DNA of 64,000 nucleotides, taken from the NCBI RefSeq assembly GCF_001636845.1, contig NZ_LITT01000058.1:62001-126000 (forward strand), read 5' to 3'. The DNA is from Clostridium ljungdahlii. Its GTDB lineage: Bacteria; Bacillota; Clostridia; Clostridiales; Clostridiaceae. Both the position numbers and the translations under genes were made by a program. The notes below the pieces were generated by a model, which was given only the letters and a program-made list of their open reading frames with translations, did not search any database and was not told where the DNA came from. Of this stretch, positions 1 to 64,000 are shown one piece after another; position 1 is the first letter of the stretch; every line of letters starts with the position of its first letter.

Positions 1-1
1 A

Positions 2-931
2 CTTCTAGTAGATTATTCTGTGATAAAAGGTTATGTCGGCATAATATACTGGTTTTGTGTGTTTTTACTTATAATAAATTGCATACCGGCATTTCAGTCT
101 ACAGTTAATGGAGCTTCATCATGGATTAAAATCGGTCCCGTTAGCATGCAGCCTTCTGAATTTGCAAAAATAGGGATTATATTAATGATTGCAAAAAAAC
201 TAGAGGATATGGAAGGGAACATAAACAACGTAAAAAATTTTATGAAGCTTATGATTTATCCACTTATTCCTATGGCTCTAATTGTAAAACAGCCTGATAT
301 GGGAATGACAATGGTATGTTTTTTTGCGGTTCTTGGGATAGTTTTTATTGCAAAATTGGATTTAAGAGTATTAATAGGAGGACTTTTGGCATTAACTGTT
401 TTAATAGTGATAGCTTTGAATACACCTCTTATAGAAGAATATCAAAAAATGAGAATTATATCTCTATTTAGTCCTGAAAAATATCAAATGTCTTATGCTC
501 TCCAGGTTACCCAATCACAAATAGGAATTGGTTCAGGTGGAATTTGGGGAAAAGGATTCTTGAAAGGAACCCAGATATCAGGAGGGTATGTACCGGAAGC
601 ACGTACAGATTTTATATTTTCCGTAGTTGGAGAGGAATGGGGACTTGTTGGTGCTTTAGCTTTGATACTATTTTATGTCATTATACTTTATAGATTCATA
701 AAAATATCCAGAGAAGCTAAAGATATTTTTGGGTCTATAGTATGTGTAGGAATAGCTTCAATGATGTTATTTTCAATTTTTCAAAATGTAGGTATGACTA
801 TAGGATTACTTCCTATAACAGGTATAACATTGCCTTTTATGAGTGCAGGTGGAAGTTCGCTGCTTGCAGCATTTATAGAAATAGGTTTAATTTTGAACAT
901 AGGTATGAGAAGAAAAAAAATTAATTTTTAG
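2..931 (+). CDS. rodA: Rod-shape SEDS glycosyltransferase RodA (5' end outside window)
   Basis: This is the C-terminal part of a SEDS-family peptidoglycan glycosyltransferase, the polytopic membrane enzyme that polymerises lipid II in the elongation machinery with a class B PBP. The frame is open from base 2, so the gene starts before the window; the GTG at 20 is only an internal codon. Several hydrophobic segments are visible. The family signature stretch is present: a QSQIGIGSGG segment, then GKGFLKGTQ, then PEARTDFIFSVVGEEWG, then the conserved end TGITLPFMSAGGSSLL. The tail resembles RodA rather than FtsW or SpoVE, but the three are close. mgsA follows 12 bases after the stop, so the two are probably cotranscribed, as in other clostridia downstream of the mre/min cluster. 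Confidence 0.9.
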   Translation, partial: LLVDYSVIKGYVGIIYWFCVFLLIINCIPAFQSTVNGASSWIKIGPVSMQPSEFAKIGIILMIAKKLEDMEGNINNVKNFMKLMIYPLIPMALIVKQPDMGMTMVCFFAVLGIVFIAKLDLRVLIGGLLALTVLIVIALNTPLIEEYQKMRIISLFSPEKYQMSYALQVTQSQIGIGSGGIWGKGFLKGTQISGGYVPEARTDFIFSVVGEEWGLVGALALILFYVIILYRFIKISREAKDIFGSIVCVGIASMMLFSIFQNVGMTIGLLPITGITLPFMSAGGSSLLAAFIEIGLILNIGMRRKKINF

Positions 932-943
932 GGGGAAATTTAT

Positions 944-1315
944 ATGAGAATTGCTTTTATAGCACATGATAAAAAGAAAGATGATATAGTAGATTTTGTA
1001 AAAAGATATAAAGATGTTTTTGAAAGCCATGAGATTTTTGCTACAGGAACTACAGGAAAACTTATAAATGAGATGACAGGTTTAAAAGTTAAAAGATTTC
1101 TTTCAGGACCTTTAGGCGGGGATCAGGAAATAGGAAGTAAAGTGGCACAGGGAAAAATGGATATAGTTATTTTTTTAAGAGATCCTTTAACTTCACAGCC
1201 CCATGAACCAGATATTGCTGCATTACTTAGAATATGTGATGTTCACTGTGTGCCTCTAGCTACTAATTTAGGTTCTGCAGAAGTTTTTGTAAAAGCACTA
1301 AAGTCACATAATTAG
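944..1315 (+). CDS. mgsA: Methylglyoxal synthase
   Basis: This cytoplasmic enzyme converts dihydroxyacetone phosphate to methylglyoxal and phosphate, a glycolytic bypass. At 123 residues it is slightly shorter than the usual 130-150. The phosphate-binding ATGTTGKL segment (residues 33-40) and the catalytic block [10 protein letters not shown] are present. Asp60 aligns with the catalytic Asp71 of the E. coli enzyme, and Asp80 and His87 match its other active-site acids and His98. The ATG is preceded by AGGGGGA at a good distance. It is the last gene of the rodA transcript; downstream comes a palindromic repeat element. Confidence 0.93.
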
Positions 1316-1331
1316 TAGACAAGCCATATTC

Positions 1332-1592
1332 TATAGAGTTTCTAAACGAAAAATCAACTTATACTCCGGATATTTTTTACAACCTTCAGCTCGTTAAATA
1401 TTTTGATAAGGCTAAGCAAAAAATTTTGAAAAAATACTGAGAACTTTTGAAAACTCGTACCTCAAACAATTCAAAAGTTCTAGATTTTTCAGAAATTTTT
1501 ACCTAAGCCTTATATACAAAATATTTAAAAGAACTTCATTATTGTAAAAATATCCTTGCGTATAAGTTGATTTTTAAGTTAGAAAACTTATA
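1332..1592. repeat. Palindromic TIR element, copy A (MITE-like)
   Basis: This 261-bp non-coding element has matching ends: the left end reads TATAGAGTTTCTAA and then AAAAATCAACTTATA, and the reverse complement of the right end reads TATAAGTTTTCTAA and then AAAAATCAACTTATA. The whole interior folds on itself: GGATATTTTTTACAA (about 1368-1382) pairs with TTGTAAAAATATCC, AAATATTTTGATAAGGCT pairs with AGCCTTATATACAAAATATTT, and GAACTTTTGAA pairs with TTCAAAAGTTC. The tip of the hairpin is AACTCGTACCTCAAAC (about 1452-1467). Related copies lie at 11466 and 51636. TA at both borders suggests Tc1/IS630-type insertion. Confidence 0.8.
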
Positions 1593-1637
1593 TGGAATTT
1601 TCATTAATTGTGCGTTGTGAATTAATGAAAATTCCAT
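1592..1637. terminator. Perfect 18-bp hairpin after copy A
   Basis: ATGGAATTTTCATTAATT (1592-1609) and its exact reverse complement (1620-1637) flank a 10-base loop. It starts where the palindromic element ends. It has no clean U-tract straight after it, so it may be a terminator for the rodA-mgsA transcript, a separate repeat, or an extension of the mobile element. Confidence 0.45.
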
Positions 1638-1745
1638 AGCTCTAAACTTTCCACTCTCGACTGTTTTTTATATGCTTAAGTAATAAATCGGTCACCCTTT
1701 AAATATATATAATTATGTGTATCATTTTAAATGGGGGAATCTATA

Positions 1746-2108
1746 TTGGGAAATTATGATTCAGAGTACCAAAATTATTATAATTCTTTAAAAGGAAGAG
1801 CCAATTATTCACCATATCATGACAGAATGAGAAGTAGTGGAGGTTTCTTTTTTCAAAAGGGTAACTATTTGGTCAAGAGAATTATAAGGGATCTAATAGG
1901 AGTTTTAGTGTTGTTTGCATTCGTTATAGTTTGTAAAATTATTCAGACTCCTCAGACTAAAAGTATATATAATTATTCTAAAGAAATTGTGGATGAAAAT
2001 TATGATTATAGCAAAATAGAAACTCAACTCAAAAATATAAATATAAATGATATTAAAAACGGGGCTGAAAATGTAATGAATCGAATTAGAGTAAATGAAG
2101 AAGAATAA
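1746..2108 (+). CDS. SpoIVFA-like single-pass membrane protein
   Basis: This small protein of 120 residues has a polar, Tyr/Asn-rich N-terminus, one membrane segment (about residues 43-62: IGVLVLFAFVIVCKI) and a short acidic outer tail. It lies 18 bases upstream of the SpoIVFB-type protease, exactly where SpoIVFA sits in Bacillus; SpoIVFA holds and inhibits that protease in the forespore outer membrane. The usual C-terminal LytM/M23 domain is missing here. An ATG exists at 1731, but the GGGGG at 1733-1737 then lies inside the gene; the TTG at 1746 is correctly spaced from it and is preferred. The assignment as a SpoIVFA analogue is inferred from position and topology, not from clear sequence motifs. 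Confidence 0.6.
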   Translation: MGNYDSEYQNYYNSLKGRANYSPYHDRMRSSGGFFFQKGNYLVKRIIRDLIGVLVLFAFVIVCKIIQTPQTKSIYNYSKEIVDENYDYSKIETQLKNININDIKNGAENVMNRIRVNEEE

Positions 2109-2126
2109 ATTTTAAGAGGTATTTCT

Positions 2127-2978
2127 GTGATTAAAATAAGTAAATATTTTATACCATATGTGATATTTCTGATTTTCATAGGGTATAAAGGGAAACTTAT
2201 TTATACCTTTATTATAGTTTTTTTCCATGAAATGGTTCATTATTTAGCTGCTAGATATTATAAATTTTCTGGATTTGACATAGAATTTATAGCAATAGGA
2301 ACAGTTATAAAACTTAAGGATCTAGATGAGGCATCCCCAAGAGAGGATTTGATAATTTCAATTTCTGGTCCTGCAGCTAACTTGATTTTTAGTGCAGTTT
2401 TTTATTTTGCATATAAGAATTTTTGTTCAAGCATTTTCTATATGATCTTCTCTATAAATCTAGCTATAGGATTATTTAATTTAATACCGGCTTTTCCTTT
2501 GGATGGTGGAAGGATATTGAGAAGTATCCTAAGCTTAAAAATGACTTATAGAAAAGCAAATAGAATCATGATAATGACAAGTATACTTATTGGAATAGTA
2601 CTTATGTTTATGTACATTCTCTTATTTTTAAATGGATATAGCAATTTTAGTATAGGAATAATAGGAATATTTATAGTTACTACTTCTTTAAGAGAAAATG
2701 AAAGGATATCATATATAATTATGGGGGATATAATTAGAAAAAGATATAAATTTATAAAGAGAGGTTATATTGAAAACAGAACTTTATCAATACACTATAA
2801 ACAGGATTTGCTTACAGCTATGGGGCTATTTGATAAGAATAAGTATAATACATTTATGGTCTTAGATGATGAGATGAATTTAATGGATACAATATATGAA
2901 GAAGAGATTATAGAAGGGTTGAAATCATACGGAAATATAACCCTAGAAAAATTTATTGAAATATTAAATGGTAAATAA
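2127..2978 (+). CDS. spoIVFB: M50 site-2 protease, SpoIVFB-type
   Basis: This intramembrane zinc metalloprotease of 283 residues is probably the one that cuts pro-sigma-K during sporulation. The zinc motif HEMVH is at residues 34-38 inside the second membrane helix. The third ligand is in NLIPAFPLDGGR (Asn118, Asp126), the family's NPDG motif. Four to six membrane helices span residues 5-190. The region after residue 200 corresponds to the CBS-like regulatory domain of SpoIVFB but is short (about 80 residues). The start is GTG with AAGAGGT upstream, and the gene is cotranscribed with the preceding small membrane protein. Other M50 proteases share the motifs, so the substrate is inferred. Confidence 0.85.
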   Translation: MIKISKYFIPYVIFLIFIGYKGKLIYTFIIVFFHEMVHYLAARYYKFSGFDIEFIAIGTVIKLKDLDEASPREDLIISISGPAANLIFSAVFYFAYKNFCSSIFYMIFSINLAIGLFNLIPAFPLDGGRILRSILSLKMTYRKANRIMIMTSILIGIVLMFMYILLFLNGYSNFSIGIIGIFIVTTSLRENERISYIIMGDIIRKRYKFIKRGYIENRTLSIHYKQDLLTAMGLFDKNKYNTFMVLDDEMNLMDTIYEEEIIEGLKSYGNITLEKFIEILNGK

Positions 2979-2986
2979 TACTTTTT

Positions 2987-3035
2987 AACCTAAGGAAGGA
3001 GCAAGATTGTATAGATTTTGTCTTTGCCTTAGGTT
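2987..3035 (+). terminator. Hairpin terminator after spoIVFB
   Basis: AACCTAAGG (2987-2995) pairs with CCTTAGGTT (3027-3035), and the stem continues imperfectly inward through AGGAGCAAGA/TCTTTGC. A T/A-rich stretch follows. It separates the sporulation gene pair from the radical SAM gene. Confidence 0.6.
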
Positions 3036-3101
3036 TATATATTTTAAATTATTTTTGGTTATGCTAAAATATAGGAATGAAACCTAAGAGGAGGATTTTT
3101 G

Positions 3102-4955
3102 ATGAATAGAATTTCTGATGATATATTATTTAAAGTGGAAAAACCTGCCCGATATATTGGAGGGGAAATGAATTCCTATGTAAAAAATAAGGATGAAGTA
3201 GATATTAGATATGCATTTTGCTTTCCAGATGTATATGAAGTTGGAATGTCATATCTTGGTATGAAAATACTTTACTACATACTAAATGAAAGAAAAGATA
3301 CTTATTGTGAGAGAGTATTTGCACCATGGCCTGATATGGAAGAGCTTATGAGAAAAAATAATATATCACTTTATGGACTTGAGAGCAAAGATCCTATAAA
3401 GAATTTTGATTTTATAGGGTTCACTCTTCAATATGAAATGAGTTATACCAATATTTTAAATATGTTAAATTTAGCTGGACTTTCTGTTAGGGCTTCTGAT
3501 AGAGGAGAAGAAGATCCTATAATTATGTGTGGAGGACCTTGTGCCTATAACCCTGAACCTCTCTTTGATATAGCAGATATGTTTGCTTTAGGTGAATCTG
3601 AGGAACAGATGAACGAGATTATGGATCTTTACAAAGAGTATAAAGGAAGAAAAAAAGAATTTTTGAGGGCGGTGTGCCATATAGAGGGTATATATGTACC
3701 TTCTCTTTATGATGTAAACTATAATGAAGATGGAACTATAAGAGAGTTTAAACCGCTTTATGATGATGTGCCACCTAAGATTACTAAAAGGATAATCAAA
3801 AATTTTAATGATGTGGAATATCCAGATAAAATTATAGTGCCTTATACAGATATAGTACATGACAGGATAACTCTTGAGACCTTTAGGGGATGTACCAGAG
3901 GCTGTAGGTTTTGTCAGGCAGGTATGATATACAGGCCTGTAAGGGAGAAAAAAACATCTAAACTTTTGGAAACAGCAGATAAACTTATAAAAAGTACAGG
4001 GTATTCAGAGGTATCTCTTACTTCTTTGAGCATATGTGATTATTCAGATTTAAAAAATTTAGTTGTTAATTTTATAAATGAACATGAAAAAGACAAAGTA
4101 GGGTTATCCTTGCCTTCACTTAGAATAGATTCTTTTTCTGTAGGACTTATAAATGAAATACAAAAGGTTAGGAAAACTGGACTTACTTTTGCACCAGAGG
4201 CAGGAAGTCAGAGGATGAGAGATGTAATAAATAAGGGTGTTACAGATAAAAATTTGATGGATTCTGTAAGCAGTGCTTTTGAGTCTGGATGGTCTACCAT
4301 AAAGTTGTATTTTATGATAGGGCTTCCCTACGAAACTATGGAAGATGTAAAGGAAATTGCGTATTTATCCCAAAAAGTAGTGGATGAATATTTCAAAGTA
4401 CCTAAGGATAAAAGAAAAAAAGGATTAAAAGTAACAGTCAGTACTTCCATATTTGTACCAAAACCTTTTACACCATTTCAGTGGACGGCTCAAATAAAAA
4501 TGGAAGATGTTAAAGAAGAGATTAGAGAATTGAGATCTTCTATAAGCAGTAGACATATAGTATATAATTGGCATGAAAGTCCCTTAAGCTATTTGGAAGC
4601 TGTATTTGCAAGGGGAGATAGAAGGCTCTGTGAAGTACTTATTAAAGCTTACGAAAAGGGAGCTAAGTTCGATAGTTGGTCGGAGTATTTCAATTTTGAT
4701 TTATGGAAAGAAGCTTTTAAAGAATGTAATGTGGATGGCGATTTTTATGCTTATAGGAATAGAAGTTATGAAGAAATACTTCCTTGGGATTTCATAGATA
4801 TAGGAGTAAATAAGAAATTTTTAATAGAGGAAAACGAAAAAGCTAAAAGGGCTGAAGTAACTTCAGATTGTAGATTGGGATGTAAAAATTGCGGAGTTAA
4901 TGTTAATTTAGGAGGTGAATGCTTTGAGGGCTCAGTATTTAATAAAATTCAGTAA
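3102..4955 (+). CDS. B12-binding-type radical SAM protein (TIGR03960 family)
   Basis: This 617-residue protein has an N-terminal cobalamin-binding-like Rossmann region (about residues 20-200, with SYLGMKILYY and a CGGPCAYNPEP segment) followed by a radical SAM barrel. The cluster motif is CTRGCRFC: Cys264, Cys268 and Cys271. A C-terminal Cys-rich tail (CRLGCKNCGVN) is typical of this family. In Firmicutes and related phyla it is nearly always paired with the next gene, a TIGR03936 protein, and lies beside RNase E/G and rplU, as here. Its reaction is not firmly known; an RNA or ribosome-linked modification is often guessed from context. GAGGAGG precedes the ATG at 3102; an in-frame TTG at 3099 is less well spaced. 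Confidence 0.88.
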   Translation: MNRISDDILFKVEKPARYIGGEMNSYVKNKDEVDIRYAFCFPDVYEVGMSYLGMKILYYILNERKDTYCERVFAPWPDMEELMRKNNISLYGLESKDPIKNFDFIGFTLQYEMSYTNILNMLNLAGLSVRASDRGEEDPIIMCGGPCAYNPEPLFDIADMFALGESEEQMNEIMDLYKEYKGRKKEFLRAVCHIEGIYVPSLYDVNYNEDGTIREFKPLYDDVPPKITKRIIKNFNDVEYPDKIIVPYTDIVHDRITLETFRGCTRGCRFCQAGMIYRPVREKKTSKLLETADKLIKSTGYSEVSLTSLSICDYSDLKNLVVNFINEHEKDKVGLSLPSLRIDSFSVGLINEIQKVRKTGLTFAPEAGSQRMRDVINKGVTDKNLMDSVSSAFESGWSTIKLYFMIGLPYETMEDVKEIAYLSQKVVDEYFKVPKDKRKKGLKVTVSTSIFVPKPFTPFQWTAQIKMEDVKEEIRELRSSISSRHIVYNWHESPLSYLEAVFARGDRRLCEVLIKAYEKGAKFDSWSEYFNFDLWKEAFKECNVDGDFYAYRNRSYEEILPWDFIDIGVNKKFLIEENEKAKRAEVTSDCRLGCKNCGVNVNLGGECFEGSVFNKIQ

Positions 4956-5640
4956 AAAACATAGTATAAGGTTCATAGGGCATCTTGATTTATTGAGAAC
5001 CATACAGAGGATGATAAAGAGATCAGAGCTTCCTGTAGAATATTCCAAGGGATTTAATCCACATATAAATATGTCTATAGCACAGCCTCTAGCTGTAGGA
5101 GTTTATTCTTGCGGAGAATATATGGACTTATATTTTGAAGAAGAAGTTTTAGAAGATCATATTAAAGAAAAATTAAATGAAAGTGCACCTAGTGGAATAG
5201 AAGTATTAAGGGTGGATAAGGTAAAAAATGTAGAAAATAAAAAAGTATTTAAATCCATGGCGGAAATAAATGCAGCTAAGTACATAATTAACATAAAATA
5301 TAAAGACGTAAATGAACTTAAAGAAAATATGGAAAACTTAATGAAACGCCCAACTTGGAATACAATAAAGAAGACCAAGAAGGGAGAAAAAGAAGTAGAT
5401 ATAAAAAAATTAGTAAAAAAATTGGATTATAATGTTTTTGAAAATAATCTTAGATTAGAGACTTTGATAAGCTGTGGAAGTGTAGAAAATTTATCTCCAG
5501 AACTTTTATCAAGCTTTATACAAGATAATACTGAAAATGCTGACAAAGATTGTTTTATTGATATAATGAGAGAAGAAGTGTATGGTAGAAGACAGAATAG
5601 GTTACTCCCATTATATGAGTATGTATCAGACTTATATTAA
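4924..5640 (+). CDS. Radical SAM-linked protein (TIGR03936 / DUF2344)
   Basis: This 238-residue soluble protein is the standard partner of the preceding radical SAM enzyme, with the family start RAQYLIKFSKKHSIRFIGHLD. The region KRSELPVEYSKGFNPHIN and the following AQPLAVGVYS are recognisable from the family. The start is inside the 3' end of the previous gene (about 30 bases of overlap), so translation is probably coupled. GGAGG at 4910-4914 is too close to the GTG at 4915; the TTG at 4924 is correctly spaced and gives the usual family N-terminus. No catalytic motif is evident. It probably acts in one complex or pathway with its neighbour, but the substrate is unknown. Confidence 0.85.
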   Translation: MRAQYLIKFSKKHSIRFIGHLDLLRTIQRMIKRSELPVEYSKGFNPHINMSIAQPLAVGVYSCGEYMDLYFEEEVLEDHIKEKLNESAPSGIEVLRVDKVKNVENKKVFKSMAEINAAKYIINIKYKDVNELKENMENLMKRPTWNTIKKTKKGEKEVDIKKLVKKLDYNVFENNLRLETLISCGSVENLSPELLSSFIQDNTENADKDCFIDIMREEVYGRRQNRLLPLYEYVSDLY

Positions 5641-5652
5641 CCTGAAGGAGAG

Positions 5653-7104
5653 GTGAATTATGGCTTGGAAGAAATATTTGTTGAAAGAAGTGCGGAAGGT
5701 TTTTTGAGAATTGCTATAAAGGATAATGGTATTCTAAAAGAATGCCATATTCAGGAAGAAAAGGGCAATGCTTACCCGGGAGAAGTGTACATAGGTGTAG
5801 TTAAAAATGTAGTACCAGCTATAAAATGTGCTTTTATAGATATAAACTGCAGGAGAAATGCCTATATGTATATGGATAGCAAATTTAGAAATCTTAACTT
5901 AAAAAAAGGTGAAAAAATTTTGGTACAGGTGACAAAGGAAGATTACGGAAGAAAAGGCGCCAAAGTTATCAAAATTATAAGCTTACCAGGCAAATATTGT
6001 GTTTTAAGTAATTTTAGTAAAGGTATGAGGTTTTCACAAAAAATACAGGATGAATCGTTTAAGAAGCTTATACTTGAGAAAATAAAAATACCATCAGGTA
6101 TTGGTGTAATGATAAGAACTGATGCCCAGAATGCTCCAGCAGAATTTATAAATAAAGAAATCCATAAATTGAATGATATATATAACAAGGTAAAAAATAA
6201 AGCTCAGTATGCTCTAAAGCCTGAACTCATGTTTGATAGTGGAGGTGCACTTGGTGAAGTACTTAGAGATAGATTGTGGGATAGTAATTTAAAGATATAT
6301 GTAAACAATGATGTGGATTATAAATATATAGAGGATTTTCTAAAGGGTATATGCAATGTAAATGCACACTTAGAACTGTATACGGGTGAAAAAACTCTTC
6401 TGTCTCATTATAATATGGAAAATGAAATATTAAATTTACGAAATAATAGAATAGAATTAAATTGTGGTGGATACATAGTTATAAATAAAACAGAAGCTAT
6501 GTTTGTAATAGATGTTAATTCGGGTAAAAACATAAGAAATGATAAAATGGATAAAACAGTATTTATAACTAATTTGCAAGCGGCAGAAGAAATTGCAAGG
6601 CAAATAGTGCTTAAAAATTTAAGTGGAATAATTTTAATAGATTTTATAGATATGGAGGATGAGGTAGATAAGAAAAAGGTTATGGACAAACTTAAAGCTG
6701 GTTTTTTAAATAGCAAAAGTAAGGTTGTTATATACCCTTTTACAGAGTTGAATCTAGTGCAGATAGCTAGAAAAAGACAGGGCAAACCAATATATGATTA
6801 TATAGAGGAAGATTGCAGGTACTGTGATGGGACAGGAAAAAAGATAAAACTATCTTATATGATGGTTCTCATAAGAAATGAAATTTCAAATATAAGTTGT
6901 GACAGGGATGTAAAAGATTTTCACATACAGATAGATGTATCTTATGAAAAGGATGTTAAAAATAATATGGATAGGTTCATAAAAGGCATAGGTGCTGGGG
7001 ACAAGAGAATATATATTACTTATGAAAAAAAAGTATCTTATAAGATAGAACCTCTTGAGTTTATGAGCCAGATAGAGCATCTGAAAGAGTTTAAAGTAAA
7101 TTGA
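5653..7104 (+). CDS. rng: Ribonuclease E/G family endoribonuclease
   Basis: This single-strand-specific endoribonuclease processes rRNA precursors and mRNA. The S1 RNA-binding domain lies at about residues 35-120 (GEVYIGVVKNVVPAIKCAFI). The catalytic core keeps both metal-binding aspartates of the RNase E fold: Asp287 in MFVIDVNSGK and Asp330 in ILIDFIDME. The zinc-link cysteines are Cys388 and Cys391 in DCRYCDGTGK. At 483 residues it is an RNase G-length protein without the long RNase E tail. The GTG at 5653 lies almost on the Shine-Dalgarno; a TTG at 5665 is the other candidate, giving a protein four residues shorter. It sits between the radical SAM pair and rplU, a conserved clostridial arrangement. 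Confidence 0.92.
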   Translation: MNYGLEEIFVERSAEGFLRIAIKDNGILKECHIQEEKGNAYPGEVYIGVVKNVVPAIKCAFIDINCRRNAYMYMDSKFRNLNLKKGEKILVQVTKEDYGRKGAKVIKIISLPGKYCVLSNFSKGMRFSQKIQDESFKKLILEKIKIPSGIGVMIRTDAQNAPAEFINKEIHKLNDIYNKVKNKAQYALKPELMFDSGGALGEVLRDRLWDSNLKIYVNNDVDYKYIEDFLKGICNVNAHLELYTGEKTLLSHYNMENEILNLRNNRIELNCGGYIVINKTEAMFVIDVNSGKNIRNDKMDKTVFITNLQAAEEIARQIVLKNLSGIILIDFIDMEDEVDKKKVMDKLKAGFLNSKSKVVIYPFTELNLVQIARKRQGKPIYDYIEEDCRYCDGTGKKIKLSYMMVLIRNEISNISCDRDVKDFHIQIDVSYEKDVKNNMDRFIKGIGAGDKRIYITYEKKVSYKIEPLEFMSQIEHLKEFKVN

Positions 7105-7110
7105 AAAAAC

Positions 7111-7139
7111 TTTACAAACAAGAACATATGTGTTAAAAT
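7111..7139 (+). promoter_or_regulatory. Promoter of the rplU operon
   Basis: The -35 box is TTTACA (7111-7116) and the -10 box is TAAAAT (7134-7139), with a 17-base spacer. It lies right after the rng stop and upstream of the leader RNA. Confidence 0.75.
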
Positions 7140-7148
7140 GGCATTTGT

Positions 7149-7225
7149 AGACCGCTCAAAAAAGGTTTTATAAATTATAGAAAGAATGGATTTTCTATAT
7201 ACCTTTTAGGCGAGACTGGATTGAG
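7149..7225 (+). ncRNA. Ribosomal protein L21 leader
   Basis: The transcribed leader of rplU folds into a long stem: AAAAAAGG (about 7160-7167) pairs with CCTTTT (about 7202-7207), and TATAGAAA pairs with TTTCTATA around the loop GAATGGA. It is bracketed by the conserved-looking AGACCGCTC and GGCGAGACTG segments. Position and shape match the Firmicutes L21 leader, thought to mediate autoregulation by a ribosomal protein. It was assigned by eye, not by a covariance model. Confidence 0.65.
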
Positions 7226-7237
7226 GAGGTGTTTTAA

Positions 7238-7552
7238 ATGTATGCAGTTGTAGCTACTGGTGGAAAACAGTATAAGGTTTCAGAAGGAGACGTTATATAT
7301 GTTGAAAAATTAGATGCTGAAGTTGATTCAACAGTTGAACTTGACAAAGTTTTAGTAGTAGGTAAAGATGACGCAGGTGTAGTTATTGGAAAACCTGTAG
7401 TTGAAGGAGCTAAGGTAAGTGCTAAAGTATTGGCACAGGGAAAAGCTAAAAAAGTTATAGTCTTCAAGTATAAGGCTAAAAAAGATTACAGAAAGAAGCA
7501 GGGACATAGACAGCCTTACACTAAATTACAAATTGAAAAAATTGATGCGTAA
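7238..7552 (+). CDS. rplU: Large ribosomal subunit protein bL21
   Basis: This is a 104-residue 50S protein of full family length, from [14 protein letters not shown] to the C-terminal [20 protein letters not shown] segment that contacts 23S rRNA. A strong GAGGAGG precedes the ATG. It heads the rplU-prp-rpmA operon, with its own promoter and a structured leader. A mirror reading frame on the other strand is a shadow of this gene. Confidence 0.98.
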
Positions 7553-7554
7553 TT

Positions 7555-7881
7555 ATGATTGAAGCATTGTTTAAAAAAGAATCTTGTAATTTGGTTTCAG
7601 TTGTACTTAAAGGCCATGCAGAGTCAGTTAACCAGGGGTATGACATGGTGTGTAGTGCTGTTTCTGCCATATCTCAAACTACTGTAATAGGAATAACAGA
7701 AGTGTTAAAGCTTAAATTAAAGTACTCTATAAAGGATGGATTTTTAAGCTTTTCTTTAAAAGATATGAAAGAGGATGACATTTTAAAATGTCAGGTACTT
7801 GTGGAAACTATGTTACTTGGTTTGAAAAGTATTGAATTTAATTTTGGTGAATATATAAATGTAAAGGTAGAGGAGGTGTAA
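7555..7881 (+). CDS. prp: Ribosomal-processing cysteine protease Prp
   Basis: This 108-residue YsxB-type protease removes the N-terminal extension of L27. The catalytic His is in VLKGHAES (His21) and the catalytic Cys in [11 protein letters not shown] (Cys33), matching the His/Cys pair of the family. It lies 2 bases after rplU and 4 bases before rpmA, the invariant Firmicutes order. Its substrate, an extended L27, is the next gene, which supports the call. Confidence 0.93.
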
Positions 7882-7885
7882 TTTT

Positions 7886-8188
7886 ATGTTAATTATGAAT
7901 CTTCAACTATTTGCCCATAAAAAAGGAGTAGGTAGTTCAAGGAATGGTAGAGATAGTGAATCCAAAAGATTAGGTACTAAATCTGCTGATGGACAGTTTG
8001 TTTTAGCTGGAAACATATTGGTTAGACAGCGAGGAACAAAAATTCATCCTGGAACTAACGTTGGAAGAGGATCTGACGATACTTTGTTTGCAAAGATAGA
8101 TGGTGTAGTTAGATACGAAAGAGTAGGAAAGACTAAAAAGAAGGCCAGCGTATATCCTTTAAAGTTAGAAGAATTAGCAGCTGAATAG
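7886..8188 (+). CDS. rpmA: Large ribosomal subunit protein bL27 with Prp-cleaved extension
   Basis: This is a 100-residue L27. The N-terminus reads [10 protein letters not shown] followed by [14 protein letters not shown]. The LQLFA block is the Prp recognition sequence known from Firmicutes, with cleavage expected after Ala10, exposing the N-terminal arm that reaches the peptidyl transferase centre. An internal ATG at 7895 would keep most of the site, so the exact start is not decisive. GAGGAGG precedes the ATG. A strong terminator follows. Confidence 0.96.
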
Positions 8189-8198
8189 TATTATTAAG

Positions 8199-8222
8199 GC
8201 ACCCTAATGAGGGTGCTTTTTT
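8199..8222 (+). terminator. Intrinsic terminator of rplU-prp-rpmA
   Basis: GCACCCT (8199-8205), loop AATG and AGGGTGC (8210-8216) are followed by six T residues. This is a textbook Rho-independent terminator just after rpmA. Confidence 0.92.
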
Positions 8223-8324
8223 AAAATTCCTTATTTTAAGAAAAAAGTTGTATACTGTGGTTAGAGTGAATTACTTACTTATCTGTGGGAATAATAAAAT
8301 TTAGAATAAAGTGATTTTTTAATT

Positions 8325-8333
8325 TGATATAAT
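8325..8333 (+). promoter_or_regulatory. Extended -10 promoter of obgE
   Basis: TGATATAAT (8325-8333) is an extended -10 element (TGn plus TATAAT) without a good -35 box. It lies about 26 bases before the obgE start, after a strong terminator, so obgE needs its own promoter here. Confidence 0.5.
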
Positions 8334-8358
8334 TAACTTTTGAAAGGAAGTGAGCGGC

Positions 8359-9633
8359 ATGTTTGTAGATACAGCTAAAATATTTGTAACCTCTGGAGAT
8401 GGTGGAGATGGATCCATTTCTTTTAGAAGGGAAAAGTATGTAGCCTTTGGAGGACCAGATGGTGGAGATGGTGGAAAAGGCGGAGATGTTATACTTGTAG
8501 CAGATACAGAAAGTACTACACTTTTGGATTTTGCATATAGGAAAAAGTATCGTGCAGAAAAAGGTGAAAATGGATCAGGATCTAAGTGTTTTGGAAGGAA
8601 TGGAAAGGATCTTTACATAAAAGTACCTATGGGAACAGTTGTAAGAGATGTGAAAACGAATAAAATAATGGCAGATCTTGCCCATCCTGAAGACAAATGC
8701 ATAGTTGCAAGAGGTGGAAGAGGCGGAAGAGGAAATGTGAGATTTACAACTTCTGTAAGGCAGGCACCAGATTTTGCTGAGCCAGGAATGCCAGGAGAAG
8801 AAAGATATATATCATTGGAACTTAAGTTACTGGCAGATGTAGGACTTTTAGGATTCCCAAATGTAGGAAAATCCACTCTTTTGTCTATAGTGACTAAGGC
8901 TACACCTAAAATTGCAAATTACCATTTTACAACATTATCTCCTAATCTGGGAGTAACTAATATTTCAGGAATAAAAAGTTTTGTAATAGCAGATATACCG
9001 GGTATAATAGAAGGTGCAGCAGAAGGAGTAGGCCTTGGAATTGAATTTTTAAGACATATCCAAAGGACAAGGCTTTTAATACACGTAGTAGATATATCAG
9101 GAATTGAAGGAAGAGATGCTTTTGATGATTTTACCAAAATAAATAAGGAATTGAAAAAGTACGATGTGAAACTTTGGGATAAACCTCAGATAATTGCTGC
9201 AAACAAATCAGATATGCTATATGATAATGAATTATTTGAAAACTTTAGAAAAAAAGTTGGTCAATTAGGATATGACAAAGTATTTAAAATATCTGCAGCT
9301 ACAGGACAGGGTGTTAAAGAACTTATGAAGGAAGCTGCTAGGATATTAAGTACTATACCTGTAGAAAATATTGAAATAAATGAAGAAGATAAATTTGTAC
9401 CTGAAGAAAAGAAATTTACTTATAACATAAGAAAAGAAGAAAATACTTTTATAGTGGAAGGAAGTTTTGTTGATAGGTTACTTGGAAGCGTCAATGTAAA
9501 TGATCCTGACGAATTACGATATTTTTATAAAGTACTTAAAAACAAAGGAGTTATGCAGGAATTAATGGATATGGGAATTAAAGATGGGGATGTAGTTAAG
9601 CTGAATGATTTTGAATTTGATTATGTAATGTAA
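8359..9633 (+). CDS. obgE: GTPase Obg
   Basis: This essential ribosome-assembly and stress GTPase has 424 residues. The glycine-rich Obg domain spans residues 1-157 ([28 protein letters not shown]). The G domain starts with GFPNVGKST at residue 165; DIPGI is G3, and NKSD is the G4 motif. A C-terminal OCT domain (about 345-424, with [14 protein letters not shown] and MGIKDGDVV) completes the Firmicutes form. The ATG at 8359 fits the Shine-Dalgarno GAAAGGAAG; the GTG at 8350 lies inside that site. The small YhbY RNA-binding gene that often follows obgE is not present; nadD comes next. Confidence 0.96.
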
Positions 9634-9659
9634 TAAAAAAATAAATGGAGAGAAAATAG

Positions 9660-10298
9660 ATGGTTAAAAAAGCTATTTTTGGGGGAACATTTGATCCAAT
9701 ACACAATGGACATATACATATAGCTTATGAAACTTTATATAGATTGGGAGTAGATAATATTGTATTTGTACCTACAGGTAATCCTCCCCATAAAACGAAC
9801 AAAGATGTAACAAGTGCTTTTTTGAGATATGAGATGGTAAAGGCAGCTGTAGGTACGGAAAGTAAATTCTCTGTAAGTAAATATGAAATAAATAAGCCTA
9901 ATTTAAGTTATACGTATAATACCTTAAAACATTTTAATAAAGTCGAAAGGAAAACTAAGTGGTATTTCCTAACTGGAGTAGACTGTCTAATGGACATTGA
10001 AAATTGGAACAGGGTAGAGGATATATTTAAGTTGTGTCAATTTATAGTATTTAATAGACCAGGATTTCCAGATTTTACTGCACAAAACATAAAAGAACAG
10101 AAAGAAAGAATAGAAAAAAAGTATTCTACTAAAATTATATATTTAGATGCTCCTCTATTTGATATTTCTTCTACAGATATACGAAAAAATATTAAAATGG
10201 GCAGAAATGTGAGTTATCTTCTTCCCGAGAGTGTTTATGATATTATTAAACAACATAATCTTTATAAACAGAGTCCTTGGCGTCAGATGGAGTTTTGA
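9660..10298 (+). CDS. nadD: Nicotinate-nucleotide adenylyltransferase
   Basis: This enzyme converts nicotinate mononucleotide and ATP to deamido-NAD in NAD synthesis. [12 protein letters not shown] (residues 8-19) carries the HxGH-type nucleotidyltransferase motif, and ISSTDIR near residue 172 is the second signature. The normal protein ends close to [10 protein letters not shown]; here ten more residues ([10 protein letters not shown]) are read, and the stop lies inside the first hairpin of the repeat at 10271, so the repeat seems to have landed on the natural 3' end of the gene. The active site is intact. The ATG follows GGAGAG. Confidence 0.93.
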
Positions 10299-10402
10299 CT
10301 CCACCTGATGCTTAGAAATCGTTATCCAGGGACGTAGCTGCTCTTTATTACCACTTGGAGAAGCGGGAATATTAGAGCAGGTAGTCATCGGATAAATGAA
10401 AT
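10271..10402 (+). repeat. Structured repeat, copy 1
   Basis: This non-coding unit starts with a hairpin (CAGATGGAGT / ACTCCACCTG around TTTG) that overlaps the end of nadD. It continues CTTAGAAATCGTTATCC, GACGTAGCTGC and a variable middle containing CCACTTGGAGAAGCGG, and ends GCAGGTAGTC, ATCGGATAAAT. TTATCC pairs with GGATAA, and GACGTAGCTGC pairs with GCAGGTAGTC with one bulge and one mismatch, so it looks like a structured RNA or a transposable remnant. An inverted relative lies at 40304-40446. I cannot match it to a named RNA family. Confidence 0.7.
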
Positions 10403-10428
10403 TAAATAATTTTTTGGAGTGATAAGGG

Positions 10429-11004
10429 ATGTGGAGTGAAGAACAAATCAAAGAATATTTAAATGAGAAGCTGAAGAAAAACAGATATGAGCATAGTTTG
10501 AGTGTACAGGATACGGCAATAAAGTTAGCTGAATTTTATCATGTGGATGTTAAAAAGGCAAGCACAGCAGGGCTTGTTCATGATTGTGCTAAGTACATGT
10601 CAAATGATGAAATTTTGTCTATGGCACATGAGAATCAGGTTCCTGTAGATGAAGTAAGTGCATTAAATCCTCAACTTCTCCATGGAAATATTGCTGCAGT
10701 TATAGCAAAAAATGTTATGGGGATTTATGATGAGGAAATATTGAGTGCAGTATCTTGTCATACTACAGGTAAGAAAGATATGAACCTTTTGGAAAAGATA
10801 GTGTATATAGCAGATTACATAGAACCCTTAAGAAATTTCCCAGGAGTAGCAATACTTAGAGAAGAGGCGTTTACAGACTTAGATACTGCACTTTTGGATG
10901 CCTTTAATAATACTATAAAAGTTGTAATTGATAGGGGACAACTCTTGCACGTAAATACAATTAGCGGCAGAAATTATTTGGTTTTTAAAAAAGCTCATAG
11001 ATAA
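10429..11004 (+). CDS. yqeK: HD-domain Ap4A hydrolase, YqeK family
   Basis: This 191-residue metal-dependent phosphohydrolase splits diadenosine tetraphosphate symmetrically to two ADP. HD motif elements are present: His in YEHSLSVQ, HD in GLVHDCAKY, then LLHGNIAAV and CHTTGKKDM, and the C-terminal YIADYIEPLR signature of the family. It normally forms nadD-yqeK-rsfS; here the ribosome silencing factor gene rsfS is not downstream and ridA follows instead. The ATG is preceded by GATAAGG, with GGAGTG slightly further upstream. Confidence 0.9.
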   Translation: MWSEEQIKEYLNEKLKKNRYEHSLSVQDTAIKLAEFYHVDVKKASTAGLVHDCAKYMSNDEILSMAHENQVPVDEVSALNPQLLHGNIAAVIAKNVMGIYDEEILSAVSCHTTGKKDMNLLEKIVYIADYIEPLRNFPGVAILREEAFTDLDTALLDAFNNTIKVVIDRGQLLHVNTISGRNYLVFKKAHR

Positions 11005-11081
11005 ATTCTAATTGTATGAAAGTAAATACGTTATAATTAATATGTTACAAATTTTAAGCTTATTTTAGGAGGTTTTTTATA

Positions 11082-11462
11082 ATGGAAAAAGAAATAATAA
11101 GCACAAAAAAAGCACCAGGGGCTGTAGGACCTTATTCTCAGGCTGTTAAGGTTGGAAACTTTTTATTCACATCAGGCCAAATCCCACTGGATCCATCTAC
11201 AGGAGAATTAGTTTCAAGTGACATTAAAAAGGCAACAGAGAGATCACTTGAAAACATAAAAGCTTTACTAGAAGAAGCAGGAACAAGTTTTGATAAAGTT
11301 ATTAAGACTACTGTATATGTAAAAAATATGTCAGATTTTGCAGCTGTAAATGAAGTATATGCAAAATATTTTAAAAAGGATATGCCTGCAAGATCTTGTG
11401 TAGAAGTAAAGCTTCCAAAGGATGCATTGGTTGAAGTAGAAGTAATAGCATTAGTTGATTAA
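11082..11462 (+). CDS. ridA: RidA family enamine/imine deaminase
   Basis: This 126-residue trimeric enzyme hydrolyses reactive 2-aminoacrylate-type enamines released by PLP enzymes. Signature segments are [23 protein letters not shown] and the C-terminal [22 protein letters not shown], whose Arg is the substrate-carboxylate ligand. AGGAGG precedes the ATG. It appears monocistronic: a 77-base gap with a TATAAT (11032-11037) lies upstream, and repeat elements fill the space downstream. Confidence 0.94.
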
Positions 11463-11465
11463 TTG

Positions 11466-11738
11466 TAGAGTTTCTAGTTTGAAAGTTGACTTATACCAAG
11501 CAATATACTGACAAATTTTATCACACTAAAAACTTTTAATAAGTCTAAAGCTTGGTATTTTGAAAACCTAAAGAAACTTAGATAAACTCGTATCTCAAAC
11601 ATATCTAAGTTCTAAGGTTTTCTAAAATACCAAGCTAAGACTTATTTGAAAAAGTTTTTAAATGTGATTTCAATTTTGTCAGTATATTTTATGTATAAGT
11701 TCAAATTTCAATTAGAAGACCTCATATAGGTCTATTCT
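11466..11738. repeat. Palindromic TIR element, copy B
   Basis: This has the same architecture as the element at 1332. The left end is TAGAGTTTCTAG with GACTTATA; the right end is TATAAGTTC, then TTAGAAG, then CATATA. The interior pairs along its length: ATACTGACAAA with TTTGTCAGTAT, AGCTTGGTATTTT with AAAATACCAAGCT, and ACTTAGAT with ATCTAAGT. The hairpin tip AAACTCGTATCTCAAAC matches copies A and C, although the stem sequences differ from theirs. Confidence 0.8.
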
Positions 11739-11777
11739 TAGCAATAAACGTATGCAGGGGTATCTTACTGAGTTGTT

Positions 11778-11860
11778 CTAAGACTTATATACAAAATATT
11801 TAAATGTACTTGCTTATTGTAAAATATTTCTATGTATAAGTTTATTTTAAGTTAGAAACC
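11778..11860. repeat. Half copy (right arm) of the palindromic element
   Basis: CTAAGACTTATATACAAA, then TATTTAAATGTAC, then the end TTTTAAGTTAGAAAC closely matches the right arm of copy C. No left arm pairs with it, so this is a truncated second insertion next to copy B. Another end-like TATAGAGTTTCTAA sits at 11883-11896. The rest of the gap up to 12027 holds AT-rich simple sequence and no gene. Confidence 0.65.
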
Positions 11861-12027
11861 ATAACACTTTAGAAAATCTACATATAGAGTTTCTAATTGA
11901 AGCTTGCGTCAGCAGTATTATATTTTAGATTTTCTGGAGTTTTAACGAGAGAAAATCATCCATAACTATTAATTCTTAACTATTAATTATTAATTGTATT
12001 TAGCTTGTTGCAGAAAGGAAAAGTTGT

Positions 12028-12927
12028 ATGAAGGAAAATAAGATAGTATTTACAGTAGATGAAAAAGATGAAGGCTTGAAATTGAGATACTACCTGCAAA
12101 GAGTTCAAAGACTTTCAGGCAGACTTATAAAAGGGGCGGCCTTGAGTGGAAGGATAGAGATAAACAATAAAAGGGTAAAATTAAACCATATAGTAAAGTC
12201 AGGGGAAAGCATATCTTTAAACCTTGTAAAAGAGGAGTCTCAAAATGTAGAGCCTGAGAAAATGGATATAGAAGTAGCATACGAAGATGATGATTTGATA
12301 GTTGTAAATAAAAGACCGGGTATGGTGGTACATCCTACAAGAAGTTATCCTTCAGGTACCTTAGCTAACGGACTTATGTATTATTTTAAGGAGAAGGGAG
12401 AAGACTGTATAGTTAGATTAGTAAGCAGATTGGATATGGATACTTCAGGTCTTATAATAGTTGGAAAAAATCAATTTGCTCATATGGCTCTGGCAAGAGA
12501 CATGAAAAGTGAAGAATTTGAAAAGAGTTACATTGCTGTCATTCATGGAAAGATGGAAGAAAATGAAGGAACTATAGATTTGCCAATATATAGACAAGAA
12601 GGAGAAGACATAAGAAGGATTATAGATGAAAGAGGCCAGAAAAGCATTACTCACTATAAGGTAATGAAAGATTTTAAGAATGATCAGCTATTAAAGCTTA
12701 CGTTAGAAACAGGAAGAACCCACCAAATAAGGGTACATTTAAGTTATTTAGGTCATCCTCTTTATGGAGATACATTGTATGGAAAAGAGGACGATAGTAT
12801 GTATATAAATAGGCAGGCACTTCATGCTTATAGGCTTAAATTTCCACACCCTAGGGGAAATAAGATATTGGAGCTAGAAACTGCTATTCCAGAAGATATT
12901 TTAAAATTAATAGAAAAAATAAGCTGA
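12028..12927 (+). CDS. RluA/RluD-family RNA pseudouridine synthase
   Basis: This 299-residue enzyme isomerises uridine to pseudouridine in rRNA or tRNA. An S4-like RNA-binding domain covers about residues 14-75 (LSGRLIKGAALSGRIEINNKR). The catalytic core has the hallmark SRLDMDTSGL, with Asp136 as the nucleophile, and the later GRTHQIRVHLSYLGHPLYGD signature. The exact target uridines cannot be told from sequence; RluD and YlyB/YjbO types look alike. AAGGAAAAG precedes the ATG. It converges on the D,D-carboxypeptidase gene through a shared terminator. Confidence 0.9.
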   Translation: MKENKIVFTVDEKDEGLKLRYYLQRVQRLSGRLIKGAALSGRIEINNKRVKLNHIVKSGESISLNLVKEESQNVEPEKMDIEVAYEDDDLIVVNKRPGMVVHPTRSYPSGTLANGLMYYFKEKGEDCIVRLVSRLDMDTSGLIIVGKNQFAHMALARDMKSEEFEKSYIAVIHGKMEENEGTIDLPIYRQEGEDIRRIIDERGQKSITHYKVMKDFKNDQLLKLTLETGRTHQIRVHLSYLGHPLYGDTLYGKEDDSMYINRQALHAYRLKFPHPRGNKILELETAIPEDILKLIEKIS

Positions 12928-12959
12928 AACCCTATGTATTTTAAGTTTCAGCTTATTTT
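12916..12959. terminator. Bidirectional terminator
   Basis: AAAATAAGCTGAAAC (12916-12930) and GTTTCAGCTTATTTT (12945-12959) form a 15-bp perfect stem with A-rich and T-rich flanks. It serves both the pseudouridine synthase gene (+) and the carboxypeptidase gene (-). Confidence 0.88.
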
Positions 12960-12966
12960 AATATAA

Positions 12967-14193
12967 TTATTTATTAGAAAACACACGTTTTTTCAATACA
13001 AATACAACAGCCCAAATTATAATGATAGGTGGTACAGCAAGTAAATATTTATTTTTCATAATAATTTTTTGCATATTGTTAGAATTTAATACTTGTTTTT
13101 CACCATGAGTTATGCTGCTTGCAAGCTTTAATTTTCCTATTTCTTTTCCCTCAAAGGATATAGAAGCTTCATCAACTATATCTCCTTTTTTAAAGAACCT
13201 AAACATTAAGCTTTTATCCTTTAGGGTTACCTGGGGTACATTTGTATCATCTTTAGGTTTAATATAGTAAAAATCATAAGCAGCAATCAGTGGAACAGAA
13301 AGTCCATCTTTATTATAAGTTGTTACTAAAGCCCCTTTTTGGTACAATTTAGTAAAAGTAAAATTGTTAAACCCAAAATTAAATAGAGATACTGCGTCAG
13401 GAAAAAAAGTTTTATTTTTATCGTGAATTAGTGCCACTATAAGTTGTTGTCCATTTCTTGTAGCTGTAGACACATAGGAGTGACATGACTGTACAGTATA
13501 GCCTGTTTTACCTCCTAGGCATCCACTGTAATAATAAATGGATTGTTTTTGTATCAATTTATTTTCATTCCATACTTCCCTTGGCTGTGGGGATTTGTTG
13601 GTAGCTGGAATAGTATAAGATATAGTAGTAGCTATTTTAGAATATTCAGGATACTTAGATAGTGCTCTCATCATTAGAGCTAAATCCCTTGCTGAGGTTT
13701 TGTGGTTTTCATCAAATAATCCAGTAGGATTTACGAAATTGGTATTTTTAGCTCCAAGTTCCTTAGCTCTTTTATTCATCTTAACTACAAATTTATCCAT
13801 AGTACCGCCTATATGCTCTGCTAGTGCTTCTGCACAATCGTTGTCTGAAGCTAGTAGTAAACCATATAACAAGTCTTTTACAGTTAATTGCTCACCTTCA
13901 CAAAGCCCAACTCTAGTTCCATCTACATTTGGTGGATTTTTACCGATTATAACTTTATCATTTAAATTTGTATTTTCAAGTGTTAAAAGCGCAGTCATTA
14001 TTTTTGTAGTGGATGCTGGTGGATAAGCAGTATCTGGGTTTTTGGAATACAAAAGCTGGCCAGTAGCTGCATCCAAGATTACAGCGCCATCAGCTGAAAC
14101 AGGAGGAGGCATTTCTTTAGCATGAACTACTCCATAGGGGTTATTAGAACAAATAAGCAAAAACAGTAGTGCAAATGTGACTATTCTTTTCAT
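12967..14193 (-). CDS. D-alanyl-D-alanine carboxypeptidase (S11, DacF/DacB-like)
   Basis: This is an exported low-molecular-weight penicillin-binding protein of 408 residues that trims the terminal D-Ala of peptidoglycan stems. A signal peptide covers residues 1-25 (cut near VHA). The active site motifs are STTK (Ser61, Lys64), SDN (Ser116-Asn118) and KTG (229-231). The C-terminal beta domain is followed by a membrane anchor (about 380-402, PPIIIIWAVVFVL) and basic residues. Clostridia carry several paralogues, so a vegetative or sporulation role (DacF) is not decided. It is transcribed alone, away from comEA. Confidence 0.93.
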   Translation of the reverse strand: MKRIVTFALLFLLICSNNPYGVVHAKEMPPPVSADGAVILDAATGQLLYSKNPDTAYPPASTTKIMTALLTLENTNLNDKVIIGKNPPNVDGTRVGLCEGEQLTVKDLLYGLLLASDNDCAEALAEHIGGTMDKFVVKMNKRAKELGAKNTNFVNPTGLFDENHKTSARDLALMMRALSKYPEYSKIATTISYTIPATNKSPQPREVWNENKLIQKQSIYYYSGCLGGKTGYTVQSCHSYVSTATRNGQQLIVALIHDKNKTFFPDAVSLFNFGFNNFTFTKLYQKGALVTTYNKDGLSVPLIAAYDFYYIKPKDDTNVPQVTLKDKSLMFRFFKKGDIVDEASISFEGKEIGKLKLASSITHGEKQVLNSNNMQKIIMKNKYLLAVPPIIIIWAVVFVLKKRVFSNK

Positions 14194-14338
14194 TTTTTCC
14201 TCCTTTAGGACAATTCCTAAATATTATATCAAAAAAATAATATATATGCGACATAATTTTTTTAAATTGTCAATAATTTAAATTATAAACATAAATATAT
14301 TTCATTGCAAATTACAATTATATAAAAGGGGAATAGTA

Positions 14339-14956
14339 ATGAGAGATAAGAAAAAAATTATAGGTTCAATTGTTATTTTGATTGTATTTGCTCTATTTTT
14401 AATTATAGGGTATGTGAACTCAAGACCATCCAGTAATACTGCAGTGAAGAGTGAAGAAGTATTTAAAGATCAGGATAATGCTGGAGAAGCCTCTAAAAGT
14501 AAATCAGATAAAGGCATAACCGTATATGTAAATGGAGAAGTTAAAAATCCTGGAGTTTATAAATTGAAAAATGATAGTAGAATACAGGATATTGTAAAGG
14601 AAGCAGGTGGATTTACAGCTGCAGCGGATACAAGTAAACTAAATTTAGCTAAGAAGTTAAAGGATGAAGATTATATATATGTGGACAAAAAAGGAGAGAA
14701 TGGATCAAATAAGGTTGAACCTGGGGGAAAAGGAGGCAGCAGTGGAGGAGTAGAACAGGATGGAAAGGTAAATATAAACAAGGCTTCCAAAGAAGAATTA
14801 AAAACAATATCTGGAGTTGGAGATGTTACTGCCCAAAAGATAATAGACTATAGAGAAAAAAATGGGGATTTTTCTTCTATTGAGGATTTGAAAAAAGTGG
14901 GAAGAATAGGTGATAAAACCATTGAAAAGATAAAGGATAAGATAGAGGTAAGGTAG
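14339..14956 (+). CDS. comEA: ComEA-type DNA-binding competence protein
   Basis: This membrane-anchored DNA receptor has 205 residues: one N-terminal transmembrane helix (about 7-25), a Ser/Asp-rich linker, an SLBB domain (about 58-118, starting ITVYVNGEVKNPGVYKL), a Gly-rich linker, and a helix-hairpin-helix pair (about 140-205, VNINKASKEELKTISGVG and DLKKVGRIGDKTIEKI). In competent Firmicutes it hands dsDNA to the ComEC channel. comEC is also in this window but 45 kb away, so the comE operon is split. AAAGGGG precedes the ATG. Confidence 0.92.
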   Translation: MRDKKKIIGSIVILIVFALFLIIGYVNSRPSSNTAVKSEEVFKDQDNAGEASKSKSDKGITVYVNGEVKNPGVYKLKNDSRIQDIVKEAGGFTAAADTSKLNLAKKLKDEDYIYVDKKGENGSNKVEPGGKGGSSGGVEQDGKVNINKASKEELKTISGVGDVTAQKIIDYREKNGDFSSIEDLKKVGRIGDKTIEKIKDKIEVR

Positions 14957-15031
14957 ATATAAACCAGATGAAGTTTGTTATAAAATGGTGTACAATATTG
15001 TAGAGAATGAATTTCTATTGGAGGTGTTATT

Positions 15032-16066
15032 TTGAAGTATAAGAGACTAACAGAACTTACTCGAACTTCTGGGTGAGCAGCTAAAATAGGACCGGAGGTC
15101 CTTTCTAAAATACTGGGTAAGTTACCTCGAATGGAAAATGAAAATTTAATGGTTGGTATAGAGACTTCGGATGATGCTGCAGTTTATAAATTAGATAATG
15201 ATACAGCAGTAATACAAACACTTGACTTTTTTACACCAATAGTGGATGATCCTTATACTTTTGGTCAAATAGCCGCAGCAAATTCTCTAAGTGATATATA
15301 TGCGATGGGAGGAAAGCCTAAAGTAGCACTTAATATAGTTTGTTTTCCTTCCTGCCTTCCTGAAGAGGTGCTAGGAGAAATACTAAAAGGTGGTGCTGAT
15401 AAAGTTATTGAAGCAGGTGCAGTAGTAGTTGGAGGCCACACTGTAGAGGATAGTGAGCCTAAATATGGGTTGTCAGTTATGGGACTTGTACATCCTAGTA
15501 ATATACTTAAAAATTGTGGATCTGAAGTAGGGGATGTAATTATACTTACCAAACCTCTGGGTATTGGAATAATTAATACTGCCATAAAAGGAGAAATGGC
15601 ATCTAAAGAAGCTTATGATAAGGCAGTTAAAGTTATGTCTACTTTAAATAAGTACGCAGGAGAAATAGTAAGCAAATACTCTGTAAGTGCATGCACAGAT
15701 GTAACCGGTTTTGGAATTATGGGTCACGGATATGAAATGGCTTCTGCATCTGGTGTTACATTAAAGCTTTATGCGAGCAGAATACCTTATATACAAGAGG
15801 CAAGAGAATATGCCGAAATGGGATTGGTACCGGCGGGAACATATAGAAATAAAGACTATTTGGAAGGTAAGTATTCAATAGAAAATGTACCTGAGTGGAT
15901 GGAAGATATTTTATTTGATCCACAGACATCTGGTGGACTTTTTATAACCTGCAGCAAGTCAGAAGGTATTAAAATCATGGAGGAACTTTCAAAGCTTGAA
16001 GTGAAATCTTCTGTAATAGGTGAAGTTATACCTTTTCAGGGGAAGAAATATATAGAAGTAGAATAA
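15032..16066 (+). CDS. selD: Selenide, water dikinase SelD (selenoprotein, in-frame UGA)
   Basis: This enzyme makes selenophosphate, the selenium donor for Sec-tRNA and selenouridine. The gene starts at the TTG at 15032, 7 bases after GGAGG. It reads through a TGA at 15074-15076 as selenocysteine 15 in the active-site context TSG-Sec-AAKIGPEVL, where other SelD proteins have Cys or Sec before the conserved Lys. The stop-to-stop frame from ATG 15131 alone would drop this catalytic segment. The remaining core (ETSDDAAVYKL, VVVGGHTVED, CTDVTGFGIMGHG, FDPQTSGGLF) is complete, giving 344 residues. It is the first gene of selD-selA-selB-tRNA-Sec. A SECIS-like hairpin follows the TGA. Confidence 0.93.
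15074..15102 (+). promoter_or_regulatory. Sec UGA codon with bSECIS-like hairpin
   Basis: The TGA at 15074-15076 is followed after 11 bases by a hairpin: AGGACC (15088-15093), loop GGA, GGTCCT (15097-15102). Spacing and a G-starting apical loop fit a bacterial SECIS read by SelB, although the loop is short. Confidence 0.75.
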
Positions 16067-16092
16067 TGGTTTAAAGGGGTGAAAGTCAAGTT

Positions 16093-17475
16093 TTGGATAA
16101 AAAACAATTATTAAGAAAACTTCCTAAAATGGATGAACTCTTGAATGAAGAAATTGTAAAATTAGAGGTTGGCACTACAATGAAAGAAATTGTAATGGAA
16201 TCTTTGAGAGAAGCTGTAGACAATTATAGAAATCTTATTTTAAAAGGTAAAATTGAAAGCTTTACAAAAGAAGGCATATTGGAAAGCTTTAGAATAATAA
16301 TTGAACAAAAAAAACAGCCCAACTTGAAAAATGTAATAAATGCTACGGGAGTTATCATACATACGAATCTAGGGAGATCTATTTTAAGTAAGAATGCTTT
16401 AAAGAATGTAATTGATGTAGCTCACAATTATAGTAATTTGGAATATGACCTGGAAAAGGGCACAAGAGGATCCAGGTATAGCCACGTAGAAGAGCTGATT
16501 AAAAGGATTACGGGAGCAGAGGCTTCTTTAGTTGTAAATAACAATGCAGCTGCAGTAGTTTTGGTTTTAAATACTCTTTGCAGTGGAAAGGAAGCTATAG
16601 TGTCTAGGGGACAACTGGTGGAAATAGGGGGTTCCTTTAGAATACCTGAAGTTATGGAATTCAGTGGAGTTAATCTTGTGGAAGTAGGAACAACTAATAA
16701 AACCCATCTGAAAGATTATGAAAATGCCCTTAGTGAAAATACGGGAGCATTTTTAAAAGTCCATACATCTAATTTTAAAATAATTGGTTTTTCAGAAGAG
16801 GTGTCTTTAGAAGAATTGGTGAAACTGTCAGTAAAAAGCAGGATACCAGTAGTAGAGGATATAGGAAGCGGAACACTTATAGATTTTTCCAAATATGGAT
16901 TTGAGTATGAGCCTACAGTACAGGAAAGTATAGATAAAGGTGTTGATGTAGTTACTTTTAGTGGAGATAAAATGCTAGGAGGACCTCAGGCGGGCATAAT
17001 TGTAGGAAAGAAAAAATATATAGAGAAGATGAAAGAAAATCAGCTTACAAGGGCTCTTAGAATAGATAAAATGACTCTTGCAGCTCTTGAAGGTACATTA
17101 AAATATTATCTGGATGAAAGTGAAGCAATAAAAAATATACCAACACTGCATATGATACTTGCAAGTAAAGATGAGCAAAAACGCAGGGCTCTTATTTTGA
17201 AGGAGAAGCTTAAAAATAAGAATTTGAATTTTAAATTTACTGTAGAAGAAGACTATTCCATGGTAGGAGGGGGATCCATGCCAGGACAAAAAATACCTAC
17301 CTATGTAATTAAAGCAGAAACCAGCAGTATATCACCAGAACAGGTTGATGAAAAGTTTAGAAAGAGAAAAGTACCTATAATTGTACGGTTAGCACATAAT
17401 CAAGTTATAATGGATTTAAGGACTATACTAGATAGGGATTTTGACGTTTTGGTAGATGCTTTTACAGAGTTGTAG
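16093..17475 (+). CDS. selA: L-seryl-tRNA(Sec) selenium transferase
   Basis: This PLP enzyme of 460 residues converts Ser-tRNA(Sec) to Sec-tRNA(Sec) with selenophosphate. The N-terminal tRNA-binding part is followed by [14 protein letters not shown] and the PLP lysine Lys293 in [14 protein letters not shown]. It ends with the usual [17 protein letters not shown]. The start is TTG at 16093, preceded by AAAGGGGTGAAAG. It follows selD by 26 bases and precedes selB by 60, a compact Sec cassette. Confidence 0.96.
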
Positions 17476-17535
17476 TTTAAGGTATTTTCTTTTAAATGCC
17501 TAACTTGATACATTTCAGTTTGGAGGTAATTTTGC

Positions 17536-19443
17536 ATGAAGCATGTTGTAATAGGAACAGCGGGGCATATAGACCATGGAAAAACTGCACTTATAAGAGC
17601 TTTGACTGGAAGGGAAACTGATACTTTAAAAGAAGAGAAGGAAAGAGGAATATCCATAAACCTTGGATTTACTTTCTTTGATTTGCCATCAGGCAAAAAA
17701 GCTGGAATTATAGATGTACCTGGCCACGAAAAATTTATAAAAAATATGTTAGCTGGGATTAGTGGTATAGATTTGGTACTTATGGTGATTGCAGCAGATG
17801 AGGGAGTTATGCCACAAACTAGAGAGCACTTTGAAATACTTCAACTTTTAAATGTAAGTAAAGGTATTATCGTTGTTACTAAAATAGACCTAGTAGATGA
17901 AGAATGGTTGGGTATGGTAATAGAGGATATAAAGAAAGAGTTTAAAGGAACTTTTTTAGAGAATGCTCCCATATGCAAAGTTTCTTCTAAAACTAAAATT
18001 GGTTTAGATTCTCTGGCAAAAGAAATAGATAGACTTACAGAAGATGTTTCCCGTAAAGATATAAGAGGACATTTTAGGCTTCCTGTAGATAGAGTCTTTT
18101 CTATAAGTGGATTTGGCACAGTTGTAACGGGTACTGTAATTAGTGGAAGTATTAGAGAAGGTGAACAAGTACAAATATATCCTTCTAAAGTATTATGTAA
18201 AGTGAGAGGCATACAAATAAATGATAATCAGGTAAAAAAAGCTGAAGCAGGTGAAAGATGCGGAATAAATTTAGCTAATGTAAAAACTAGCAGTATAAAT
18301 AGGGGAGATGTCATATCATTAGAAAATTTAATGGAACCATCTCTCATGATAGATTGTAAATTACATTATTTAAAGAGTGCACCAAAACCTTTGAAGAATA
18401 GACAAAGGGTAAGGATTTACCATGGTACCAGTGAAATCATATGTAGGGTAGTGATACTTGATAAGAAGGAAGTAAATCCAGGAGAAGATTCTTACGTTCA
18501 ATTTAGATTAGAAAAGCAGCTTACTTCCCAGAGAAAAGATAGATTTGTAATAAGAAGCTATTCTCCTATGAGTACAATAGGTGGAGGAATTATAATAGAA
18601 CCTTCTGCTAAGAAAGCTAAAAGATTTAATGAGGAATGTATAGAAGGGTTAAGAATAAAAGAAAAAGGGAATACACAAAATATACTAGAAGGTGTCATTA
18701 AAAATTTAAGCGAAAGTTATCCTAAAGAAGAGGATATATTAAAAGCTTTGGGTAAAAACGAAGTCAGCATAAAGGATCAGTTGAAAAACCTGGTGGATAA
18801 TGGAACAATAATAATACTGAATGGAGGAGAAAAGACTGTATATCTTCATAAAGATTTTTTGAATGAAAAAATTGATGTATTAGAGGATATATTAGAAAAG
18901 TTTCATGAAGATAATCCTTTAAAAATAGGAATATCAAAAGAGGAAATTAAAAATAAAGTATTTGGAAAAAAAATTAAGCAAAAAATATATGATTGTATAA
19001 TGGAGTTTTTGGAAAATGAAAATGTTATAAATACTTACAAAAATTTTGTATCTCTAATAGATTTTCAACCTAAATACAATGATATGCAGAATGCTATTAG
19101 GAAAAATATACTGAGTGAGTTTAAAAAGCAAAAGTTTATTCCACCAAAGTACTCAGATTTAGAGAGTATGTGCAAGGATAAAAGATCATTTAAAATGGTA
19201 TTTGAATCTTTAGTTGATAGGGAGGACATAGTTAAAATTTCTGAGAATTTCTGGCTTCTCTCTGAGTACTATGAGAAAGCTAAAGATATTGTAATAAATT
19301 TTATAAAGGAGAATGGAAGCATATCAATTGCTGAGTTTAGAGACGAATTGCAAACGAGTAGAAAGTATGCTTTAGCACTTATGGAGCATTTTGACACTAT
19401 AAAGTTTACCAAGAGAATGGAAGATAAAAGAATCCTTTATTAA
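17536..19443 (+). CDS. selB: Selenocysteine-specific elongation factor SelB
   Basis: This translation factor brings Sec-tRNA(Sec) to UGA codons by binding the mRNA SECIS. It has 635 residues, the usual length. The G domain starts GTAGHIDHGKTALIRAL and includes DVPGHEKF and TKIDLVD. Two beta-barrel domains follow, then four winged helices from about residue 370 to the end that grip the SECIS hairpin (KNGSISIAEFRDELQ-type end). GGAGG lies upstream of the ATG. Its presence directly before tRNA-Sec supports the reading of selD as a selenoprotein. Confidence 0.96.
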   Translation: MKHVVIGTAGHIDHGKTALIRALTGRETDTLKEEKERGISINLGFTFFDLPSGKKAGIIDVPGHEKFIKNMLAGISGIDLVLMVIAADEGVMPQTREHFEILQLLNVSKGIIVVTKIDLVDEEWLGMVIEDIKKEFKGTFLENAPICKVSSKTKIGLDSLAKEIDRLTEDVSRKDIRGHFRLPVDRVFSISGFGTVVTGTVISGSIREGEQVQIYPSKVLCKVRGIQINDNQVKKAEAGERCGINLANVKTSSINRGDVISLENLMEPSLMIDCKLHYLKSAPKPLKNRQRVRIYHGTSEIICRVVILDKKEVNPGEDSYVQFRLEKQLTSQRKDRFVIRSYSPMSTIGGGIIIEPSAKKAKRFNEECIEGLRIKEKGNTQNILEGVIKNLSESYPKEEDILKALGKNEVSIKDQLKNLVDNGTIIILNGGEKTVYLHKDFLNEKIDVLEDILEKFHEDNPLKIGISKEEIKNKVFGKKIKQKIYDCIMEFLENENVINTYKNFVSLIDFQPKYNDMQNAIRKNILSEFKKQKFIPPKYSDLESMCKDKRSFKMVFESLVDREDIVKISENFWLLSEYYEKAKDIVINFIKENGSISIAEFRDELQTSRKYALALMEHFDTIKFTKRMEDKRILY

Positions 19444-19458
19444 CCACATATGAATTCG

Positions 19459-19487
19459 TTGACATTAGGTTTTGGTTTACTTATAAT
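19459..19487 (+). promoter_or_regulatory. Consensus promoter of tRNA-Sec
   Basis: TTGACA (19459-19464), a 17-base spacer and TATAAT (19482-19487) form a perfect sigma-A promoter, placed 20 bases before the tRNA. The tRNA can thus be made independently of selDAB. Confidence 0.88.
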
Positions 19488-19507
19488 AGTACTTGGTGAT
19501 TTGAAAT

Positions 19508-19604
19508 GGGAGTAGATAGGTGCTGGTGTGCCTGCCAGTCTTCAAAACTGTGTTGTCGTGCTAATACCACGATGGGTGAGTTCGATTCTCACATATTCCC
19601 GCCA
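19508..19604 (+). tRNA. selC: tRNA-Sec (anticodon UCA)
   Basis: This 97-base tRNA has an encoded CCA end. The long acceptor GGGAGTAG pairs with ATATTCCC apart from its last pair. The D stem has six pairs (AGGTGC/GTGCCT), typical of tRNA-Sec. The anticodon loop CTTCAAA gives UCA. The long variable arm is GTCGTG/CACGAT, and the T arm is GTGAG TTCGATT CTCAC. Confidence 0.96.
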
Positions 19605-19616
19605 GTTGATATTACA

Positions 19617-19660
19617 AGCTTTAGAAGAATTTACAAAATTCTTTTAAGGCCTTTTTATTT
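19617..19660 (+). terminator. Terminator after tRNA-Sec
   Basis: AGAAGAATTT and AAATTCTTTT pair around a short ACA-type loop, followed by AAGGCC and a T-rich run (CTTTTTATTTT). It closes the selenium cassette. Confidence 0.7.
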
Positions 19661-19750
19661 TGAGGAATTTTAGATTTCAAAAAACTTGTGATGATAGGAA
19701 ATGATACGTAATCTTCGATAATATATGCATTTAATCTCATGAGTACCTCT

Positions 19751-19773
19751 AATTTATACATTTTGTATAAATT
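19751..19773. promoter_or_regulatory. Perfect inverted repeat, possible operator
   Basis: AATTTATACA TTT TGTATAAATT is a perfect 10-bp inverted repeat. It stands alone upstream of the decayed transporter gene. It could be an operator for the lost gene or a weak terminator. The stretch 19774-20090 has no intact gene. Confidence 0.35.
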
Positions 19774-20099
19774 ATTTTTAAAAAAATGTACATTTTGCAA
19801 ATAGAATTACAAATTTCCATTTGCTATAATATAACTATATCAAATGGTTGATAAATTACAACGCTTTCTGCTGGTTTTTCTGTTACCTATACGATAATAA
19901 AAAATGTATAAATTCAGTCAGGAGAATTAGAGATTATGGCATATCCTTTCAATTGATGCAACAGATATATATCCTGATTAGAGTTGTGAATAGCTGATGG
20001 GGTACATTTCCCTAATATAAATGTTTAATAGGACTTTTTTCGGTGTAGGATGATGAACATATCATATCCAAAAATATTGTAAAAGCACCCAATCTGATT

Positions 20100-20617
20100 T
20101 TATGACTCTTGCTGCGTTATTTTTATCAACTATGTGTACAATGGGTGATATGGTCGTGATACCTATTGTAAGTAATTTATATTAGGTATTAAAAATGATA
20201 ATTTAGTCAATGCTATTATCGGTGGATCATCCATAATAGGTGTTATTTTTTGCTTTATTGGCAGTGCTTTAGTAGACAGAATAAACAAAAATACATTGAT
20301 GATTGTCAGCTTTGTCTTGTTGACGTTTACTTCTGTCTTTGACAGTGTAATTGTTAACGATTACTATATGTTGGCATGCCATTTGATTGTTATGGGTGTC
20401 ACATTGGGATTAGAAGTAGTACCGAAAAATATTCAGGGTACAGCAATTGGTATAATGGGTGTGGCAAACGCAATTGCATCATTTTTTTGTACATATGCAG
20501 TTAATGGCCAATACTAGGTGTGATTTGTCTTGTGGCTGGTGTATTTGCCGTGATTGGATTTATTAAAAGTGGAAAAAGTTTGGATGAAAAGCATAAGGTA
20601 CAAATCAAAGAAGTTTA
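20100..20617 (+). pseudogene. MFS transporter remnant
   Basis: Pieces of one membrane transporter are readable in different frames: MTLAALFLSTMCTMGDMVV and VIPIVSNLY near 20102-20185, then NAIIGGSSIIGVIFCFIGSA and VDRINKNTLM around 20208-20300, then a stretch that stays open to 20517 (VPKNIQGTAIGIMGVANAIA), and after a frame change near 20512 GVICLVAGVFAVIGFIKSGK with a charged tail ending at 20617. These look like helices and the last loop of a major facilitator. Stops and frameshifts rule out a working product. Its place right before the methyltransferase genes suggests a former substrate uptake protein of that pathway, which is inference. Confidence 0.7.
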
Positions 20618-20680
20618 AAGTATTGTAGTATTAATTGATATAATTGTAACTTAAAGTAAATGTTTAAAGGGGTGTATATT

Positions 20681-21484
20681 ATGATAATAATTGGTGAAAA
20701 AATTAATGGAGCGATTCCTTCCACAGGTAAAGCCATTGCAGCAAAGGATGCAGAATTCATAAGAAATCTTGCAATAAAGCAAACAGAAGCAGGTGCAGAT
20801 TTTATTGATGTTTGTGCTTCAGTAGATGATGACATCGAACTGGAAACAATGAAATGGCTTATAGACATTGTACAGGATGCAACTGATGTGCCAATTGCAG
20901 TGGATAGTCCTAACGTCCACACATGCGTAGAAGCCATGAAATATTGTAAAAAGCCAGGCCTTTTCAATTCCGTGTCAATGGAAGGGGACAAGATTGATGT
21001 AGCATTCCCTGCAATCGCTGATACAAAATGGGAGTGTGTTGCTCTCTTGAACAGCGACAAAGGAATCCCTAAAACTGCTAAAGACCGTTTGGATGTATTT
21101 ACAGATTTAATGGCAAAAGTAAAAGAATATAACATTGATCCATCTAGGATGCATATTGATCCCTTGATTGAAATGCTATGTACATCAGAAGAAGGGATTA
21201 CCATGATAACCGAAGTTATGAAGAAAATCAAAGAATTGTATCCTACGATTCATGTCGTTGGAGCTGTTAGTAATATCTCCTTTAATATTCCAGCTAGGAA
21301 AATTGTCAATCAGGCATTTGCAGTATTGGCTATGAATGCAGGAATGGACAGCTTTATTCTTGATCCATTAAATCAGGATTTAATAGGAATGTTGTTTGCA
21401 ACAGAAGCACTATTAGGTGAAGACGAGTACTGCATGGAATATATTAGAGCATACAGAGAAGGAATATTTGGTAAAAAGAAATAA
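20681..21484 (+). CDS. Methyltetrahydrofolate-corrinoid methyltransferase (MT II)
   Basis: This 267-residue TIM-barrel pterin-binding enzyme moves a methyl group between a corrinoid protein and tetrahydrofolate. Recognisable parts are IIIGEKINGAIP, the GADFIDVCAS segment of the pterin site, VPIAVDSPN, NSVSMEGD and GAVSNISFNIPAR, as in AcsE, MtgA and MtvA proteins. AAAGGGGTG lies before the ATG at 20681; an upstream ATG at 20660 has no ribosome site. It is followed by the corrinoid carrier and the substrate methyltransferase, so in this cluster it should be the second step, loading methyl-THF into the Wood-Ljungdahl pathway. Confidence 0.88.
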   Translation: MIIIGEKINGAIPSTGKAIAAKDAEFIRNLAIKQTEAGADFIDVCASVDDDIELETMKWLIDIVQDATDVPIAVDSPNVHTCVEAMKYCKKPGLFNSVSMEGDKIDVAFPAIADTKWECVALLNSDKGIPKTAKDRLDVFTDLMAKVKEYNIDPSRMHIDPLIEMLCTSEEGITMITEVMKKIKELYPTIHVVGAVSNISFNIPARKIVNQAFAVLAMNAGMDSFILDPLNQDLIGMLFATEALLGEDEYCMEYIRAYREGIFGKKK

Positions 21485-21539
21485 TTATATAAAGTAATAA
21501 GGAGAAATAATTATATAAAACAATAGGGAGGAAAAGATA

Positions 21540-22172
21540 ATGTCTAAAATTGAAGAAGTAAAAGTTAATTTAGAGGCAGGTAAAACTAAACTTATTAAAG
21601 GATTGGTGCAGGAAGCACTAGATGAGGGAAGCAAAGCAGAAGATATACTTCAAGCTATGATTGACTCAATGGGTGTTGTAGGCGATAAGTTCTCCACAGG
21701 AGAAATATTCGTACCTGAAATGCTAATAGCAGCAAAAGCAATGTCAAGAGGCGTAGAAGTGCTTAAACCTCATCTTGCAAGCGGGTCTTCAGCTTCTTTA
21801 GGCACATGTATTATTGGAACAGTCGCAGGTGATTTGCATGATATTGGAAAAAATCTGGTTGCAATGATGATGGAAAGTACTGGATTTAAAATAGTAGACC
21901 TTGGCGTAGATGTACCTGATGCTAAATTTGTTGAAGCAGTTAAGGCAAATGAAGATGTAAAAATAGTAGCATGTTCAGCACTTCTTACTACAACAATGGC
22001 AGCTTTGAAGAAAACAGTTAAGACTTTAAGAGAAAGTGGATTAAAAGGATTTAAGATAATGGTTGGTGGTGCTCCTGTAACGGCTGAATTTGCGGCTTCA
22101 ATAGGGGCAGATGCATATACGCCTGATGCAGGTAGTGCTGCAATTAAGGCTAAAGAATTGGCAACGGCATAA
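21540..22172 (+). CDS. Corrinoid methyl-carrier protein
   Basis: This 210-residue carrier has an N-terminal helical cap (about 1-85, with a FSTGEIFVPEMLIAAKAM segment) and a Rossmann cobalamin-binding domain. The base-off motif DxHxxG is DLHDIG, with His100 as lower cobalt ligand. GGAPVTAEFAASIGAD is the second B12 segment. It is related to MtaC, MtbC and MtvC. GGGAGGAAAAG precedes the ATG. It sits between the two methyltransferases, the arrangement of acetogen O-demethylase or methanogen-type methyl transfer operons. Confidence 0.92.
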   Translation: MSKIEEVKVNLEAGKTKLIKGLVQEALDEGSKAEDILQAMIDSMGVVGDKFSTGEIFVPEMLIAAKAMSRGVEVLKPHLASGSSASLGTCIIGTVAGDLHDIGKNLVAMMMESTGFKIVDLGVDVPDAKFVEAVKANEDVKIVACSALLTTTMAALKKTVKTLRESGLKGFKIMVGGAPVTAEFAASIGADAYTPDAGSAAIKAKELATA

Positions 22173-22206
22173 ATATATCATAAATAATATAAGGAGGTAT
22201 TGATGT

Positions 22207-23184
22207 ATGTTAACTAAAAGACAGAATTTACTCGAAACTATTAAAGGTGGGAATCCAGATCGTTTTGTTAATCAATATGAATTTTTGAATATGATCATGG
22301 AGATGCCTATAGGAGTTAAGTCCCAATACGGTGGTGTTTGGAAAGATGATTGGGGAATAACGTGGCAATGGCCAGAAGGTCAACTTGGTGCGTTCCCTGT
22401 ACATGATGCCGAACACATAGTTTTAAAGGATATTACTGAATGGAAGAAATACGTTAAAATTCCTGAAATTAAGACTTCCGATGAAGCTTGGGGTCCAGCT
22501 ATTGATCATGTCAATTCTGTCGACCGTAACGAGGAATTTGTGGCACCTTTCTATGCTCCAGGTGTCTTTGAAATGACACATCATCTTATGGGTATGGAAA
22601 ATGCCTTAATGGCTTTATATGAAGAGCCTGAAGCTATGCATGAGTTAATTGATGCCATTACGCAGCATGAACTAGATGTTGCAAAAGTGATAGTTGAAAA
22701 ACTTCATCCGGATTGCATTTTTCATCATGATGACTGGGGCAGCCAAAAAAATTCTTTTATCGCTCCTAAAATGTTTGAAGAGTTCTTTTTCCCAGCTTAT
22801 AAAAAAATCTATGGTTACTATAAAGCCAATGGTGTTGAATTGATTGTTCACCATAGTGATTCTTATGCCGCTAACCTGGTTCCATATATGGTCGAATTGG
22901 GCATTGATATCTGGCAAGGTACTATGAATACTAATAACATTCCTGAACTGATCAAGCAATATGGTGGAAAAATATCCTTTATGGGAGGGCTCCACAGCGG
23001 TTTGATTGATTTTCCGGATTGGACACTTGAAAATTGTATCAAACATGTGGAAGAAGCTTGCAAAGCTAATGGAAAGAAATACTTTATTCCATGCCTGACT
23101 GCGGGTTTACCTGCAGGGTATTTTCCAAATGTATATGAGACAGTAAGTAAGGCAATAGATGAAATGAGTAAAAAAATGTTTTAA
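22207..23184 (+). CDS. UroD-family methyltransferase (MT I, O-demethylase type)
   Basis: This 325-residue protein of the uroporphyrinogen decarboxylase superfamily is in the branch used for corrinoid methyl transfer (MtaA, MtvB, OdmB) rather than haem synthesis. It begins MLTKRQNLLETIKGGNPDRF. The zinc/substrate region has HHSDSYAANLVPYM and GIDIWQGTMNTNNI, followed by FMGGLHSGLID. AAGGAGGT precedes the ATG. As the third gene of the cluster it should demethylate the external donor. In acetogens UroD-type MT I act on methoxylated aromatics, but the actual donor (aryl ether, methylated amine or other) cannot be read from sequence. Confidence 0.85.
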   Translation: MLTKRQNLLETIKGGNPDRFVNQYEFLNMIMEMPIGVKSQYGGVWKDDWGITWQWPEGQLGAFPVHDAEHIVLKDITEWKKYVKIPEIKTSDEAWGPAIDHVNSVDRNEEFVAPFYAPGVFEMTHHLMGMENALMALYEEPEAMHELIDAITQHELDVAKVIVEKLHPDCIFHHDDWGSQKNSFIAPKMFEEFFFPAYKKIYGYYKANGVELIVHHSDSYAANLVPYMVELGIDIWQGTMNTNNIPELIKQYGGKISFMGGLHSGLIDFPDWTLENCIKHVEEACKANGKKYFIPCLTAGLPAGYFPNVYETVSKAIDEMSKKMF

Positions 23185-23220
23185 GGTACATAACTGAGAT
23201 AAAACATTTTTGTTGTAAAT

Positions 23221-23270
23221 AAAAAACATTTTGGATCAATGTTAAAATAAATTAATCCAAAATGTTTTTT
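23221..23270 (+). terminator. Terminator after the methyltransferase operon
   Basis: AAAAAACATTTTGGAT (23221-23236) and ATCCAAAATGTTTTTT (23255-23270) form a 16-bp perfect stem ending in a T run. It separates the three structural genes from the activator gene. Confidence 0.85.
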
Positions 23271-23413
23271 ATGCAAAAAAGAAGTTAATTATCTTATATC
23301 ACCATTTTCCATTAATGACATTTCAATCACTCCATAGGTTCCGCACATTCCATAAGTCAGTTCAAGTAGAATATAATTATATTTAAAGAAAAATACTTCA
23401 TAGGAGGAATTAC

Positions 23414-25237
23414 ATGAATATTTTCAATAAGAAATTTGAACTTATTATTAATTCAGAAAAAGGTAAAGATATCATAAAGGTTAAACCAGGGGAAAATTTA
23501 TTTAATGTATTAATGGATAACAGAATATTTATAGATAGTCCCTGCAATGGAAAAGGAATTTGTGGAAAATGTAAAGTTAAAGTAGTAAAAGGATTAAAAG
23601 AACCTACTCCACTTGATACAAAACATTTAACTAAAGAAGAGTTAGAAAGTGGATTTAGGTTATCCTGTAATTTGACTATAAATGAAGATTTAGAAATAGT
23701 ACTTTTAGAAAAGAATAAAGATATGGAAGTATTAATAAATGGGACAGAACAGCAATATACTCTAGATACTGTAGTGGAAAAAAAATATTTAGTAATTGAG
23801 AAACCATCCATTAATGATCAACGAGATGATTATAGAAGGTTAAGTGATGCTTGTGAAAGTGATGGTTTACTCATTGGGTTACAATATTTACCCCAAATAA
23901 GTGATTTGTTAAGAGGAGCTGATTTTAATGTTACCGCATCACTTTATAAGAATCGTCTTTTACATTTAGAAAACGGTAACTGCTTGCAACAAAACTATGG
24001 ACTGGCTGTAGATATAGGTACAACTACTATAGTAATCTATTTATTAAATCTAAATGATGGGAAAGTAATAGATATAGATTCAAGAGTTAATAACCAGAGA
24101 AGCTATGGGGTTGATGTGGTTTCAAGAATAAATTTTACTATTGAGAATCCAAAAGGATTAGGTATATTGAAGGACAATATTGTAAGTCAGCTCAATGATA
24201 TGATAGAACTGTTATGTAAAAAAAATAACATAAGTGAAGATAACATATATGATATAGTTATTGTTGGAAACACTATTATGATTCATCTACTACTTGGACT
24301 TCCATGTGAAAATATAACTAGGTCACCATATATTCCAGTGGTTACAAAGGCACTGGAGCTTGAAGCTAAGGAGATTGGAATTAAGACTAAAGGTATGGTA
24401 AGCTTACTTCCTAGTATATCAGCTTTTGTGGGAAGTGATATAACTGCTGGTATATTATCCTGTGGTATGTTAAATTCAGAAAAATACTCATTATTATTAG
24501 ACCTTGGAACTAATGGAGAAATTGCACTAGGCAATAAAAACGAAGTAGTAACTTGCTCTACGGCTGCTGGACCAGCTTTTGAAGGTACAAATATTAAGTA
24601 TGGAATAGGTGCCGTAAAAGGAGCTATAAGCAAGGTTGATTTATCAAGGAATAAAATATATGAAACAATAGGAAATGAAAGGCCCTGCGGAATATGCGGT
24701 TCAGGAGTGTTGGATGCTGTCGCACAATTTGTGAAGTTTGGAATATTAGATGAAACAGGTAGAATGGTTGGAAAGGACGAAGTGGAAAACGAGGATTATC
24801 AGAATAGGATTGTTGATATAGATAATATGAGACAGTTTATGCTAGTACAAAATAGTATACATGAGGAAAGTATTAGCTTTACACAAAAGGATGTACGAGA
24901 AGTTCAATTAGCAAAGGCTGCTGTATGTGCTGGCATCAAAATACTTTTAAAAGAAAAGAACATAAACTTTAATGAAATAGAAAAAGTGTACATTGGCGGC
25001 GGATTTGGTAATTATATGGATATAGAAAGTTCTGTTGACATAGGCATGATACCCAAAGAGCTCAAGGGTAAAATTGAATCTGTTGGTAACTGTGCAGGGG
25101 GTGGAGCTAAATTATATTTGCTATCAAAACGAATAAGAGAGAATGCAGTAGATATTATTAATAAAACGACATATATAGAGTTATCAAAAAGAAAAGATTT
25201 TCAAGAATATTTTATAGATTCTATGATACTGGATTAA
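23414..25237 (+). CDS. Corrinoid-reductive activator (RACo / ASKHA, 2Fe-2S)
   Basis: This 607-residue protein performs ATP-driven reduction of inactive Co(II) corrinoid back to Co(I). An N-terminal plant-type ferredoxin domain has the cluster ligands Cys44, Cys50, Cys53 and Cys85 (Cx5Cx2C...C). A linker follows, then an ASKHA ATPase half with AVDIGTTTIVIYLL, LLLDLGTNGEIALG, SAAGPAFEG-like ACSTAAGPAFEG, CGSGVLDAV and YIGGGFGNYMD. The order matches RACo and O-demethylase activating enzymes. AGGAGG precedes the ATG. Together with the three genes upstream it gives the full four-component methyl-transfer system, with its own transcript. Confidence 0.92.
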   Translation: MNIFNKKFELIINSEKGKDIIKVKPGENLFNVLMDNRIFIDSPCNGKGICGKCKVKVVKGLKEPTPLDTKHLTKEELESGFRLSCNLTINEDLEIVLLEKNKDMEVLINGTEQQYTLDTVVEKKYLVIEKPSINDQRDDYRRLSDACESDGLLIGLQYLPQISDLLRGADFNVTASLYKNRLLHLENGNCLQQNYGLAVDIGTTTIVIYLLNLNDGKVIDIDSRVNNQRSYGVDVVSRINFTIENPKGLGILKDNIVSQLNDMIELLCKKNNISEDNIYDIVIVGNTIMIHLLLGLPCENITRSPYIPVVTKALELEAKEIGIKTKGMVSLLPSISAFVGSDITAGILSCGMLNSEKYSLLLDLGTNGEIALGNKNEVVTCSTAAGPAFEGTNIKYGIGAVKGAISKVDLSRNKIYETIGNERPCGICGSGVLDAVAQFVKFGILDETGRMVGKDEVENEDYQNRIVDIDNMRQFMLVQNSIHEESISFTQKDVREVQLAKAAVCAGIKILLKEKNINFNEIEKVYIGGGFGNYMDIESSVDIGMIPKELKGKIESVGNCAGGGAKLYLLSKRIRENAVDIINKTTYIELSKRKDFQEYFIDSMILD

Positions 25238-25331
25238 GGCATTTGAAAGAAAATAGCAAGTCAAAGATGCGACGAATATTTTTTATCAGACAAGGAGGCA
25301 GGTTCCTTAGATAGTGAATCCTACCTCTAAT

Positions 25332-25874
25332 TTAAAGCATTTTAACAAGAATAGCGGCCATATCTTTAGGAGAAACAATCATGTCATCTTTCAACCACTG
25401 TTGTATTACTCCAATACAGCCTGATATAGCGAAAGGCATAACATAGTGAGCTTCAGCTTCTGAGGATGTAGTATCCAGTGGAATCTGGCAGTGTTTTATA
25501 GCATTTTTAAGCTTTTCTATAAAAGCATAGTCCCCATCATGCACAAGAAATATCTTGGACATTTCAGCATTAGTTTGTATGAACTCAAATAGATATATAA
25601 AAAAGGATAGTAAGTCATCATAGGTGGTAGCTTTTTTTGAAAATTTGTCATAGGCTTCACTGAAATCATTAATCAGTTCAGTTTCGACTTTATCTACCAT
25701 ATCAAATATATCTTTATAGTAAAGATAAAAAGTTGATCTATTAACATCTGCTAAGTCTGTAAGTTCCTTTACTGTAATATTATTAATCTTCTTTTTAGAT
25801 ATAAGTTTTGTCAAGGCTTGAAGTAGAGCCTTTTTAGTTTTTCTCACACGCCTATCAAGTTTTTTTCCCTCCAT
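25332..25874 (-). CDS. TetR family repressor
   Basis: This 180-residue regulator has an N-terminal TetR helix-turn-helix (about residues 10-55: TKKALLQALTKLISKK, then INNITVKELTDLADVNRSTFYLYYKD). The C-terminal domain is a ligand-binding helical bundle without a recognisable ligand motif. The start chosen is the ATG with GGAGGG 7 bases upstream; a start 27 bases further up is possible, and the two ATG-GAGGG units form a short direct repeat. It is divergent from the RND efflux genes and probably represses them and itself. A TTATTCAAC/GTTGAATAA inverted repeat lies in the gap. Confidence 0.9.
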   Translation of the reverse strand: MEGKKLDRRVRKTKKALLQALTKLISKKKINNITVKELTDLADVNRSTFYLYYKDIFDMVDKVETELINDFSEAYDKFSKKATTYDDLLSFFIYLFEFIQTNAEMSKIFLVHDGDYAFIEKLKNAIKHCQIPLDTTSSEAEAHYVMPFAISGCIGVIQQWLKDDMIVSPKDMAAILVKML

Positions 25875-25904
25875 AAAAACCCTCCATAAAAAATATTTCA
25901 ATAG

Positions 25905-25938
25905 TTATTCAACACATGTCTATTATTATGTTGAATAA
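25905..25938. promoter_or_regulatory. Candidate TetR operator
   Basis: TTATTCAAC (25905-25913) and its exact inverse GTTGAATAA (25930-25938) lie 16 bases apart in the space between tetR and the efflux genes. This placement fits an autoregulatory operator. A related half-site ATACAAC lies near 25973. Confidence 0.55.
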
Positions 25939-26143
25939 CCGACAAAAGAGCAATAGATTAATGATTGAAGTTATACAACACACATTTTATAATAAACGCA
26001 TGTCGATAAAAGTACAAGTGTCTTATTACTGATATTGTTTGTTCCAGTAGTCAATTCACAATTAAGGATAATTCTCTGTTGTCGAAGAAAATCTAAAAAT
26101 CTACTGAAATTTTGAATTGTGTTTAAGCTAAAGGAGGTATAAC

Positions 26144-27421
26144 ATGAGGAAATTTATATATAAATTTGAGCATATTTGTTCAGCAGTAAAAAAATTAAGT
26201 AAAAAAAAGAAAATAGTTTGCATTTGCTTGGCTGTTGTGACTATAGCAGCGTTAAGCACATATTCTATAATTAGCGGAAAATCTGATGAGGAAAAAACGT
26301 ATACGAGGAGTTATCCAGTAAAGACTTTAGAAATTAAGAGTGGGAGTTATCCTATGTCACTGCAATATCAGGGGCTAACTGGAGGTAGTGAAGTTAGAAA
26401 ATTATCTTTTAAAAGTTCGGCTAAAATTTTAAAAATATATGTATCTAAAGGTCAGCATGTAAAAAAAGGTGATAAGCTGGTAGATCTTGATAAAAGTGAT
26501 CTTAATTTTGCAGCACAAGCTGCTAAATCTCAAGTTGATGCAGCTTCTGCACAGTATAATAAGGCGGTAAATGGTGCGCAGCAGGAAGATGTAAGTAAAG
26601 CACAGATAGCGGTTAAAAATGCACAAGACAGTAATAATTATTATAAAGATTTGTATGATAAGTACTGTAAACTAAGTGATGCAGGGGCCATTTCGAAACA
26701 GGAATTAGATGATGTCAAGTTACAATTAGACAATTCCCAGAATGCATTAAATAGTGCAGAGCAGAGTCTTGAACAAGTGCAAAATGGTTCCAGAGATGAA
26801 GATAAAAAGTCACTGTTAGCACAATTAAATGAAGCAAAAGCAAATTATGATTCGAAACAAAATTTACTTCAAGATGCCTCTATGGCAGCAGATCAAAATG
26901 GATATGTGGTAGATGTACTGGGTAAAGAAGGAGAAATGCAGCAAGCAGGAGACTCAGTAGTTTTGTTTAGAAGTGAAAATGAAGTCATTACAGTTGGACT
27001 TTCAGATGATGATGTAAAGGAAGTAAAAGTTGGTACAAATGCAAAGGTCAAGATAGGGGATGACAGTGCAGAAGGGCAAATCATAAATGTAGTTCAAATG
27101 GCTGACAGTAAGTCTGGAACATATAGTGCAGAAATTAAACTTTCAAAACCAATAGATAATAAATTTTATGTAGGACAAACAGCAGCAGTTTATATAGATA
27201 TGGGGGATAAGAATGCAATATCTATTCCAATTAGTTCTGTTTTAAACGATGGTGAAGATTATGTTTATGTGATTGAAAATGGACATGCTGTTAAGAAAAA
27301 TGTAACTTTAGGTGATACTGATGAAGATAAAGTTTCAGTGGATGGTTTAAAAAATGGAGATGAGCTCGTAGTTGAAGGAATGAAAACTCTAAAATCAGGA
27401 TATAAAGTTACAGTTAAATAA
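26144..27421 (+). CDS. RND efflux adaptor (membrane fusion protein)
   Basis: This 425-residue HlyD/AcrA-type adaptor is anchored by one N-terminal helix (about 22-42) after a Lys-rich stretch. It has a split lipoyl domain (ILKIYVSKGQHVKKGDKLVDLD before, AADQNGYVVDVLGKEGEM after), a long alpha-helical coiled-coil hairpin between them (about 125-250), then beta-barrel and membrane-proximal domains. AAAGGAGG precedes the ATG. The pump gene follows after 19 bases. No outer-membrane factor is found, as expected for a single-membrane cell. Confidence 0.9.
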   Translation: MRKFIYKFEHICSAVKKLSKKKKIVCICLAVVTIAALSTYSIISGKSDEEKTYTRSYPVKTLEIKSGSYPMSLQYQGLTGGSEVRKLSFKSSAKILKIYVSKGQHVKKGDKLVDLDKSDLNFAAQAAKSQVDAASAQYNKAVNGAQQEDVSKAQIAVKNAQDSNNYYKDLYDKYCKLSDAGAISKQELDDVKLQLDNSQNALNSAEQSLEQVQNGSRDEDKKSLLAQLNEAKANYDSKQNLLQDASMAADQNGYVVDVLGKEGEMQQAGDSVVLFRSENEVITVGLSDDDVKEVKVGTNAKVKIGDDSAEGQIINVVQMADSKSGTYSAEIKLSKPIDNKFYVGQTAAVYIDMGDKNAISIPISSVLNDGEDYVYVIENGHAVKKNVTLGDTDEDKVSVDGLKNGDELVVEGMKTLKSGYKVTVK

Positions 27422-27440
27422 AAGAAGAGGAGAATATAAT

Positions 27441-30400
27441 ATGGGATTAATTAAGGCGGCTATAAAAAATAAAAAGATTGTATTATTCCTGGTGGCTATA
27501 GTTATAATTGGTGGTTTTTACTGTTATAGTGGTATTTCAAAACAGGAAACACCTGATGTTGCATCTCCAGCAGCTATGATTACTACGGTTTATCCAGGTG
27601 CCTCATCTAGTGATATAGAAAAGTTAGTTACTAAAAAAGTTGAACAGAAAGTTGAAGAAGTTGATGGATGTGATTATGTAGAATCTTATTCAGAAAGTAA
27701 TGCATCAATAGTTATCATATATTTAAACAATGATGCTGATCAAGATAAAGCATGGAGAGATTTAAGAGACAAGGTAAAGGATTTAAAGTCTGATCTTCCA
27801 AATGGATGTAATGATAGTGAAATTAATACTAACCTTGCAGAAACGGCTGGTATCATAATAAGTGTATCAGGCAATAATTATTCTTATCAACAATTGGGAA
27901 ATTATGCTGATGATATAAAGAAGCAGCTTCGTGATACTAGTGGTATTTCTAGAATAGATGTAGAAGGTAAGCAGGACAGGCAAGTGAAAGTACAGGTAGA
28001 TTGGAATAAAATAAATAAATATCAAGTATCTGTAGCAGATGTATGTTCTGTATTAAGTGCACAAAATGTAGACATACCATCGGGGTCTTTAAATCTAGTT
28101 ACAGGTAAAATAAAAGTAAATACACCTGGTATGTTTAGTTCACTGCATGATATAGAAAATACTGTTGTAGGAGTTTCAAGCAGCACTGGTGAGACCGTAA
28201 GAATCAAGGATATAGCTAAAGTATATATGGATTATGATGATGATTCAAATTACAAATTTACTGACAATGGTCAAAATGCAGTATTACTTGCGGGATATTT
28301 TCAAAAAAATAAAAATATAGTTCCAATAGGAAAAGATATAACAAAAAAATTAGACACGATAAAAAAGCAGATGCCAAAGGATTTAACTATAGATGAGATT
28401 ACTTTTCAGCCTAAAGATGTAAGCGATTCTGTTTCTTTCTTTATGAAAAATCTCAGAGATGGAATAATACTTGTAATTGTAACTGTCCTTATAGGTATGG
28501 GCTTTAGAAATTCAATGGTAGTATCTGCAGTTATACCTATATCAATATGTATGACATTTATCATTATGTATGCACTTGGAATTAAAGTTGAGCAGATGTC
28601 AACTACGGCACTTATTATAGCCCTTGGAATACTTGTTGATGATGCCATAGTAATAGGAGATGTCATACAGGTTGGAATAGATGAAGGCATGACAAGGGAT
28701 GAAGCAGCATTTAATGGTATAAAGAAGCTCTTTGTTCCAGTATTTACATCTACTCTAATTATTGTAGGAGCCTTTTTACCTCTATTATCAATATCAGGAG
28801 AAGTAGGTGAGTTTTTAAAAAGCCTGCCGCAGGTTGTTATAATATGTGTAATTTGCTCTTATTTATCTGCGCTGCTTGTAACTCCGGCTATGTCCTCATT
28901 GTTTTTTAGAAAAAGCAAGGAAAGTACCAGAAAAAATCCAATTCGTATGATGTTTGAGAACCTTTTAAAATATGGACTTAAACACAAGAAAAGTATTATT
29001 GGGGCAGCACTAGCTGTTTTTGCAGTAGCATTAATTTTAATTAATACACTCGGAATGCAGCTTTTTCCATATGTAGATAAGAATGAAGTATATATAGATG
29101 TTGCAAATGAGAAGTTTGACGATATAAAAAGTACCAGTAAGCTTGTAAAAAATATAGAAGGCGTATTAAAACAGCAAAAAGAGGTTACAGCTTATACTTC
29201 AGCTATAGGTGGTGGCATGCCTCCATTTTATGTAACACTGCCTACAGTTAATCCTTCTAATGATGTAGCTCAAATTATGGTAAAAGTAGATTTGGATAAG
29301 ACTAAAAAGTTTAAGACAAGACAGGAATTGGTTGAACATATTCAAGAAGAACTGGATAGTAAAATTTCAGGAGGTACAGCTACAGTAAAACAACTTGAAG
29401 AAGCAGTACCTATAGGGGCACCAGTGCGCTTGAGAATTACTGGAGATGATTTAGATCAGATTGAGAATGCTTCCGAAAAAATACAGCAGCAATTAAAAAA
29501 TATACCTGGAACTATGAATATAAGAGATGATGCAGCTAAAAAAAGTTATCAATATGAAATAAATATAGATGAAAATAGGGCATCACAGCTTGGGTTATTG
29601 AAATCAGATATTCTGCAGCAGATAAATATTGCACTTAAAGGTTATACAGCTTCTGTTTATAGAAAAAATGGCAGTGAATATGATATCATGGTTAAAACAA
29701 ATATTTCATCTGTAGGAGACCTTAAAAATTTATATATTGAATCAAGTGTTACCAAGAACAAGGTGCCTTTATATGAAGTAGCATCTATTAAGCTTAACTC
29801 AGAGTTGGATGAGATAAAGCATTATAAAGAGGATAGGACTATAACTGTTTATAGTGATGTTAAAAGTGGATATAATTCAGTTGATATAGAAAATGCATTA
29901 AAGCAAAAAATAGATGGAATGAATTTAGACCCAGTAAAAGTTATATATGATGGGGAAAAGGCTCAAATAAGTAAGTACTTTACAAGTCTTGGCATAGCAG
30001 GTGTACTTATTTTAGCAATAGTATATATACTTTTATTTATTCAATTTAAATCATTTGTACAACCTCTTGTAATAATGTGTGCACTGCCGCTGTCTCTTAT
30101 AGGAGTGTCAATAGGACTTCACGCTTTTGGAATGGATTTGTCACTTACAGCTTTTATGGGTGTAATAAGTTTAATTGGAGTTGTTATAAGAAATGCCATA
30201 CTTCTTATTGAATATATAAATAATGGTAGAGAAGATGGGCTTTCTGTAGATGATGCTTGTATGTATGCTGTAAGTCAAAGATTCAGACCTATAATATTAA
30301 GTTCTGTAGCGACTATTACAGCACTTATACCACTAGCTTTTTCAGGAAGTGCACTATTTGGTCCTATGTCGGTTGCTATGATGTTTGGTCTTTTAACAGC

Positions 30401-30482
30401 TACTTTCTTAACATTTATTGTCGTTCCAGTAATTTATTCTTTAGTAAATAATAAACTTGAATGTAGAGTAAAAAAATTATAA
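27441..30482 (+). CDS. RND family efflux transporter
   Basis: This is a proton-driven multidrug pump subunit of 1013 residues. It has twelve membrane helices in the 1+5, 1+5 pattern of AcrB-type pumps, with two large outer loops. The proton-relay aspartates in helix 4 are Asp400 and Asp401 in GILVDDAIVIGD. The N-terminus has QETPDVASPAAMITTVYPGASSSDIEKLV, typical of the family. The second half repeats the fold (LTAFMGVISLIGVVIRNAILLIE). It pairs with the adaptor upstream and is likely under the divergent TetR regulator. The substrate is not readable. Confidence 0.93.
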   Translation: MGLIKAAIKNKKIVLFLVAIVIIGGFYCYSGISKQETPDVASPAAMITTVYPGASSSDIEKLVTKKVEQKVEEVDGCDYVESYSESNASIVIIYLNNDADQDKAWRDLRDKVKDLKSDLPNGCNDSEINTNLAETAGIIISVSGNNYSYQQLGNYADDIKKQLRDTSGISRIDVEGKQDRQVKVQVDWNKINKYQVSVADVCSVLSAQNVDIPSGSLNLVTGKIKVNTPGMFSSLHDIENTVVGVSSSTGETVRIKDIAKVYMDYDDDSNYKFTDNGQNAVLLAGYFQKNKNIVPIGKDITKKLDTIKKQMPKDLTIDEITFQPKDVSDSVSFFMKNLRDGIILVIVTVLIGMGFRNSMVVSAVIPISICMTFIIMYALGIKVEQMSTTALIIALGILVDDAIVIGDVIQVGIDEGMTRDEAAFNGIKKLFVPVFTSTLIIVGAFLPLLSISGEVGEFLKSLPQVVIICVICSYLSALLVTPAMSSLFFRKSKESTRKNPIRMMFENLLKYGLKHKKSIIGAALAVFAVALILINTLGMQLFPYVDKNEVYIDVANEKFDDIKSTSKLVKNIEGVLKQQKEVTAYTSAIGGGMPPFYVTLPTVNPSNDVAQIMVKVDLDKTKKFKTRQELVEHIQEELDSKISGGTATVKQLEEAVPIGAPVRLRITGDDLDQIENASEKIQQQLKNIPGTMNIRDDAAKKSYQYEINIDENRASQLGLLKSDILQQINIALKGYTASVYRKNGSEYDIMVKTNISSVGDLKNLYIESSVTKNKVPLYEVASIKLNSELDEIKHYKEDRTITVYSDVKSGYNSVDIENALKQKIDGMNLDPVKVIYDGEKAQISKYFTSLGIAGVLILAIVYILLFIQFKSFVQPLVIMCALPLSLIGVSIGLHAFGMDLSLTAFMGVISLIGVVIRNAILLIEYINNGREDGLSVDDACMYAVSQRFRPIILSSVATITALIPLAFSGSALFGPMSVAMMFGLLTATFLTFIVVPVIYSLVNNKLECRVKKL

Positions 30483-30588
30483 AGATTTATTTACATTACA
30501 TTAGAAAGTTACATATTATATACAAACACATTAAAATGCAAACAAAGAATAACTTAGACTGAAAAATTATTGAGGAAGTGAGTTTGTA

Positions 30589-31002
30589 ATGCTAACACTT
30601 AAATGTAATGCAAAATTAGATGGAACATTTAAAGTACGTGCTAAAGTAGGAAACCATGAATATATTATGGACCATTCAATTGAGAATGGTGGAAAGGATG
30701 AAGGTGCGATACCAGGTCAAATGCTATTAGTGGCTTTAGCCGGATGCAAGTTAATGGTGATAAGCAGTTATGCTCAGAAAAGGAGAATTACTTTAGAAGA
30801 ATGTGAAGCTCAAATCACCGGTGATTTTGATGAAGTTGAGAATGGAATAGGTTTAAATATCAAAGTGGATATCTTAGTTAAAACAGACGCAGATGACAAA
30901 GAAATTAAAAAGATGAACGATTTTGTTGATAAAAATTGTAGTATTGCAGCCATCTTATCCCAACCTAACATTGTCGAAGGACAAGTAAAAAGAAAAGAAT
31001 GA
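30589..31002 (+). CDS. OsmC/Ohr-family thiol peroxidase-like protein
   Basis: This 137-residue protein of the OsmC superfamily detoxifies organic hydroperoxides with two cysteines. Cys53 (ALAGCKLMVIS) and Cys117 (DKNCSIAAILSQP) match the family's reactive pair, and EGAIPGQMLL precedes the first. GAGGAAGTGAG precedes the ATG. It lies 106 bases after the RND pump and could be a separate unit. The subfamily (OsmC, Ohr or YhfA) is undecided. Confidence 0.85.
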   Translation: MLTLKCNAKLDGTFKVRAKVGNHEYIMDHSIENGGKDEGAIPGQMLLVALAGCKLMVISSYAQKRRITLEECEAQITGDFDEVENGIGLNIKVDILVKTDADDKEIKKMNDFVDKNCSIAAILSQPNIVEGQVKRKE

Positions 31003-31098
31003 TATTTTATTAGTAAATAATAGGTTATATTAATCTTTATATATGTTCTGTAAATCATTATAAGTTTATATATTATTTTGAGAATAGAATTATTTTGT

Positions 31099-31137
31099 AT
31101 ACACACTTATACTTGTAAAAAATATATAAGTGTGTAT
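31099..31137. repeat. Perfect 13-bp inverted repeat
   Basis: ATACACACTTATA (31099-31111) and TATAAGTGTGTAT (31125-31137) face each other over 13 bases, between osmC and the YitT gene. It has no T tract, so it is either an operator for the YitT gene or a cruciform-type terminator. Confidence 0.45.
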
Positions 31138-31227
31138 TAGTATGAGTAAAAATTCTGTAATATTGAACCTGTGAGAAAAAACTATTATAATAAATATACT
31201 AATTAGGAAGGGGGTCGTTATAAAAAT

Positions 31228-32094
31228 ATGAAATTTAATATGAAATTTATAAAAAAAGATGACATTATAAATGTAATGCTTATTATTTTTGGAAGTTTTT
31301 TAGGATGTATTAGTGTCAACATGTTTTTAACTCATGCCCATTTATTAAGTGGTGGTGTTACTGGAATAGCTTTAATAATACAATATTTATTTAAAATACA
31401 AGCAGGATATGTTGTACTTATATTAAATATTCCTCTATTTATTTTAAGTATAATAAAATTAAATAAACGATTTACTATCTATTCATTGATAGGCATGTTA
31501 ACATTTTCAATAGGATTAATACTTACACAACCTATATCAAACATATTACATATTAATGATAATTTACTTTATTGTATTTATGGTGGAGTTTTAAATGGAA
31601 TAGGATTTGGTATTGTTTTTTCATATCATGGGTCTACAGGTGGTTTGGACATAATAGCTATGCTCATTAGAAAAAAGCATTCTAATTTTGATATAGGAAA
31701 AATATCTTTTTATATAAATCTTATTATAGTTTCCATTAGTGCTTTTATATTTGGAATACCCAATGCTCTTTATACGTTAATAGCCATGTATTTAACATCT
31801 GCTGTACTCGATAAAGTAGTACAAGGGTTATATAAATCTAAATCGGTAATCATTATTACTGATAAAGAAAGAGATGTTACCAAACATATACTTAAAGACC
31901 TTAACCGTGGAGTAACAATGCTCTATGGAGAAGGTGCCTATACTGAAAAACAAAAAAAGATACTCTTTTGTATAATTCCTTTATCTCAATTACCTGAATT
32001 AAAAAAGATTGTTACTTCTTGTGATAAAAAAGCTTTTATAAGTATATCTGATGCTTCTGAAATAATGGGAAAAGGATTTAAAAAAGCTATATAA
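31228..32094 (+). CDS. YitT family membrane protein
   Basis: This 288-residue protein has five to six membrane helices in the N-terminal DUF161 part (about 15-195; GGVTGIALIIQYLF and FSYHGSTGGLDIIAML are family motifs) and a soluble C-terminal DUF2179 domain (about 210-285; LYGEGAYTEKQKKILFCII). The biochemical function of the family is unknown; Firmicutes have many copies. A GAAGGGGG-type ribosome site precedes it with an unusual long spacing, so an ATG further in (31240) is possible. It is monocistronic, with a clear terminator. Confidence 0.9.
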   Translation: MKFNMKFIKKDDIINVMLIIFGSFLGCISVNMFLTHAHLLSGGVTGIALIIQYLFKIQAGYVVLILNIPLFILSIIKLNKRFTIYSLIGMLTFSIGLILTQPISNILHINDNLLYCIYGGVLNGIGFGIVFSYHGSTGGLDIIAMLIRKKHSNFDIGKISFYINLIIVSISAFIFGIPNALYTLIAMYLTSAVLDKVVQGLYKSKSVIIITDKERDVTKHILKDLNRGVTMLYGEGAYTEKQKKILFCIIPLSQLPELKKIVTSCDKKAFISISDASEIMGKGFKKAI

Positions 32095-32104
32095 GCACAA
32101 GAGA

Positions 32105-32144
32105 AGGGATTTCTATAATAGTTATGTTATAGAAGTCCTTTTTT
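32105..32144 (+). terminator. Terminator after the YitT gene
   Basis: AGGGATTTCTATAA and TTATAGAAGTCCTT form a 14-bp stem with one G-T wobble over TAGTTATG, followed by a T run. Confidence 0.85.
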
Positions 32145-32362
32145 AGTATTTGTAAAACTGTAATGGATTTTTTAGGATTAAAAGAGTGAGCTTTGTCAAT
32201 TACTTTTATGTTGAACAAATAGCAATGTCAAGTGAGAGCATGGGAAAATTAAAAGAAGAAATAGGCAAATTTAAATTATAGAATTAGTACCTTTTTAGAG
32301 TAAGATATTAGCATTTTATTACAATATATTTAAAGTTATATAATTAGGGAGGAAATTATTTT

Positions 32363-33067
32363 ATGAAACATAAAGTAATAACTATAATACTTGTACTTAT
32401 TATAGTGAGCAGTATTGGTTTGATATTAGGATGTGAAAATCGATCTAAGACATCAACTAATAGTACAAGTGGTAATTCGAATATGAAAACTTCAACTGAT
32501 AAAAATACAGATAAATCAGCTGCTAAGCAAGAGGTTAAGCAGAGGCAGGTTCAGGGAAAAGCAACAGATTTGGGAGCAGGTACATTTACAGTGGGGAAAG
32601 ATATAGAAGAAGGATTATATGATGTCACTCCAGAAGATGGACAAGGCAATTTTATAATTCAAAATACACAGCAACCAGATTTAACTGTAAATGAGATTTT
32701 AGGAAATGTAGGAGATATGGGTATTTCTAAAGCAAGGGTCGAGCTCGTAAAGGATGAACAAATACAATTAGAAGGTATAAACAAAACACATTTTGAACCT
32801 GTTACAGCTCTATTTATTACAGAACATAAAGCAACATCACTTTATAGTGGAAGGTGGAGTGTAGGAGAGGATATTGGTAGTGGAAGATATGTAGTGACAC
32901 CAGTAGTTGGAGAAGGAAATTTTATAGTTTACAGTAAGAATGAAATGCCTAAAGTAAATGAAATTTTAGGAAATTCTGGAGTGAAACAAGTAACTGTAAA
33001 TTTAGATGATGGAGATATAATTACAATAATGTCATTAAATCAAGTTGATTTTGCACCTCAAAAATAA
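32363..33067 (+). CDS. Lipoprotein with two repeated domains
   Basis: This 234-residue lipoprotein has a signal peptide ending LILGC (lipid-modified Cys24), then a Ser/Thr/Lys-rich linker to about residue 68, then two copies of one roughly 75-residue module. Unit 1 has GTFTVGKDIEEGLYDVTPEDG, GNFII and VNEILGN; unit 2 has GRWSVGEDIGSGRYVVTPVVG, GNFIV and VNEILGN. Each ends with an EGINKTHFEPV- or MSLNQVDFAPQ-type strand. It is a surface protein of unknown role. GGGAGGAAAT precedes the ATG, and a strong terminator follows. Confidence 0.85.
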   Translation: MKHKVITIILVLIIVSSIGLILGCENRSKTSTNSTSGNSNMKTSTDKNTDKSAAKQEVKQRQVQGKATDLGAGTFTVGKDIEEGLYDVTPEDGQGNFIIQNTQQPDLTVNEILGNVGDMGISKARVELVKDEQIQLEGINKTHFEPVTALFITEHKATSLYSGRWSVGEDIGSGRYVVTPVVGEGNFIVYSKNEMPKVNEILGNSGVKQVTVNLDDGDIITIMSLNQVDFAPQK

Positions 33068-33072
33068 TATAG

Positions 33073-33108
33073 AAACCCCAACTTAATTTTAAGTTGGGGT
33101 TTTGTTTT
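33073..33108 (+). terminator. Terminator after the repeated-domain lipoprotein
   Basis: AAACCCCAACTTA and TAAGTTGGGGTTTT form a long stem over ATTT, followed by GTTTTTG. Confidence 0.9.
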
Positions 33109-33263
33109 TGACGTCAAAAATAATTTAGATTTTATAATATGAGTTTAAATTGCAAAATTGCATACTTACAGAAATGTAAGATTCCACATTTTAATTGTAA
33201 GAGTCTAGTTATTGTTATAGATTACTTAAAAAAATATAATAGATTAAGAAAACATAAGTATAT

Positions 33264-35219
33264 GTGAGCATATACAAAAAGGCAGGGATATCAAATACTG
33301 TATCAGAATTAAGTAATAAATTTAAAGACAACTGTATTTTAAATAAGGATTTATTGGACTATTCAGGTGAAGGCAGTAATGATTTAAATAAACAATTGTA
33401 TGGTATAGCAGGTGTAATAATAGGTATAATTGTAATAGCAACTATGGCTGTCATATATAATTCTTTTCAGATAAGTGTAATTGAGAGAATGAAGCAATTT
33501 GGACTTTTGAGAGCTGTTGGAGCGACACCAGCACAGATTAGAAAAATAGTTTTGAGGGAAGCATCTATAATAAGTGCAATAGGCATTCCACTTGGGATTT
33601 TATCTGGAATATTTGCAATGTTTGTAGTGAGTAAGATATTTAGTATAATGTCAGATACAGCGTTTAACAATTTAAAAATAGTAATTCCTTACTATTTGAT
33701 TATCATAAGTGCATTAGTTGGATTAGCTTCAATATATTTATCTGCATTTATTCCAGCAAGGGCTGCAGCAAAGGTATCACCTTTAGTTGCTATAAGCAGC
33801 AGGACATCTATATCAAAGGAAAAGATAAGCAAAAAAAGGGGAAGTATTTTAAAAAGATTTTTGAGCATTGAAAGTTTAATGGCATTTAAAAATATAAAGA
33901 GAAATAAGAAAAAATTCAGAGTTACTGTTTTTTCAATGGTAATAAGTATAACACTTTTTATATTCTTTTCATCTTTTATAAATATGATGACAATTTTTAC
34001 AGATTCACAGTCTGAAGATGCAAAAATGAATTTTGAATTAATTGGTGTGATTGATAAAAATGGAGCAAGCTCCCTTAAAGAAAATATTATAAACAAAGTA
34101 AAGCAAAGTAAACTTGTAGATAAACAATATGTATCCTATGGAACTTATTCTTCCAGTATGTTGATTCCAAATGAAAAGAGAAATGATTACTTAGTCAAAA
34201 ATGTACCTAAGACTTATAGTGATGTGACCTTTGAAAATAAAAAGATGAGTTCTATAACAACATTGTTTGATATTTATGATGAGGACAAGATTAGAAGCAT
34301 TAAAGGCTATATTAAATCTGGCAAGGTAGATACTTCAAATATGGCTAAGGAAAATGGTGTTGTCATAGTAAAGAATAGTATGTTAACTGTAAATAAAAAA
34401 TACTATAATGGTTCAATTACTAATTTAAAAGTTGGAGATACTATTTATATTGATAAAAATATGATGTATAAACCAGTACAGGGAGAAGATTATATTGATA
34501 AGAACAAAAAGGAAAATGAAGAGTTTAATAAAGACAATATGATAAAGGTAAAAGTAGCAGCAGTAGTAGATGATGCACCATATCAATTTTATCCAGATAA
34601 TATTAAACTTTTTCATATTATAATGACAAAAGATGTGATGAAGAATATTACTGGTAGAGATTTAAATAAGATGCCTGTTAAAATATCTGAAATACGCTTA
34701 AAGGATAAAAAAGATGAGGATAAGTTTAATAGTTTTATTGAACCAATATGTGATAGAGAAGGAGTAAAGGCTGTTGATATATCCAAACAAGCTGAAGCTG
34801 CTAGAGGAGATACGCTGCAGCTTATGGTACTTATGTATGGATTTATAGCTATAATTTCTCTAATAGGTGCAGTTAATATAATAAATACTATAACTACCAA
34901 CCTGATTTTAAGAAAAAAAGAAATAGCATCTTTAAGTGCTATTGGCATGACTTATAAAAATATAAGACAGATGATATTAAAAGAAGGAGTTTTATATGGA
35001 TTATATGGTGCATTTTATGGCGGTATTGTAGGCAGCCTGTTATCTTATGCAGTGTCATCACCTATGAGAAAAATTATTGATTTTAAGTGGAATATTCCAT
35101 GGAACTTGATACTTGTGAGCGGATTAGCTGCAATATTTATAGGGTTAATATCTGTAATAAAACCTTTAGCTAGAATTAAAAGGGAAAATATAATAGATGT
35201 CATAAGACAAGAAGATTAA
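33264..35219 (+). pseudogene. ABC transporter FtsX-type permease, 5'-truncated
   Basis: The 651-residue frame carries two FtsX domains: the first around residues 45-175 (GIAGVIIGIIVIATMAVIYN, ERMKQFGLLRAVGATPAQIRKIV) and the second near the C-terminus (about 520-645, RKKEIASLSAIGMTYKNIRQMILKEG), with a large outer domain between. This matches BceB/MacB-like permeases of bacitracin-type ABC pumps, but the first membrane helix and most of the first outer domain are missing. There is an in-frame TAA at 33255, no Shine-Dalgarno at the GTG, and no ATP-binding gene nearby. It is probably a remnant; a truncated but still expressed form cannot be excluded. The two-component genes downstream are likely its former regulators. 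Confidence 0.65.
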
Positions 35220-35236
35220 GTGTAATATATAATATA

Positions 35237-35262
35237 GGGTTTCTAGATTAAAAATTGGTTTG
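35237..35262. repeat. Solo terminal repeat resembling the palindromic elements
   Basis: TATAGGGTTTCTAG followed by AAAAATTGGTTTGATATA resembles the left end of the elements at 1332, 11466 and 51636. No matching right end or palindrome is found, so it may be a leftover end or chance similarity. Confidence 0.4.
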
Positions 35263-35328
35263 ATATAGGCTATATGCTGCTAAATTTCACTGAGAATCCC
35301 ATAAATTAATCTTGTAGAAGGTGGTTAT

Positions 35329-35418
35329 ATGAGGTTTGGTTTTATGTTTGTTGCTGGACTTATTTGCGCTGCTATAATTATTATGGTTGTAAAAGATAGA
35401 AAGTCAAATAAAAAGTAA
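35329..35418 (+). CDS. 29-residue single-helix membrane peptide
   Basis: A short frame starts at an ATG 4 bases after AGAAGGTGG. It encodes MRFGFMFVAGLICAAIII, then MVVKDRKSNKK. One hydrophobic helix (residues 4-21) is followed by a basic tail, the layout of small regulatory membrane peptides. It lies between the truncated permease and the response regulator and ends before a strong terminator, so it could be its own transcription unit. I do not recognise a family. The ribosome site and topology are the only support. Confidence 0.5.
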   Translation: MRFGFMFVAGLICAAIIIMVVKDRKSNKK

Positions 35419-35490
35419 AGATAACAAATTGCTTCTCTAATTAAATATACAGTTCCATTGGCTGCGGATTTACAATTTACACGGATAATT

Positions 35491-35542
35491 ATTGATAAGC
35501 ACCAAATAAAAAAATATTTCATTTGATGCTTATCAATTTTTG
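35491..35542 (+). terminator. Terminator after the small membrane peptide
   Basis: ATTGATAAGCACCAAAT (35491-35507) pairs with ATTTGATGCTTATCAAT (35521-35537) with one bulge, followed by TTTTTG. Confidence 0.85.
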
Positions 35543-35612
35543 TATATAACTAGACAAAAACTTTAGTTAGCGTATAGAATATATTTTAAAGATATATTGT
35601 GGGGGTGCTAAT

Positions 35613-36311
35613 TTGAATAAAATATTACTTCTAGAAGATGATGAAGCACTGGCACTTGGAATTGATTTTACTCTTCAAGATGAGGGATATGAAGTGAAAA
35701 GGTGTTCCTGTGTTAGTGAATCTAAAAAAATTTTTGACAGTGAAACTTTTGACATTGTTATATTAGATGTGATGTTACCAGATGGAAGTGGATATGATGT
35801 ATGTAAATATATACGTAAAAAAAGTCAAATTCCAGTAATATTTCTAACTGCTTGTGACGAAGAAGTAAACGTTGTTTTAGGACTTGATATAGGTGCGGAC
35901 GATTATATAGCAAAGCCATTTAGAGTAAAAGAATTCATTTCTAGAATTAAGGCAATTTTGAGAAGAACGGAAAAAAACAATTCGGATAAGAGTGATATAT
36001 TAAAATCCGAAAAAATTGTTTTAAATACAACTAAATTAGAAGCCTATAGAAATGGATGTGATATGTCCCTTTCTATGCAGGAGTATAAATTGTTATTACT
36101 TTTTATGACTAATCCAAAAAGGGCTATGAATAGAGAAGAAATACTAGACAAGCTTAGCGAAGGAAGTGGAGATTACTTCGATACAAATACGCTTTCCGTA
36201 TACATAAAGAGGATAAGAGAAAAAATAGAGGATGACTCTTCAAATCCTAAGTATATAAAAACAAAAAGAGGATTTGGATATGAGTGGGATTTGGAAGTTG
36301 AAAAGGAGTAG
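35613..36311 (+). CDS. OmpR-family response regulator
   Basis: This 232-residue DNA-binding regulator has a receiver domain (1-115) with acidic pocket Glu8-Asp9-Asp10, phospho-acceptor Asp52 in VILDVMLPDG, and Lys in YIAKPF. A winged-helix domain (about 130-228) ends VKYIKTKRGFGYEW-like (PKYIKTKRGFGYEW). The start is TTG with GGGGGTG upstream. It is cotranscribed with the kinase 3 bases downstream. The subtype resembles regulators of bacitracin-type ABC pumps, matching the broken permease upstream. Confidence 0.93.
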   Translation: MNKILLLEDDEALALGIDFTLQDEGYEVKRCSCVSESKKIFDSETFDIVILDVMLPDGSGYDVCKYIRKKSQIPVIFLTACDEEVNVVLGLDIGADDYIAKPFRVKEFISRIKAILRRTEKNNSDKSDILKSEKIVLNTTKLEAYRNGCDMSLSMQEYKLLLLFMTNPKRAMNREEILDKLSEGSGDYFDTNTLSVYIKRIREKIEDDSSNPKYIKTKRGFGYEWDLEVEKE

Positions 36312-36314
36312 AAC

Positions 36315-37562
36315 ATGAGGGAATATTATGAAAATTCGGAACTTAGGAAAAGTTCCTGTATTATATTGATTTTAGCTTTATTGTCAATACTTATAAGTTC
36401 TTATACTATTGATAAGAGTTATGAGAAAATAAAGGATAGTTATGTAGATAATAATGCAACTGTTGTTGGTAAAATAGTAAAGACTCATCCTGAATTGAAA
36501 AATGAAGTGGTAACTATTATAACGAAAAATAGCAGTGGGGAAGACATAAAAAGTGGAAGAAAAATACTAAAATATTATGGATATAGCACAGAATTGAATA
36601 TAGGTTTGATGCCTCAATTGGAAAATAACTATAGAAATTTAATTAAATTTTTACTTACTTCTATGGTTTGTTTCTTTGCAATAGTGTTTTTAACAAATGC
36701 TATTTTATATATAAGAATATATAAAAAACTTGAAAGACTTATACTAGCGGCAAAAAATATGTTAGATTATAATTTTGACATAAGAATTTATGAAAATGCG
36801 GAAGGTACTTTTGCAAAGCTTGCCTATGCTTTTGATAACATGAGGGTGATTTTAAAAAATAATTTTTCACAAATACAGCATGAAAAAGATTTTTTAGTTA
36901 ACACTCTGTCGGATATATCACATCAAATAAAAACTCCAATTTCGTCCCTTATAATATATAACGATATACTTTTGAATAGAAAGGTAGATGATAATAAGAA
37001 AATTGAATTTTTAGAAAATAGTAAAAATCAATTAAATAGAATTGAATGGCTTGTGAAAAGTTTACTCCAACTTGCAAAATTAGATGCAGGTGCAATAAAG
37101 TTTAAAATGATAAGTTTAGATATAAATAAAACTGTAATGGAATCTTTAAAATTTTTAGGTATAAAAGCAGAAAGTAAGAATGTTAAACTCAAATTTTATC
37201 CTGGTAGGGATAAAATTATGTTAAAGCATGATCATAATTGGATAAGTGAAGCAATTGTAAATGTGATTAAGAATGCAATTGAACACACGAAGTCTGGTGG
37301 GGAAGTTGATGTGTTTACTGAAGTAAGTCAGGTTTGCACTAGGATCATAGTTAAAGACAATGGAGAAGGAATACCGGAAGAAGAACTTAAACATGTTTTT
37401 GAAAGATTTTATAAAGGAAAGACTAATAAAAGTACTGAATCCATTGGAATTGGCTTGGCACTTTCAAAATCCATAATCGATGGAAACGGTGGTATGATTG
37501 ATGTAAAAAGTAAGGTAGGTAAGGAAACTGTTTTTACTGTTACTTTTTTAAATACAAATTAA
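36315..37562 (+). CDS. Sensor histidine kinase
   Basis: This 415-residue membrane kinase has two helices (about 12-30 and 112-135) framing a small outer loop of about 80 residues, then a HAMP-like segment. The phospho-His is in DISHQIKTPISS (His203). The ATPase domain has N-box IKNAIEH, G1 DNGEGIPEEEL and G2 GIGLALSKSII. It is directly coupled to the response regulator. The signal is unknown; an envelope antibiotic is plausible given the neighbouring permease remnant. Confidence 0.93.
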   Translation: MREYYENSELRKSSCIILILALLSILISSYTIDKSYEKIKDSYVDNNATVVGKIVKTHPELKNEVVTIITKNSSGEDIKSGRKILKYYGYSTELNIGLMPQLENNYRNLIKFLLTSMVCFFAIVFLTNAILYIRIYKKLERLILAAKNMLDYNFDIRIYENAEGTFAKLAYAFDNMRVILKNNFSQIQHEKDFLVNTLSDISHQIKTPISSLIIYNDILLNRKVDDNKKIEFLENSKNQLNRIEWLVKSLLQLAKLDAGAIKFKMISLDINKTVMESLKFLGIKAESKNVKLKFYPGRDKIMLKHDHNWISEAIVNVIKNAIEHTKSGGEVDVFTEVSQVCTRIIVKDNGEGIPEEELKHVFERFYKGKTNKSTESIGIGLALSKSIIDGNGGMIDVKSKVGKETVFTVTFLNTN

Positions 37563-37626
37563 TAAGATGAATTATTTAAATTTCTTGATAATTATATGTA
37601 GAATTTGTATAATATATATTATAAAG

Positions 37627-37646
37627 TATTGTTCACGTTAACAATA
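37627..37646. promoter_or_regulatory. Uronate operator 1
   Basis: TATTGTTCACGTTAACAATA is a 20-bp palindrome apart from its centre. It includes a possible -35 (TTGTTC), with TATAAA 19 bases on. It belongs to the LacI-type operator family repeated through this locus. Confidence 0.8.
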
Positions 37647-37693
37647 ATACCATATAAATATTAAGTAAATTTCGAAATATAGTCATAAAATGA

Positions 37694-37707
37694 TGTTCAC
37701 GTTAACA
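37694..37707. promoter_or_regulatory. Uronate operator 2
   Basis: TGTTCACGTTAACA is identical to the core of operator 1 and lies 67 bases downstream, just before the mutarotase-like gene. Paired sites suggest DNA looping by the LacI-type repressor encoded at 44055. Confidence 0.78.
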
Positions 37708-37732
37708 ATAAAGCAAAATGGAGATGGTAAAA

Positions 37733-38761
37733 TTGCCAATTAATGAAAAGCAAGCTGCAAGTGTAGAAGAGGTGTTATGGAAAGGTCATACAGCTGTTAA
37801 ATTTTCCGCAGGGGGCTATGAAGCACTTATAGTACCTGATGTAGGAGCTAATGTTATAGAACTTAAAAATACTTTGAAGAATATAAGCATACTTAGAAGC
37901 CCTAATGAAGATTTAGATTTTGAAGCATTTAAAGAAAGACCTCAAATATATGGATTTCCAGTATTATTTCCTCCAAACAGAATAGAAGATGGAACCTTTA
38001 AAGTAGGGGATAAAGTATATAAGTTCCCTATAAATGAACCTAAACGCAATAACTATATACATGGATTTATAAAAAGTGAAAAATGGCAAATAACTAAAAA
38101 AGAAGTTATTTCTAAGGATGAAGTTCAAGTAGAAGCTGTTTTTAACTTTACAAAAGAACATGACTTCTATAAGTATTTACCTCATGAATTTAGATTTAAG
38201 TTATCTTATAATCTCTCATGTAAAGGATTAAAACAAACTGCTAGTGTGACAAATTTAAGTGATGAGAAGATGCCTATAGGAATAGGATATCATACAGCTT
38301 TTAATGTACCGTTTGATGAGAACGGCAATGATGAAGATTTTAGAGTTATGGCCTCGGTAGACAAAAGGTGGGAGCAGAATGAGAGAAATTTACCTACAGG
38401 TAAGATTTTAAAGCTTACAGAAGAAGAAAAAAAATTATTAGATGGAGGAATGGAAGTATCAGGGCATCCTATAGAAACTCATTATATGTTAAAAAATATG
38501 AATTTGGATGGAAAAGAGTTTAGAGGAGCAGTAATTGAGGACAAGTCTAATAAATTGAGAGTTATATATGAAATGGGAGCGGATTATAAACATCTTGTAA
38601 TATGGAATGATACTGGAAATAAACATTTTGTATGTATAGAACCTCAAACCTGGGTTATAAATGCGCCTAATGTTAAAATGTCTGATGACATAACTGGATT
38701 TAAGACGTTACTGCCAAGGAAAACCTGGAGTGAAAAAATAAGAATATATGTGGAAATGTAA
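37733..38761 (+). CDS. Aldose 1-epimerase-like protein
   Basis: This 342-residue galactose-mutarotase-fold protein is the first gene of the uronate locus. Characteristic parts are GAN.IEL near the start (VGANVIELKN), FPVLFPPNRIEDGTF, NYIHGFIKSEKW (substrate His) and GIGYHTAFNVPF (second His), plus a late Glu in CIEPQTW. It may catalyse anomer conversion of the uronate or a related sugar. GGAGATGG at 37720 serves the TTG at 37733 better than the ATG at 37718, which overlaps it. Two operators lie upstream. The true substrate is inferred from neighbours. Confidence 0.82.
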   Translation: MPINEKQAASVEEVLWKGHTAVKFSAGGYEALIVPDVGANVIELKNTLKNISILRSPNEDLDFEAFKERPQIYGFPVLFPPNRIEDGTFKVGDKVYKFPINEPKRNNYIHGFIKSEKWQITKKEVISKDEVQVEAVFNFTKEHDFYKYLPHEFRFKLSYNLSCKGLKQTASVTNLSDEKMPIGIGYHTAFNVPFDENGNDEDFRVMASVDKRWEQNERNLPTGKILKLTEEEKKLLDGGMEVSGHPIETHYMLKNMNLDGKEFRGAVIEDKSNKLRVIYEMGADYKHLVIWNDTGNKHFVCIEPQTWVINAPNVKMSDDITGFKTLLPRKTWSEKIRIYVEM

Positions 38762-38773
38762 AATAAATATTTT

Positions 38774-38787
38774 TGCACACGTTAACA
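38774..38787. promoter_or_regulatory. Uronate operator 3
   Basis: TGCACACGTTAACA lies upstream of the uxaC promoter, identical to the site at 45391 and the inverse of that at 45294. Confidence 0.78.
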
Positions 38788-38795
38788 GAAAACCA

Positions 38796-38824
38796 TTGCA
38801 TTTTTTATCCAAAAGAATTATAAT
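38796..38824 (+). promoter_or_regulatory. Promoter of uxaC
   Basis: TTGCAT (38796-38801), a 17-base spacer and TATAAT (38819-38824), flanked on both sides by LacI-type operators. Confidence 0.75.
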
Positions 38825-38838
38825 ATAAATAATCAAGA

Positions 38839-38854
38839 ATGTTCACGTGAACAT
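38839..38854. promoter_or_regulatory. Uronate operator 4
   Basis: ATGTTCACGTGAACAT is a perfect 16-bp palindrome placed just downstream of the -10 box, where bound repressor would block initiation. Confidence 0.82.
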
Positions 38855-38887
38855 ATTCGAAACAAAATAGAGTAGGTGATTATTGTA

Positions 38888-40288
38888 ATGAAGAAATTTA
38901 TGGATGAAAATTTTTTATTAACCAACCCAACTGCAATAAATTTGTATAATAACTATGCAAAGGACATGCCTATAATTGACTATCATTGTCATCTAAGTCC
39001 TAAAGAAATTTATGAAGACAAGAGATTTAAAAACATAACAGAAGTATGGTTATATGGTGATCATTATAAGTGGAGAGCCATGAGAAGTAATGGTATAGAT
39101 GAAAAATACATTACTGGAGATTCTACTGATTATGAAAAATTCATGGTTTGGGCGAAAACGTTACAAGTATCTATAGGAAATCCACTTTATCATTGGACTC
39201 ACCTGGAACTTCAAAGATTTTTTGGAATATATGATGTTTTAAATGAAAAAACTGCTCCTGAAATCTGGAAAAGGGCAAATGAAATACTAAAAGATAAGGA
39301 TTTTAGTGCAAGAGGTCTTATTAAGAGATCAAATGTCAAGGTTGTATGTACAACAGATGATCCTGCAGATTCTTTAGAGTATCACATAAAGCTTAAAGAA
39401 TGCAGTGATTTTGACGTAAAGGTTTTGCCAGCATTTAGGCCAGATAAAGCTGTTAAAATAGATGAAGAAACATTTGTGCCATGGATTAAGAAATTAGAAA
39501 AAGTGTATGGAAAATCTGTAAATACATTGGATGCACTTTTAGAAGCTTTGAAAGAAAGAGTTGAATTTTTTGAATCTTTAGGATGTAAAGTATCAGATCA
39601 TGCTATAGACAGCGTGGTATATAAAGAAGCATCTAAAGATGAAGTTGACAGGGTATTAAAAAAAGCATTAAAAGGTGAAAATTTAACTTTGGATGAAGTA
39701 AGTGAATATAAGACTTGTGTATTGAAATTTTTAGGAAAACTTTATTCGAAACATGGATGGGTAATGCAGCTCCATATTGCAGCACTTAGAAATAACAATA
39801 CTAAGATGTTTAAAAAACTGGGACCTGATACTGGATTTGATTCTACAAATGACGAAGGTATTGCATATCCTCTTGCAAGATTTTTGGATTCACTTGAAGT
39901 TGAAGATTCTCTTCCAAAGACAATTTTATACAGCTTAAATCCAAAGGACAACTATGTTCTTGGAAGTATGCTTGGAAATTTCCAAGGTACAACTGTTCCA
40001 GGAAAAATACAATTTGGAGCAGCTTGGTGGTTTAATGACAATAAAGATGGAATGATTGAACAAATGAAAGCTTTAGCAAATCTAGGACTTTTAAGCCGAT
40101 TTGTAGGAATGTTAACTGACTCCAGAAGTTTCTTATCCTATACGAGACATGAGTATTTTAGAAGAATACTTTGCAACATGATAGGAGAATGGGTTGAAAA
40201 TGGAGAGTTCCCAAATGATATGAACAATCTAGGACAAATAGTAAAAGACATATGCTATAATAATGCAGAAAAATATTTTGAAATGTAA
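38888..40288 (+). CDS. uxaC: Glucuronate/galacturonate isomerase
   Basis: This 466-residue amidohydrolase-fold isomerase converts D-glucuronate to fructuronate and D-galacturonate to tagaturonate. The N-terminal DYHCHLSPKEIYEDKRF holds the HxH metal-type motif; SDHAIDSV, HIAALRNNN and MLTDSRSFLSYTRHEYFRR are further family marks. AGGTGATT supports the ATG at 38888; the GTG at 38876 overlaps the ribosome site. It has its own promoter between two operators. The product would be reduced by UxaB, so the route is galacturonate-type. Confidence 0.95.
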   Translation: MKKFMDENFLLTNPTAINLYNNYAKDMPIIDYHCHLSPKEIYEDKRFKNITEVWLYGDHYKWRAMRSNGIDEKYITGDSTDYEKFMVWAKTLQVSIGNPLYHWTHLELQRFFGIYDVLNEKTAPEIWKRANEILKDKDFSARGLIKRSNVKVVCTTDDPADSLEYHIKLKECSDFDVKVLPAFRPDKAVKIDEETFVPWIKKLEKVYGKSVNTLDALLEALKERVEFFESLGCKVSDHAIDSVVYKEASKDEVDRVLKKALKGENLTLDEVSEYKTCVLKFLGKLYSKHGWVMQLHIAALRNNNTKMFKKLGPDTGFDSTNDEGIAYPLARFLDSLEVEDSLPKTILYSLNPKDNYVLGSMLGNFQGTTVPGKIQFGAAWWFNDNKDGMIEQMKALANLGLLSRFVGMLTDSRSFLSYTRHEYFRRILCNMIGEWVENGEFPNDMNNLGQIVKDICYNNAEKYFEM

Positions 40289-40303
40289 AAATTGAAAAAT
40301 CCC

Positions 40304-40446
40304 TTATTTATCCGATGACTACCTGCGTTGATACTCCCATGCACACAGTGAAAGCGATTATCACCAAATCAAAGATTTGGGATATCTGCTTCGCCAATTG
40401 GGATTAAAGGGCAGCTACGTCACTGGATAACGATTTCTAAGTAAAA
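40304..40446 (-). repeat. Structured repeat, copy 2 (inverted relative to copy 1)
   Basis: On the minus strand this reads CTTAGAAATCGTTATCC, then GTGACGTAGCTGC, a longer variable middle (with CCCAATTGGCGAAGCAG and an AAATC-rich hairpin), then GCAGGTAGTC and ATCGGATAAAT. The conserved outer parts match the repeat at 10271 almost base for base, while the middle differs in length and sequence but still folds. It lies in the 329-base gap between uxaC and the transporter gene; the rest of that gap holds no gene. Confidence 0.72.
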
Positions 40447-40617
40447 GTTAATATATTATCTGGATGCTTTGAAACCCTTAGATAGACTAAATATTCTTGA
40501 TTATAAGTCTAAATAAAAATTAAAAAATCTGAAAATTTTCAAAAGTGTTTTTATTAGGTATATATGAAATACTACTTATGCATGTGTAAACGATTTTGAA
40601 TAAAGGAGTTAATTAAT

Positions 40618-42009
40618 ATGGAAAAAGATAAATGTAAAAATCCACCATCTGGAGATAAAAAGTTAACCTTAAAAGAAAAGATATCTTATGGTTTTGGTGA
40701 TTTTGGTAATGGATTTATGTTTGACTTAGGTCAAGCATACCTTTCTAAATTTTTCACAGATGCTTGTGGCATACCAGCAGCAATGGCAAAAAATATATTT
40801 GTATATACAAAAATATTTGATGCATTTATGGATCCTATAGCTGGTTCAGCAGTAGATGCTAAGAAGCCTGGAAAGTATGGAAAATTCAGACCTGTAATGA
40901 TGATTTCAGCTATTATATTAGGTATACTCACAGTAATAACATTTATTATGCCTCATTTTGGTTCAGTAACAGAAAAGCTTATATATGCTTATGCTGCTTA
41001 TATGATATGGGGACTTGTTTATTCATTTACAAATGATCCTTATGGTTCGCTGGCATCTGTTATGACTCAGGATGTTGAAGAAAGAAGTCAGTTGGCAACG
41101 TTTAGACAAGCAGGTTCACTGGGAGCACAGCTTATAACTGGTGTAGCATTTGTACCTATACTAATACATTTTACAAATCCTAGGATTGGATATCCTATAG
41201 CTGCTGCTATTATGGCAATTATAGGTATAGGCTCATTTTATATATGCTTTAGAAATACTAGAGAACATGTAAAACCTCAAGCTAAAACAAAGGAAAAGAT
41301 AGGTGTAAAAGAATGTTTTAAAGTAGTATTTACAAATAAACCACTATTATGTTTAATTCTCATGACATTATTTACTATATCTTCAATGAATGCAAATAAC
41401 CAGATGATGATATATTATTGTCAATATGCACTTGGTAACGTAAAACTTCAGCCTGTTATAAATTCTATAATGATTGGATGTTCTGTTATAGGTATTGCAG
41501 CTATTCCCAAGATGGTTCAAAAATTTGGTAAAAAGAAAACAGCTATGATAGGCTTTATTGTTGGTATTGTTGCTGATGGACTAAATTTTATAGCACCACC
41601 TAATCCAGTTGTATTTACAATACTTGTAACTGTTGGATATGTAGCTTTAGCTATTCCAAATGGTGTTACATGGGCTTTTGTTTCAGATGCCATTGATTAT
41701 GGTGAATGGCATACAGGACAAAGAAAAGAAGGTATAACTTATGCTGCATTTAATTTTTCAAGAAAAATAGCTCAATCGATAGCAGCATATGTTACTTTAG
41801 GAGCTTTACAAATGACAGGATATGTAGCAAATGCGCATCAAACTGCAAAGACTATACTTGGAATGAAAGCAGTAATGGCATTGTACCCAGCTTGTGCATT
41901 AGCTGTAGCAGCTATTGTAATCGGATTCTTGTACAAATTGACAGACGAAAAATACAGGGCAATAGTAGATGACCTTCATAATGGAAGATATGATGTAACT
42001 GTAAAATAG
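40618..42009 (+). CDS. GPH-type sugar/uronide:cation symporter (MelB/UidB-like)
   Basis: This 463-residue transporter has twelve predicted membrane helices. The start region EKISYGFGDFGNGFMFDLGQAYLSKFFTD carries the family's conserved Asp-containing helix 1-2, and KIFDAFMDPIAGSAVDAKK follows the GPH consensus, as does DAIDYGEWHTGQRKEGITYA in the later half. It should bring uronate or an oligouronide into the cell. AAAGGAG precedes the ATG. Upstream, TGTGTAAACG near 40584 is at best a weak operator. Confidence 0.92.
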   Translation: MEKDKCKNPPSGDKKLTLKEKISYGFGDFGNGFMFDLGQAYLSKFFTDACGIPAAMAKNIFVYTKIFDAFMDPIAGSAVDAKKPGKYGKFRPVMMISAIILGILTVITFIMPHFGSVTEKLIYAYAAYMIWGLVYSFTNDPYGSLASVMTQDVEERSQLATFRQAGSLGAQLITGVAFVPILIHFTNPRIGYPIAAAIMAIIGIGSFYICFRNTREHVKPQAKTKEKIGVKECFKVVFTNKPLLCLILMTLFTISSMNANNQMMIYYCQYALGNVKLQPVINSIMIGCSVIGIAAIPKMVQKFGKKKTAMIGFIVGIVADGLNFIAPPNPVVFTILVTVGYVALAIPNGVTWAFVSDAIDYGEWHTGQRKEGITYAAFNFSRKIAQSIAAYVTLGALQMTGYVANAHQTAKTILGMKAVMALYPACALAVAAIVIGFLYKLTDEKYRAIVDDLHNGRYDVTVK

Positions 42010-42211
42010 GATGTACTGAATTTTACAAATTATTAAAATTAATATAGTAAAGTGATTGTGTAACCAGTTTCTCTAGGGTTAAATACACTTTAGGTAATAC
42101 AAGCATTTATTAGGGCTGCTGCATTAGCGATTTTTGAAATCATTATGTACAGTCCTTCTTCTTTAATAGACTAATTACTATTTTTAACATATATTTTTGG
42201 GAGGAAAATGT

Positions 42212-43933
42212 ATGATCAAAAGAGCAAAGTTAAATAAACTACAAAATATAAAAATTACACAAAGTGTAATAATAATGTGGGTTATATCTTTATTAGCAAC
42301 AATTATAATTGGAGTAGTAGGTTATGTAAATACATCTAAAATGTATAATACAATTGATAATGTAAACAGCAATGTTATTCCTAAATTAAAGGATTGGGAA
42401 GATGTAAATGGAGATATGGGAGTTTTGAGAAATACTTTAACCAAGATACTTGACAGACCTTTTGATGAAGAAAATGAAAAGACAATGCTAAAATTAAATA
42501 AGGATATAACTACCATAATATCTAGAAATGAAAACATATCAAAGAACGATAAAAAAGAAGCTGAACTTGTAAGTCAAATGAAAAATGCGTATGAGCATTA
42601 TTATTCATTTATACCAAATATAATAGAACAAAGAAAACAAAATATTGTTCCAGATAAGGCAATAACTAATGTGGCAATGGGGAATTATGGTAATGATCTT
42701 GCTAAAAAAAATGTCAAGCTTGTTGAATATCAAAAACAAGCTGCCAATGAACAAAGCCAGAATTCAAAAAGTTTATATCACAACAATATGATATTGTTTA
42801 TTACTATATTTATAATATCAATTTTAATTTTAACAGTGCTATCAGTGGTAATAATCAGTATAATAAAAAATTCAATAGATGAATTTACAGATAAACTAAA
42901 AATACTATCGGGCGGTAATTTTAAAATAAAATTTAATTCTCAGCTTACAAATGAATTTGGGACAATGAATAGGGCTTTGAATAAAACTGTTAATTCCATT
43001 TCAAATATTATTTCTATAATTAAAAATGATTCTATGGATGTTATGAAACAGTCTGAGTCACTTACAGGATTATCTGAAAAAATGAATTCTTATATAGGGA
43101 AAGTTTCAAATTCTATTTCAGATGTAGCTCAAGGGTCTTCACATCAAGCTGAAAAACTTGTGTCTATAAGTTCTAATTTAAATTCTTTTGGAGAAGAAAT
43201 AAATAAAATAGCTCATTCTATAAACAAAATGGATGAAAGTACTAAAGTTATCAATAAAAAAACAAGGAAAAATAATGCAAAATTGAATGATTTAGGTACT
43301 TCTATAAATCAAATTTCATCATCTTATGATGAATCAAGAAAAAAGGTTGATGATTTAGCTGTTAGTATTAAAAAAATTACAGAAATAACGAATCTTATAA
43401 ATGATATAGCAGATCAGACTGATTTACTTGCTTTAAATGCGGCAATTGAAGCAGCTAGAGCAGGGGAATCCGGGAAGGGATTTTCTGTTGTAGCAGACGA
43501 AATCAGAAAACTAGCAGAACAGTCTAAAAGGTCATCAAAAGATATAAATGATTTGATTGGCATTATAAATGAAGAAACGAACGTAGTTACAAAGACAACA
43601 AAGGATGCAAATGAGAAACTTGAAAATCAAGTTAGTGTAGTAAAGACTACTATTATTTCATTTAAAGATATAGTAAATGCTATGGATAATATATTACCGC
43701 AGGTTGAAGAAGTGAACAATTCAATAATTCTAATTAATAAGAGAAAAGATGAGATAATATCAAATGTGGAGGAATTATCTTCTGTGGCAGAAGAGAATTC
43801 AGCGTCTTCCCAGGAAATTTCATCATCTGCTGAAAATATGAATGAGTCATCACAAGATGTAGCAAAGTCAGCGCAATTGTTAAAGGGTACAATGAAAAGA
43901 ATTTTAAAGCAAGTTGAGAAATTTGTGGTCTAA
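42212..43933 (+). CDS. Methyl-accepting chemotaxis protein
   Basis: This 573-residue chemoreceptor has a first membrane helix at about 20-40, a periplasmic-side four-helix-bundle sensor (about 41-195), a second helix (about 198-220), a HAMP domain, then a long cytoplasmic coiled coil. The signalling tip is [22 protein letters not shown], followed by [18 protein letters not shown]. The ATG at 42212 fits the GGGAGG site; an in-frame start at 42197 lies before it. It is embedded in the uronate locus between transporter and regulator, which suggests taxis towards uronates or pectin, but the ligand is not readable. Confidence 0.9.
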
Positions 43934-44054
43934 ATAGTGACTAAAGGGCTAATAACTTTAAATTGAATTTTAAAATATAAAATATAGTGAACTTGTAAAA
44001 AGTGTGATATTATCAAAAGAAGAAATATAGGTTTATATAAGAAAGGTGGACATA

Positions 44055-45074
44055 ATGAGCATAACAATAAAGGATATAGCAAAATTGGCAAATGTATCAC
44101 ATACAACAGTATCAAGAGCACTTAACAATAGCCCTTTAATAAACGAAGAAACTAAAATAAAGATAAAAGCTATAGCTGATAGATTGAATTACGTTCCAAA
44201 TTATAGTGCAAAAAGTTTAGTATTGGATAAATCTTATACTATAGGTTTGTTTTTTTCTAGCATAAGTAAGGGTACATCTCCAGGTTTTTTCTTTGATACT
44301 GTAACAGGAGTTAATAGCACTATAGAAGAAAAATATAATTTAGTTATAAGAGGTATTGATGATTATAAGGATTTTACAAATATTAATGATAAAAGATTTG
44401 ATGGAATTATTTTAATGAGTCAAAGTGATAATGACAATCCTTTTATTTATCATGTTGTGGAGAAAGGAATTCCATTAGTTGTCTTGGATAGAGAATTAGA
44501 TGAAAAATCTTTAATAAACATTATATCTGATGATAAAGAAGGTACCTTTAAGGCTGCAGAACATTTGATAAAAAATGGACATAAAGATATAGCTATAATA
44601 GAAGGAAAAGAAGAATTTAAATCTACTAAAAGAAGAAAAGATGGATTTATGGAGGCTTTAATTCAATATAACGTACCAGTCCATAGTGAATATATTATTA
44701 AAGGAAATTATAGTATGAAAAGCGGATATAATGCCATGAGGGAACTTATTAATTTATCAAAATCTCCTACAGCAGTAGTTTGCTCTAATGATGATATGGC
44801 CGTAGGTGCTATAAAAGCTGTATTTGACAGTGGACTTCAAGTTCCCAAAGATATTTCAATAGTAGGTTTTGACGACATAGCAGTTTCAGAATATACTACC
44901 CCGGCACTTACTACTGTAAAGAGACCTATAGGAGAGATAAGTATAGCTGGAGGAAAAAAATTAATTGAGATAATGAATAAAGAAAACTACAAAGGTGAAA
45001 AAATTTATATTAAAACAGAGTTTATAGCAAGAGATTCTGTTCTAAACTTAAATAAAAATTATGATATAAAATAA
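44055..45074 (+). CDS. LacI-family repressor of the uronate locus
   Basis: This 339-residue regulator has an N-terminal LacI headpiece (TIKDIAKLANVSHTTVSRALNNS, residues 4-26, then a hinge with DRLNYVPNYSAKSLV). A periplasmic-binding-protein-like effector domain runs from about residue 62 to the end (VVCSNDDMAVGAIKAV, VPKDISIVGFDDIAVSEY). GAAAGGTGG precedes the ATG at 44055. The repeated TGTTAACGTG-type palindromes around these genes have the central CG typical of LacI sites, so they are most likely its operators. It is a functional analogue of KdgR/UxuR; the inducer is unknown. Confidence 0.9.
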   Translation: MSITIKDIAKLANVSHTTVSRALNNSPLINEETKIKIKAIADRLNYVPNYSAKSLVLDKSYTIGLFFSSISKGTSPGFFFDTVTGVNSTIEEKYNLVIRGIDDYKDFTNINDKRFDGIILMSQSDNDNPFIYHVVEKGIPLVVLDRELDEKSLINIISDDKEGTFKAAEHLIKNGHKDIAIIEGKEEFKSTKRRKDGFMEALIQYNVPVHSEYIIKGNYSMKSGYNAMRELINLSKSPTAVVCSNDDMAVGAIKAVFDSGLQVPKDISIVGFDDIAVSEYTTPALTTVKRPIGEISIAGGKKLIEIMNKENYKGEKIYIKTEFIARDSVLNLNKNYDIK

Positions 45075-45144
45075 GTTTGATTGATATTGGATAATTATGT
45101 TTTTTAGTTTAAACTTATTATATTTTGAAATCTGCCAACTTTAG

Positions 45145-45234
45145 ATGGGAATGACTCAGCTTCAAAAAATAATGTATGGAATGCAATGCCGTGTCATGCC
45201 CATAACAGAAGAAAGTAAATGTATTTTATTTTAA
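45145..45234 (+). other. Possible 29-codon ORF in the 351-base gap
   Basis: The stretch from ATG 45145 reads MGMTQLQKIMYGMQCRVMP and 10 more residues. There is no good ribosome site directly before it, and no family is recognised. It may be a fragment of a lost gene or chance. The rest of the gap 45075-45425 holds the uxaB promoter and two operators. Confidence 0.2.
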
Positions 45235-45291
45235 TAGCAGACTCAGAGAAAACAATTTAATATAAAATTTACAAAAAATAATTTAAAAATA

Positions 45292-45320
45292 TTGTTAACG
45301 TGTGCAAAAGGCAGTATAAT
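45292..45320 (+). promoter_or_regulatory. uxaB promoter with overlapping operator 5
   Basis: TTGTTA (45292-45297), a 17-base spacer and TATAAT (45315-45320). The -35 is part of the operator TGTTAACGTGTGCA (45293-45306), so the repressor would compete with polymerase. Confidence 0.82.
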
Positions 45321-45390
45321 AGTATAGAAAGAAATAGTCGTAAAAATATATGAAATTTATACAGAAATTAAGTTTAGGTTTAGTTTGTTG

Positions 45391-45404
45391 TGCACACGTT
45401 AACA
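45391..45404. promoter_or_regulatory. Uronate operator 6
   Basis: TGCACACGTTAACA (45391-45404) lies between the uxaB promoter and its start codon, about 98 bases from operator 5; it is the same sequence as operator 3. Confidence 0.8.
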
Positions 45405-45425
45405 AAACAATTGGGAGGATAGATT

Positions 45426-46874
45426 ATGAAATTAAATAAGGAAACTTTTAAAAATTATAAGAAATATCCAGAAAAAGTTTTGCAATTTGGGGGAGGTAAT
45501 TTTTTAAGGGCATTTGTTGACTGGCAAATTGATAAAATGAATAAAGAAGCAGATTTTAATGGAAGTGCAGTAGTAGTTCAGCCTACTAAAGATGGAAAAG
45601 CTGATAAACTAAATGCCCAAGATTGTTTATTTAATTTATATCTTCAAGGAATAAAAGATGGAAAATCCGTTAGAGAACATTCTGTCATAAATAGTATAAG
45701 TAGAGCTGTCAATCCATATGTACATTATGAAGAATTCTTAAAAGTTGCAGAGCAGCCTGAATTAAGATTTATAGTTTCCAATACTACTGAAGCTGGAATT
45801 GCATTTGATGAAAACGATAAGTTAGAAGGCAGATCACAAAATAGTTATCCTGGAAAATTAACAGCATTTTTGTATCACAGATTTCAAACATTCAAGGGAG
45901 AGAAGGATAAGGGATTAATAATAATTCCTTGCGAACTCATAGATAGAAATGGTGAGAAACTAAAAGAAATAATACTTAAGTACACAGAAATGTGGAAGTT
46001 GGAACAAGACTTTGTAAATTGGTTAGAGGATTCCAATGTATTTTGCTGCAGTTTGGTAGATAGAATAGTTCCTGGATATCCAAAAGATACAATTAAAGAA
46101 ATAACTGAAGAATTAGGATATGAAGATAGCCTTGTAGATGTAAGCGAACAATTTTATTTATGGGTAATTGAAGGACCACAGTGGATAAAAAATGAACTTC
46201 CAACTGAAAAAGCTGGATTAAACGTAAAGTTTGTTGAAGATATGACTCCTTATAGGACAAGAAAAGTTAGAATATTAAATGGAGCTCATACATCTTTAGT
46301 ACCGGTTGCATATCTTTATGGATTAGATACTGTGGGACAGGCAGTTGAAGATGAAGTTATTGGAAAGTATGTTAGGGAAACTATAAATGATGAAATAATA
46401 CCTACACTGGATTTACCAGAAGATGAATTAAAATATTTTGCAGGTGCAGTACTTGATAGATTTGCGAATCCATTTGTAAAACATTATCTCATGAGTATAG
46501 CATTAAATTCTATGTCAAAATTTGAAACTAGGGATTTGCCTTCACTATTGGAATATTTAAATAGAAAAGGAGAACTTCCTAAAAAATTATGTTTCTCTCT
46601 TGCATCATTAATAGAATTCTATAAGGGCAAAAGAGGAGAAGAAGATATAGAGCTAGCTGACAGTGAAGATATCTTAGATTTATACAGATCTTTATGGGAA
46701 AGTTATGATGGAACGGAGAAAGGACTTAGAAAGATAGTTACTTCTGTTTTGGCATATGAAAAGAATTGGGAAATGGATCTAAATAAAATAAAGGGCTTAA
46801 CAGATAAAGTAACTGAATATTTGATAAAAATTGAGAGATTGGGTATGAAAGAGGCTGTAAAAGAGGTTATGTAA
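45426..46874 (+). CDS. uxaB: Tagaturonate reductase
   Basis: This 482-residue NADH-dependent oxidoreductase of the mannitol dehydrogenase family reduces D-tagaturonate to D-altronate. The nucleotide-binding start [19 protein letters not shown] is the family's GxGxFxR motif. [18 protein letters not shown] and the C-terminal-domain signature [14 protein letters not shown] are present. GGGAGG precedes the ATG. It is the first gene of uxaB-uxaA-kdgA, under two LacI-type operators. UxuB (fructuronate reductase) is related, but the tandem UxaA gene favours UxaB. Confidence 0.92.
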
Positions 46875-47037
46875 TAAAATTTACTAAGGTATTAAAGAAA
46901 CTATCATTATTTGGACTTTGAACTCTTTTAAAAGTTCTTATGGTAGTGAGATTTAATAGTATATCCACCTGTATGTGTCAACTTCTTACTTAGAATAATA
47001 TAAAAGACATGTTTAGATGAAAGTGAGAGATATTTAC

Positions 47038-48525
47038 ATGAAAGATGTTATTAAAATAAATAAAAATGATAATGTAGCTGTGGCATTAAGAAACTTAAAA
47101 AAAGATGACATTGTAAAAGTAGAAAATGAAAGTATTTGTCTTAAAGAAGATGTTAAAAGAGGCCATAAAATAGCTGTAAAAAATATTAATAGCAAAGAGA
47201 ATATAATTAAATATGGTTTCCCAATAGGACATGTAACTTGTGATGTTTTAGAAGGACAGTGGATTCATACACACAATGCTAAAACTAATTTGGAAGGTAT
47301 AAAAAATTATAATTTTAGTCAAAAGTTAATAAAAAATGTGTTTAAAAATAAGAATTTAACTTTTAAGGGATATAGAAGAGAAAATGGAGATGTAGGTATA
47401 AGAAATGAGCTGTGGATAGTACCTACAGTAGGCTGTATCAATGGTATAGCAGATAAAGTTGTAGAAAAATTTAAAGCTGAAGTTGGCCCATTATATATAG
47501 ACAATACTTTAGTATTAAAGCACAATTATGGATGCTCCCAGCTTGGAGAGGATCATGCTAGTACAAGAACGATACTAGCTGATGTCGTTAAACATCCCAA
47601 TGCTGGTGGAGTACTTGTAATGGGCCTTGGCTGTGAAAATAATAAAATGTCTGAATTTAAAGAGATATTAGGTGATTATGACAAAAAAAGAGTAAAGTTC
47701 TTAGTAGCTCAAGAAGTTTCAGATGAAATAGGAGAGGGGGTAAAGCTGCTAAAAGAACTTTATAAAAATATGAAAAACGACAAGAGGGAAGATGTGCCTT
47801 TATCTGAACTTAAAATTGGACTTAAATGTGGAGGCTCTGATGGATTTTCTGGGATAACTGCAAATCCACTTCTAGGTAAATTTTCAGATTGGCTGATTGC
47901 ACAAGGCGGAACAACCATTTTGACAGAAGTTCCAGAAATGTTTGGAGCAGAAACACTACTTATGAATAGAGCTAAAAATAGAAAAGTATTTGATAAAACT
48001 GTTCATTTGATAAATGATTTTAAAGAATACTTCATGAAGTATGATCAGCCTATATACGAAAACCCTTCACCTGGAAATAAAGCAGGAGGGATAACTACTC
48101 TTGAGGATAAGTCACTAGGCTGTACACAAAAGGCAGGAATAGAAACGGTAGTGGACGTGCTTGAGTATGGAGAAAAATTAAGAGAAAAAGGATTAAATCT
48201 TTTAAGTGCTCCTGGAAATGATTTAGTTGCAGCATCTGCACTGGCATCCTCAGGATGTCAGATTGTTTTATTTACAACAGGCAGGGGAACTCCCTTTGGA
48301 AGTTTTGTTCCTACTATGAAGATATCGACTAACTCTCAGTTATATAAATTAAAACCTCATTGGATTGATTTTAACGCAGGAGCCTTAGTAGAAGATAAAT
48401 CTATGGACAGTTTATTAGATGAATTTATTCAATATGTAATTAAAGTGGCAAACGGTGAACTTGTAAACAACGAAAAAAATAATTTTAAGGAAATAGCTAT
48501 ATTTAAAAGAGGGGTTACCCTGTAA
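47038..48525 (+). CDS. uxaA: Altronate dehydratase
   Basis: This 495-residue iron-dependent dehydratase turns D-altronate into 2-keto-3-deoxygluconate. An N-terminal SAF domain (about 1-85) ends with QWIHTHNAKTNL, and the large C-terminal domain starts near YRRENGDVGIRNELWIVPTVGC and includes HNYGCSQLGEDH, LKCGGSDGFSGI and FTTGRGTPFGS. The ATG at 47038 gives the usual MKDVIKINKNDNVAVAL start; the ATG at 47017 has no ribosome site. It is 34 bases ahead of kdgA. Confidence 0.94.
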   Translation: MKDVIKINKNDNVAVALRNLKKDDIVKVENESICLKEDVKRGHKIAVKNINSKENIIKYGFPIGHVTCDVLEGQWIHTHNAKTNLEGIKNYNFSQKLIKNVFKNKNLTFKGYRRENGDVGIRNELWIVPTVGCINGIADKVVEKFKAEVGPLYIDNTLVLKHNYGCSQLGEDHASTRTILADVVKHPNAGGVLVMGLGCENNKMSEFKEILGDYDKKRVKFLVAQEVSDEIGEGVKLLKELYKNMKNDKREDVPLSELKIGLKCGGSDGFSGITANPLLGKFSDWLIAQGGTTILTEVPEMFGAETLLMNRAKNRKVFDKTVHLINDFKEYFMKYDQPIYENPSPGNKAGGITTLEDKSLGCTQKAGIETVVDVLEYGEKLREKGLNLLSAPGNDLVAASALASSGCQIVLFTTGRGTPFGSFVPTMKISTNSQLYKLKPHWIDFNAGALVEDKSMDSLLDEFIQYVIKVANGELVNNEKNNFKEIAIFKRGVTL

Positions 48526-48558
48526 TAAAAAATTTAATAGGATGAGGAGGATTTTTAA

Positions 48559-49206
48559 ATGATAGAAAAAATAGAAACTTTAAGAAAAATTACTGAAGTT
48601 GGAGTTGTTGCAGTAGTTAGAGCTGAAAATTCTGAAACAGCAGAAAAAATTTCAAAAGCATGCATAGAAGGTGGTATACCTGCAATTGAAGTTACGTTTA
48701 CTGTTCCTGGAGCAGATAAGGTAATAACATCATTAAAAGAAAAATTTTCAGAAGACGAACTTATAGTAGGGGCAGGGACAGTGCTTGATAGTGAAACAGC
48801 TAGAGTTGCAATACTTGCTGGTGCAAAATATATAGTAAGTCCTGGTTTTGACCTGGAAACTGTTAAGTTGTGCAACAGATATCAAGTTCCATACATGGCA
48901 GGATGCATGACTATTACTGAAATGATAAGGGCATTGGAAGCAGGAACAGATGTTATTAAATTATTTCCAGGAAGTGCATTTGGTCCTAAAATAGTAAAAG
49001 ACATAAAGGCACCTCTTCCTCAAGTACCTATTATGCCAACAGGTGGTGTTAATTTAGAAAATGTAGGTGATTGGATAAAAAATGGTTGTATTGCAGTAGG
49101 TGTAGGAGGAAAGCTGACAGGTGGTGCAAAAACAGGTAATTATGATGAAGTTACAAAAACTGCAAAACTTTTTGTGGAAAAAGTAAGAGAAGCTAGAAAT
49201 CAATAG
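48559..49206 (+). CDS. kdgA: KDPG/KHG aldolase
   Basis: This 215-residue TIM-barrel class I aldolase splits 2-keto-3-deoxy-6-phosphogluconate to pyruvate and glyceraldehyde-3-phosphate. GVVAVVRAENSETA, AIEVTFTVPGA (catalytic Glu), GAGTVLDSE, KYIVSPGFD, VIKLFPGSAFGP (Schiff-base Lys) and PTGGVNLENV follow the family. GAGGAGG precedes the ATG. It is the last step of the uronate route here; the KDG kinase that should supply its substrate is not in the window. Confidence 0.95.
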   Translation: MIEKIETLRKITEVGVVAVVRAENSETAEKISKACIEGGIPAIEVTFTVPGADKVITSLKEKFSEDELIVGAGTVLDSETARVAILAGAKYIVSPGFDLETVKLCNRYQVPYMAGCMTITEMIRALEAGTDVIKLFPGSAFGPKIVKDIKAPLPQVPIMPTGGVNLENVGDWIKNGCIAVGVGGKLTGGAKTGNYDEVTKTAKLFVEKVREARNQ

Positions 49207-49222
49207 TTAAGGGGAAGCTTAA

Positions 49223-49260
49223 AAAGAGACAGATACTTGTAATCTGTCTCTTTCATTTTT
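49223..49260. terminator. Terminator after kdgA
   Basis: AAAGAGACAGAT and ATCTGTCTCTTT form a 12-bp perfect stem over ACTTGTA, followed by CATTTTT. It also sits at the end of the convergent Crp-family gene. Confidence 0.9.
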
Positions 49261-49951
49261 ACTCTGACATATTTTTTAATCCTTCAATATCCTTAATATG
49301 AAAAGATGATCTGTTAAAATCAATAAGTCCCTCATCTCTCATATTACACATTTCCCGCGAAAGGGAAGGTCTTGAAACATTTAAAAATTCAGCTAGTTCA
49401 TTTCGCTTCAAGGGAAGTTTGAAAGTACTTTTCCCTGATTTTTTATATTGTTCTATTAAAAAGGTACTTATTTTACCCCTCAAGTTCTTGATATTTAAAT
49501 ACTCTACATGTTTGTTTAGTACTAGTGCCCTATTGGATATAATTTTAAACATATTGCGAATGAGAGTGCGGTGCCATGAGCACATATTTTTACATTCACC
49601 TATAATTTTTTCACCAGGTAAAAATAAAACTGTACACTTATCTTGGGCTTCAACGGTAGCAGGAAGTACAGATTTTCCTGAAAAAACGGCCATTTCACCA
49701 AACATGTCTCCTGGATTCAAATTTGTCATAAACATTCTGTTTCCTGCAGCATTTTCCTTTACTACAACAGCTTTTCCAGCTATTACAATTCCAACGCTTT
49801 TAAATTCATCTCCACTTATAGCAATCAAATCATTTTTCTTGAATTGACTGATTTTAGGTTTAATGCAATTTAGCATGACAGTAATATCTTCTTTAGTAAT
49901 ATCTTGAAATAAGCTAATTTTTGATAATATATCCACATATTTTTCAAACAT
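49259..49951 (-). CDS. Crp/Fnr-family regulator (HcpR-like)
   Basis: This 230-residue regulator has an N-terminal cyclic-nucleotide-binding-fold domain (about 15-125; NPGDMFGEMAVFSGK is the jelly-roll signature), a dimer helix, and a C-terminal winged helix (about 165-215; KRNELAEFLNVSRPSLSREMCNM). It has no Fnr-type N-terminal cysteine set for an iron-sulfur cluster. It is divergent from hcp with a 107-base gap; HcpR-type regulators activate hcp in response to nitrosative stress, so this is the likely role. A GGTAAC/GATACC palindrome lies in the gap. Confidence 0.88.
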   Translation of the reverse strand: MFEKYVDILSKISLFQDITKEDITVMLNCIKPKISQFKKNDLIAISGDEFKSVGIVIAGKAVVVKENAAGNRMFMTNLNPGDMFGEMAVFSGKSVLPATVEAQDKCTVLFLPGEKIIGECKNMCSWHRTLIRNMFKIISNRALVLNKHVEYLNIKNLRGKISTFLIEQYKKSGKSTFKLPLKRNELAEFLNVSRPSLSREMCNMRDEGLIDFNRSSFHIKDIEGLKNMSE

Positions 49952-49968
49952 TTAATCACCTTTAATTT

Positions 49969-49984
49969 GGTAACAGAGGATACC
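49969..49984. promoter_or_regulatory. Candidate Crp-family site before hcp
   Basis: GGTAAC AGAG GATACC is a 16-bp palindrome with GGTAwC half-sites. A TATACT at 50006-50011 would put transcription start near 50018, so the site is centred about -41.5, the standard class II activator position. No good -35 box is present. Confidence 0.55.
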
Positions 49985-50058
49985 GATTTATTACCATTAT
50001 TATATTATACTCATCTCATAAAAGCAATTAAAAAATAATAAGGTTATGGGGTGTAAAT

Positions 50059-51624
50059 ATGGATAATATGTTTTGTTTTCAATGTGAACAAACTGCTTGT
50101 GGAAGTGGGTGTACAAAAGTAGGGGCATGTGGAAAGCAGCCTGATGTTGCAAATAAACAGGATAAGCTTACATGCAAACTTGTAGAACTTGCCTATGCTG
50201 CTGAAGGAAAAAATAGAGATAAAGCTGTAGATGAAGTTATGATGGAAGGTTTGTTTTCAACTGTTACTAATGTAAATTTTGATGTATCAAGGATTGATGA
50301 AATTATAAATGCAGTAGAAGTACAAAGTGAAAAATTTCAAAATGACAGTAAATTCCATTTTGATGGACTTTGGGATGGAGATACTGATATTGTATCCCTT
50401 CGCTCTACACTTCTTTTTGGAATTCGTGGTATGGCAGCATATGCATATCATGCCTGTAAGCTTGGTAAAAAAGACGAAGAAGTTATGGATTGGTTCTATA
50501 AAGGTATGAGAGCGGTTGGGGGAACGCATTCAGTAGAAGAGTGGCTAAACATTCTAATGGAATTTGGTGGTGTCAACTTAAAGTGTATGGCATTATTAGA
50601 TGAAGCTAATACATCTGCTTATGGACAACCAGCTCCTGTAAAAGTAACTACAAATGTTGAAAAAGGTCCATTTATAGTTATTACAGGTCATGACTTATAT
50701 GATTTAAAGATGCTCCTTGAACAGACAGAAGGAAAAGGGATAAATATATATACTCATGGAGAAATGCTCCCTGCACATGGGTATCCCGAGCTTAAAAAAT
50801 ATAAACACTTGAAGGGGAACTTTGGTACTGCATGGCAGAATCAGAGAAAGGAATTTGACAATATTCCTGCACCTATATTATTTACAACTAATTGTCTTGT
50901 ACCTCCAAGTGAAAATTATTCAGATAGAATATTTACTACAGATGTTGTAGGATTTCCTGGACTTAAACATGTTAAGGCAGATGGAAATGGAAGAAAAGAT
51001 TTTAGTGAAATTATAAATAAAGCACTTGAACTTGGTGGATATACTGAAGATAAAAATTTTACAGGTATAAATGGTGGAAGTGTACTTACAACTGGATTTG
51101 CTCATGATGCAGTGCTTGGAGTAGCAGATAAAATAGTAGAGACAATTAAAAATGGAGGAATCAAGCACATATTCCTGGTAGGAGGCTGTGATGGAGCAAA
51201 GTCTGGCAGAAACTATTATACCGAGTTTGTAAAGAAAGCACCAAAGGACAGCCTTATATTAACTCTTGCCTGTGGAAAATATCGTTTTAATGATTTAGAT
51301 TTAGGAGATATTCAAGGTATTCCACGTATTATTGATGTTGGTCAGTGTAATGATGCTTATTCCGCTATACAGATTGCTTTAGCACTTGCAAATGTATTTA
51401 AATGTGGAGTAAATGATTTACCGCTTACACTAGTACTGTCATGGTACGAACAAAAAGCTGTATGTATATTGCTTACTTTATTGTCTCTTGGAATAAAAAA
51501 CATTTATGTAGGACCTTCTATTCCAGCATTTTTCTCATCAAATGTGTTGAATGTTTTAGTTGATAAATTCAGCATAAAGCCCACTACGACAGTGGAGGAT
51601 GATTTAAAAGCTATATTGAAATAA
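50059..51624 (+). CDS. hcp: Hybrid cluster protein (hydroxylamine / NO reductase)
   Basis: This 521-residue Ni-free CODH-superfamily protein reduces NO or hydroxylamine and protects against nitrosative stress. The N-terminal cluster motif is FCFQCEQTACGSGCTKVGAC: Cys6, Cys9, Cys18 and Cys24 in the Cx2Cx8Cx5C spacing of the anaerobe-type class. Hybrid cluster ligands appear in HGEMLPAHGYPELKKY, FTTNCLVPP, LVGGCDGAKSGRNYYTEF, LTLACGKYRFN and the SWYEQKAVCILLTL region. The ATG has a GGGGTG site upstream. The separate reductase Hcr is absent, as usual in clostridia. Confidence 0.95.
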   Translation: MDNMFCFQCEQTACGSGCTKVGACGKQPDVANKQDKLTCKLVELAYAAEGKNRDKAVDEVMMEGLFSTVTNVNFDVSRIDEIINAVEVQSEKFQNDSKFHFDGLWDGDTDIVSLRSTLLFGIRGMAAYAYHACKLGKKDEEVMDWFYKGMRAVGGTHSVEEWLNILMEFGGVNLKCMALLDEANTSAYGQPAPVKVTTNVEKGPFIVITGHDLYDLKMLLEQTEGKGINIYTHGEMLPAHGYPELKKYKHLKGNFGTAWQNQRKEFDNIPAPILFTTNCLVPPSENYSDRIFTTDVVGFPGLKHVKADGNGRKDFSEIINKALELGGYTEDKNFTGINGGSVLTTGFAHDAVLGVADKIVETIKNGGIKHIFLVGGCDGAKSGRNYYTEFVKKAPKDSLILTLACGKYRFNDLDLGDIQGIPRIIDVGQCNDAYSAIQIALALANVFKCGVNDLPLTLVLSWYEQKAVCILLTLLSLGIKNIYVGPSIPAFFSSNVLNVLVDKFSIKPTTTVEDDLKAILK

Positions 51625-51635
51625 GATAGAATATC

Positions 51636-51904
51636 TATAGAGAGAGTTCCTAAGCAAAAAATCAACTTATGCTCCGAATATTTTTTACAAACACAAGCAC
51701 GTTAAATATTTTGATAAGTCTAAGCAGAAAATTTATAAAAACCTAAGGACTTTTGAAAACTCGTACCTCAGACAATTCAAAAGTCCTAAGCTTTTTTATA
51801 AATTTTCCACTAAGACTTATATACAAAATATTTAAATGTGCTTATTTATTGTAAAAATATTTCTATGTATAAGTTGATTTTTAAGTTAGAAAACTTACAC
51901 ATAT
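51636..51904. repeat. Palindromic TIR element, copy C
   Basis: This is the same architecture as the elements at 1332 and 11466. The left end is TATAG with GAGTTCCTAAG, then AAAAAATCAACTTATGCTCC; the right end is ATAAGTTGATTTTTAAG, then TTAGAAAACTTACAC. The interior folds on itself, with GGACTTTTGAA and TTCAAAAGTCC around the tip AACTCGTACCTCAGAC. Relative to copy A, an A-T pair in this stem has become G-C on both arms. It abuts the transposase fragment. Confidence 0.8.
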
Positions 51905-52194
51905 AGGGTTTTCAATTTAAAAGTTAACTCTTCAATACAACTTCTAGAAGAAGGTTTAAACAATCTAGCTTTAAGATAATTCCATATATTCTTCTGAGTA
52001 TTCATATATGGTGAATATCGGGGAAGGTAAATAAGCTTAAGTTTTTCCTTAACCTTTTGGTAAGAAGTTTGAATTAGGAAACTAGTATGATTTTTAGCAT
52101 TATCAAGGAATACAACAACCTTTTTGCCAGGATTAATTTTCATTAAATATTCCAAATGTGATTTTACTTCTTCGTAAAGAAAATATATATACAA
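51895..52194 (-). pseudogene. IS630-family transposase fragment
   Basis: These 99 residues are from the C-terminal half of a Tc1/IS630-type DDE transposase. VVVFLDNAKNHTS holds the second catalytic Asp region, and LIYLPRYSPYMNTQKNIW the third block, in which the expected Glu (NPxE) is Lys. The N-terminal half is gone, and the stop codon lies beyond an end-like TATAGGGTTTTC sequence (51902) inside the adjoining repeat. It is clearly inactive. It may be the relic of the element family that mobilised the palindromic repeats, since their ends look alike. Confidence 0.8.
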
Positions 52195-52251
52195 TGTAAA
52201 TATGGAAAATTCATGTTATAATTTTAGAAGTTAGATATGGAGGTTTTATTG

Positions 52252-52962
52252 ATGGGTCAAAGGTTACTGATAGTTGAAGATGATGAGGCAATTGCAAACA
52301 TATTAAAGGAACATCTTGAAAAAGAAGGATATGAAGTTAATTGGGCATCAAGTGGCAAAGAGGGATTAGAGGATTTTAAAACATATGAATTTGCACTTGT
52401 AATGATAGATATAATGCTGCCTGAAATGGATGGCTTCACTCTTTGCAAGAATATAAGATGGATAAATGAAGATATACCAGTAATGATAATAAGTGCAAAG
52501 CAGACGGAAATGGATAAAGTGAAAGGATTAAAGCTTGGAGCAGATGATTATATAACAAAACCTTTTAGTTTGATTGAAGTTTCTGCAAGAATTGAAGCGC
52601 ATTTAAGAAGGTATAAAAAGGTAGATAGAGAGTCTGCCATAAATGGAATATTAAAATTTAAAAATGGACTTATTATAATACCTGAGGAAAAAAAGGTTAC
52701 TGTGAATGAAAAAGAAATTCAAATGACTATAAAAGAATTTGAACTTTTAAGTCTTATGGCACAAAATCCAAACAAAGTATTTTCAAAAGAAGAATTATAT
52801 CATCACATATGGGAGAGTATGGATGTTGAAGGAAACAATACTGTAACTGTACACATAAAAGAACTTAGAGAAAAAATAGGAGACAGTAGTAAAAATCCTA
52901 CTTTTATAAAAACTGTATGGGGAGTAGGCTATAAGTTTATAGGAGAAAGGAATATAGGTTAA
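52252..52962 (+). CDS. OmpR-family response regulator
   Basis: This 236-residue regulator has a receiver domain (1-118) with acidic pocket Glu9-Asp10-Asp11, phospho-Asp53 in MIDIMLPEMDG and Lys in YITKPFS. A winged-helix DNA-binding domain (about 135-232) ends FIKTVWGVGYKF. GGAGG at 52239-52243 supports the ATG at 52252; an ATG at 52237 overlaps it. A TATAAT at 52217-52222 may drive it, right after the transposase relic. It heads a four-gene locus: regulator, small L7/L12-like protein, kinase, lipoprotein. Confidence 0.93.
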   Translation: MGQRLLIVEDDEAIANILKEHLEKEGYEVNWASSGKEGLEDFKTYEFALVMIDIMLPEMDGFTLCKNIRWINEDIPVMIISAKQTEMDKVKGLKLGADDYITKPFSLIEVSARIEAHLRRYKKVDRESAINGILKFKNGLIIIPEEKKVTVNEKEIQMTIKEFELLSLMAQNPNKVFSKEELYHHIWESMDVEGNNTVTVHIKELREKIGDSSKNPTFIKTVWGVGYKFIGERNIG

Positions 52963-52977
52963 ATAAGGAGTAAAATT

Positions 52978-53265
52978 ATGGATTATAAAATTGTTCTGAT
53001 GCTTGCGACAGCAGGATTTCTAATATGGATAGTGACAGATATAAGCCAAATACGAAATGATAATGCAAGAATGAATGCAACTTTGAATAGGATTGCTAGA
53101 AAAATAGGAGCATTTGATACATTAACAGATGAATTAAAAAAACTTATTTTGGAGAATGAAAGAATTAAGGCAATCAAATTATATAGAGAGTCTACTGGGT
53201 GTGGGCTAGTTGAAGCTAAGGAATATATCGATACTTTAAAAGAAGAACTAAATAAAAATGGCTAA
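52978..53265 (+). CDS. Membrane protein with L7/L12 C-terminal-like motif
   Basis: This 95-residue protein has an N-terminal membrane helix (about 3-20, VLMLATAGFLIWIVTDI), a coiled-coil-like middle (about 25-60) and a C-terminal segment, IKLYRESTGCGLVEAKEYID, that copies the ribosomal protein L7/L12 C-terminal domain pattern (IKxxRExTGxGLxEAKxxV). Such membrane-tethered L7/L12-like proteins occur widely in Firmicutes with unknown role. AAGGAG precedes the ATG. It sits between the response regulator and its kinase, 15 bases after the former. Confidence 0.75.
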   Translation: MDYKIVLMLATAGFLIWIVTDISQIRNDNARMNATLNRIARKIGAFDTLTDELKKLILENERIKAIKLYRESTGCGLVEAKEYIDTLKEELNKNG

Positions 53266-53283
53266 TTAAATTTTTCAAGACTC

Positions 53284-53301
53284 GTTTTGCTAAAGCAAAA
53301 C
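53284..53301. terminator. Short perfect hairpin
   Basis: GTTTTGC TAAA GCAAAAC lies after the L7/L12-like gene. No T run follows, so it may attenuate rather than end transcription. The remaining 180 bases before the kinase gene hold a TATAAT at 53446-53451 without a clear -35. Confidence 0.4.
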
Positions 53302-53477
53302 ATTAATGGCTTTATGAATTTACTAACTAATTTTTAATAAAATATAGAAAAGTTGTATCAAAATGTGTATTTTTGCAGGGTGATATAGCTTTTTTCTTAA
53401 TTATAAAGAAATTATTAAGTTTTATAAAGAAATGAAAAGTATTTGTATAATGATATTGTACAGGTTAGGAGAAAGAT

Positions 53478-54926
53478 ATGAAATTAAAAAAGTGGCTTAT
53501 ATTATCTCATTTAGCAGTTATGCTGACACCTATAATTTTAGCTTTAATCTTGTTTGTAATTATAAATAGTTACAACAAAAATACACAGGTTATGAATTAT
53601 ATATCTACCATGAGCAAATTTAAGGCATACGAGAAAGTGCTTGATGATCCTAATATATATGATGGCAGCTCTTTAACAAATAAAAAATTTGTGATGGATG
53701 AAGATAAGAGTTCTGTTGCGATAGAAGTATACAATGCAGTAGGTCAGCAGATATATTCATCAGATGATAACATGTTAGGCTATATTGACAAAAGTGAGAT
53801 TTATTCTGACCTATATAAAATACAAACAGGAACTAAAGCTAATACTCTGAAAATGCCTGTATTTAAAGATAGTAAATTAGTTGGCTTTTATAAAATAGTT
53901 ATGACAAGAGACGACTTTATTCAAGCTGTAAATTATAGAACTGTTTTAGTTATTTTATGTTTTATATTTATGGTTTTAGCTGTATTCACATTAGTAGTAA
54001 TTCTCTTAAATAAAAAATTTAATAAGCCTATTAAACTTTTAATAGAAGGCATGAATAAGTTTGCTGTTGGGGATGAAGTTAATTTAAATTACAAATGTGG
54101 TGATGAAATAGGAGAGCTTATAAACCACTTTAATAATATGAAAAATGATATTGAAGAAAAAAGAAAAACTATAGAGCTTCAGCAAAAATCTAAGGAGTAC
54201 ATGATATCTGCAATATCGCATGATTTAAAGACGCCGCTTACTGCCATAAGAGCTTATGCAGAGTCAATGGAATGTGAAGAAGACCTAGGTATGGAAGATT
54301 TAAAAAATAAGGTTTCTATTATACTTCACAAAAGTGATTATATGAAAAATATGATAGATGATCTAATGATGTACAACCTTCTTACAACAGATTATAAAAT
54401 GAAATTTGTGGAACTTGAAGGATCAGAGTTATTTGAAATGCTTTTTTCAGGATATGACAAGCCTTGTGAAAAAAAGAAAATAAAACTTACTTCAAATATA
54501 GAAGTAAATGGGAAGTACAATGTAGATGTGAGGCAAATGACAAGGGTAATAGATAACTTAATGGCAAACGCACTTAGATATACAAAAGAAGGAGGAGCCA
54601 TATACATGGGAGCATTTTCACCTGATGAAGAACTTCCTAATTGGCTTGAAATTAATTCCCAAAATGAGATAAGAAGCTGGAGAGAAAGAAGCCTCTTGAT
54701 TTTAATCAAAAATGAAGGAAGTGGAATTAAAGATAAGGAAAAGGAAAAAGTATTTATGCCATTTTATCAAAGTGATGATTCCAGAAGTAAAAATATGTGG
54801 AAAGGTGTAGGACTTGGATTAAGTATTGTACAACTTGTAATACAAAAACATGGTGGTGAAGTAAAAGTATTTTCAGAAGAAAGCAGTACTGTTTTTATAT
54901 GTGCTATACCTATGATTAAAAATTAA
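53478..54926 (+). CDS. Sensor histidine kinase
   Basis: This 482-residue kinase has membrane helices at about 8-28 and 155-178, an outer sensor domain of about 125 residues between them, and a HAMP domain (about 180-230). The phospho-His is in AISHDLKTPLTAIRAY (His248). The ATPase domain has N-box NLMANALRYT, a G1-like NEGSGIKDKEKEKVF and G2 GVGLGLSIVQ. Its outer domain has no recognised ligand motif. AGGAGAAAG precedes the ATG. It probably phosphorylates the regulator at 52252 and is followed by a lipoprotein. Confidence 0.92.
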   Translation: MKLKKWLILSHLAVMLTPIILALILFVIINSYNKNTQVMNYISTMSKFKAYEKVLDDPNIYDGSSLTNKKFVMDEDKSSVAIEVYNAVGQQIYSSDDNMLGYIDKSEIYSDLYKIQTGTKANTLKMPVFKDSKLVGFYKIVMTRDDFIQAVNYRTVLVILCFIFMVLAVFTLVVILLNKKFNKPIKLLIEGMNKFAVGDEVNLNYKCGDEIGELINHFNNMKNDIEEKRKTIELQQKSKEYMISAISHDLKTPLTAIRAYAESMECEEDLGMEDLKNKVSIILHKSDYMKNMIDDLMMYNLLTTDYKMKFVELEGSELFEMLFSGYDKPCEKKKIKLTSNIEVNGKYNVDVRQMTRVIDNLMANALRYTKEGGAIYMGAFSPDEELPNWLEINSQNEIRSWRERSLLILIKNEGSGIKDKEKEKVFMPFYQSDDSRSKNMWKGVGLGLSIVQLVIQKHGGEVKVFSEESSTVFICAIPMIKN

Positions 54927-54952
54927 ATAGATATTGGAGGGAGAAATTTATT

Positions 54953-56059
54953 ATGAAAAGGAAAATTATGGCAATATTGACTATGGGGATATTAACGGCA
55001 GGTATATTTAGTGGATGTGATGGTCTAAAAAAGGATACTATAATACCAGGAGATGTTATAAGTAAGGCTATGACTGCCTATGAAAAGCCTAAATCCTATT
55101 ATGGAGAGGCAAAGATGGAAAATTATGAAAATGGCAAGGCGGTTATGAATGGTACTATAAAGGAATGGACAGATAATTCAAATAATAAAATAAGAAGGCG
55201 TATAGAAGTTGACAACGAATCAGGTAAAGTGATATCTACAAGTGATGGAGGCAAAATGCTCATATATATGGAAAAAGAAAAAAAGGCAATGACTATGAAA
55301 GTAGATGGCGATTTGACTGAAAACAGTGTTGATTATAAATCTCAACTTATGAGGGAACTTAATGCAATATCAAAAACTCATACTTTAATTTATAAAGGTG
55401 AGGAAGCTGTAAATGGATTTAAAACTTATCACATATTTGCTAAACCAAAACAGGAAAAGAGTTTAATAGGAGAAGTTAACTTTTGGATAGATAAGGACAA
55501 TTGGTTCTTAGTAAAAAATACGTCGGAAAATGCTAATACTAAATCAAGTATGGAGTATACAAAGCTTGATTTTTCACCTAAGTTTGATAATAGCTTATTT
55601 ACCCAAAAGTTACCTTCTGATGTTAAGATAGAACAGATTGATGAAAAAGTTAATCAAAATAAAATAGATATGAAGCAAGCAAAAAAGATAGCAGGAAAAC
55701 CTATATTAACTTTAAATGAAAAGTCCGGATATAAATTGAAAAGTATTACCTACTTGGATGCGAAGGCAGTTAAGCACAAAGAGATAAATCAGACCTATGA
55801 AAAAAATGGAGCAGAAGCCTTAGTTCTTACAACTATCATTTTTAATGATAACAAAATACCTTCTAATAAAGATAATTTAAAACTTGATGGAGAAAAAGAT
55901 ATTACTATAAGAGGTAAAAAAGGAACTTCTATGGAGGATAACGTAAAAAGTATAGCATGGAGTGAAGATGGCTTTAATTATGATATGCTCGTGCAAGATC
56001 CTTCAATGAATATGGAACAGGCAAAGAAAATAGTAGAGAGCTTGGAGCATTCCAAGTAA
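54953..56059 (+). CDS. Lipoprotein with LolA-like and DUF4367-like regions
   Basis: This 368-residue exported lipoprotein has a signal peptide ending GIFSGC (Cys22). The middle (about 35-225) resembles the LolA/RseB-like fold seen in clostridial anti-sigma or germination-linked lipoproteins (YYGEAKMENYENGKAV, NFWIDKDNWFLVKN). The C-terminal part (about 245-368; IRGKKGTSMEDNVKSIAWSE, then VQDPSMNMEQAKKIVESL) resembles DUF4367. GGAGGGAG precedes the ATG. It follows the kinase by 26 bases, so it could be a signal-sensing accessory or a target. A strong terminator follows. Confidence 0.8.
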   Translation: MKRKIMAILTMGILTAGIFSGCDGLKKDTIIPGDVISKAMTAYEKPKSYYGEAKMENYENGKAVMNGTIKEWTDNSNNKIRRRIEVDNESGKVISTSDGGKMLIYMEKEKKAMTMKVDGDLTENSVDYKSQLMRELNAISKTHTLIYKGEEAVNGFKTYHIFAKPKQEKSLIGEVNFWIDKDNWFLVKNTSENANTKSSMEYTKLDFSPKFDNSLFTQKLPSDVKIEQIDEKVNQNKIDMKQAKKIAGKPILTLNEKSGYKLKSITYLDAKAVKHKEINQTYEKNGAEALVLTTIIFNDNKIPSNKDNLKLDGEKDITIRGKKGTSMEDNVKSIAWSEDGFNYDMLVQDPSMNMEQAKKIVESLEHSK

Positions 56060-56068
56060 AAAATAAAC

Positions 56069-56106
56069 AGAGACAAGGGATAAATTATACCCCTTGTCTC
56101 TATTTT
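56069..56106. terminator. Terminator after the lipoprotein gene
   Basis: AGAGACAAGGG (56069-56079) and CCCTTGTCTCT (56091-56101) form an 11-bp stem followed by ATTTT. It may also serve the convergent TauE-type gene. Confidence 0.88.
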
Positions 56107-56123
56107 GATGACTTGTAAAAAAT

Positions 56124-56887
56124 TTAAATTATAAGTAATGTGGCGGCTGTAATAGGAACTAAAAGCATTGCAACTTTTAATATTGGTATAGGTACTCTTT
56201 TTGTAAATTTAGCACCTATATAGGAACCTGTTATTGTACCTACAACTACTTCAATAAGAAGATGTATGTCTAAATATCCTAAGTGATAATATCCAGCTCC
56301 TCCAGCTAAAGCAATAGGTATAATTACCATCATAGTAGTTCCTACAGATTGACGTACTGACATACCTAGAATAAACATCAATCCGATTTGAATAAAACAA
56401 GCAGACCCTATGCCAAACAAACCTGAAATGGCACCTGTAACAAGTCCTATTCCACAGGCACGTATCCAAAAACTCATGCCATTAGGTAAAGAATTATTAT
56501 CCTGAGAAGAATGTCTTTTTTCTATAATAAACATACGAATCCATAAAATTAAGGCTGACAAATATAACATCCCTGAAGTCATCCATTTTAATTCACTAGC
56601 AGGTATAATTGCAGAGAAATTAGAGCTAGTCCAAGAACCAATAGCTCCGAAAATTCCTACGGCAAGTCCCACTTTTAGTACAGCGTCGCCTTCTCTATAG
56701 TGGCTAAAAGCTCCAGATATGGATGAAAAATCATTGCAGCTAAAGCAGTTCCAAGGGATACATGAATGGTAAAACCAAAAATTACAGTCAAAATGGATAT
56801 TATAAATCCAGAACCACCTGCCCCTACAAATCCAAGTGCAATTCCAACTATGAACATTACAAGTATTATCTGTACTGCCAACGTCAT
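56124..56887 (-). pseudogene. TauE/SafE-type sulfite/anion exporter, frameshifted
   Basis: This is a polytopic permease of about 255 residues in two frames. The N-terminal frame gives IALGFVGAGGSGFIISILTV and SLGTALAAMIF; the second frame continues SSISGAFSHYREGDAVLKVG, then IGLVTGAISGLFGIGSACFI and SVGTTMMVIIPIALAGGAGY. Both GxxSGxxG-type halves of the family are otherwise intact. The break is at a run of five A (56726-56730, T on the coding strand); one more base restores a full protein. It may be a real mutation, a phase-variable tract or a sequencing error. Start candidates are the ATG at 56887 or the TTG at 56881. Confidence 0.8.
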
Positions 56888-57059
56888 TCCTTCTTTCAAA
56901 GTAAATATTCAAAAAACTTAACATAATGTTTGCATTATACCATATTTTAGACGTAATATTAAAGTATGTAATATAACTAAACGATTATTAAAAAGATGAT
57001 AATTATATTAAGTATAAATTGCTAATAGCTTTAGACCTGGAAATGGAAGGTGTTAATAT

Positions 57060-59648
57060 ATGATTGAGTGGTACAAACGTTCCTGGAGTGAAATAGTAAA
57101 GGAATTAAATAGTAATACATACTATGGACTTGATGAAGATCAAATTGTCCCGCTTAGGGAAAAATATGGGAAAAATCACATTGCTATGCCGGATAGTAAA
57201 AGTTTGTTTCATCTTATTATGGTGCAGTTTAAGGAGATATGGGTTATATCTTTAATTTTATGTGCTGCCATATTTTCCTACTTAGGTATGTTTATACAGA
57301 CATCTTTGTCTCTACTTATAATATTTTTAAATATTTTTGCTGTAGCACTAGAACAATATAAGGAAGAGAGAAATTTTAAAGAACTGAGAAAATTAAATTT
57401 TGGAATAGCCAGGGTAATAAGAGATGGAAGAACTATGAGGATACCTTTTGAAGAATTGGTAGTAGGAGATATAGTTATAGTTGAACAAGGTCAATTAGTA
57501 CCAGCTGATATGAGAATTATAGAGAGCAATGATTTAAAAATAGATGAATGCTCCGTTACAGGAGAAAGCTTTATATCGGAAAAATATGAATCCAAAATAG
57601 ATGATAATGAACTGACACTTTCAGATATGAAAAATGTACTATTTAAATCATCTTCCGTTGTTTCAGGAGATGGTACAGGAATAGTTATAGCTGTGGGAAT
57701 GGATACTCAAGTAGCTAACATGGTGAAACTTTTACTGAAAGAAGAAGCGGATAGGAAATCTTTTGGTTTTAGGCTCAATAAGATTTTTAATATATTTAGT
57801 GAAATTTTAATTTTTGGTCTTCTAATTGCTGGAGGAGTATCCAATTACATATTTCATCATGAAATCTATTATACCTTAAAGAGAGTAGCAAATGTATATT
57901 TACTTTCCTTGCCTCAGACATTGTCAGTAATAATTTTACTTATGGGAATTATTTTATTTAAAAATCTAGAAAAAAAGAATATAAATTTTAAGGATTTGTC
58001 TAGTGTAGAAAAACTTTCAGAGATATCCACTGTCTGTACAGATAAAGTTGGGGCTTTTTCTAAAAATAAAATGGATATTGTAAAAGCTTATGGAAGTACT
58101 GGATTCATTGATATTAGTGAGGAAGCTTTAGAGGATGGCATACATGAAAGCTTGTATAGAATGATGCATATAGGGCTTCTATGCAATGATGTTAAATCTA
58201 TAAATGGTAATATAGAAAATTCTAGAGAACATTTAGTAGAACAGGCTCTTATAAAATTTTGTCAACAAAATGGAATGGATAAAAAAGATTTAGACAAAAG
58301 ACATAAGAGAGTATTTCAAATTTTATTCGATAGTGAAAGACGTATAATGACAACTGTAAATAGAATGGATGACAAATACAGAGCTCATGTAAAGGGAGCA
58401 GCGGATTCTATCATAGATAGATGTACTCATATGATGAAAAATGGTGTAGAAGTTGATATAACAGAAGAAGATATAAAGGCTATAAAAGATGCGGATATTA
58501 GTATGGCTAATGATTGCCTTTATGTGGTAGCATTTGCCTATAGAAATTTCAACTATGAACCGAGTCCTAAAGAAAATATTGAGAGTAACTTAGTTTTTGT
58601 AGGGTTAATTGGTTTTGATAATATGCTCAAAGAAAATGCAGTAAATTCTATAAAGAAGGCTCTTTCACTTTCCATTAAGCCTATTATAATTACAGAAGAT
58701 AATAAACTTACAGCTTTATCTGTAGGAAAAAAGCTAAATTTTGTATCAAGGCTTTCACAAATAATTTCTGGTGTGGAGATAGATAACATGACAGAAGAAG
58801 AATTTGAACGTATAGGAGGAAAGGTTAGTATTTTTTCTATGATAAATTCTAAGCATAAAGTAAAGATAGTTAAGACTTTAAAAAGTTATGGATATATAAC
58901 TGCTATAACTGGGTGGAAGCTAACGGATTTGCCTGCACTTAAGATGTCTAATGTTGGAATAACTAATACTAAGAGCAACATAGTAAAAAAATTATGTGAT
59001 ATATTTACAGAAAACATGGATTTCATGAGTATTATAGATACCATAGAAGATTCAAGAAAAATTATGCATATGATAAAAAAAATGATTGTGTATATCATAA
59101 GTTGTAGTACCGGCTTTTTTGTGTTTTTAATGATAAGTTTGTTATTCGACCTTAATATTTCGAATAATATGATTGTGGAGTCACTCTGGTTCAACAGTGC
59201 ACTTGTATTTTTATCATCCCTAGCTCTTATGTGTCAGTATAAGGAAGAAGAAGGAGACTATGATACGTATACTATTGATAAAGATATAATTAAAGAAAAC
59301 ATGAGTTTTATTGTTTTTGGAGGATTTTTAATGGGAGTTTTAGCATTTGGAGTTTTTTACTTTGCTAGTATACAAAAAAATAAATTTCCGTTATTTACTT
59401 CTATTTCATTACTAAATACTTGTGCTGTGTTATTTATATACAGTTTTTCAAATGAAAAATTCTTTAATAACATATATTCAAATGCAATTGTAATTATAAA
59501 TGTTATTGTTCAGTTGATTGGTATATTAGTTTTAGGAAACTTTCAAATTTTATTTGACATAAATTACTGGAAAATCTTTTTAATTGGCACTGTCATTTGG
59601 TTTATATTTTGTATGGTCTATAAATTTAGTAAAAATGAGTATGTTTAA
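57060..59648 (+). CDS. P-type ATPase homologue with degenerate catalytic motifs
   Basis: This 862-residue protein has the full layout of a calcium-type cation P-ATPase: cytoplasmic N-terminus (WSEIVKELNSNTYYGL), an actuator loop with TGES (167-170), M4, a phosphorylation and nucleotide-binding domain with KGA (445-447), and about ten helices. Key sites are altered: the DKTGTLT loop reads DKVGAFS (Asp328 kept), the M4 PEGL ion motif reads PQTL, the TGDN motif reads TEDN (545-548), and the hinge GDGxND reads GWKLTD (618-623), losing the first magnesium Asp. It is thus unlikely to pump in the standard way and may be a pseudoenzyme or sensor. The frame is intact over its whole length. It lies just upstream of comEC. 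Confidence 0.85.
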   Translation: MIEWYKRSWSEIVKELNSNTYYGLDEDQIVPLREKYGKNHIAMPDSKSLFHLIMVQFKEIWVISLILCAAIFSYLGMFIQTSLSLLIIFLNIFAVALEQYKEERNFKELRKLNFGIARVIRDGRTMRIPFEELVVGDIVIVEQGQLVPADMRIIESNDLKIDECSVTGESFISEKYESKIDDNELTLSDMKNVLFKSSSVVSGDGTGIVIAVGMDTQVANMVKLLLKEEADRKSFGFRLNKIFNIFSEILIFGLLIAGGVSNYIFHHEIYYTLKRVANVYLLSLPQTLSVIILLMGIILFKNLEKKNINFKDLSSVEKLSEISTVCTDKVGAFSKNKMDIVKAYGSTGFIDISEEALEDGIHESLYRMMHIGLLCNDVKSINGNIENSREHLVEQALIKFCQQNGMDKKDLDKRHKRVFQILFDSERRIMTTVNRMDDKYRAHVKGAADSIIDRCTHMMKNGVEVDITEEDIKAIKDADISMANDCLYVVAFAYRNFNYEPSPKENIESNLVFVGLIGFDNMLKENAVNSIKKALSLSIKPIIITEDNKLTALSVGKKLNFVSRLSQIISGVEIDNMTEEEFERIGGKVSIFSMINSKHKVKIVKTLKSYGYITAITGWKLTDLPALKMSNVGITNTKSNIVKKLCDIFTENMDFMSIIDTIEDSRKIMHMIKKMIVYIISCSTGFFVFLMISLLFDLNISNNMIVESLWFNSALVFLSSLALMCQYKEEEGDYDTYTIDKDIIKENMSFIVFGGFLMGVLAFGVFYFASIQKNKFPLFTSISLLNTCAVLFIYSFSNEKFFNNIYSNAIVIINVIVQLIGILVLGNFQILFDINYWKIFLIGTVIWFIFCMVYKFSKNEYV

Positions 59649-59692
59649 CCTGTTATTTTTTGGATAATATAAAGTAACAGGAGGTGGATTTT

Positions 59693-59743
59693 TTGACTTT
59701 ATTATATTATGATTATTACTACAATAGGTTAAGGAAGATATGA
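59693..59743 (+). CDS. 16-residue Tyr-rich mini-ORF coupled to comEC
   Basis: A strong AGGAGGTGG (59679-59687) precedes a TTG start by 5 bases. The frame encodes MTLLYYDYYYNRLRKI and stops at TGA 59741-59743, which overlaps the comEC ATG (ATGA). Five of sixteen residues are Tyr, in a block. The arrangement is that of a leader peptide whose translation feeds into comEC by re-initiation. No family is known to me. The support is the ribosome site, spacing and overlap only. Confidence 0.5.
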   Translation: MTLLYYDYYYNRLRKI

Positions 59744-61518
59744 AAAGACCATTGGTGTTTTACTCTATCTCCTTGGCGTTAGGGTCTTTGTCTGCTTTAG
59801 TATTTTTAGATAATGTTTTTATAGCTGCAGCAATAGCAGCTTCTTTTTTTATAATAATGTTTTATACTTTGAAGATTAAATTCTGTATTTTAAGTGCTAT
59901 TTTTTTTATTTTTGGAGTGGTAAGTTTCAATATGTATTTTAATATACGGCCCCAAGATCCTTCTCAAATTAGGGTAGTGGAAAAGAAAAGCTACTATTTT
60001 ATAGGAGATTATAGAGGAAGAAAAATCATACTAAAAAATAAATTGGATAAGCTAAAGGAAGGAGAGAATATAAAGGTATATGGTGATTTTAAGAGAGAAT
60101 TAAATGCACAAAAAGGTATAATAGGCACTTACTATATAAAAAAATATGAGACTGGAAAAAAAGATTTTATATATTCCATATATGAATTTAAAAGAAATAT
60201 ATATGAAAAGTTTAAAGAAGTGATAGGTGAAGAAAGATCAGCTCTTGTTATGGCATTATGCTATGGTGAAACTTCATACATTAGTCAAGATGAAATGCAG
60301 AAGTTTCAAAAACTTGGAGTAATTCATGCAGTAAGTGTGTCAGGTTTTCATATGGCTATAATATACCAGGTATTGGAGAGTATAGTAGGACTTAAAATAG
60401 CTGTGATTGTATCAGCACTTTATGTATTTTTTACGGGCATGGCAGCTGCAACTATGAGATCATTTATAATGATATTCTTATTTAAATTATCAAAAATATT
60501 TTTTAAAGAATATGATAGCATATCCTCTCTCAGCTTGTCAGCTCTGATTTTAATAACTGTAAAACCATATTATATAGTGGATTTAGGATTTGACCTTTCT
60601 TTTTTAGCAACTCTTGGAATACTTCTGTACAATGGGAAAATTTATAGAAAACTTTTTATGCTTCCACAAAAATTGGCCTCCAGTATGAGTCTAACTTTTA
60701 GTTCTCAAATATTTACTCTACCCTATATTGCATTTACAATTCAAAATTTCAGCTGGGGATTTATGCTTGGCAATTTATTTTTGCTTCCCCTTTTTTCAAT
60801 TATAGTTGTTTTAGGAAATGCTGCACTTTGTGTATGCTTTGTAGAACCTTTATTTAAATTATTGTGTAAAGCTATGGAAGTTATTTTTACTGCCATAGAT
60901 GGTGCCAATATGGTTGTTTTGAAACTATGTCCTGAAGTTATATATTTAAAGTATATAGACGGACTTGCCTTTATTGCAGTATTTGTAAGCTTCCTAATGT
61001 ATAAAAAAGGATATAGAAAATTAAAATATGTTCCAATAGTATGTTTTATTTTAGTATTTTTAGGAGTTTATACACCATTTATGAATATAACTTTTATAAA
61101 TAATGACAATGGAAAGGCTGCAATTATAAAACAGGGAATAAGTAAAGTTATGATATGCAGCTATGATGACTTTCATTCCAGTTGGATAACAAATATAAAA
61201 GATGATCAGTATATAGGAAAAGTAATAACCAATCCTGTAAAAAACTTTACCTATATAATAAATAGTAATTCCTATTTAAAGATAGATAATGATATGAATT
61301 CCAAACTTCATGTAAAGAATAAAGAGTTCCAAATTCTATTTGATGATGGAAATAAAAATGATACTGAAGTTTTTAATAGAAACAATTGCATATTTATTTC
61401 TAGAATTAAATCTAAAAATAAAAATGCAACTAAAAAGTATGAAAATCCACTAGAAGGCAGTACTTCTTATGTTATAATATTTAATATGATTTTTAAAATA
61501 CCTACAATATGCGATTAA
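59740..61518 (+). CDS. comEC: ComEC/Rec2 DNA uptake channel, lacking the hydrolase domain motifs
   Basis: This 592-residue membrane channel takes up single-stranded DNA during competence. There are N-terminal helices, an OB-like outer loop (about 75-145), then the Competence domain (about 165-450) with MALCYGETSYIS and GVIHAVSVSGFHMAII. Typical ComEC proteins end in a metallo-beta-lactamase-like nuclease domain of about 250 residues; here only about 145 residues follow the last helix, and after ITFINNDNGKAAIIKQG no HxHxDH metal motif appears. The start overlaps the stop of a mini-ORF. Uptake function is therefore uncertain. Confidence 0.88.
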   Translation: MKRPLVFYSISLALGSLSALVFLDNVFIAAAIAASFFIIMFYTLKIKFCILSAIFFIFGVVSFNMYFNIRPQDPSQIRVVEKKSYYFIGDYRGRKIILKNKLDKLKEGENIKVYGDFKRELNAQKGIIGTYYIKKYETGKKDFIYSIYEFKRNIYEKFKEVIGEERSALVMALCYGETSYISQDEMQKFQKLGVIHAVSVSGFHMAIIYQVLESIVGLKIAVIVSALYVFFTGMAAATMRSFIMIFLFKLSKIFFKEYDSISSLSLSALILITVKPYYIVDLGFDLSFLATLGILLYNGKIYRKLFMLPQKLASSMSLTFSSQIFTLPYIAFTIQNFSWGFMLGNLFLLPLFSIIVVLGNAALCVCFVEPLFKLLCKAMEVIFTAIDGANMVVLKLCPEVIYLKYIDGLAFIAVFVSFLMYKKGYRKLKYVPIVCFILVFLGVYTPFMNITFINNDNGKAAIIKQGISKVMICSYDDFHSSWITNIKDDQYIGKVITNPVKNFTYIINSNSYLKIDNDMNSKLHVKNKEFQILFDDGNKNDTEVFNRNNCIFISRIKSKNKNATKKYENPLEGSTSYVIIFNMIFKIPTICD

Positions 61519-61535
61519 AATGGAAGTGAGTAAAA

Positions 61536-62561
61536 TTGATAGACATATTTACCTTTGAAAAAAATTTAGAAAAGGGAGATTTGAGGAATTGTTACTTGTT
61601 TTGTGGTATAGATGAACTACTTATAAAAGAAAATATAAAAGCTTTAATTAAAAAAGTTATAAATCCTAATTTTATGGATTTAAATTATATGAAATTTGAT
61701 GGAAGTTCACTTGAAAGTTTTGATCCTGTAATAAATGCCTGTGAGACACTGCCTTTTATGAGTGAAAAAAAAGTTGTACTTGTATATAGAGCTTCTTTTT
61801 TTGGTGAAGATAAAAATAAATTGTCCACTGAATTTAAGAGCATACACAGTTACTTGAAAAACCTACCTAAGCACTGCATTTTAATATTTTACTATGTATT
61901 TAAAAGTAAAAGAGATAAACCAGGAAGAAAAATATATAGCGTTGACAAGGACATTTGTGTTGTAAAAGCTGACAAGGTAAAGGGAAAACAGCTGGAAAAT
62001 AAAGTTCAAGAATTTTTCTATGAGCGTGGAAAAGATATAAAAAAATTGGATTTAAGGATATTCTGCAGCCTTATGAACGAAAATAATTTGAGTATAATAG
62101 AAAATGAAGTAGAAAAATTGTGCTGTTATACTTATGGAAGAAATATAGAGAGAGAAGACATGAAAAAGATGTTTTTAAGAAGCGGTGATGAGGATATATT
62201 TGATTTGGTAAATGCAATATCTGATAAAAAGATAAAAGATGCACTTTACATGTTAAATGAACTCATGTATAAAGGGTATAAAATAAGCTATATTTTATCT
62301 ATGGTAGAGAGACAGTTCAACCTTCTTTTTAAAATAAAAATGTGCCTGGAAGAGAGAATAACCAAAGAAGAAATCATGAAAGAATTAAACATAAAATCAG
62401 AATATGGTTACAGCATTATGGTAAAACAGAGTAAAAAGTTTACAATAAATCAACTAAAAAAAGCGGTGGTATTGTGTTTGAATACAGAAAAGAGAATAAA
62501 GAGCTTATCTATAGATGAAAAAACTGAAATGGAACTTTTGATAATAAATACAACTGCATAA
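61536..62561 (+). CDS. holA: DNA polymerase III delta subunit
   Basis: This 341-residue clamp-loader subunit opens the sliding clamp. The N-terminal part reads NCYLFCGIDELLIKENIKAL (a P-loop-free AAA-like fold), followed by NYMKFDGSSLESFDPVINACETLPFMSEKKVVLV, which is the family pattern. The C-terminal helical collar contains FDLVNAISDKKIKDALYMLNEL and QFNLLFKIK. The start is TTG with GGAAGTGAG upstream. The comEC-holA-rpsT order is conserved in Firmicutes. The rpsT gene converges through a terminator. Confidence 0.92.
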   Translation: MIDIFTFEKNLEKGDLRNCYLFCGIDELLIKENIKALIKKVINPNFMDLNYMKFDGSSLESFDPVINACETLPFMSEKKVVLVYRASFFGEDKNKLSTEFKSIHSYLKNLPKHCILIFYYVFKSKRDKPGRKIYSVDKDICVVKADKVKGKQLENKVQEFFYERGKDIKKLDLRIFCSLMNENNLSIIENEVEKLCCYTYGRNIEREDMKKMFLRSGDEDIFDLVNAISDKKIKDALYMLNELMYKGYKISYILSMVERQFNLLFKIKMCLEERITKEEIMKELNIKSEYGYSIMVKQSKKFTINQLKKAVVLCLNTEKRIKSLSIDEKTEMELLIINTTA

Positions 62562-62562
62562 T

Positions 62563-62596
62563 AAATAACCGGTTAAAACCGGTTTATTTATTATGC
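62563..62596. terminator. Bidirectional terminator between holA and rpsT
   Basis: AATAAATAACCGGTT and AACCGGTTTATTTATT pair across a short AAA centre. The T-rich and A-rich ends let it work on both strands; it overlaps the last codons of rpsT. Confidence 0.85.
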
Positions 62597-62857
62597 AGTT
62601 AATTTATTTAACTTAAAAGCCAATTTAGATTTATTTCTTGATGCTTTATTTTTGTGGATTATACCTTTTGATTCAGCCATATCCAAAGCTTTTACAGCTG
62701 CTGTAAAATTAACTTTAGCTTCTTCTACGTTTTTAGTTTCAACAGAAGCTAAGAATTTTTTTATAGTAGTCTTTAATGAAGACTTTATAATTTTATTTCT
62801 AAGTGTTTTTGTTTCAATAACTTTTATTCTTTTTTTTGCTGATTTTATATTTGCCAT
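62591..62857 (-). CDS. rpsT: Small ribosomal subunit protein bS20
   Basis: This 88-residue 30S protein is Lys/Ala-rich and helical, of normal length, starting [21 protein letters not shown] and ending with the [17 protein letters not shown] block. On its strand AGGGGGTGAAAG precedes the ATG. It is transcribed alone from a promoter at about 62938-62966. The untranslated leader of about 70 bases (62858-62930) has a GTTTCCCCAACGCTGTT stretch that could pair with the purine-rich ribosome site, hinting at autoregulation. Confidence 0.97.
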
Positions 62858-62937
62858 GCTTTCACCCCCTTATAGTTTTATAGACCTCAACAGCGTTGGG
62901 GAAACTTGCTAATGGGTCATTCTATTTAACAAATGAT

Positions 62938-62966
62938 ATTATAGCATTAAATTTCAACTACTTCAA
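62938..62966 (-). promoter_or_regulatory. Promoter of rpsT
   Basis: On the minus strand TTGAAG (complement of 62961-62966), a 17-base spacer and TATAAT (complement of 62938-62943). It faces away from gpr. Confidence 0.8.
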
Positions 62967-63094
62967 GTAAAAAATCTTCATTGTTTGTGCATTGTAAGCT
63001 GTCAATTGTCAATTTAAGTTATGTGTTGGTATATTGAGTATGAAAACAGCTAATAATAAACTTATCAATTATTTTGAAATCCTATAGAAGAAGA

Positions 63095-63215
63095 ACTTAT
63101 CCAAGGGCGTACTAGCTGTTATACACAGCATAAGAACTCTAAATCGCTGAAGTTCAAGAGTCCTAATATCTTTCACCTAAAGTGGATGGAGTATTACGGA
63201 TAGCAGCCAGCGGAT
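63095..63215 (+). other. Structured intergenic region upstream of gpr
   Basis: It holds a GCTGT TATAC ACAGC hairpin (63116-63130), an AGAACTCT/AGAGTCCT hairpin, and a direct repeat CGGATAG 14 bases apart (63197, 63211). TTATCCAAGGGCGTA-like sequence at its start and GGATAG near its end weakly recall the repeats at 10271 and 40304. No gene lies in 62967-63248. Confidence 0.35.
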
Positions 63216-63248
63216 AGAAAAATAAAAGTTGAATTAGGAGCGGATAAT

Positions 63249-64000
63249 ATGTTTAGTGTGAGAACTGATCTAGCAGTAGAGGCAAGAGAAGTATGTAGAA
63301 AAGAAAGAGGAGAAGAAGTCCCAGGGGTAGAGACAGAGGAAAAAATTGAAGATGACATAAGAATAACATATGTGAAAATAGTAGATGACATAGGAGAAAA
63401 GGCTATGGGAAAGCCAAAGGGATCTTATATAACTATAGATATGCCTAAGTTTACCCACTACGATGGTGAAATCAGAGATAAGGTAAGTAAAGTAGTTGGA
63501 AAAGTGTTATCAGGAGTAATAAAAATAGAGGATAGTGCCATGGTATTAGTTGTAGGATTGGGCAATTGGAATATAACTCCAGATTCACTGGGACCTAAAG
63601 TTATTTCTAAATTAATGGTAACAAGGCATTTAAAGCAGCTTGTGCCTGATAAAATAGATGAAGGTATAAGGCCAGTATGTGTCATATCTCCTGGAGTACT
63701 AGGAATTACGGGAATTGAAACAGGAGAAATTATAAGGGGAGTTTGTGAAAAGGTAAAGCCAGATTTAATAGTATGTATAGATGCACTGGCATCCAGAAAG
63801 ATGGATAGGGTAAATTCAACAATACAAATAGGTAACACAGGAATATCTCCAGGTTCTGGGATAGGAAACAGGAGAATGGAATTGAGCCAGAAGACCTTAG
63901 GAGTGCCTGTAATAGCTATAGGAGTCCCTACGGTGGTAGATGCGGCTACTATGGCTAATGATACCATTGACTTACTTTTAGATGATCTTATAAATAAAAG
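63249..64000 (+). CDS. gpr: Germination protease GPR (3' end outside window)
   Basis: This is the spore protease that starts breakdown of small acid-soluble proteins at germination. The visible 250 residues begin MFSVRTDLAVEAREVCRKE, close to the family's pro-sequence end, with the autoprocessing region near the N-terminus. VVGLGNWNITPDSLGP, CVISPGVLGITGIET, CIDALASRKMDRVNSTIQI and IGNTGISPGSGIGNRR are family blocks, and GVPTVVDAATMA lies near the edge. TTAGGAGCGG precedes the ATG. The frame is open to the end of the window. Its presence marks the organism as a spore former. Confidence 0.95.
   Translation, partial: MFSVRTDLAVEAREVCRKERGEEVPGVETEEKIEDDIRITYVKIVDDIGEKAMGKPKGSYITIDMPKFTHYDGEIRDKVSKVVGKVLSGVIKIEDSAMVLVVGLGNWNITPDSLGPKVISKLMVTRHLKQLVPDKIDEGIRPVCVISPGVLGITGIETGEIIRGVCEKVKPDLIVCIDALASRKMDRVNSTIQIGNTGISPGSGIGNRRMELSQKTLGVPVIAIGVPTVVDAATMANDTIDLLLDDLINK

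Follow-up and report, generated by a model that had tools for sequence, protein, structure and literature searches.

Why would a bacterial lineage keep a P-type ATPase gene whose catalytic motifs are largely replaced, and why next to a competence gene? P-type ATPases are textbook pumps. The question is raised by a gene at 57060..59648 (plus strand) of the window, the whole analysed stretch of 64,000 nucleotides from Clostridium ljungdahlii, which encodes an 862-aa protein with a P-type ATPase fold and without the full catalytic set. On balance we favor the view that it is a "pseudopump", a pump of the comE locus that has turned non-pumping and perhaps serves as scaffold or regulator of ComEC.

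Fold and catalytic motifs

An earlier note, made from the letters of the window, had described an unbroken frame of 862 codons, and the region 57060-59648 (plus strand) indeed reads open from its ATG. Sequencing error is ruled out as source of the altered motifs by identical motifs in other genomes of the genus: a full-length orthologue, one each, occurs in 12/12 other genus genomes examined (53-97% identity), and GWKLTD is present in 12 of the 13 genus rows aligned. Pfam search of the protein matched PF00122, PF13246 and PF00690, and neither Hydrolase nor Cation_ATPase_C. The NCBIfam model of PMR1-type Ca2+ pumps, TIGR01522, scored 304.5 bits, short of its curated cut-off of 798.3. The closest solved sequence relative is 6zhf (E 2.8e-97). 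The structure model (pLDDT 86, pTM 0.82) has the full P-type fold, and together with the Pfam matches it accounts for the A, P, N and membrane domains of the superfamily.

The model superposes on four SERCA E2 structures (2oa0, 4ycm, 8owa, 5zmv) with TM 0.85-0.87 by query length and rmsd 3.1-3.4 over about 850 residues, compared with rmsd 8.5-9.4 for E1 structures of SERCA and LMCA1. The values for E2P-like analogues (5-6), E1-like MgtA (6.5-6.8) and 5zmw, titled E2(TG) (10.3), are mixed, and the control model, of a canonical pump from the sister family introduced below, was of low quality (pLDDT 72 from 15 rows, with values below 50 over much of the A domain). For these two reasons we set aside the claim that the protein is locked in E2.

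All six motifs quoted in the earlier note are found as described, each on the plus strand: TGES (57558..57569, residues 167-170), PQTL in place of the M4 motif PEGL (57912..57923, residues 285-288), DKVGAFS in place of DKTGTLT (58041..58061, residues 328-334), KGA (58392..58400, residues 445-447), TEDN in place of TGD (58692..58703, residues 545-548) and GWKLTD in place of GDGxND (58911..58928, residues 618-623). The N-domain adenine-pocket motif reads FDSER (58326..58340, plus strand, residues 423-427). Thus the phosphorylatable Asp (D328), the second Asp of GDGxND (D623) and the TGES dephosphorylation loop of active enzymes are retained. Domain order and fold are those of type 2A (PMR1/SERCA-like) Ca2+ pumps such as Listeria LMCA1 (lmo0841). 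Compared with these, DKTGT has lost its Thr residues and TGD its Gly, W619 replaces the first Asp of GDGxND (Asp703), and most of the ion ligands in M4-M6 are gone. The ligands of PMR1/SERCA we take to be Glu309 in M4, Glu771 in M5 and Asn796, Thr799 and Asp800 in M6; the window copy has Q286, F686, L715 and V716 at these positions and keeps N712, so that the equivalents of Thr799 and Asp800 are gone and the ligand set is not that of PMR1/SERCA.

Relatives show identical or further losses, which are therefore not peculiar to the window genome. Motifs were counted in an alignment of 136 members, with seven canonical pump rows for comparison. The column of the phosphorylated Asp351 holds D in 87 members, E in 22, K in 16, N in 8, P in 2 and G in 1; the Asp is hence missing in 49/136, and on a quick tree its state changed at least 18 times. 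The equivalent of Lys352 (Lys329) stands in all 136 members, that of Thr353 in only three, and the DKTGT of active P-type ATPases is absent as such. Gly626 is replaced by Glu or Asp in 129/136. Similarly, the Mg2+ loop GDGxND has not survived: Asp703 is D in 23 members, accompanied by Asp351 in four, and Gly704 persists in a single one. The TGES columns keep T in 135, G in 134, E in 95 and S in 7 members; the KGA columns keep Gly in 136/136 and Lys or Arg in 117/136. Altogether 4-10 of 14 catalytic residues remain per member, against 14/14 in all seven canonical rows. Among 17 other P-type pump rows, four lay on the opposite strand and were left out of motif reading; all 13 readable ones carry DKTGT and GDGxND. 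Glu309 was assessed in a separate alignment of 92 members, since the M4 column of the 136-member one contains 52 gaps; the residue is kept in five and lost in 87.

Could such proteins still pump in an unorthodox manner, with D328 phosphorylated wherever it is kept and the metal site rearranged, as claimed for human ERMA/TMEM94? The window copy does keep D328, K329, D547, D623, KGA and TGE, and the equivalents of Asn796 and Glu771 persist in 117/136 and 69/136 members (Thr799 in 22). According to PMC13322241, ERMA takes up Mg2+ and the D427N change abolishes this uptake. Nevertheless, absence of the Asp from 49/136 members with its repeated changes of state, near-complete loss of Glu309 and the missing Thr799 and Asp800 equivalents of the window copy speak against this reading, as does the report that TMEM94 showed no ATPase activity (PMC12134183). 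We regard an unorthodox pump as improbable. The activity of TMEM94/ERMA is itself disputed between these two sources. They describe a eukaryotic ER protein of P-type fold without TGES, in which DKTGT and GDGVND are likewise replaced (DKQGIL and GSSANL in TMEM94); the clostridial family differs in being bacterial, in its company of com genes, and in that every member has Lys352 and the majority TG[E/D]. A degenerate P-type domain within a protein of other function is also known from the apicomplexan guanylate cyclases PfGC-alpha/beta, where, according to PMC6592433, it is of P4 type and fused to a cyclase, whereas the clostridial protein is bacterial and stands alone.

Spread and selection

The pseudopump was detected in 137 of 206 Clostridiaceae genomes, representing 33 of 46 genera. 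The remaining 69 gave no match at the threshold, and the other families sampled gave none either. Across 23 pairs, which are not independent of each other, dN/dS is 0.074-0.260; it is lower than that of comEC in 17 of the 23 and higher than that of holA in most. The canonical pump yielded 0.13 and 0.08 in two pairs.

Identity by domain was compared between pseudopump and canonical pump in the same 12 genomes. The membrane helices have diverged (M3-M4 0.37 vs 0.84; M5-M6 0.52 vs 0.89). Conservation is about that of the pump in the nucleotide (N) domain, with 0.67 vs 0.65, and in the actuator (A) domain, with 0.74 vs 0.78. Less conserved than in the pump are the segment around the old phosphorylation site (0.67 vs 0.93) and the remaining P domain (0.76 vs 0.85). 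Further, a new signature, AYRNFNYEPSPKENIESNL, marks the hinge between N and P domains (58536..58592, plus strand, residues 493-511). In its general form, YRNFxYxPSxxENIESN, the R, the second Y, the P and the last E are invariant in 136/136 members; the strict pattern is found in 125/136 members and in 0/7 canonical pumps.

Missing catalytic motifs and variable transmembrane segments are also what one would see in a decaying pseudogene, a pump gene released from selection and caught before loss of its frame. Low dN/dS, the wide spread within the family, A and N domains conserved about as in a working pump and the new invariant motif all contradict simple decay, which is thereby ruled out; we give it hardly any credence. 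The earlier note had named canonical motifs in sister species, along with relaxed dN/dS, as signs of such decay. Neither appeared: this gene lacks canonical motifs in sister species, and one has to go to the sister family to meet them, in the pump at the corresponding position. The substitutions recur beside comEC in relatives (133/136 loci), as that note had asked to see, and with the low dN/dS they support its reading of a maintained, repurposed and non-pumping protein. Judged from sequence, purifying selection combined with loss of catalytic residues would make it a pseudoenzyme, and we consider it very probable that the pseudopump is both catalytically dead and maintained.

The comE locus and its sister-family counterpart

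An inverted repeat, CCTGTTA/TAACAGG, follows the pseudopump gene and leads into the Shine-Dalgarno sequence AGGAGGTGG before comEC (59649..59687, plus strand); the repeat region is similar across five aligned loci of the genus. comEC itself (59740..61518, plus strand) matches PF03772, the Competence domain, only; no Lactamase_B domain was matched in it. That ComEC of Clostridiaceae has lost Lactamase_B and DUF4131 was already published (PMC6299819). Downstream lie holA, encoding DNA polymerase III delta (61536..62561, plus strand), and an 88-aa ORF on the minus strand (62591..62857), a candidate rpsT. Judging from its sequence, the ORF is presumably the gene of ribosomal protein S20. Between 56900 and 59900, a promoter scan returned 17 promoter-like sites where 21 were expected, and the only terminator-like site lies within comEC (59823-59841). 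comEA (14339..14956, plus strand) precedes the pseudopump by 42 kb in this genome. Among 68 loci from relatives, 27 have comEA within 5 kb on the upstream side.

The earlier note had thought of a sensor, scaffold or channel regulator, possibly linked to comEC, and the link stood in so far as 133 of the 136 loci read have comEC downstream in the same orientation, at a median gap of 59 nt. The link is not obligatory. In G063 an intact pseudopump and comEC are on separate contigs, and 17 comEC loci read in genomes without a pseudopump match, G171 included, have none (one of the 17 ends at a contig edge); ComEC thus does not require the pseudopump. As comEC was found in 200/206 Clostridiaceae genomes, correlation of presence and absence is uninformative.

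The origin of the arrangement is suggested by the sister family, f2. A P-type pump lies upstream of comEC on the same strand in 11 of its 15 genomes with a comEC match, at a spacing of 0.4-1.3 kb (with a short ORF between in G217). Nine of these pumps are complete (L256-L264), and all are canonical, with all six motifs checked intact; the comEC of f2 retains the nuclease motifs [DN]VGQGD and HxHxDH. Pseudopump and f2 pump thus share position and strand, and the canonical pump at the comE locus is likely the ancestral state; Clostridiaceae have lost both this pump and the nuclease motifs of ComEC. In trees built with 23 and 12 of the 136 members, support for grouping pseudopumps with f2 locus pumps is weak (77/69), and an affinity to the other PMR1-type pumps is not rejected (p 0.36), so conversion in situ rests on synteny.

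Because the adjacency is already present in f2, it may be inherited inertia. A rival reading builds on this: the protein would be a sensor of nucleotide or phosphate unrelated to competence, merely left beside comEC. The adjacency is older than the catalytic loss, the two genes are separable, and several nucleotide-site equivalents are kept (Gly516 and Lys352 in 136/136, Glu442 as E/D in 135/136, Lys684 as K/R in 133/136). Yet the Arg560 equivalent is lost in 131/136 and that of Phe487 is Phe or Tyr in only 82/136, therefore nucleotide binding may be weakened; in view of the lost Arg560 we also refrain from treating the nucleotide site as intact and as demonstrating that ATP is sensed. Tight linkage to comEC across 33 genera likewise disfavors a sensor foreign to competence, which we hold to be unlikely, though deserving attention.

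A possible history of the pseudopump

Motif loss and upkeep of the gene are well supported, and partnership with ComEC we infer from synteny alone. On balance we favor the following history of a non-pumping scaffold or regulator, perhaps for ComEC. In the common ancestor, the comE locus would have carried the gene of an ordinary type-2 cation pump. On the stem of Clostridiaceae, phosphoryl-transfer chemistry and most ion ligands would have been lost, and purifying selection would afterwards have retained a non-pumping membrane protein. Its membrane part may now be chiefly an anchor, and the cytosolic head might act as scaffold or regulator through the new surface at the N-P hinge. The most likely partner would be the co-encoded, nuclease-less ComEC channel. 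That the pseudopump works with ComEC/ComEA seems to us, from gene order, a serious possibility, a little short of an even chance. More speculatively, the pump may once have served a metal-dependent ComEC nuclease; both engines would then have been lost in the ancestor of Clostridiaceae, leaving the pump as a locked, non-transporting companion of the DNA-uptake channel that has acquired a conserved surface at its hinge. We offer this last step as a tentative idea, rather doubtful at present.

Catalytically dead P-type ATPases are little documented and disputed, as the case of TMEM94 illustrates, and our search of the open-access PMC literature brought up no description of the gene, nor any of P-type pseudoenzymes from bacteria. 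The routine annotation as "cation-transporting ATPase" is probably wrong. With long open frames under purifying selection in more than 130 bacterial species, the family represents a natural experiment on a non-pumping P-type fold. To our knowledge, natural transformation is hardly known in Clostridiaceae, and the pseudopump bears on the question why they retain comEA and a nuclease-less comEC.

An intact frame with altered catalytic residues

The gene at 57060..59648 (+ strand), here called the pseudopump, is open from ATG to stop in the translated window and encodes 862 aa. Its protein matches the Pfam families of the actuator (PF00122), nucleotide domain (PF13246) and N terminus (PF00690), with no match to the HAD Hydrolase and Cation_ATPase_C families at E 0.001. 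The top NCBIfam model is that of PMR1-type Ca2+ pumps, at 304.5 bits far below the cut-off of 798.3, and the closest solved relatives by sequence are structures of Listeria LMCA1 (6zhf, E 2.8e-97). Equivalent residues are given in the numbering, and with the roles, of SERCA (Asp351, the phosphorylated aspartate; Asp703; Asp707). All motifs quoted in the earlier note for this gene were found as written. W619 occupies the Asp703 place; D328 and D623, the equivalents of Asp351 and Asp707, are still there. Among ion ligands, the equivalents of Glu309, Glu771, Thr799 and Asp800 are lost and that of Asn796 is retained.

In the comparison that the earlier note had asked for, the same substitutions recur beyond this genome, both across genus rows and in family members whose motifs were read. 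Each of the 12 other genus genomes examined has one full-length orthologue without internal stops (53-97% identity; the C. ragsdalei P11 copy stands at 97%). GWKLTD is found in 12/13 genus rows, the remaining one reading GYRLTD; DK[VI]G keeps its Asp in 12/13, and TGE, KGA and FDxxR are retained in 13/13. Other P-type pumps of these genomes have DKTGT and GDGxND intact in all 13 readable rows of 17 (the other four, on the opposite strand, were unread in that comparison). In the window's genome, another P-type ATPase gene outside the window (contig C47:13368-15901) is split into overlapping ORFs of 128 and 774 aa, unlike the second-best search matches of G006 and G008, which are single long frames.

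A first profile of 13 genus rows matched 69 of 206 Clostridiaceae genomes. Forty further holA/comEC loci, read from genomes without such a match, gave 24 extra divergent members and 16 loci without a pseudopump, one of which (L141) ends early at a contig end. With a wider profile of 54 rows, 138 genomes of the order matched out of 225; one match, G217, is a canonical pump of a different family and was subtracted, so that the pseudopump is present in 137/206 Clostridiaceae genomes and 33/46 genera. Canonical pumps scored at most 669 bits and members at least 676, except for G183, whose copy begins at a contig end (643 and 660 bits in two runs). Because the two ranges nearly touch and G183 falls below, the motifs of every match were read individually. 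Outside Clostridiaceae only canonical pumps passed, one in the remainder of the order (G217) and one, G408, in a sample of 391 genomes of the class. A phylum sample of 398 genomes gave just two that passed, the window's own and G142; both belong to Clostridiaceae, and no pseudopump appeared in another family.

Motifs were counted in 136 members (the 137 minus the near-identical copy in C. ragsdalei) and, for comparison, seven canonical rows. Of 14 catalytic residues, members retain 4 to 10 and all seven canonical rows 14. The Asp351 place holds D in 87 members, E in 22, K in 16, N in 8, P in 2 and G in 1; on a quick tree with motif columns left in, and with loss and gain lumped, these states need no fewer than 18 changes. 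The Asp703 place is D in 23/136, and D351 and D703 co-occur in 4/136. Thr353 survives in 3 members, Gly626 in 1, Gly704 in 1 and Asn706 in 3. Retained are Lys352 and Gly516 (136/136 each), Asp627 as D/E (136/136), Asp707 as D/E (134/136) and Thr181 (135/136). Ion ligands are mostly, not entirely, lost: Glu309 is gone in 87/92 members and Thr799 in 114/136; Asn796 survives in 117/136 and Glu771 in 69/136. We infer that the pseudopump is inactive. The rival view is an active pump with unorthodox chemistry; for human ERMA/TMEM94 such activity is claimed (PMC13322241) and disputed (PMC12134183).

The com locus and its ancestral state

The check proposed in the earlier note, for altered pumps beside comEC in other clostridia, came out positive: comEC (59740..61518 in the window) follows on the same strand in 133/136 loci, at a gap of -35 to 696 nt (median 59; at most 100 nt in 79 loci). 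The remaining three are G063 and two loci cut by contig ends. Further, holA lies downstream in 131/136 loci, and comEA within 5 kb upstream on the same strand in 27/68, spaced by less than 150 nt in five of them. comEA scored above cut-off in 28/30 genomes tested, 20 of them Clostridiaceae. In the window it lies at 14339-14956, about 42 kb from the pseudopump (14956-57060) versus 2.5 kb in G003, G004 and G011; the comE region of this genome carries a large insertion or rearrangement. The window also contains a 99-aa protein fragment (51895-52194, - strand), which resembles the C-terminal portion of a DDE transposase, and a TauE/SafE-like gene (56124-56924, - strand) with its first ~60 residues apparently out of frame; its Pfam match begins at residue 66, profile position 46.

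PF03772 matched in 200/206 Clostridiaceae genomes, as a single copy among the matches listed. The exception, G058, has a second ComEC-like ORF (contig C1:72045-72821) of 820 aa, long enough for the full-length protein; acquisition or contamination (listed at 7%) may account for it. The nuclease motifs HxHxDH and DxGQGD occur in 0/107 Clostridiaceae ComEC ORFs that were read, a set including a few fragments, and the Competence domain alone was matched by Pfam in 5/5 tested. Judged by sequence, Clostridiaceae ComEC thus lacks the metallo-beta-lactamase nuclease motifs; the loss of the domain has been described before (PMC6299819). In G047 (L225, 4977-6247) comEC is apparently two ORFs close to a contig end, beside an intact pseudopump. 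Between pseudopump and comEC in the window (59649-59743), a stem CCTGTTA/TAACAGG precedes a strong Shine-Dalgarno sequence and a T run, and the region is similar in five aligned genus loci. A 16-codon leader ORF, read by eye from TTG 59693 to TGA 59743, overlaps the comEC ATG in the window's clade; translational control of comEC is possible.

The sister family (f2) was sampled by 17 genomes of the same order, 15 with a ComEC match. In 11 of these 15, comEC is preceded on its own strand by a P-type ATPase, usually at a distance of 0.4-1.3 kb (with a short ORF between in G217); in a twelfth, G218, the two genes are at ends of different contigs, and G210, G211 and G213 have no P-type pump within the stretch read. 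The position is thus shared with the pseudopump, but the f2 pump is canonical: 9/9 complete ones carry TGES, PEGL, DKTGTLT, KGA, TGDH and GDGVND (that of G219 is cut, that of G221 broken). Both ComEC nuclease motifs are present in 14/15 loci, G221 again being broken, and Lactamase_B matched in 3/3 tested. Because of these canonical pumps and nuclease-bearing ComEC proteins, a working pump and a full ComEC were probably encoded here in the common ancestor, both activities being lost in Clostridiaceae. Pseudopumps form one clade (support 100/100) on a very long stem. They join the f2 locus pumps weakly (77/69), and grouping with PMR1-type pumps was not rejected (p 0.36); conversion in situ therefore rests on synteny.

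Constraint and predicted fold

Selection maintains the gene, as judged by the dN/dS check that the earlier note had proposed. Nei-Gojobori counts for 23 species pairs, some of them not independent and some with dS >1, hence rough, put dN/dS at 0.074-0.260 in the pseudopump, against 0.107-0.357 in comEC and 0.031-0.137 in holA; in 17/23 pairs the value of the pseudopump is lower than that of comEC. Two canonical pump pairs gave 0.13 and 0.08.

Domain identities were compared with the canonical pump in the same 12 genomes, using domain limits drawn by us and the C. ragsdalei record for the G008 row. Whole-protein identity is 0.62 for the pseudopump versus 0.78. Transmembrane segments are far more divergent (M1-M2 0.46 vs 0.79; M3-M4 0.37 vs 0.84; M5-M6 0.52 vs 0.89; M7-M10 0.48 vs 0.75), the nucleotide (0.67 vs 0.65) and actuator (0.74 vs 0.78) domains are alike, and the P domain is intermediate (old phosphorylation-site segment 0.67 vs 0.93; remainder 0.76 vs 0.85). 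Between the nucleotide and phosphorylation domains a new hinge motif, AYR[NS]FxYxP[ST]xxENIE[SN]N[LM], is matched strictly by 125/136 members and 0/7 canonical rows; four of its residues (R, second Y, P and last E) are invariant, at 136/136. Old constraint lost and new constraint gained match the prediction of repurposing.

An AlphaFold2 model from the 54-row alignment has a complete P-type fold (pLDDT 86.3, pTM 0.82). It is nearest by shape to E2 structures of SERCA (TM 0.85-0.87; rmsd 3.1-3.4 over ~850 residues), versus rmsd 8.5-9.4 to E1 structures of SERCA and LMCA1; other E2 structures, MgtA and one seemingly mislabelled row are intermediate or farther. A locked E2-like state is a tentative suggestion, since the control prediction of a canonical f2 pump was too poor for comparison.

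Possible role

Eukaryotic P-type-like proteins with broken signatures are already known, such as TMEM94 and the apicomplexan guanylate cyclase PfGC-beta (PMC6592433); no comparable bacterial family came up in the portions of the open PMC literature consulted. The pseudopump might be a nucleotide sensor unconnected to competence; the Arg560 equivalent is missing in 131/136 members, which weighs somewhat against such a sensor. Against a partnership with ComEC count the 17 comEC loci read without a pseudopump (one of them cut) and G063, where the two genes are separate. Taken together, the catalytic residues are lost while the protein, with its actuator and nucleotide domains, is kept in the com locus and carries a new hinge motif. 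We suggest that its cytosolic head would act as a scaffold or regulator at the membrane, with ComEC, encoded alongside, as the most likely partner.
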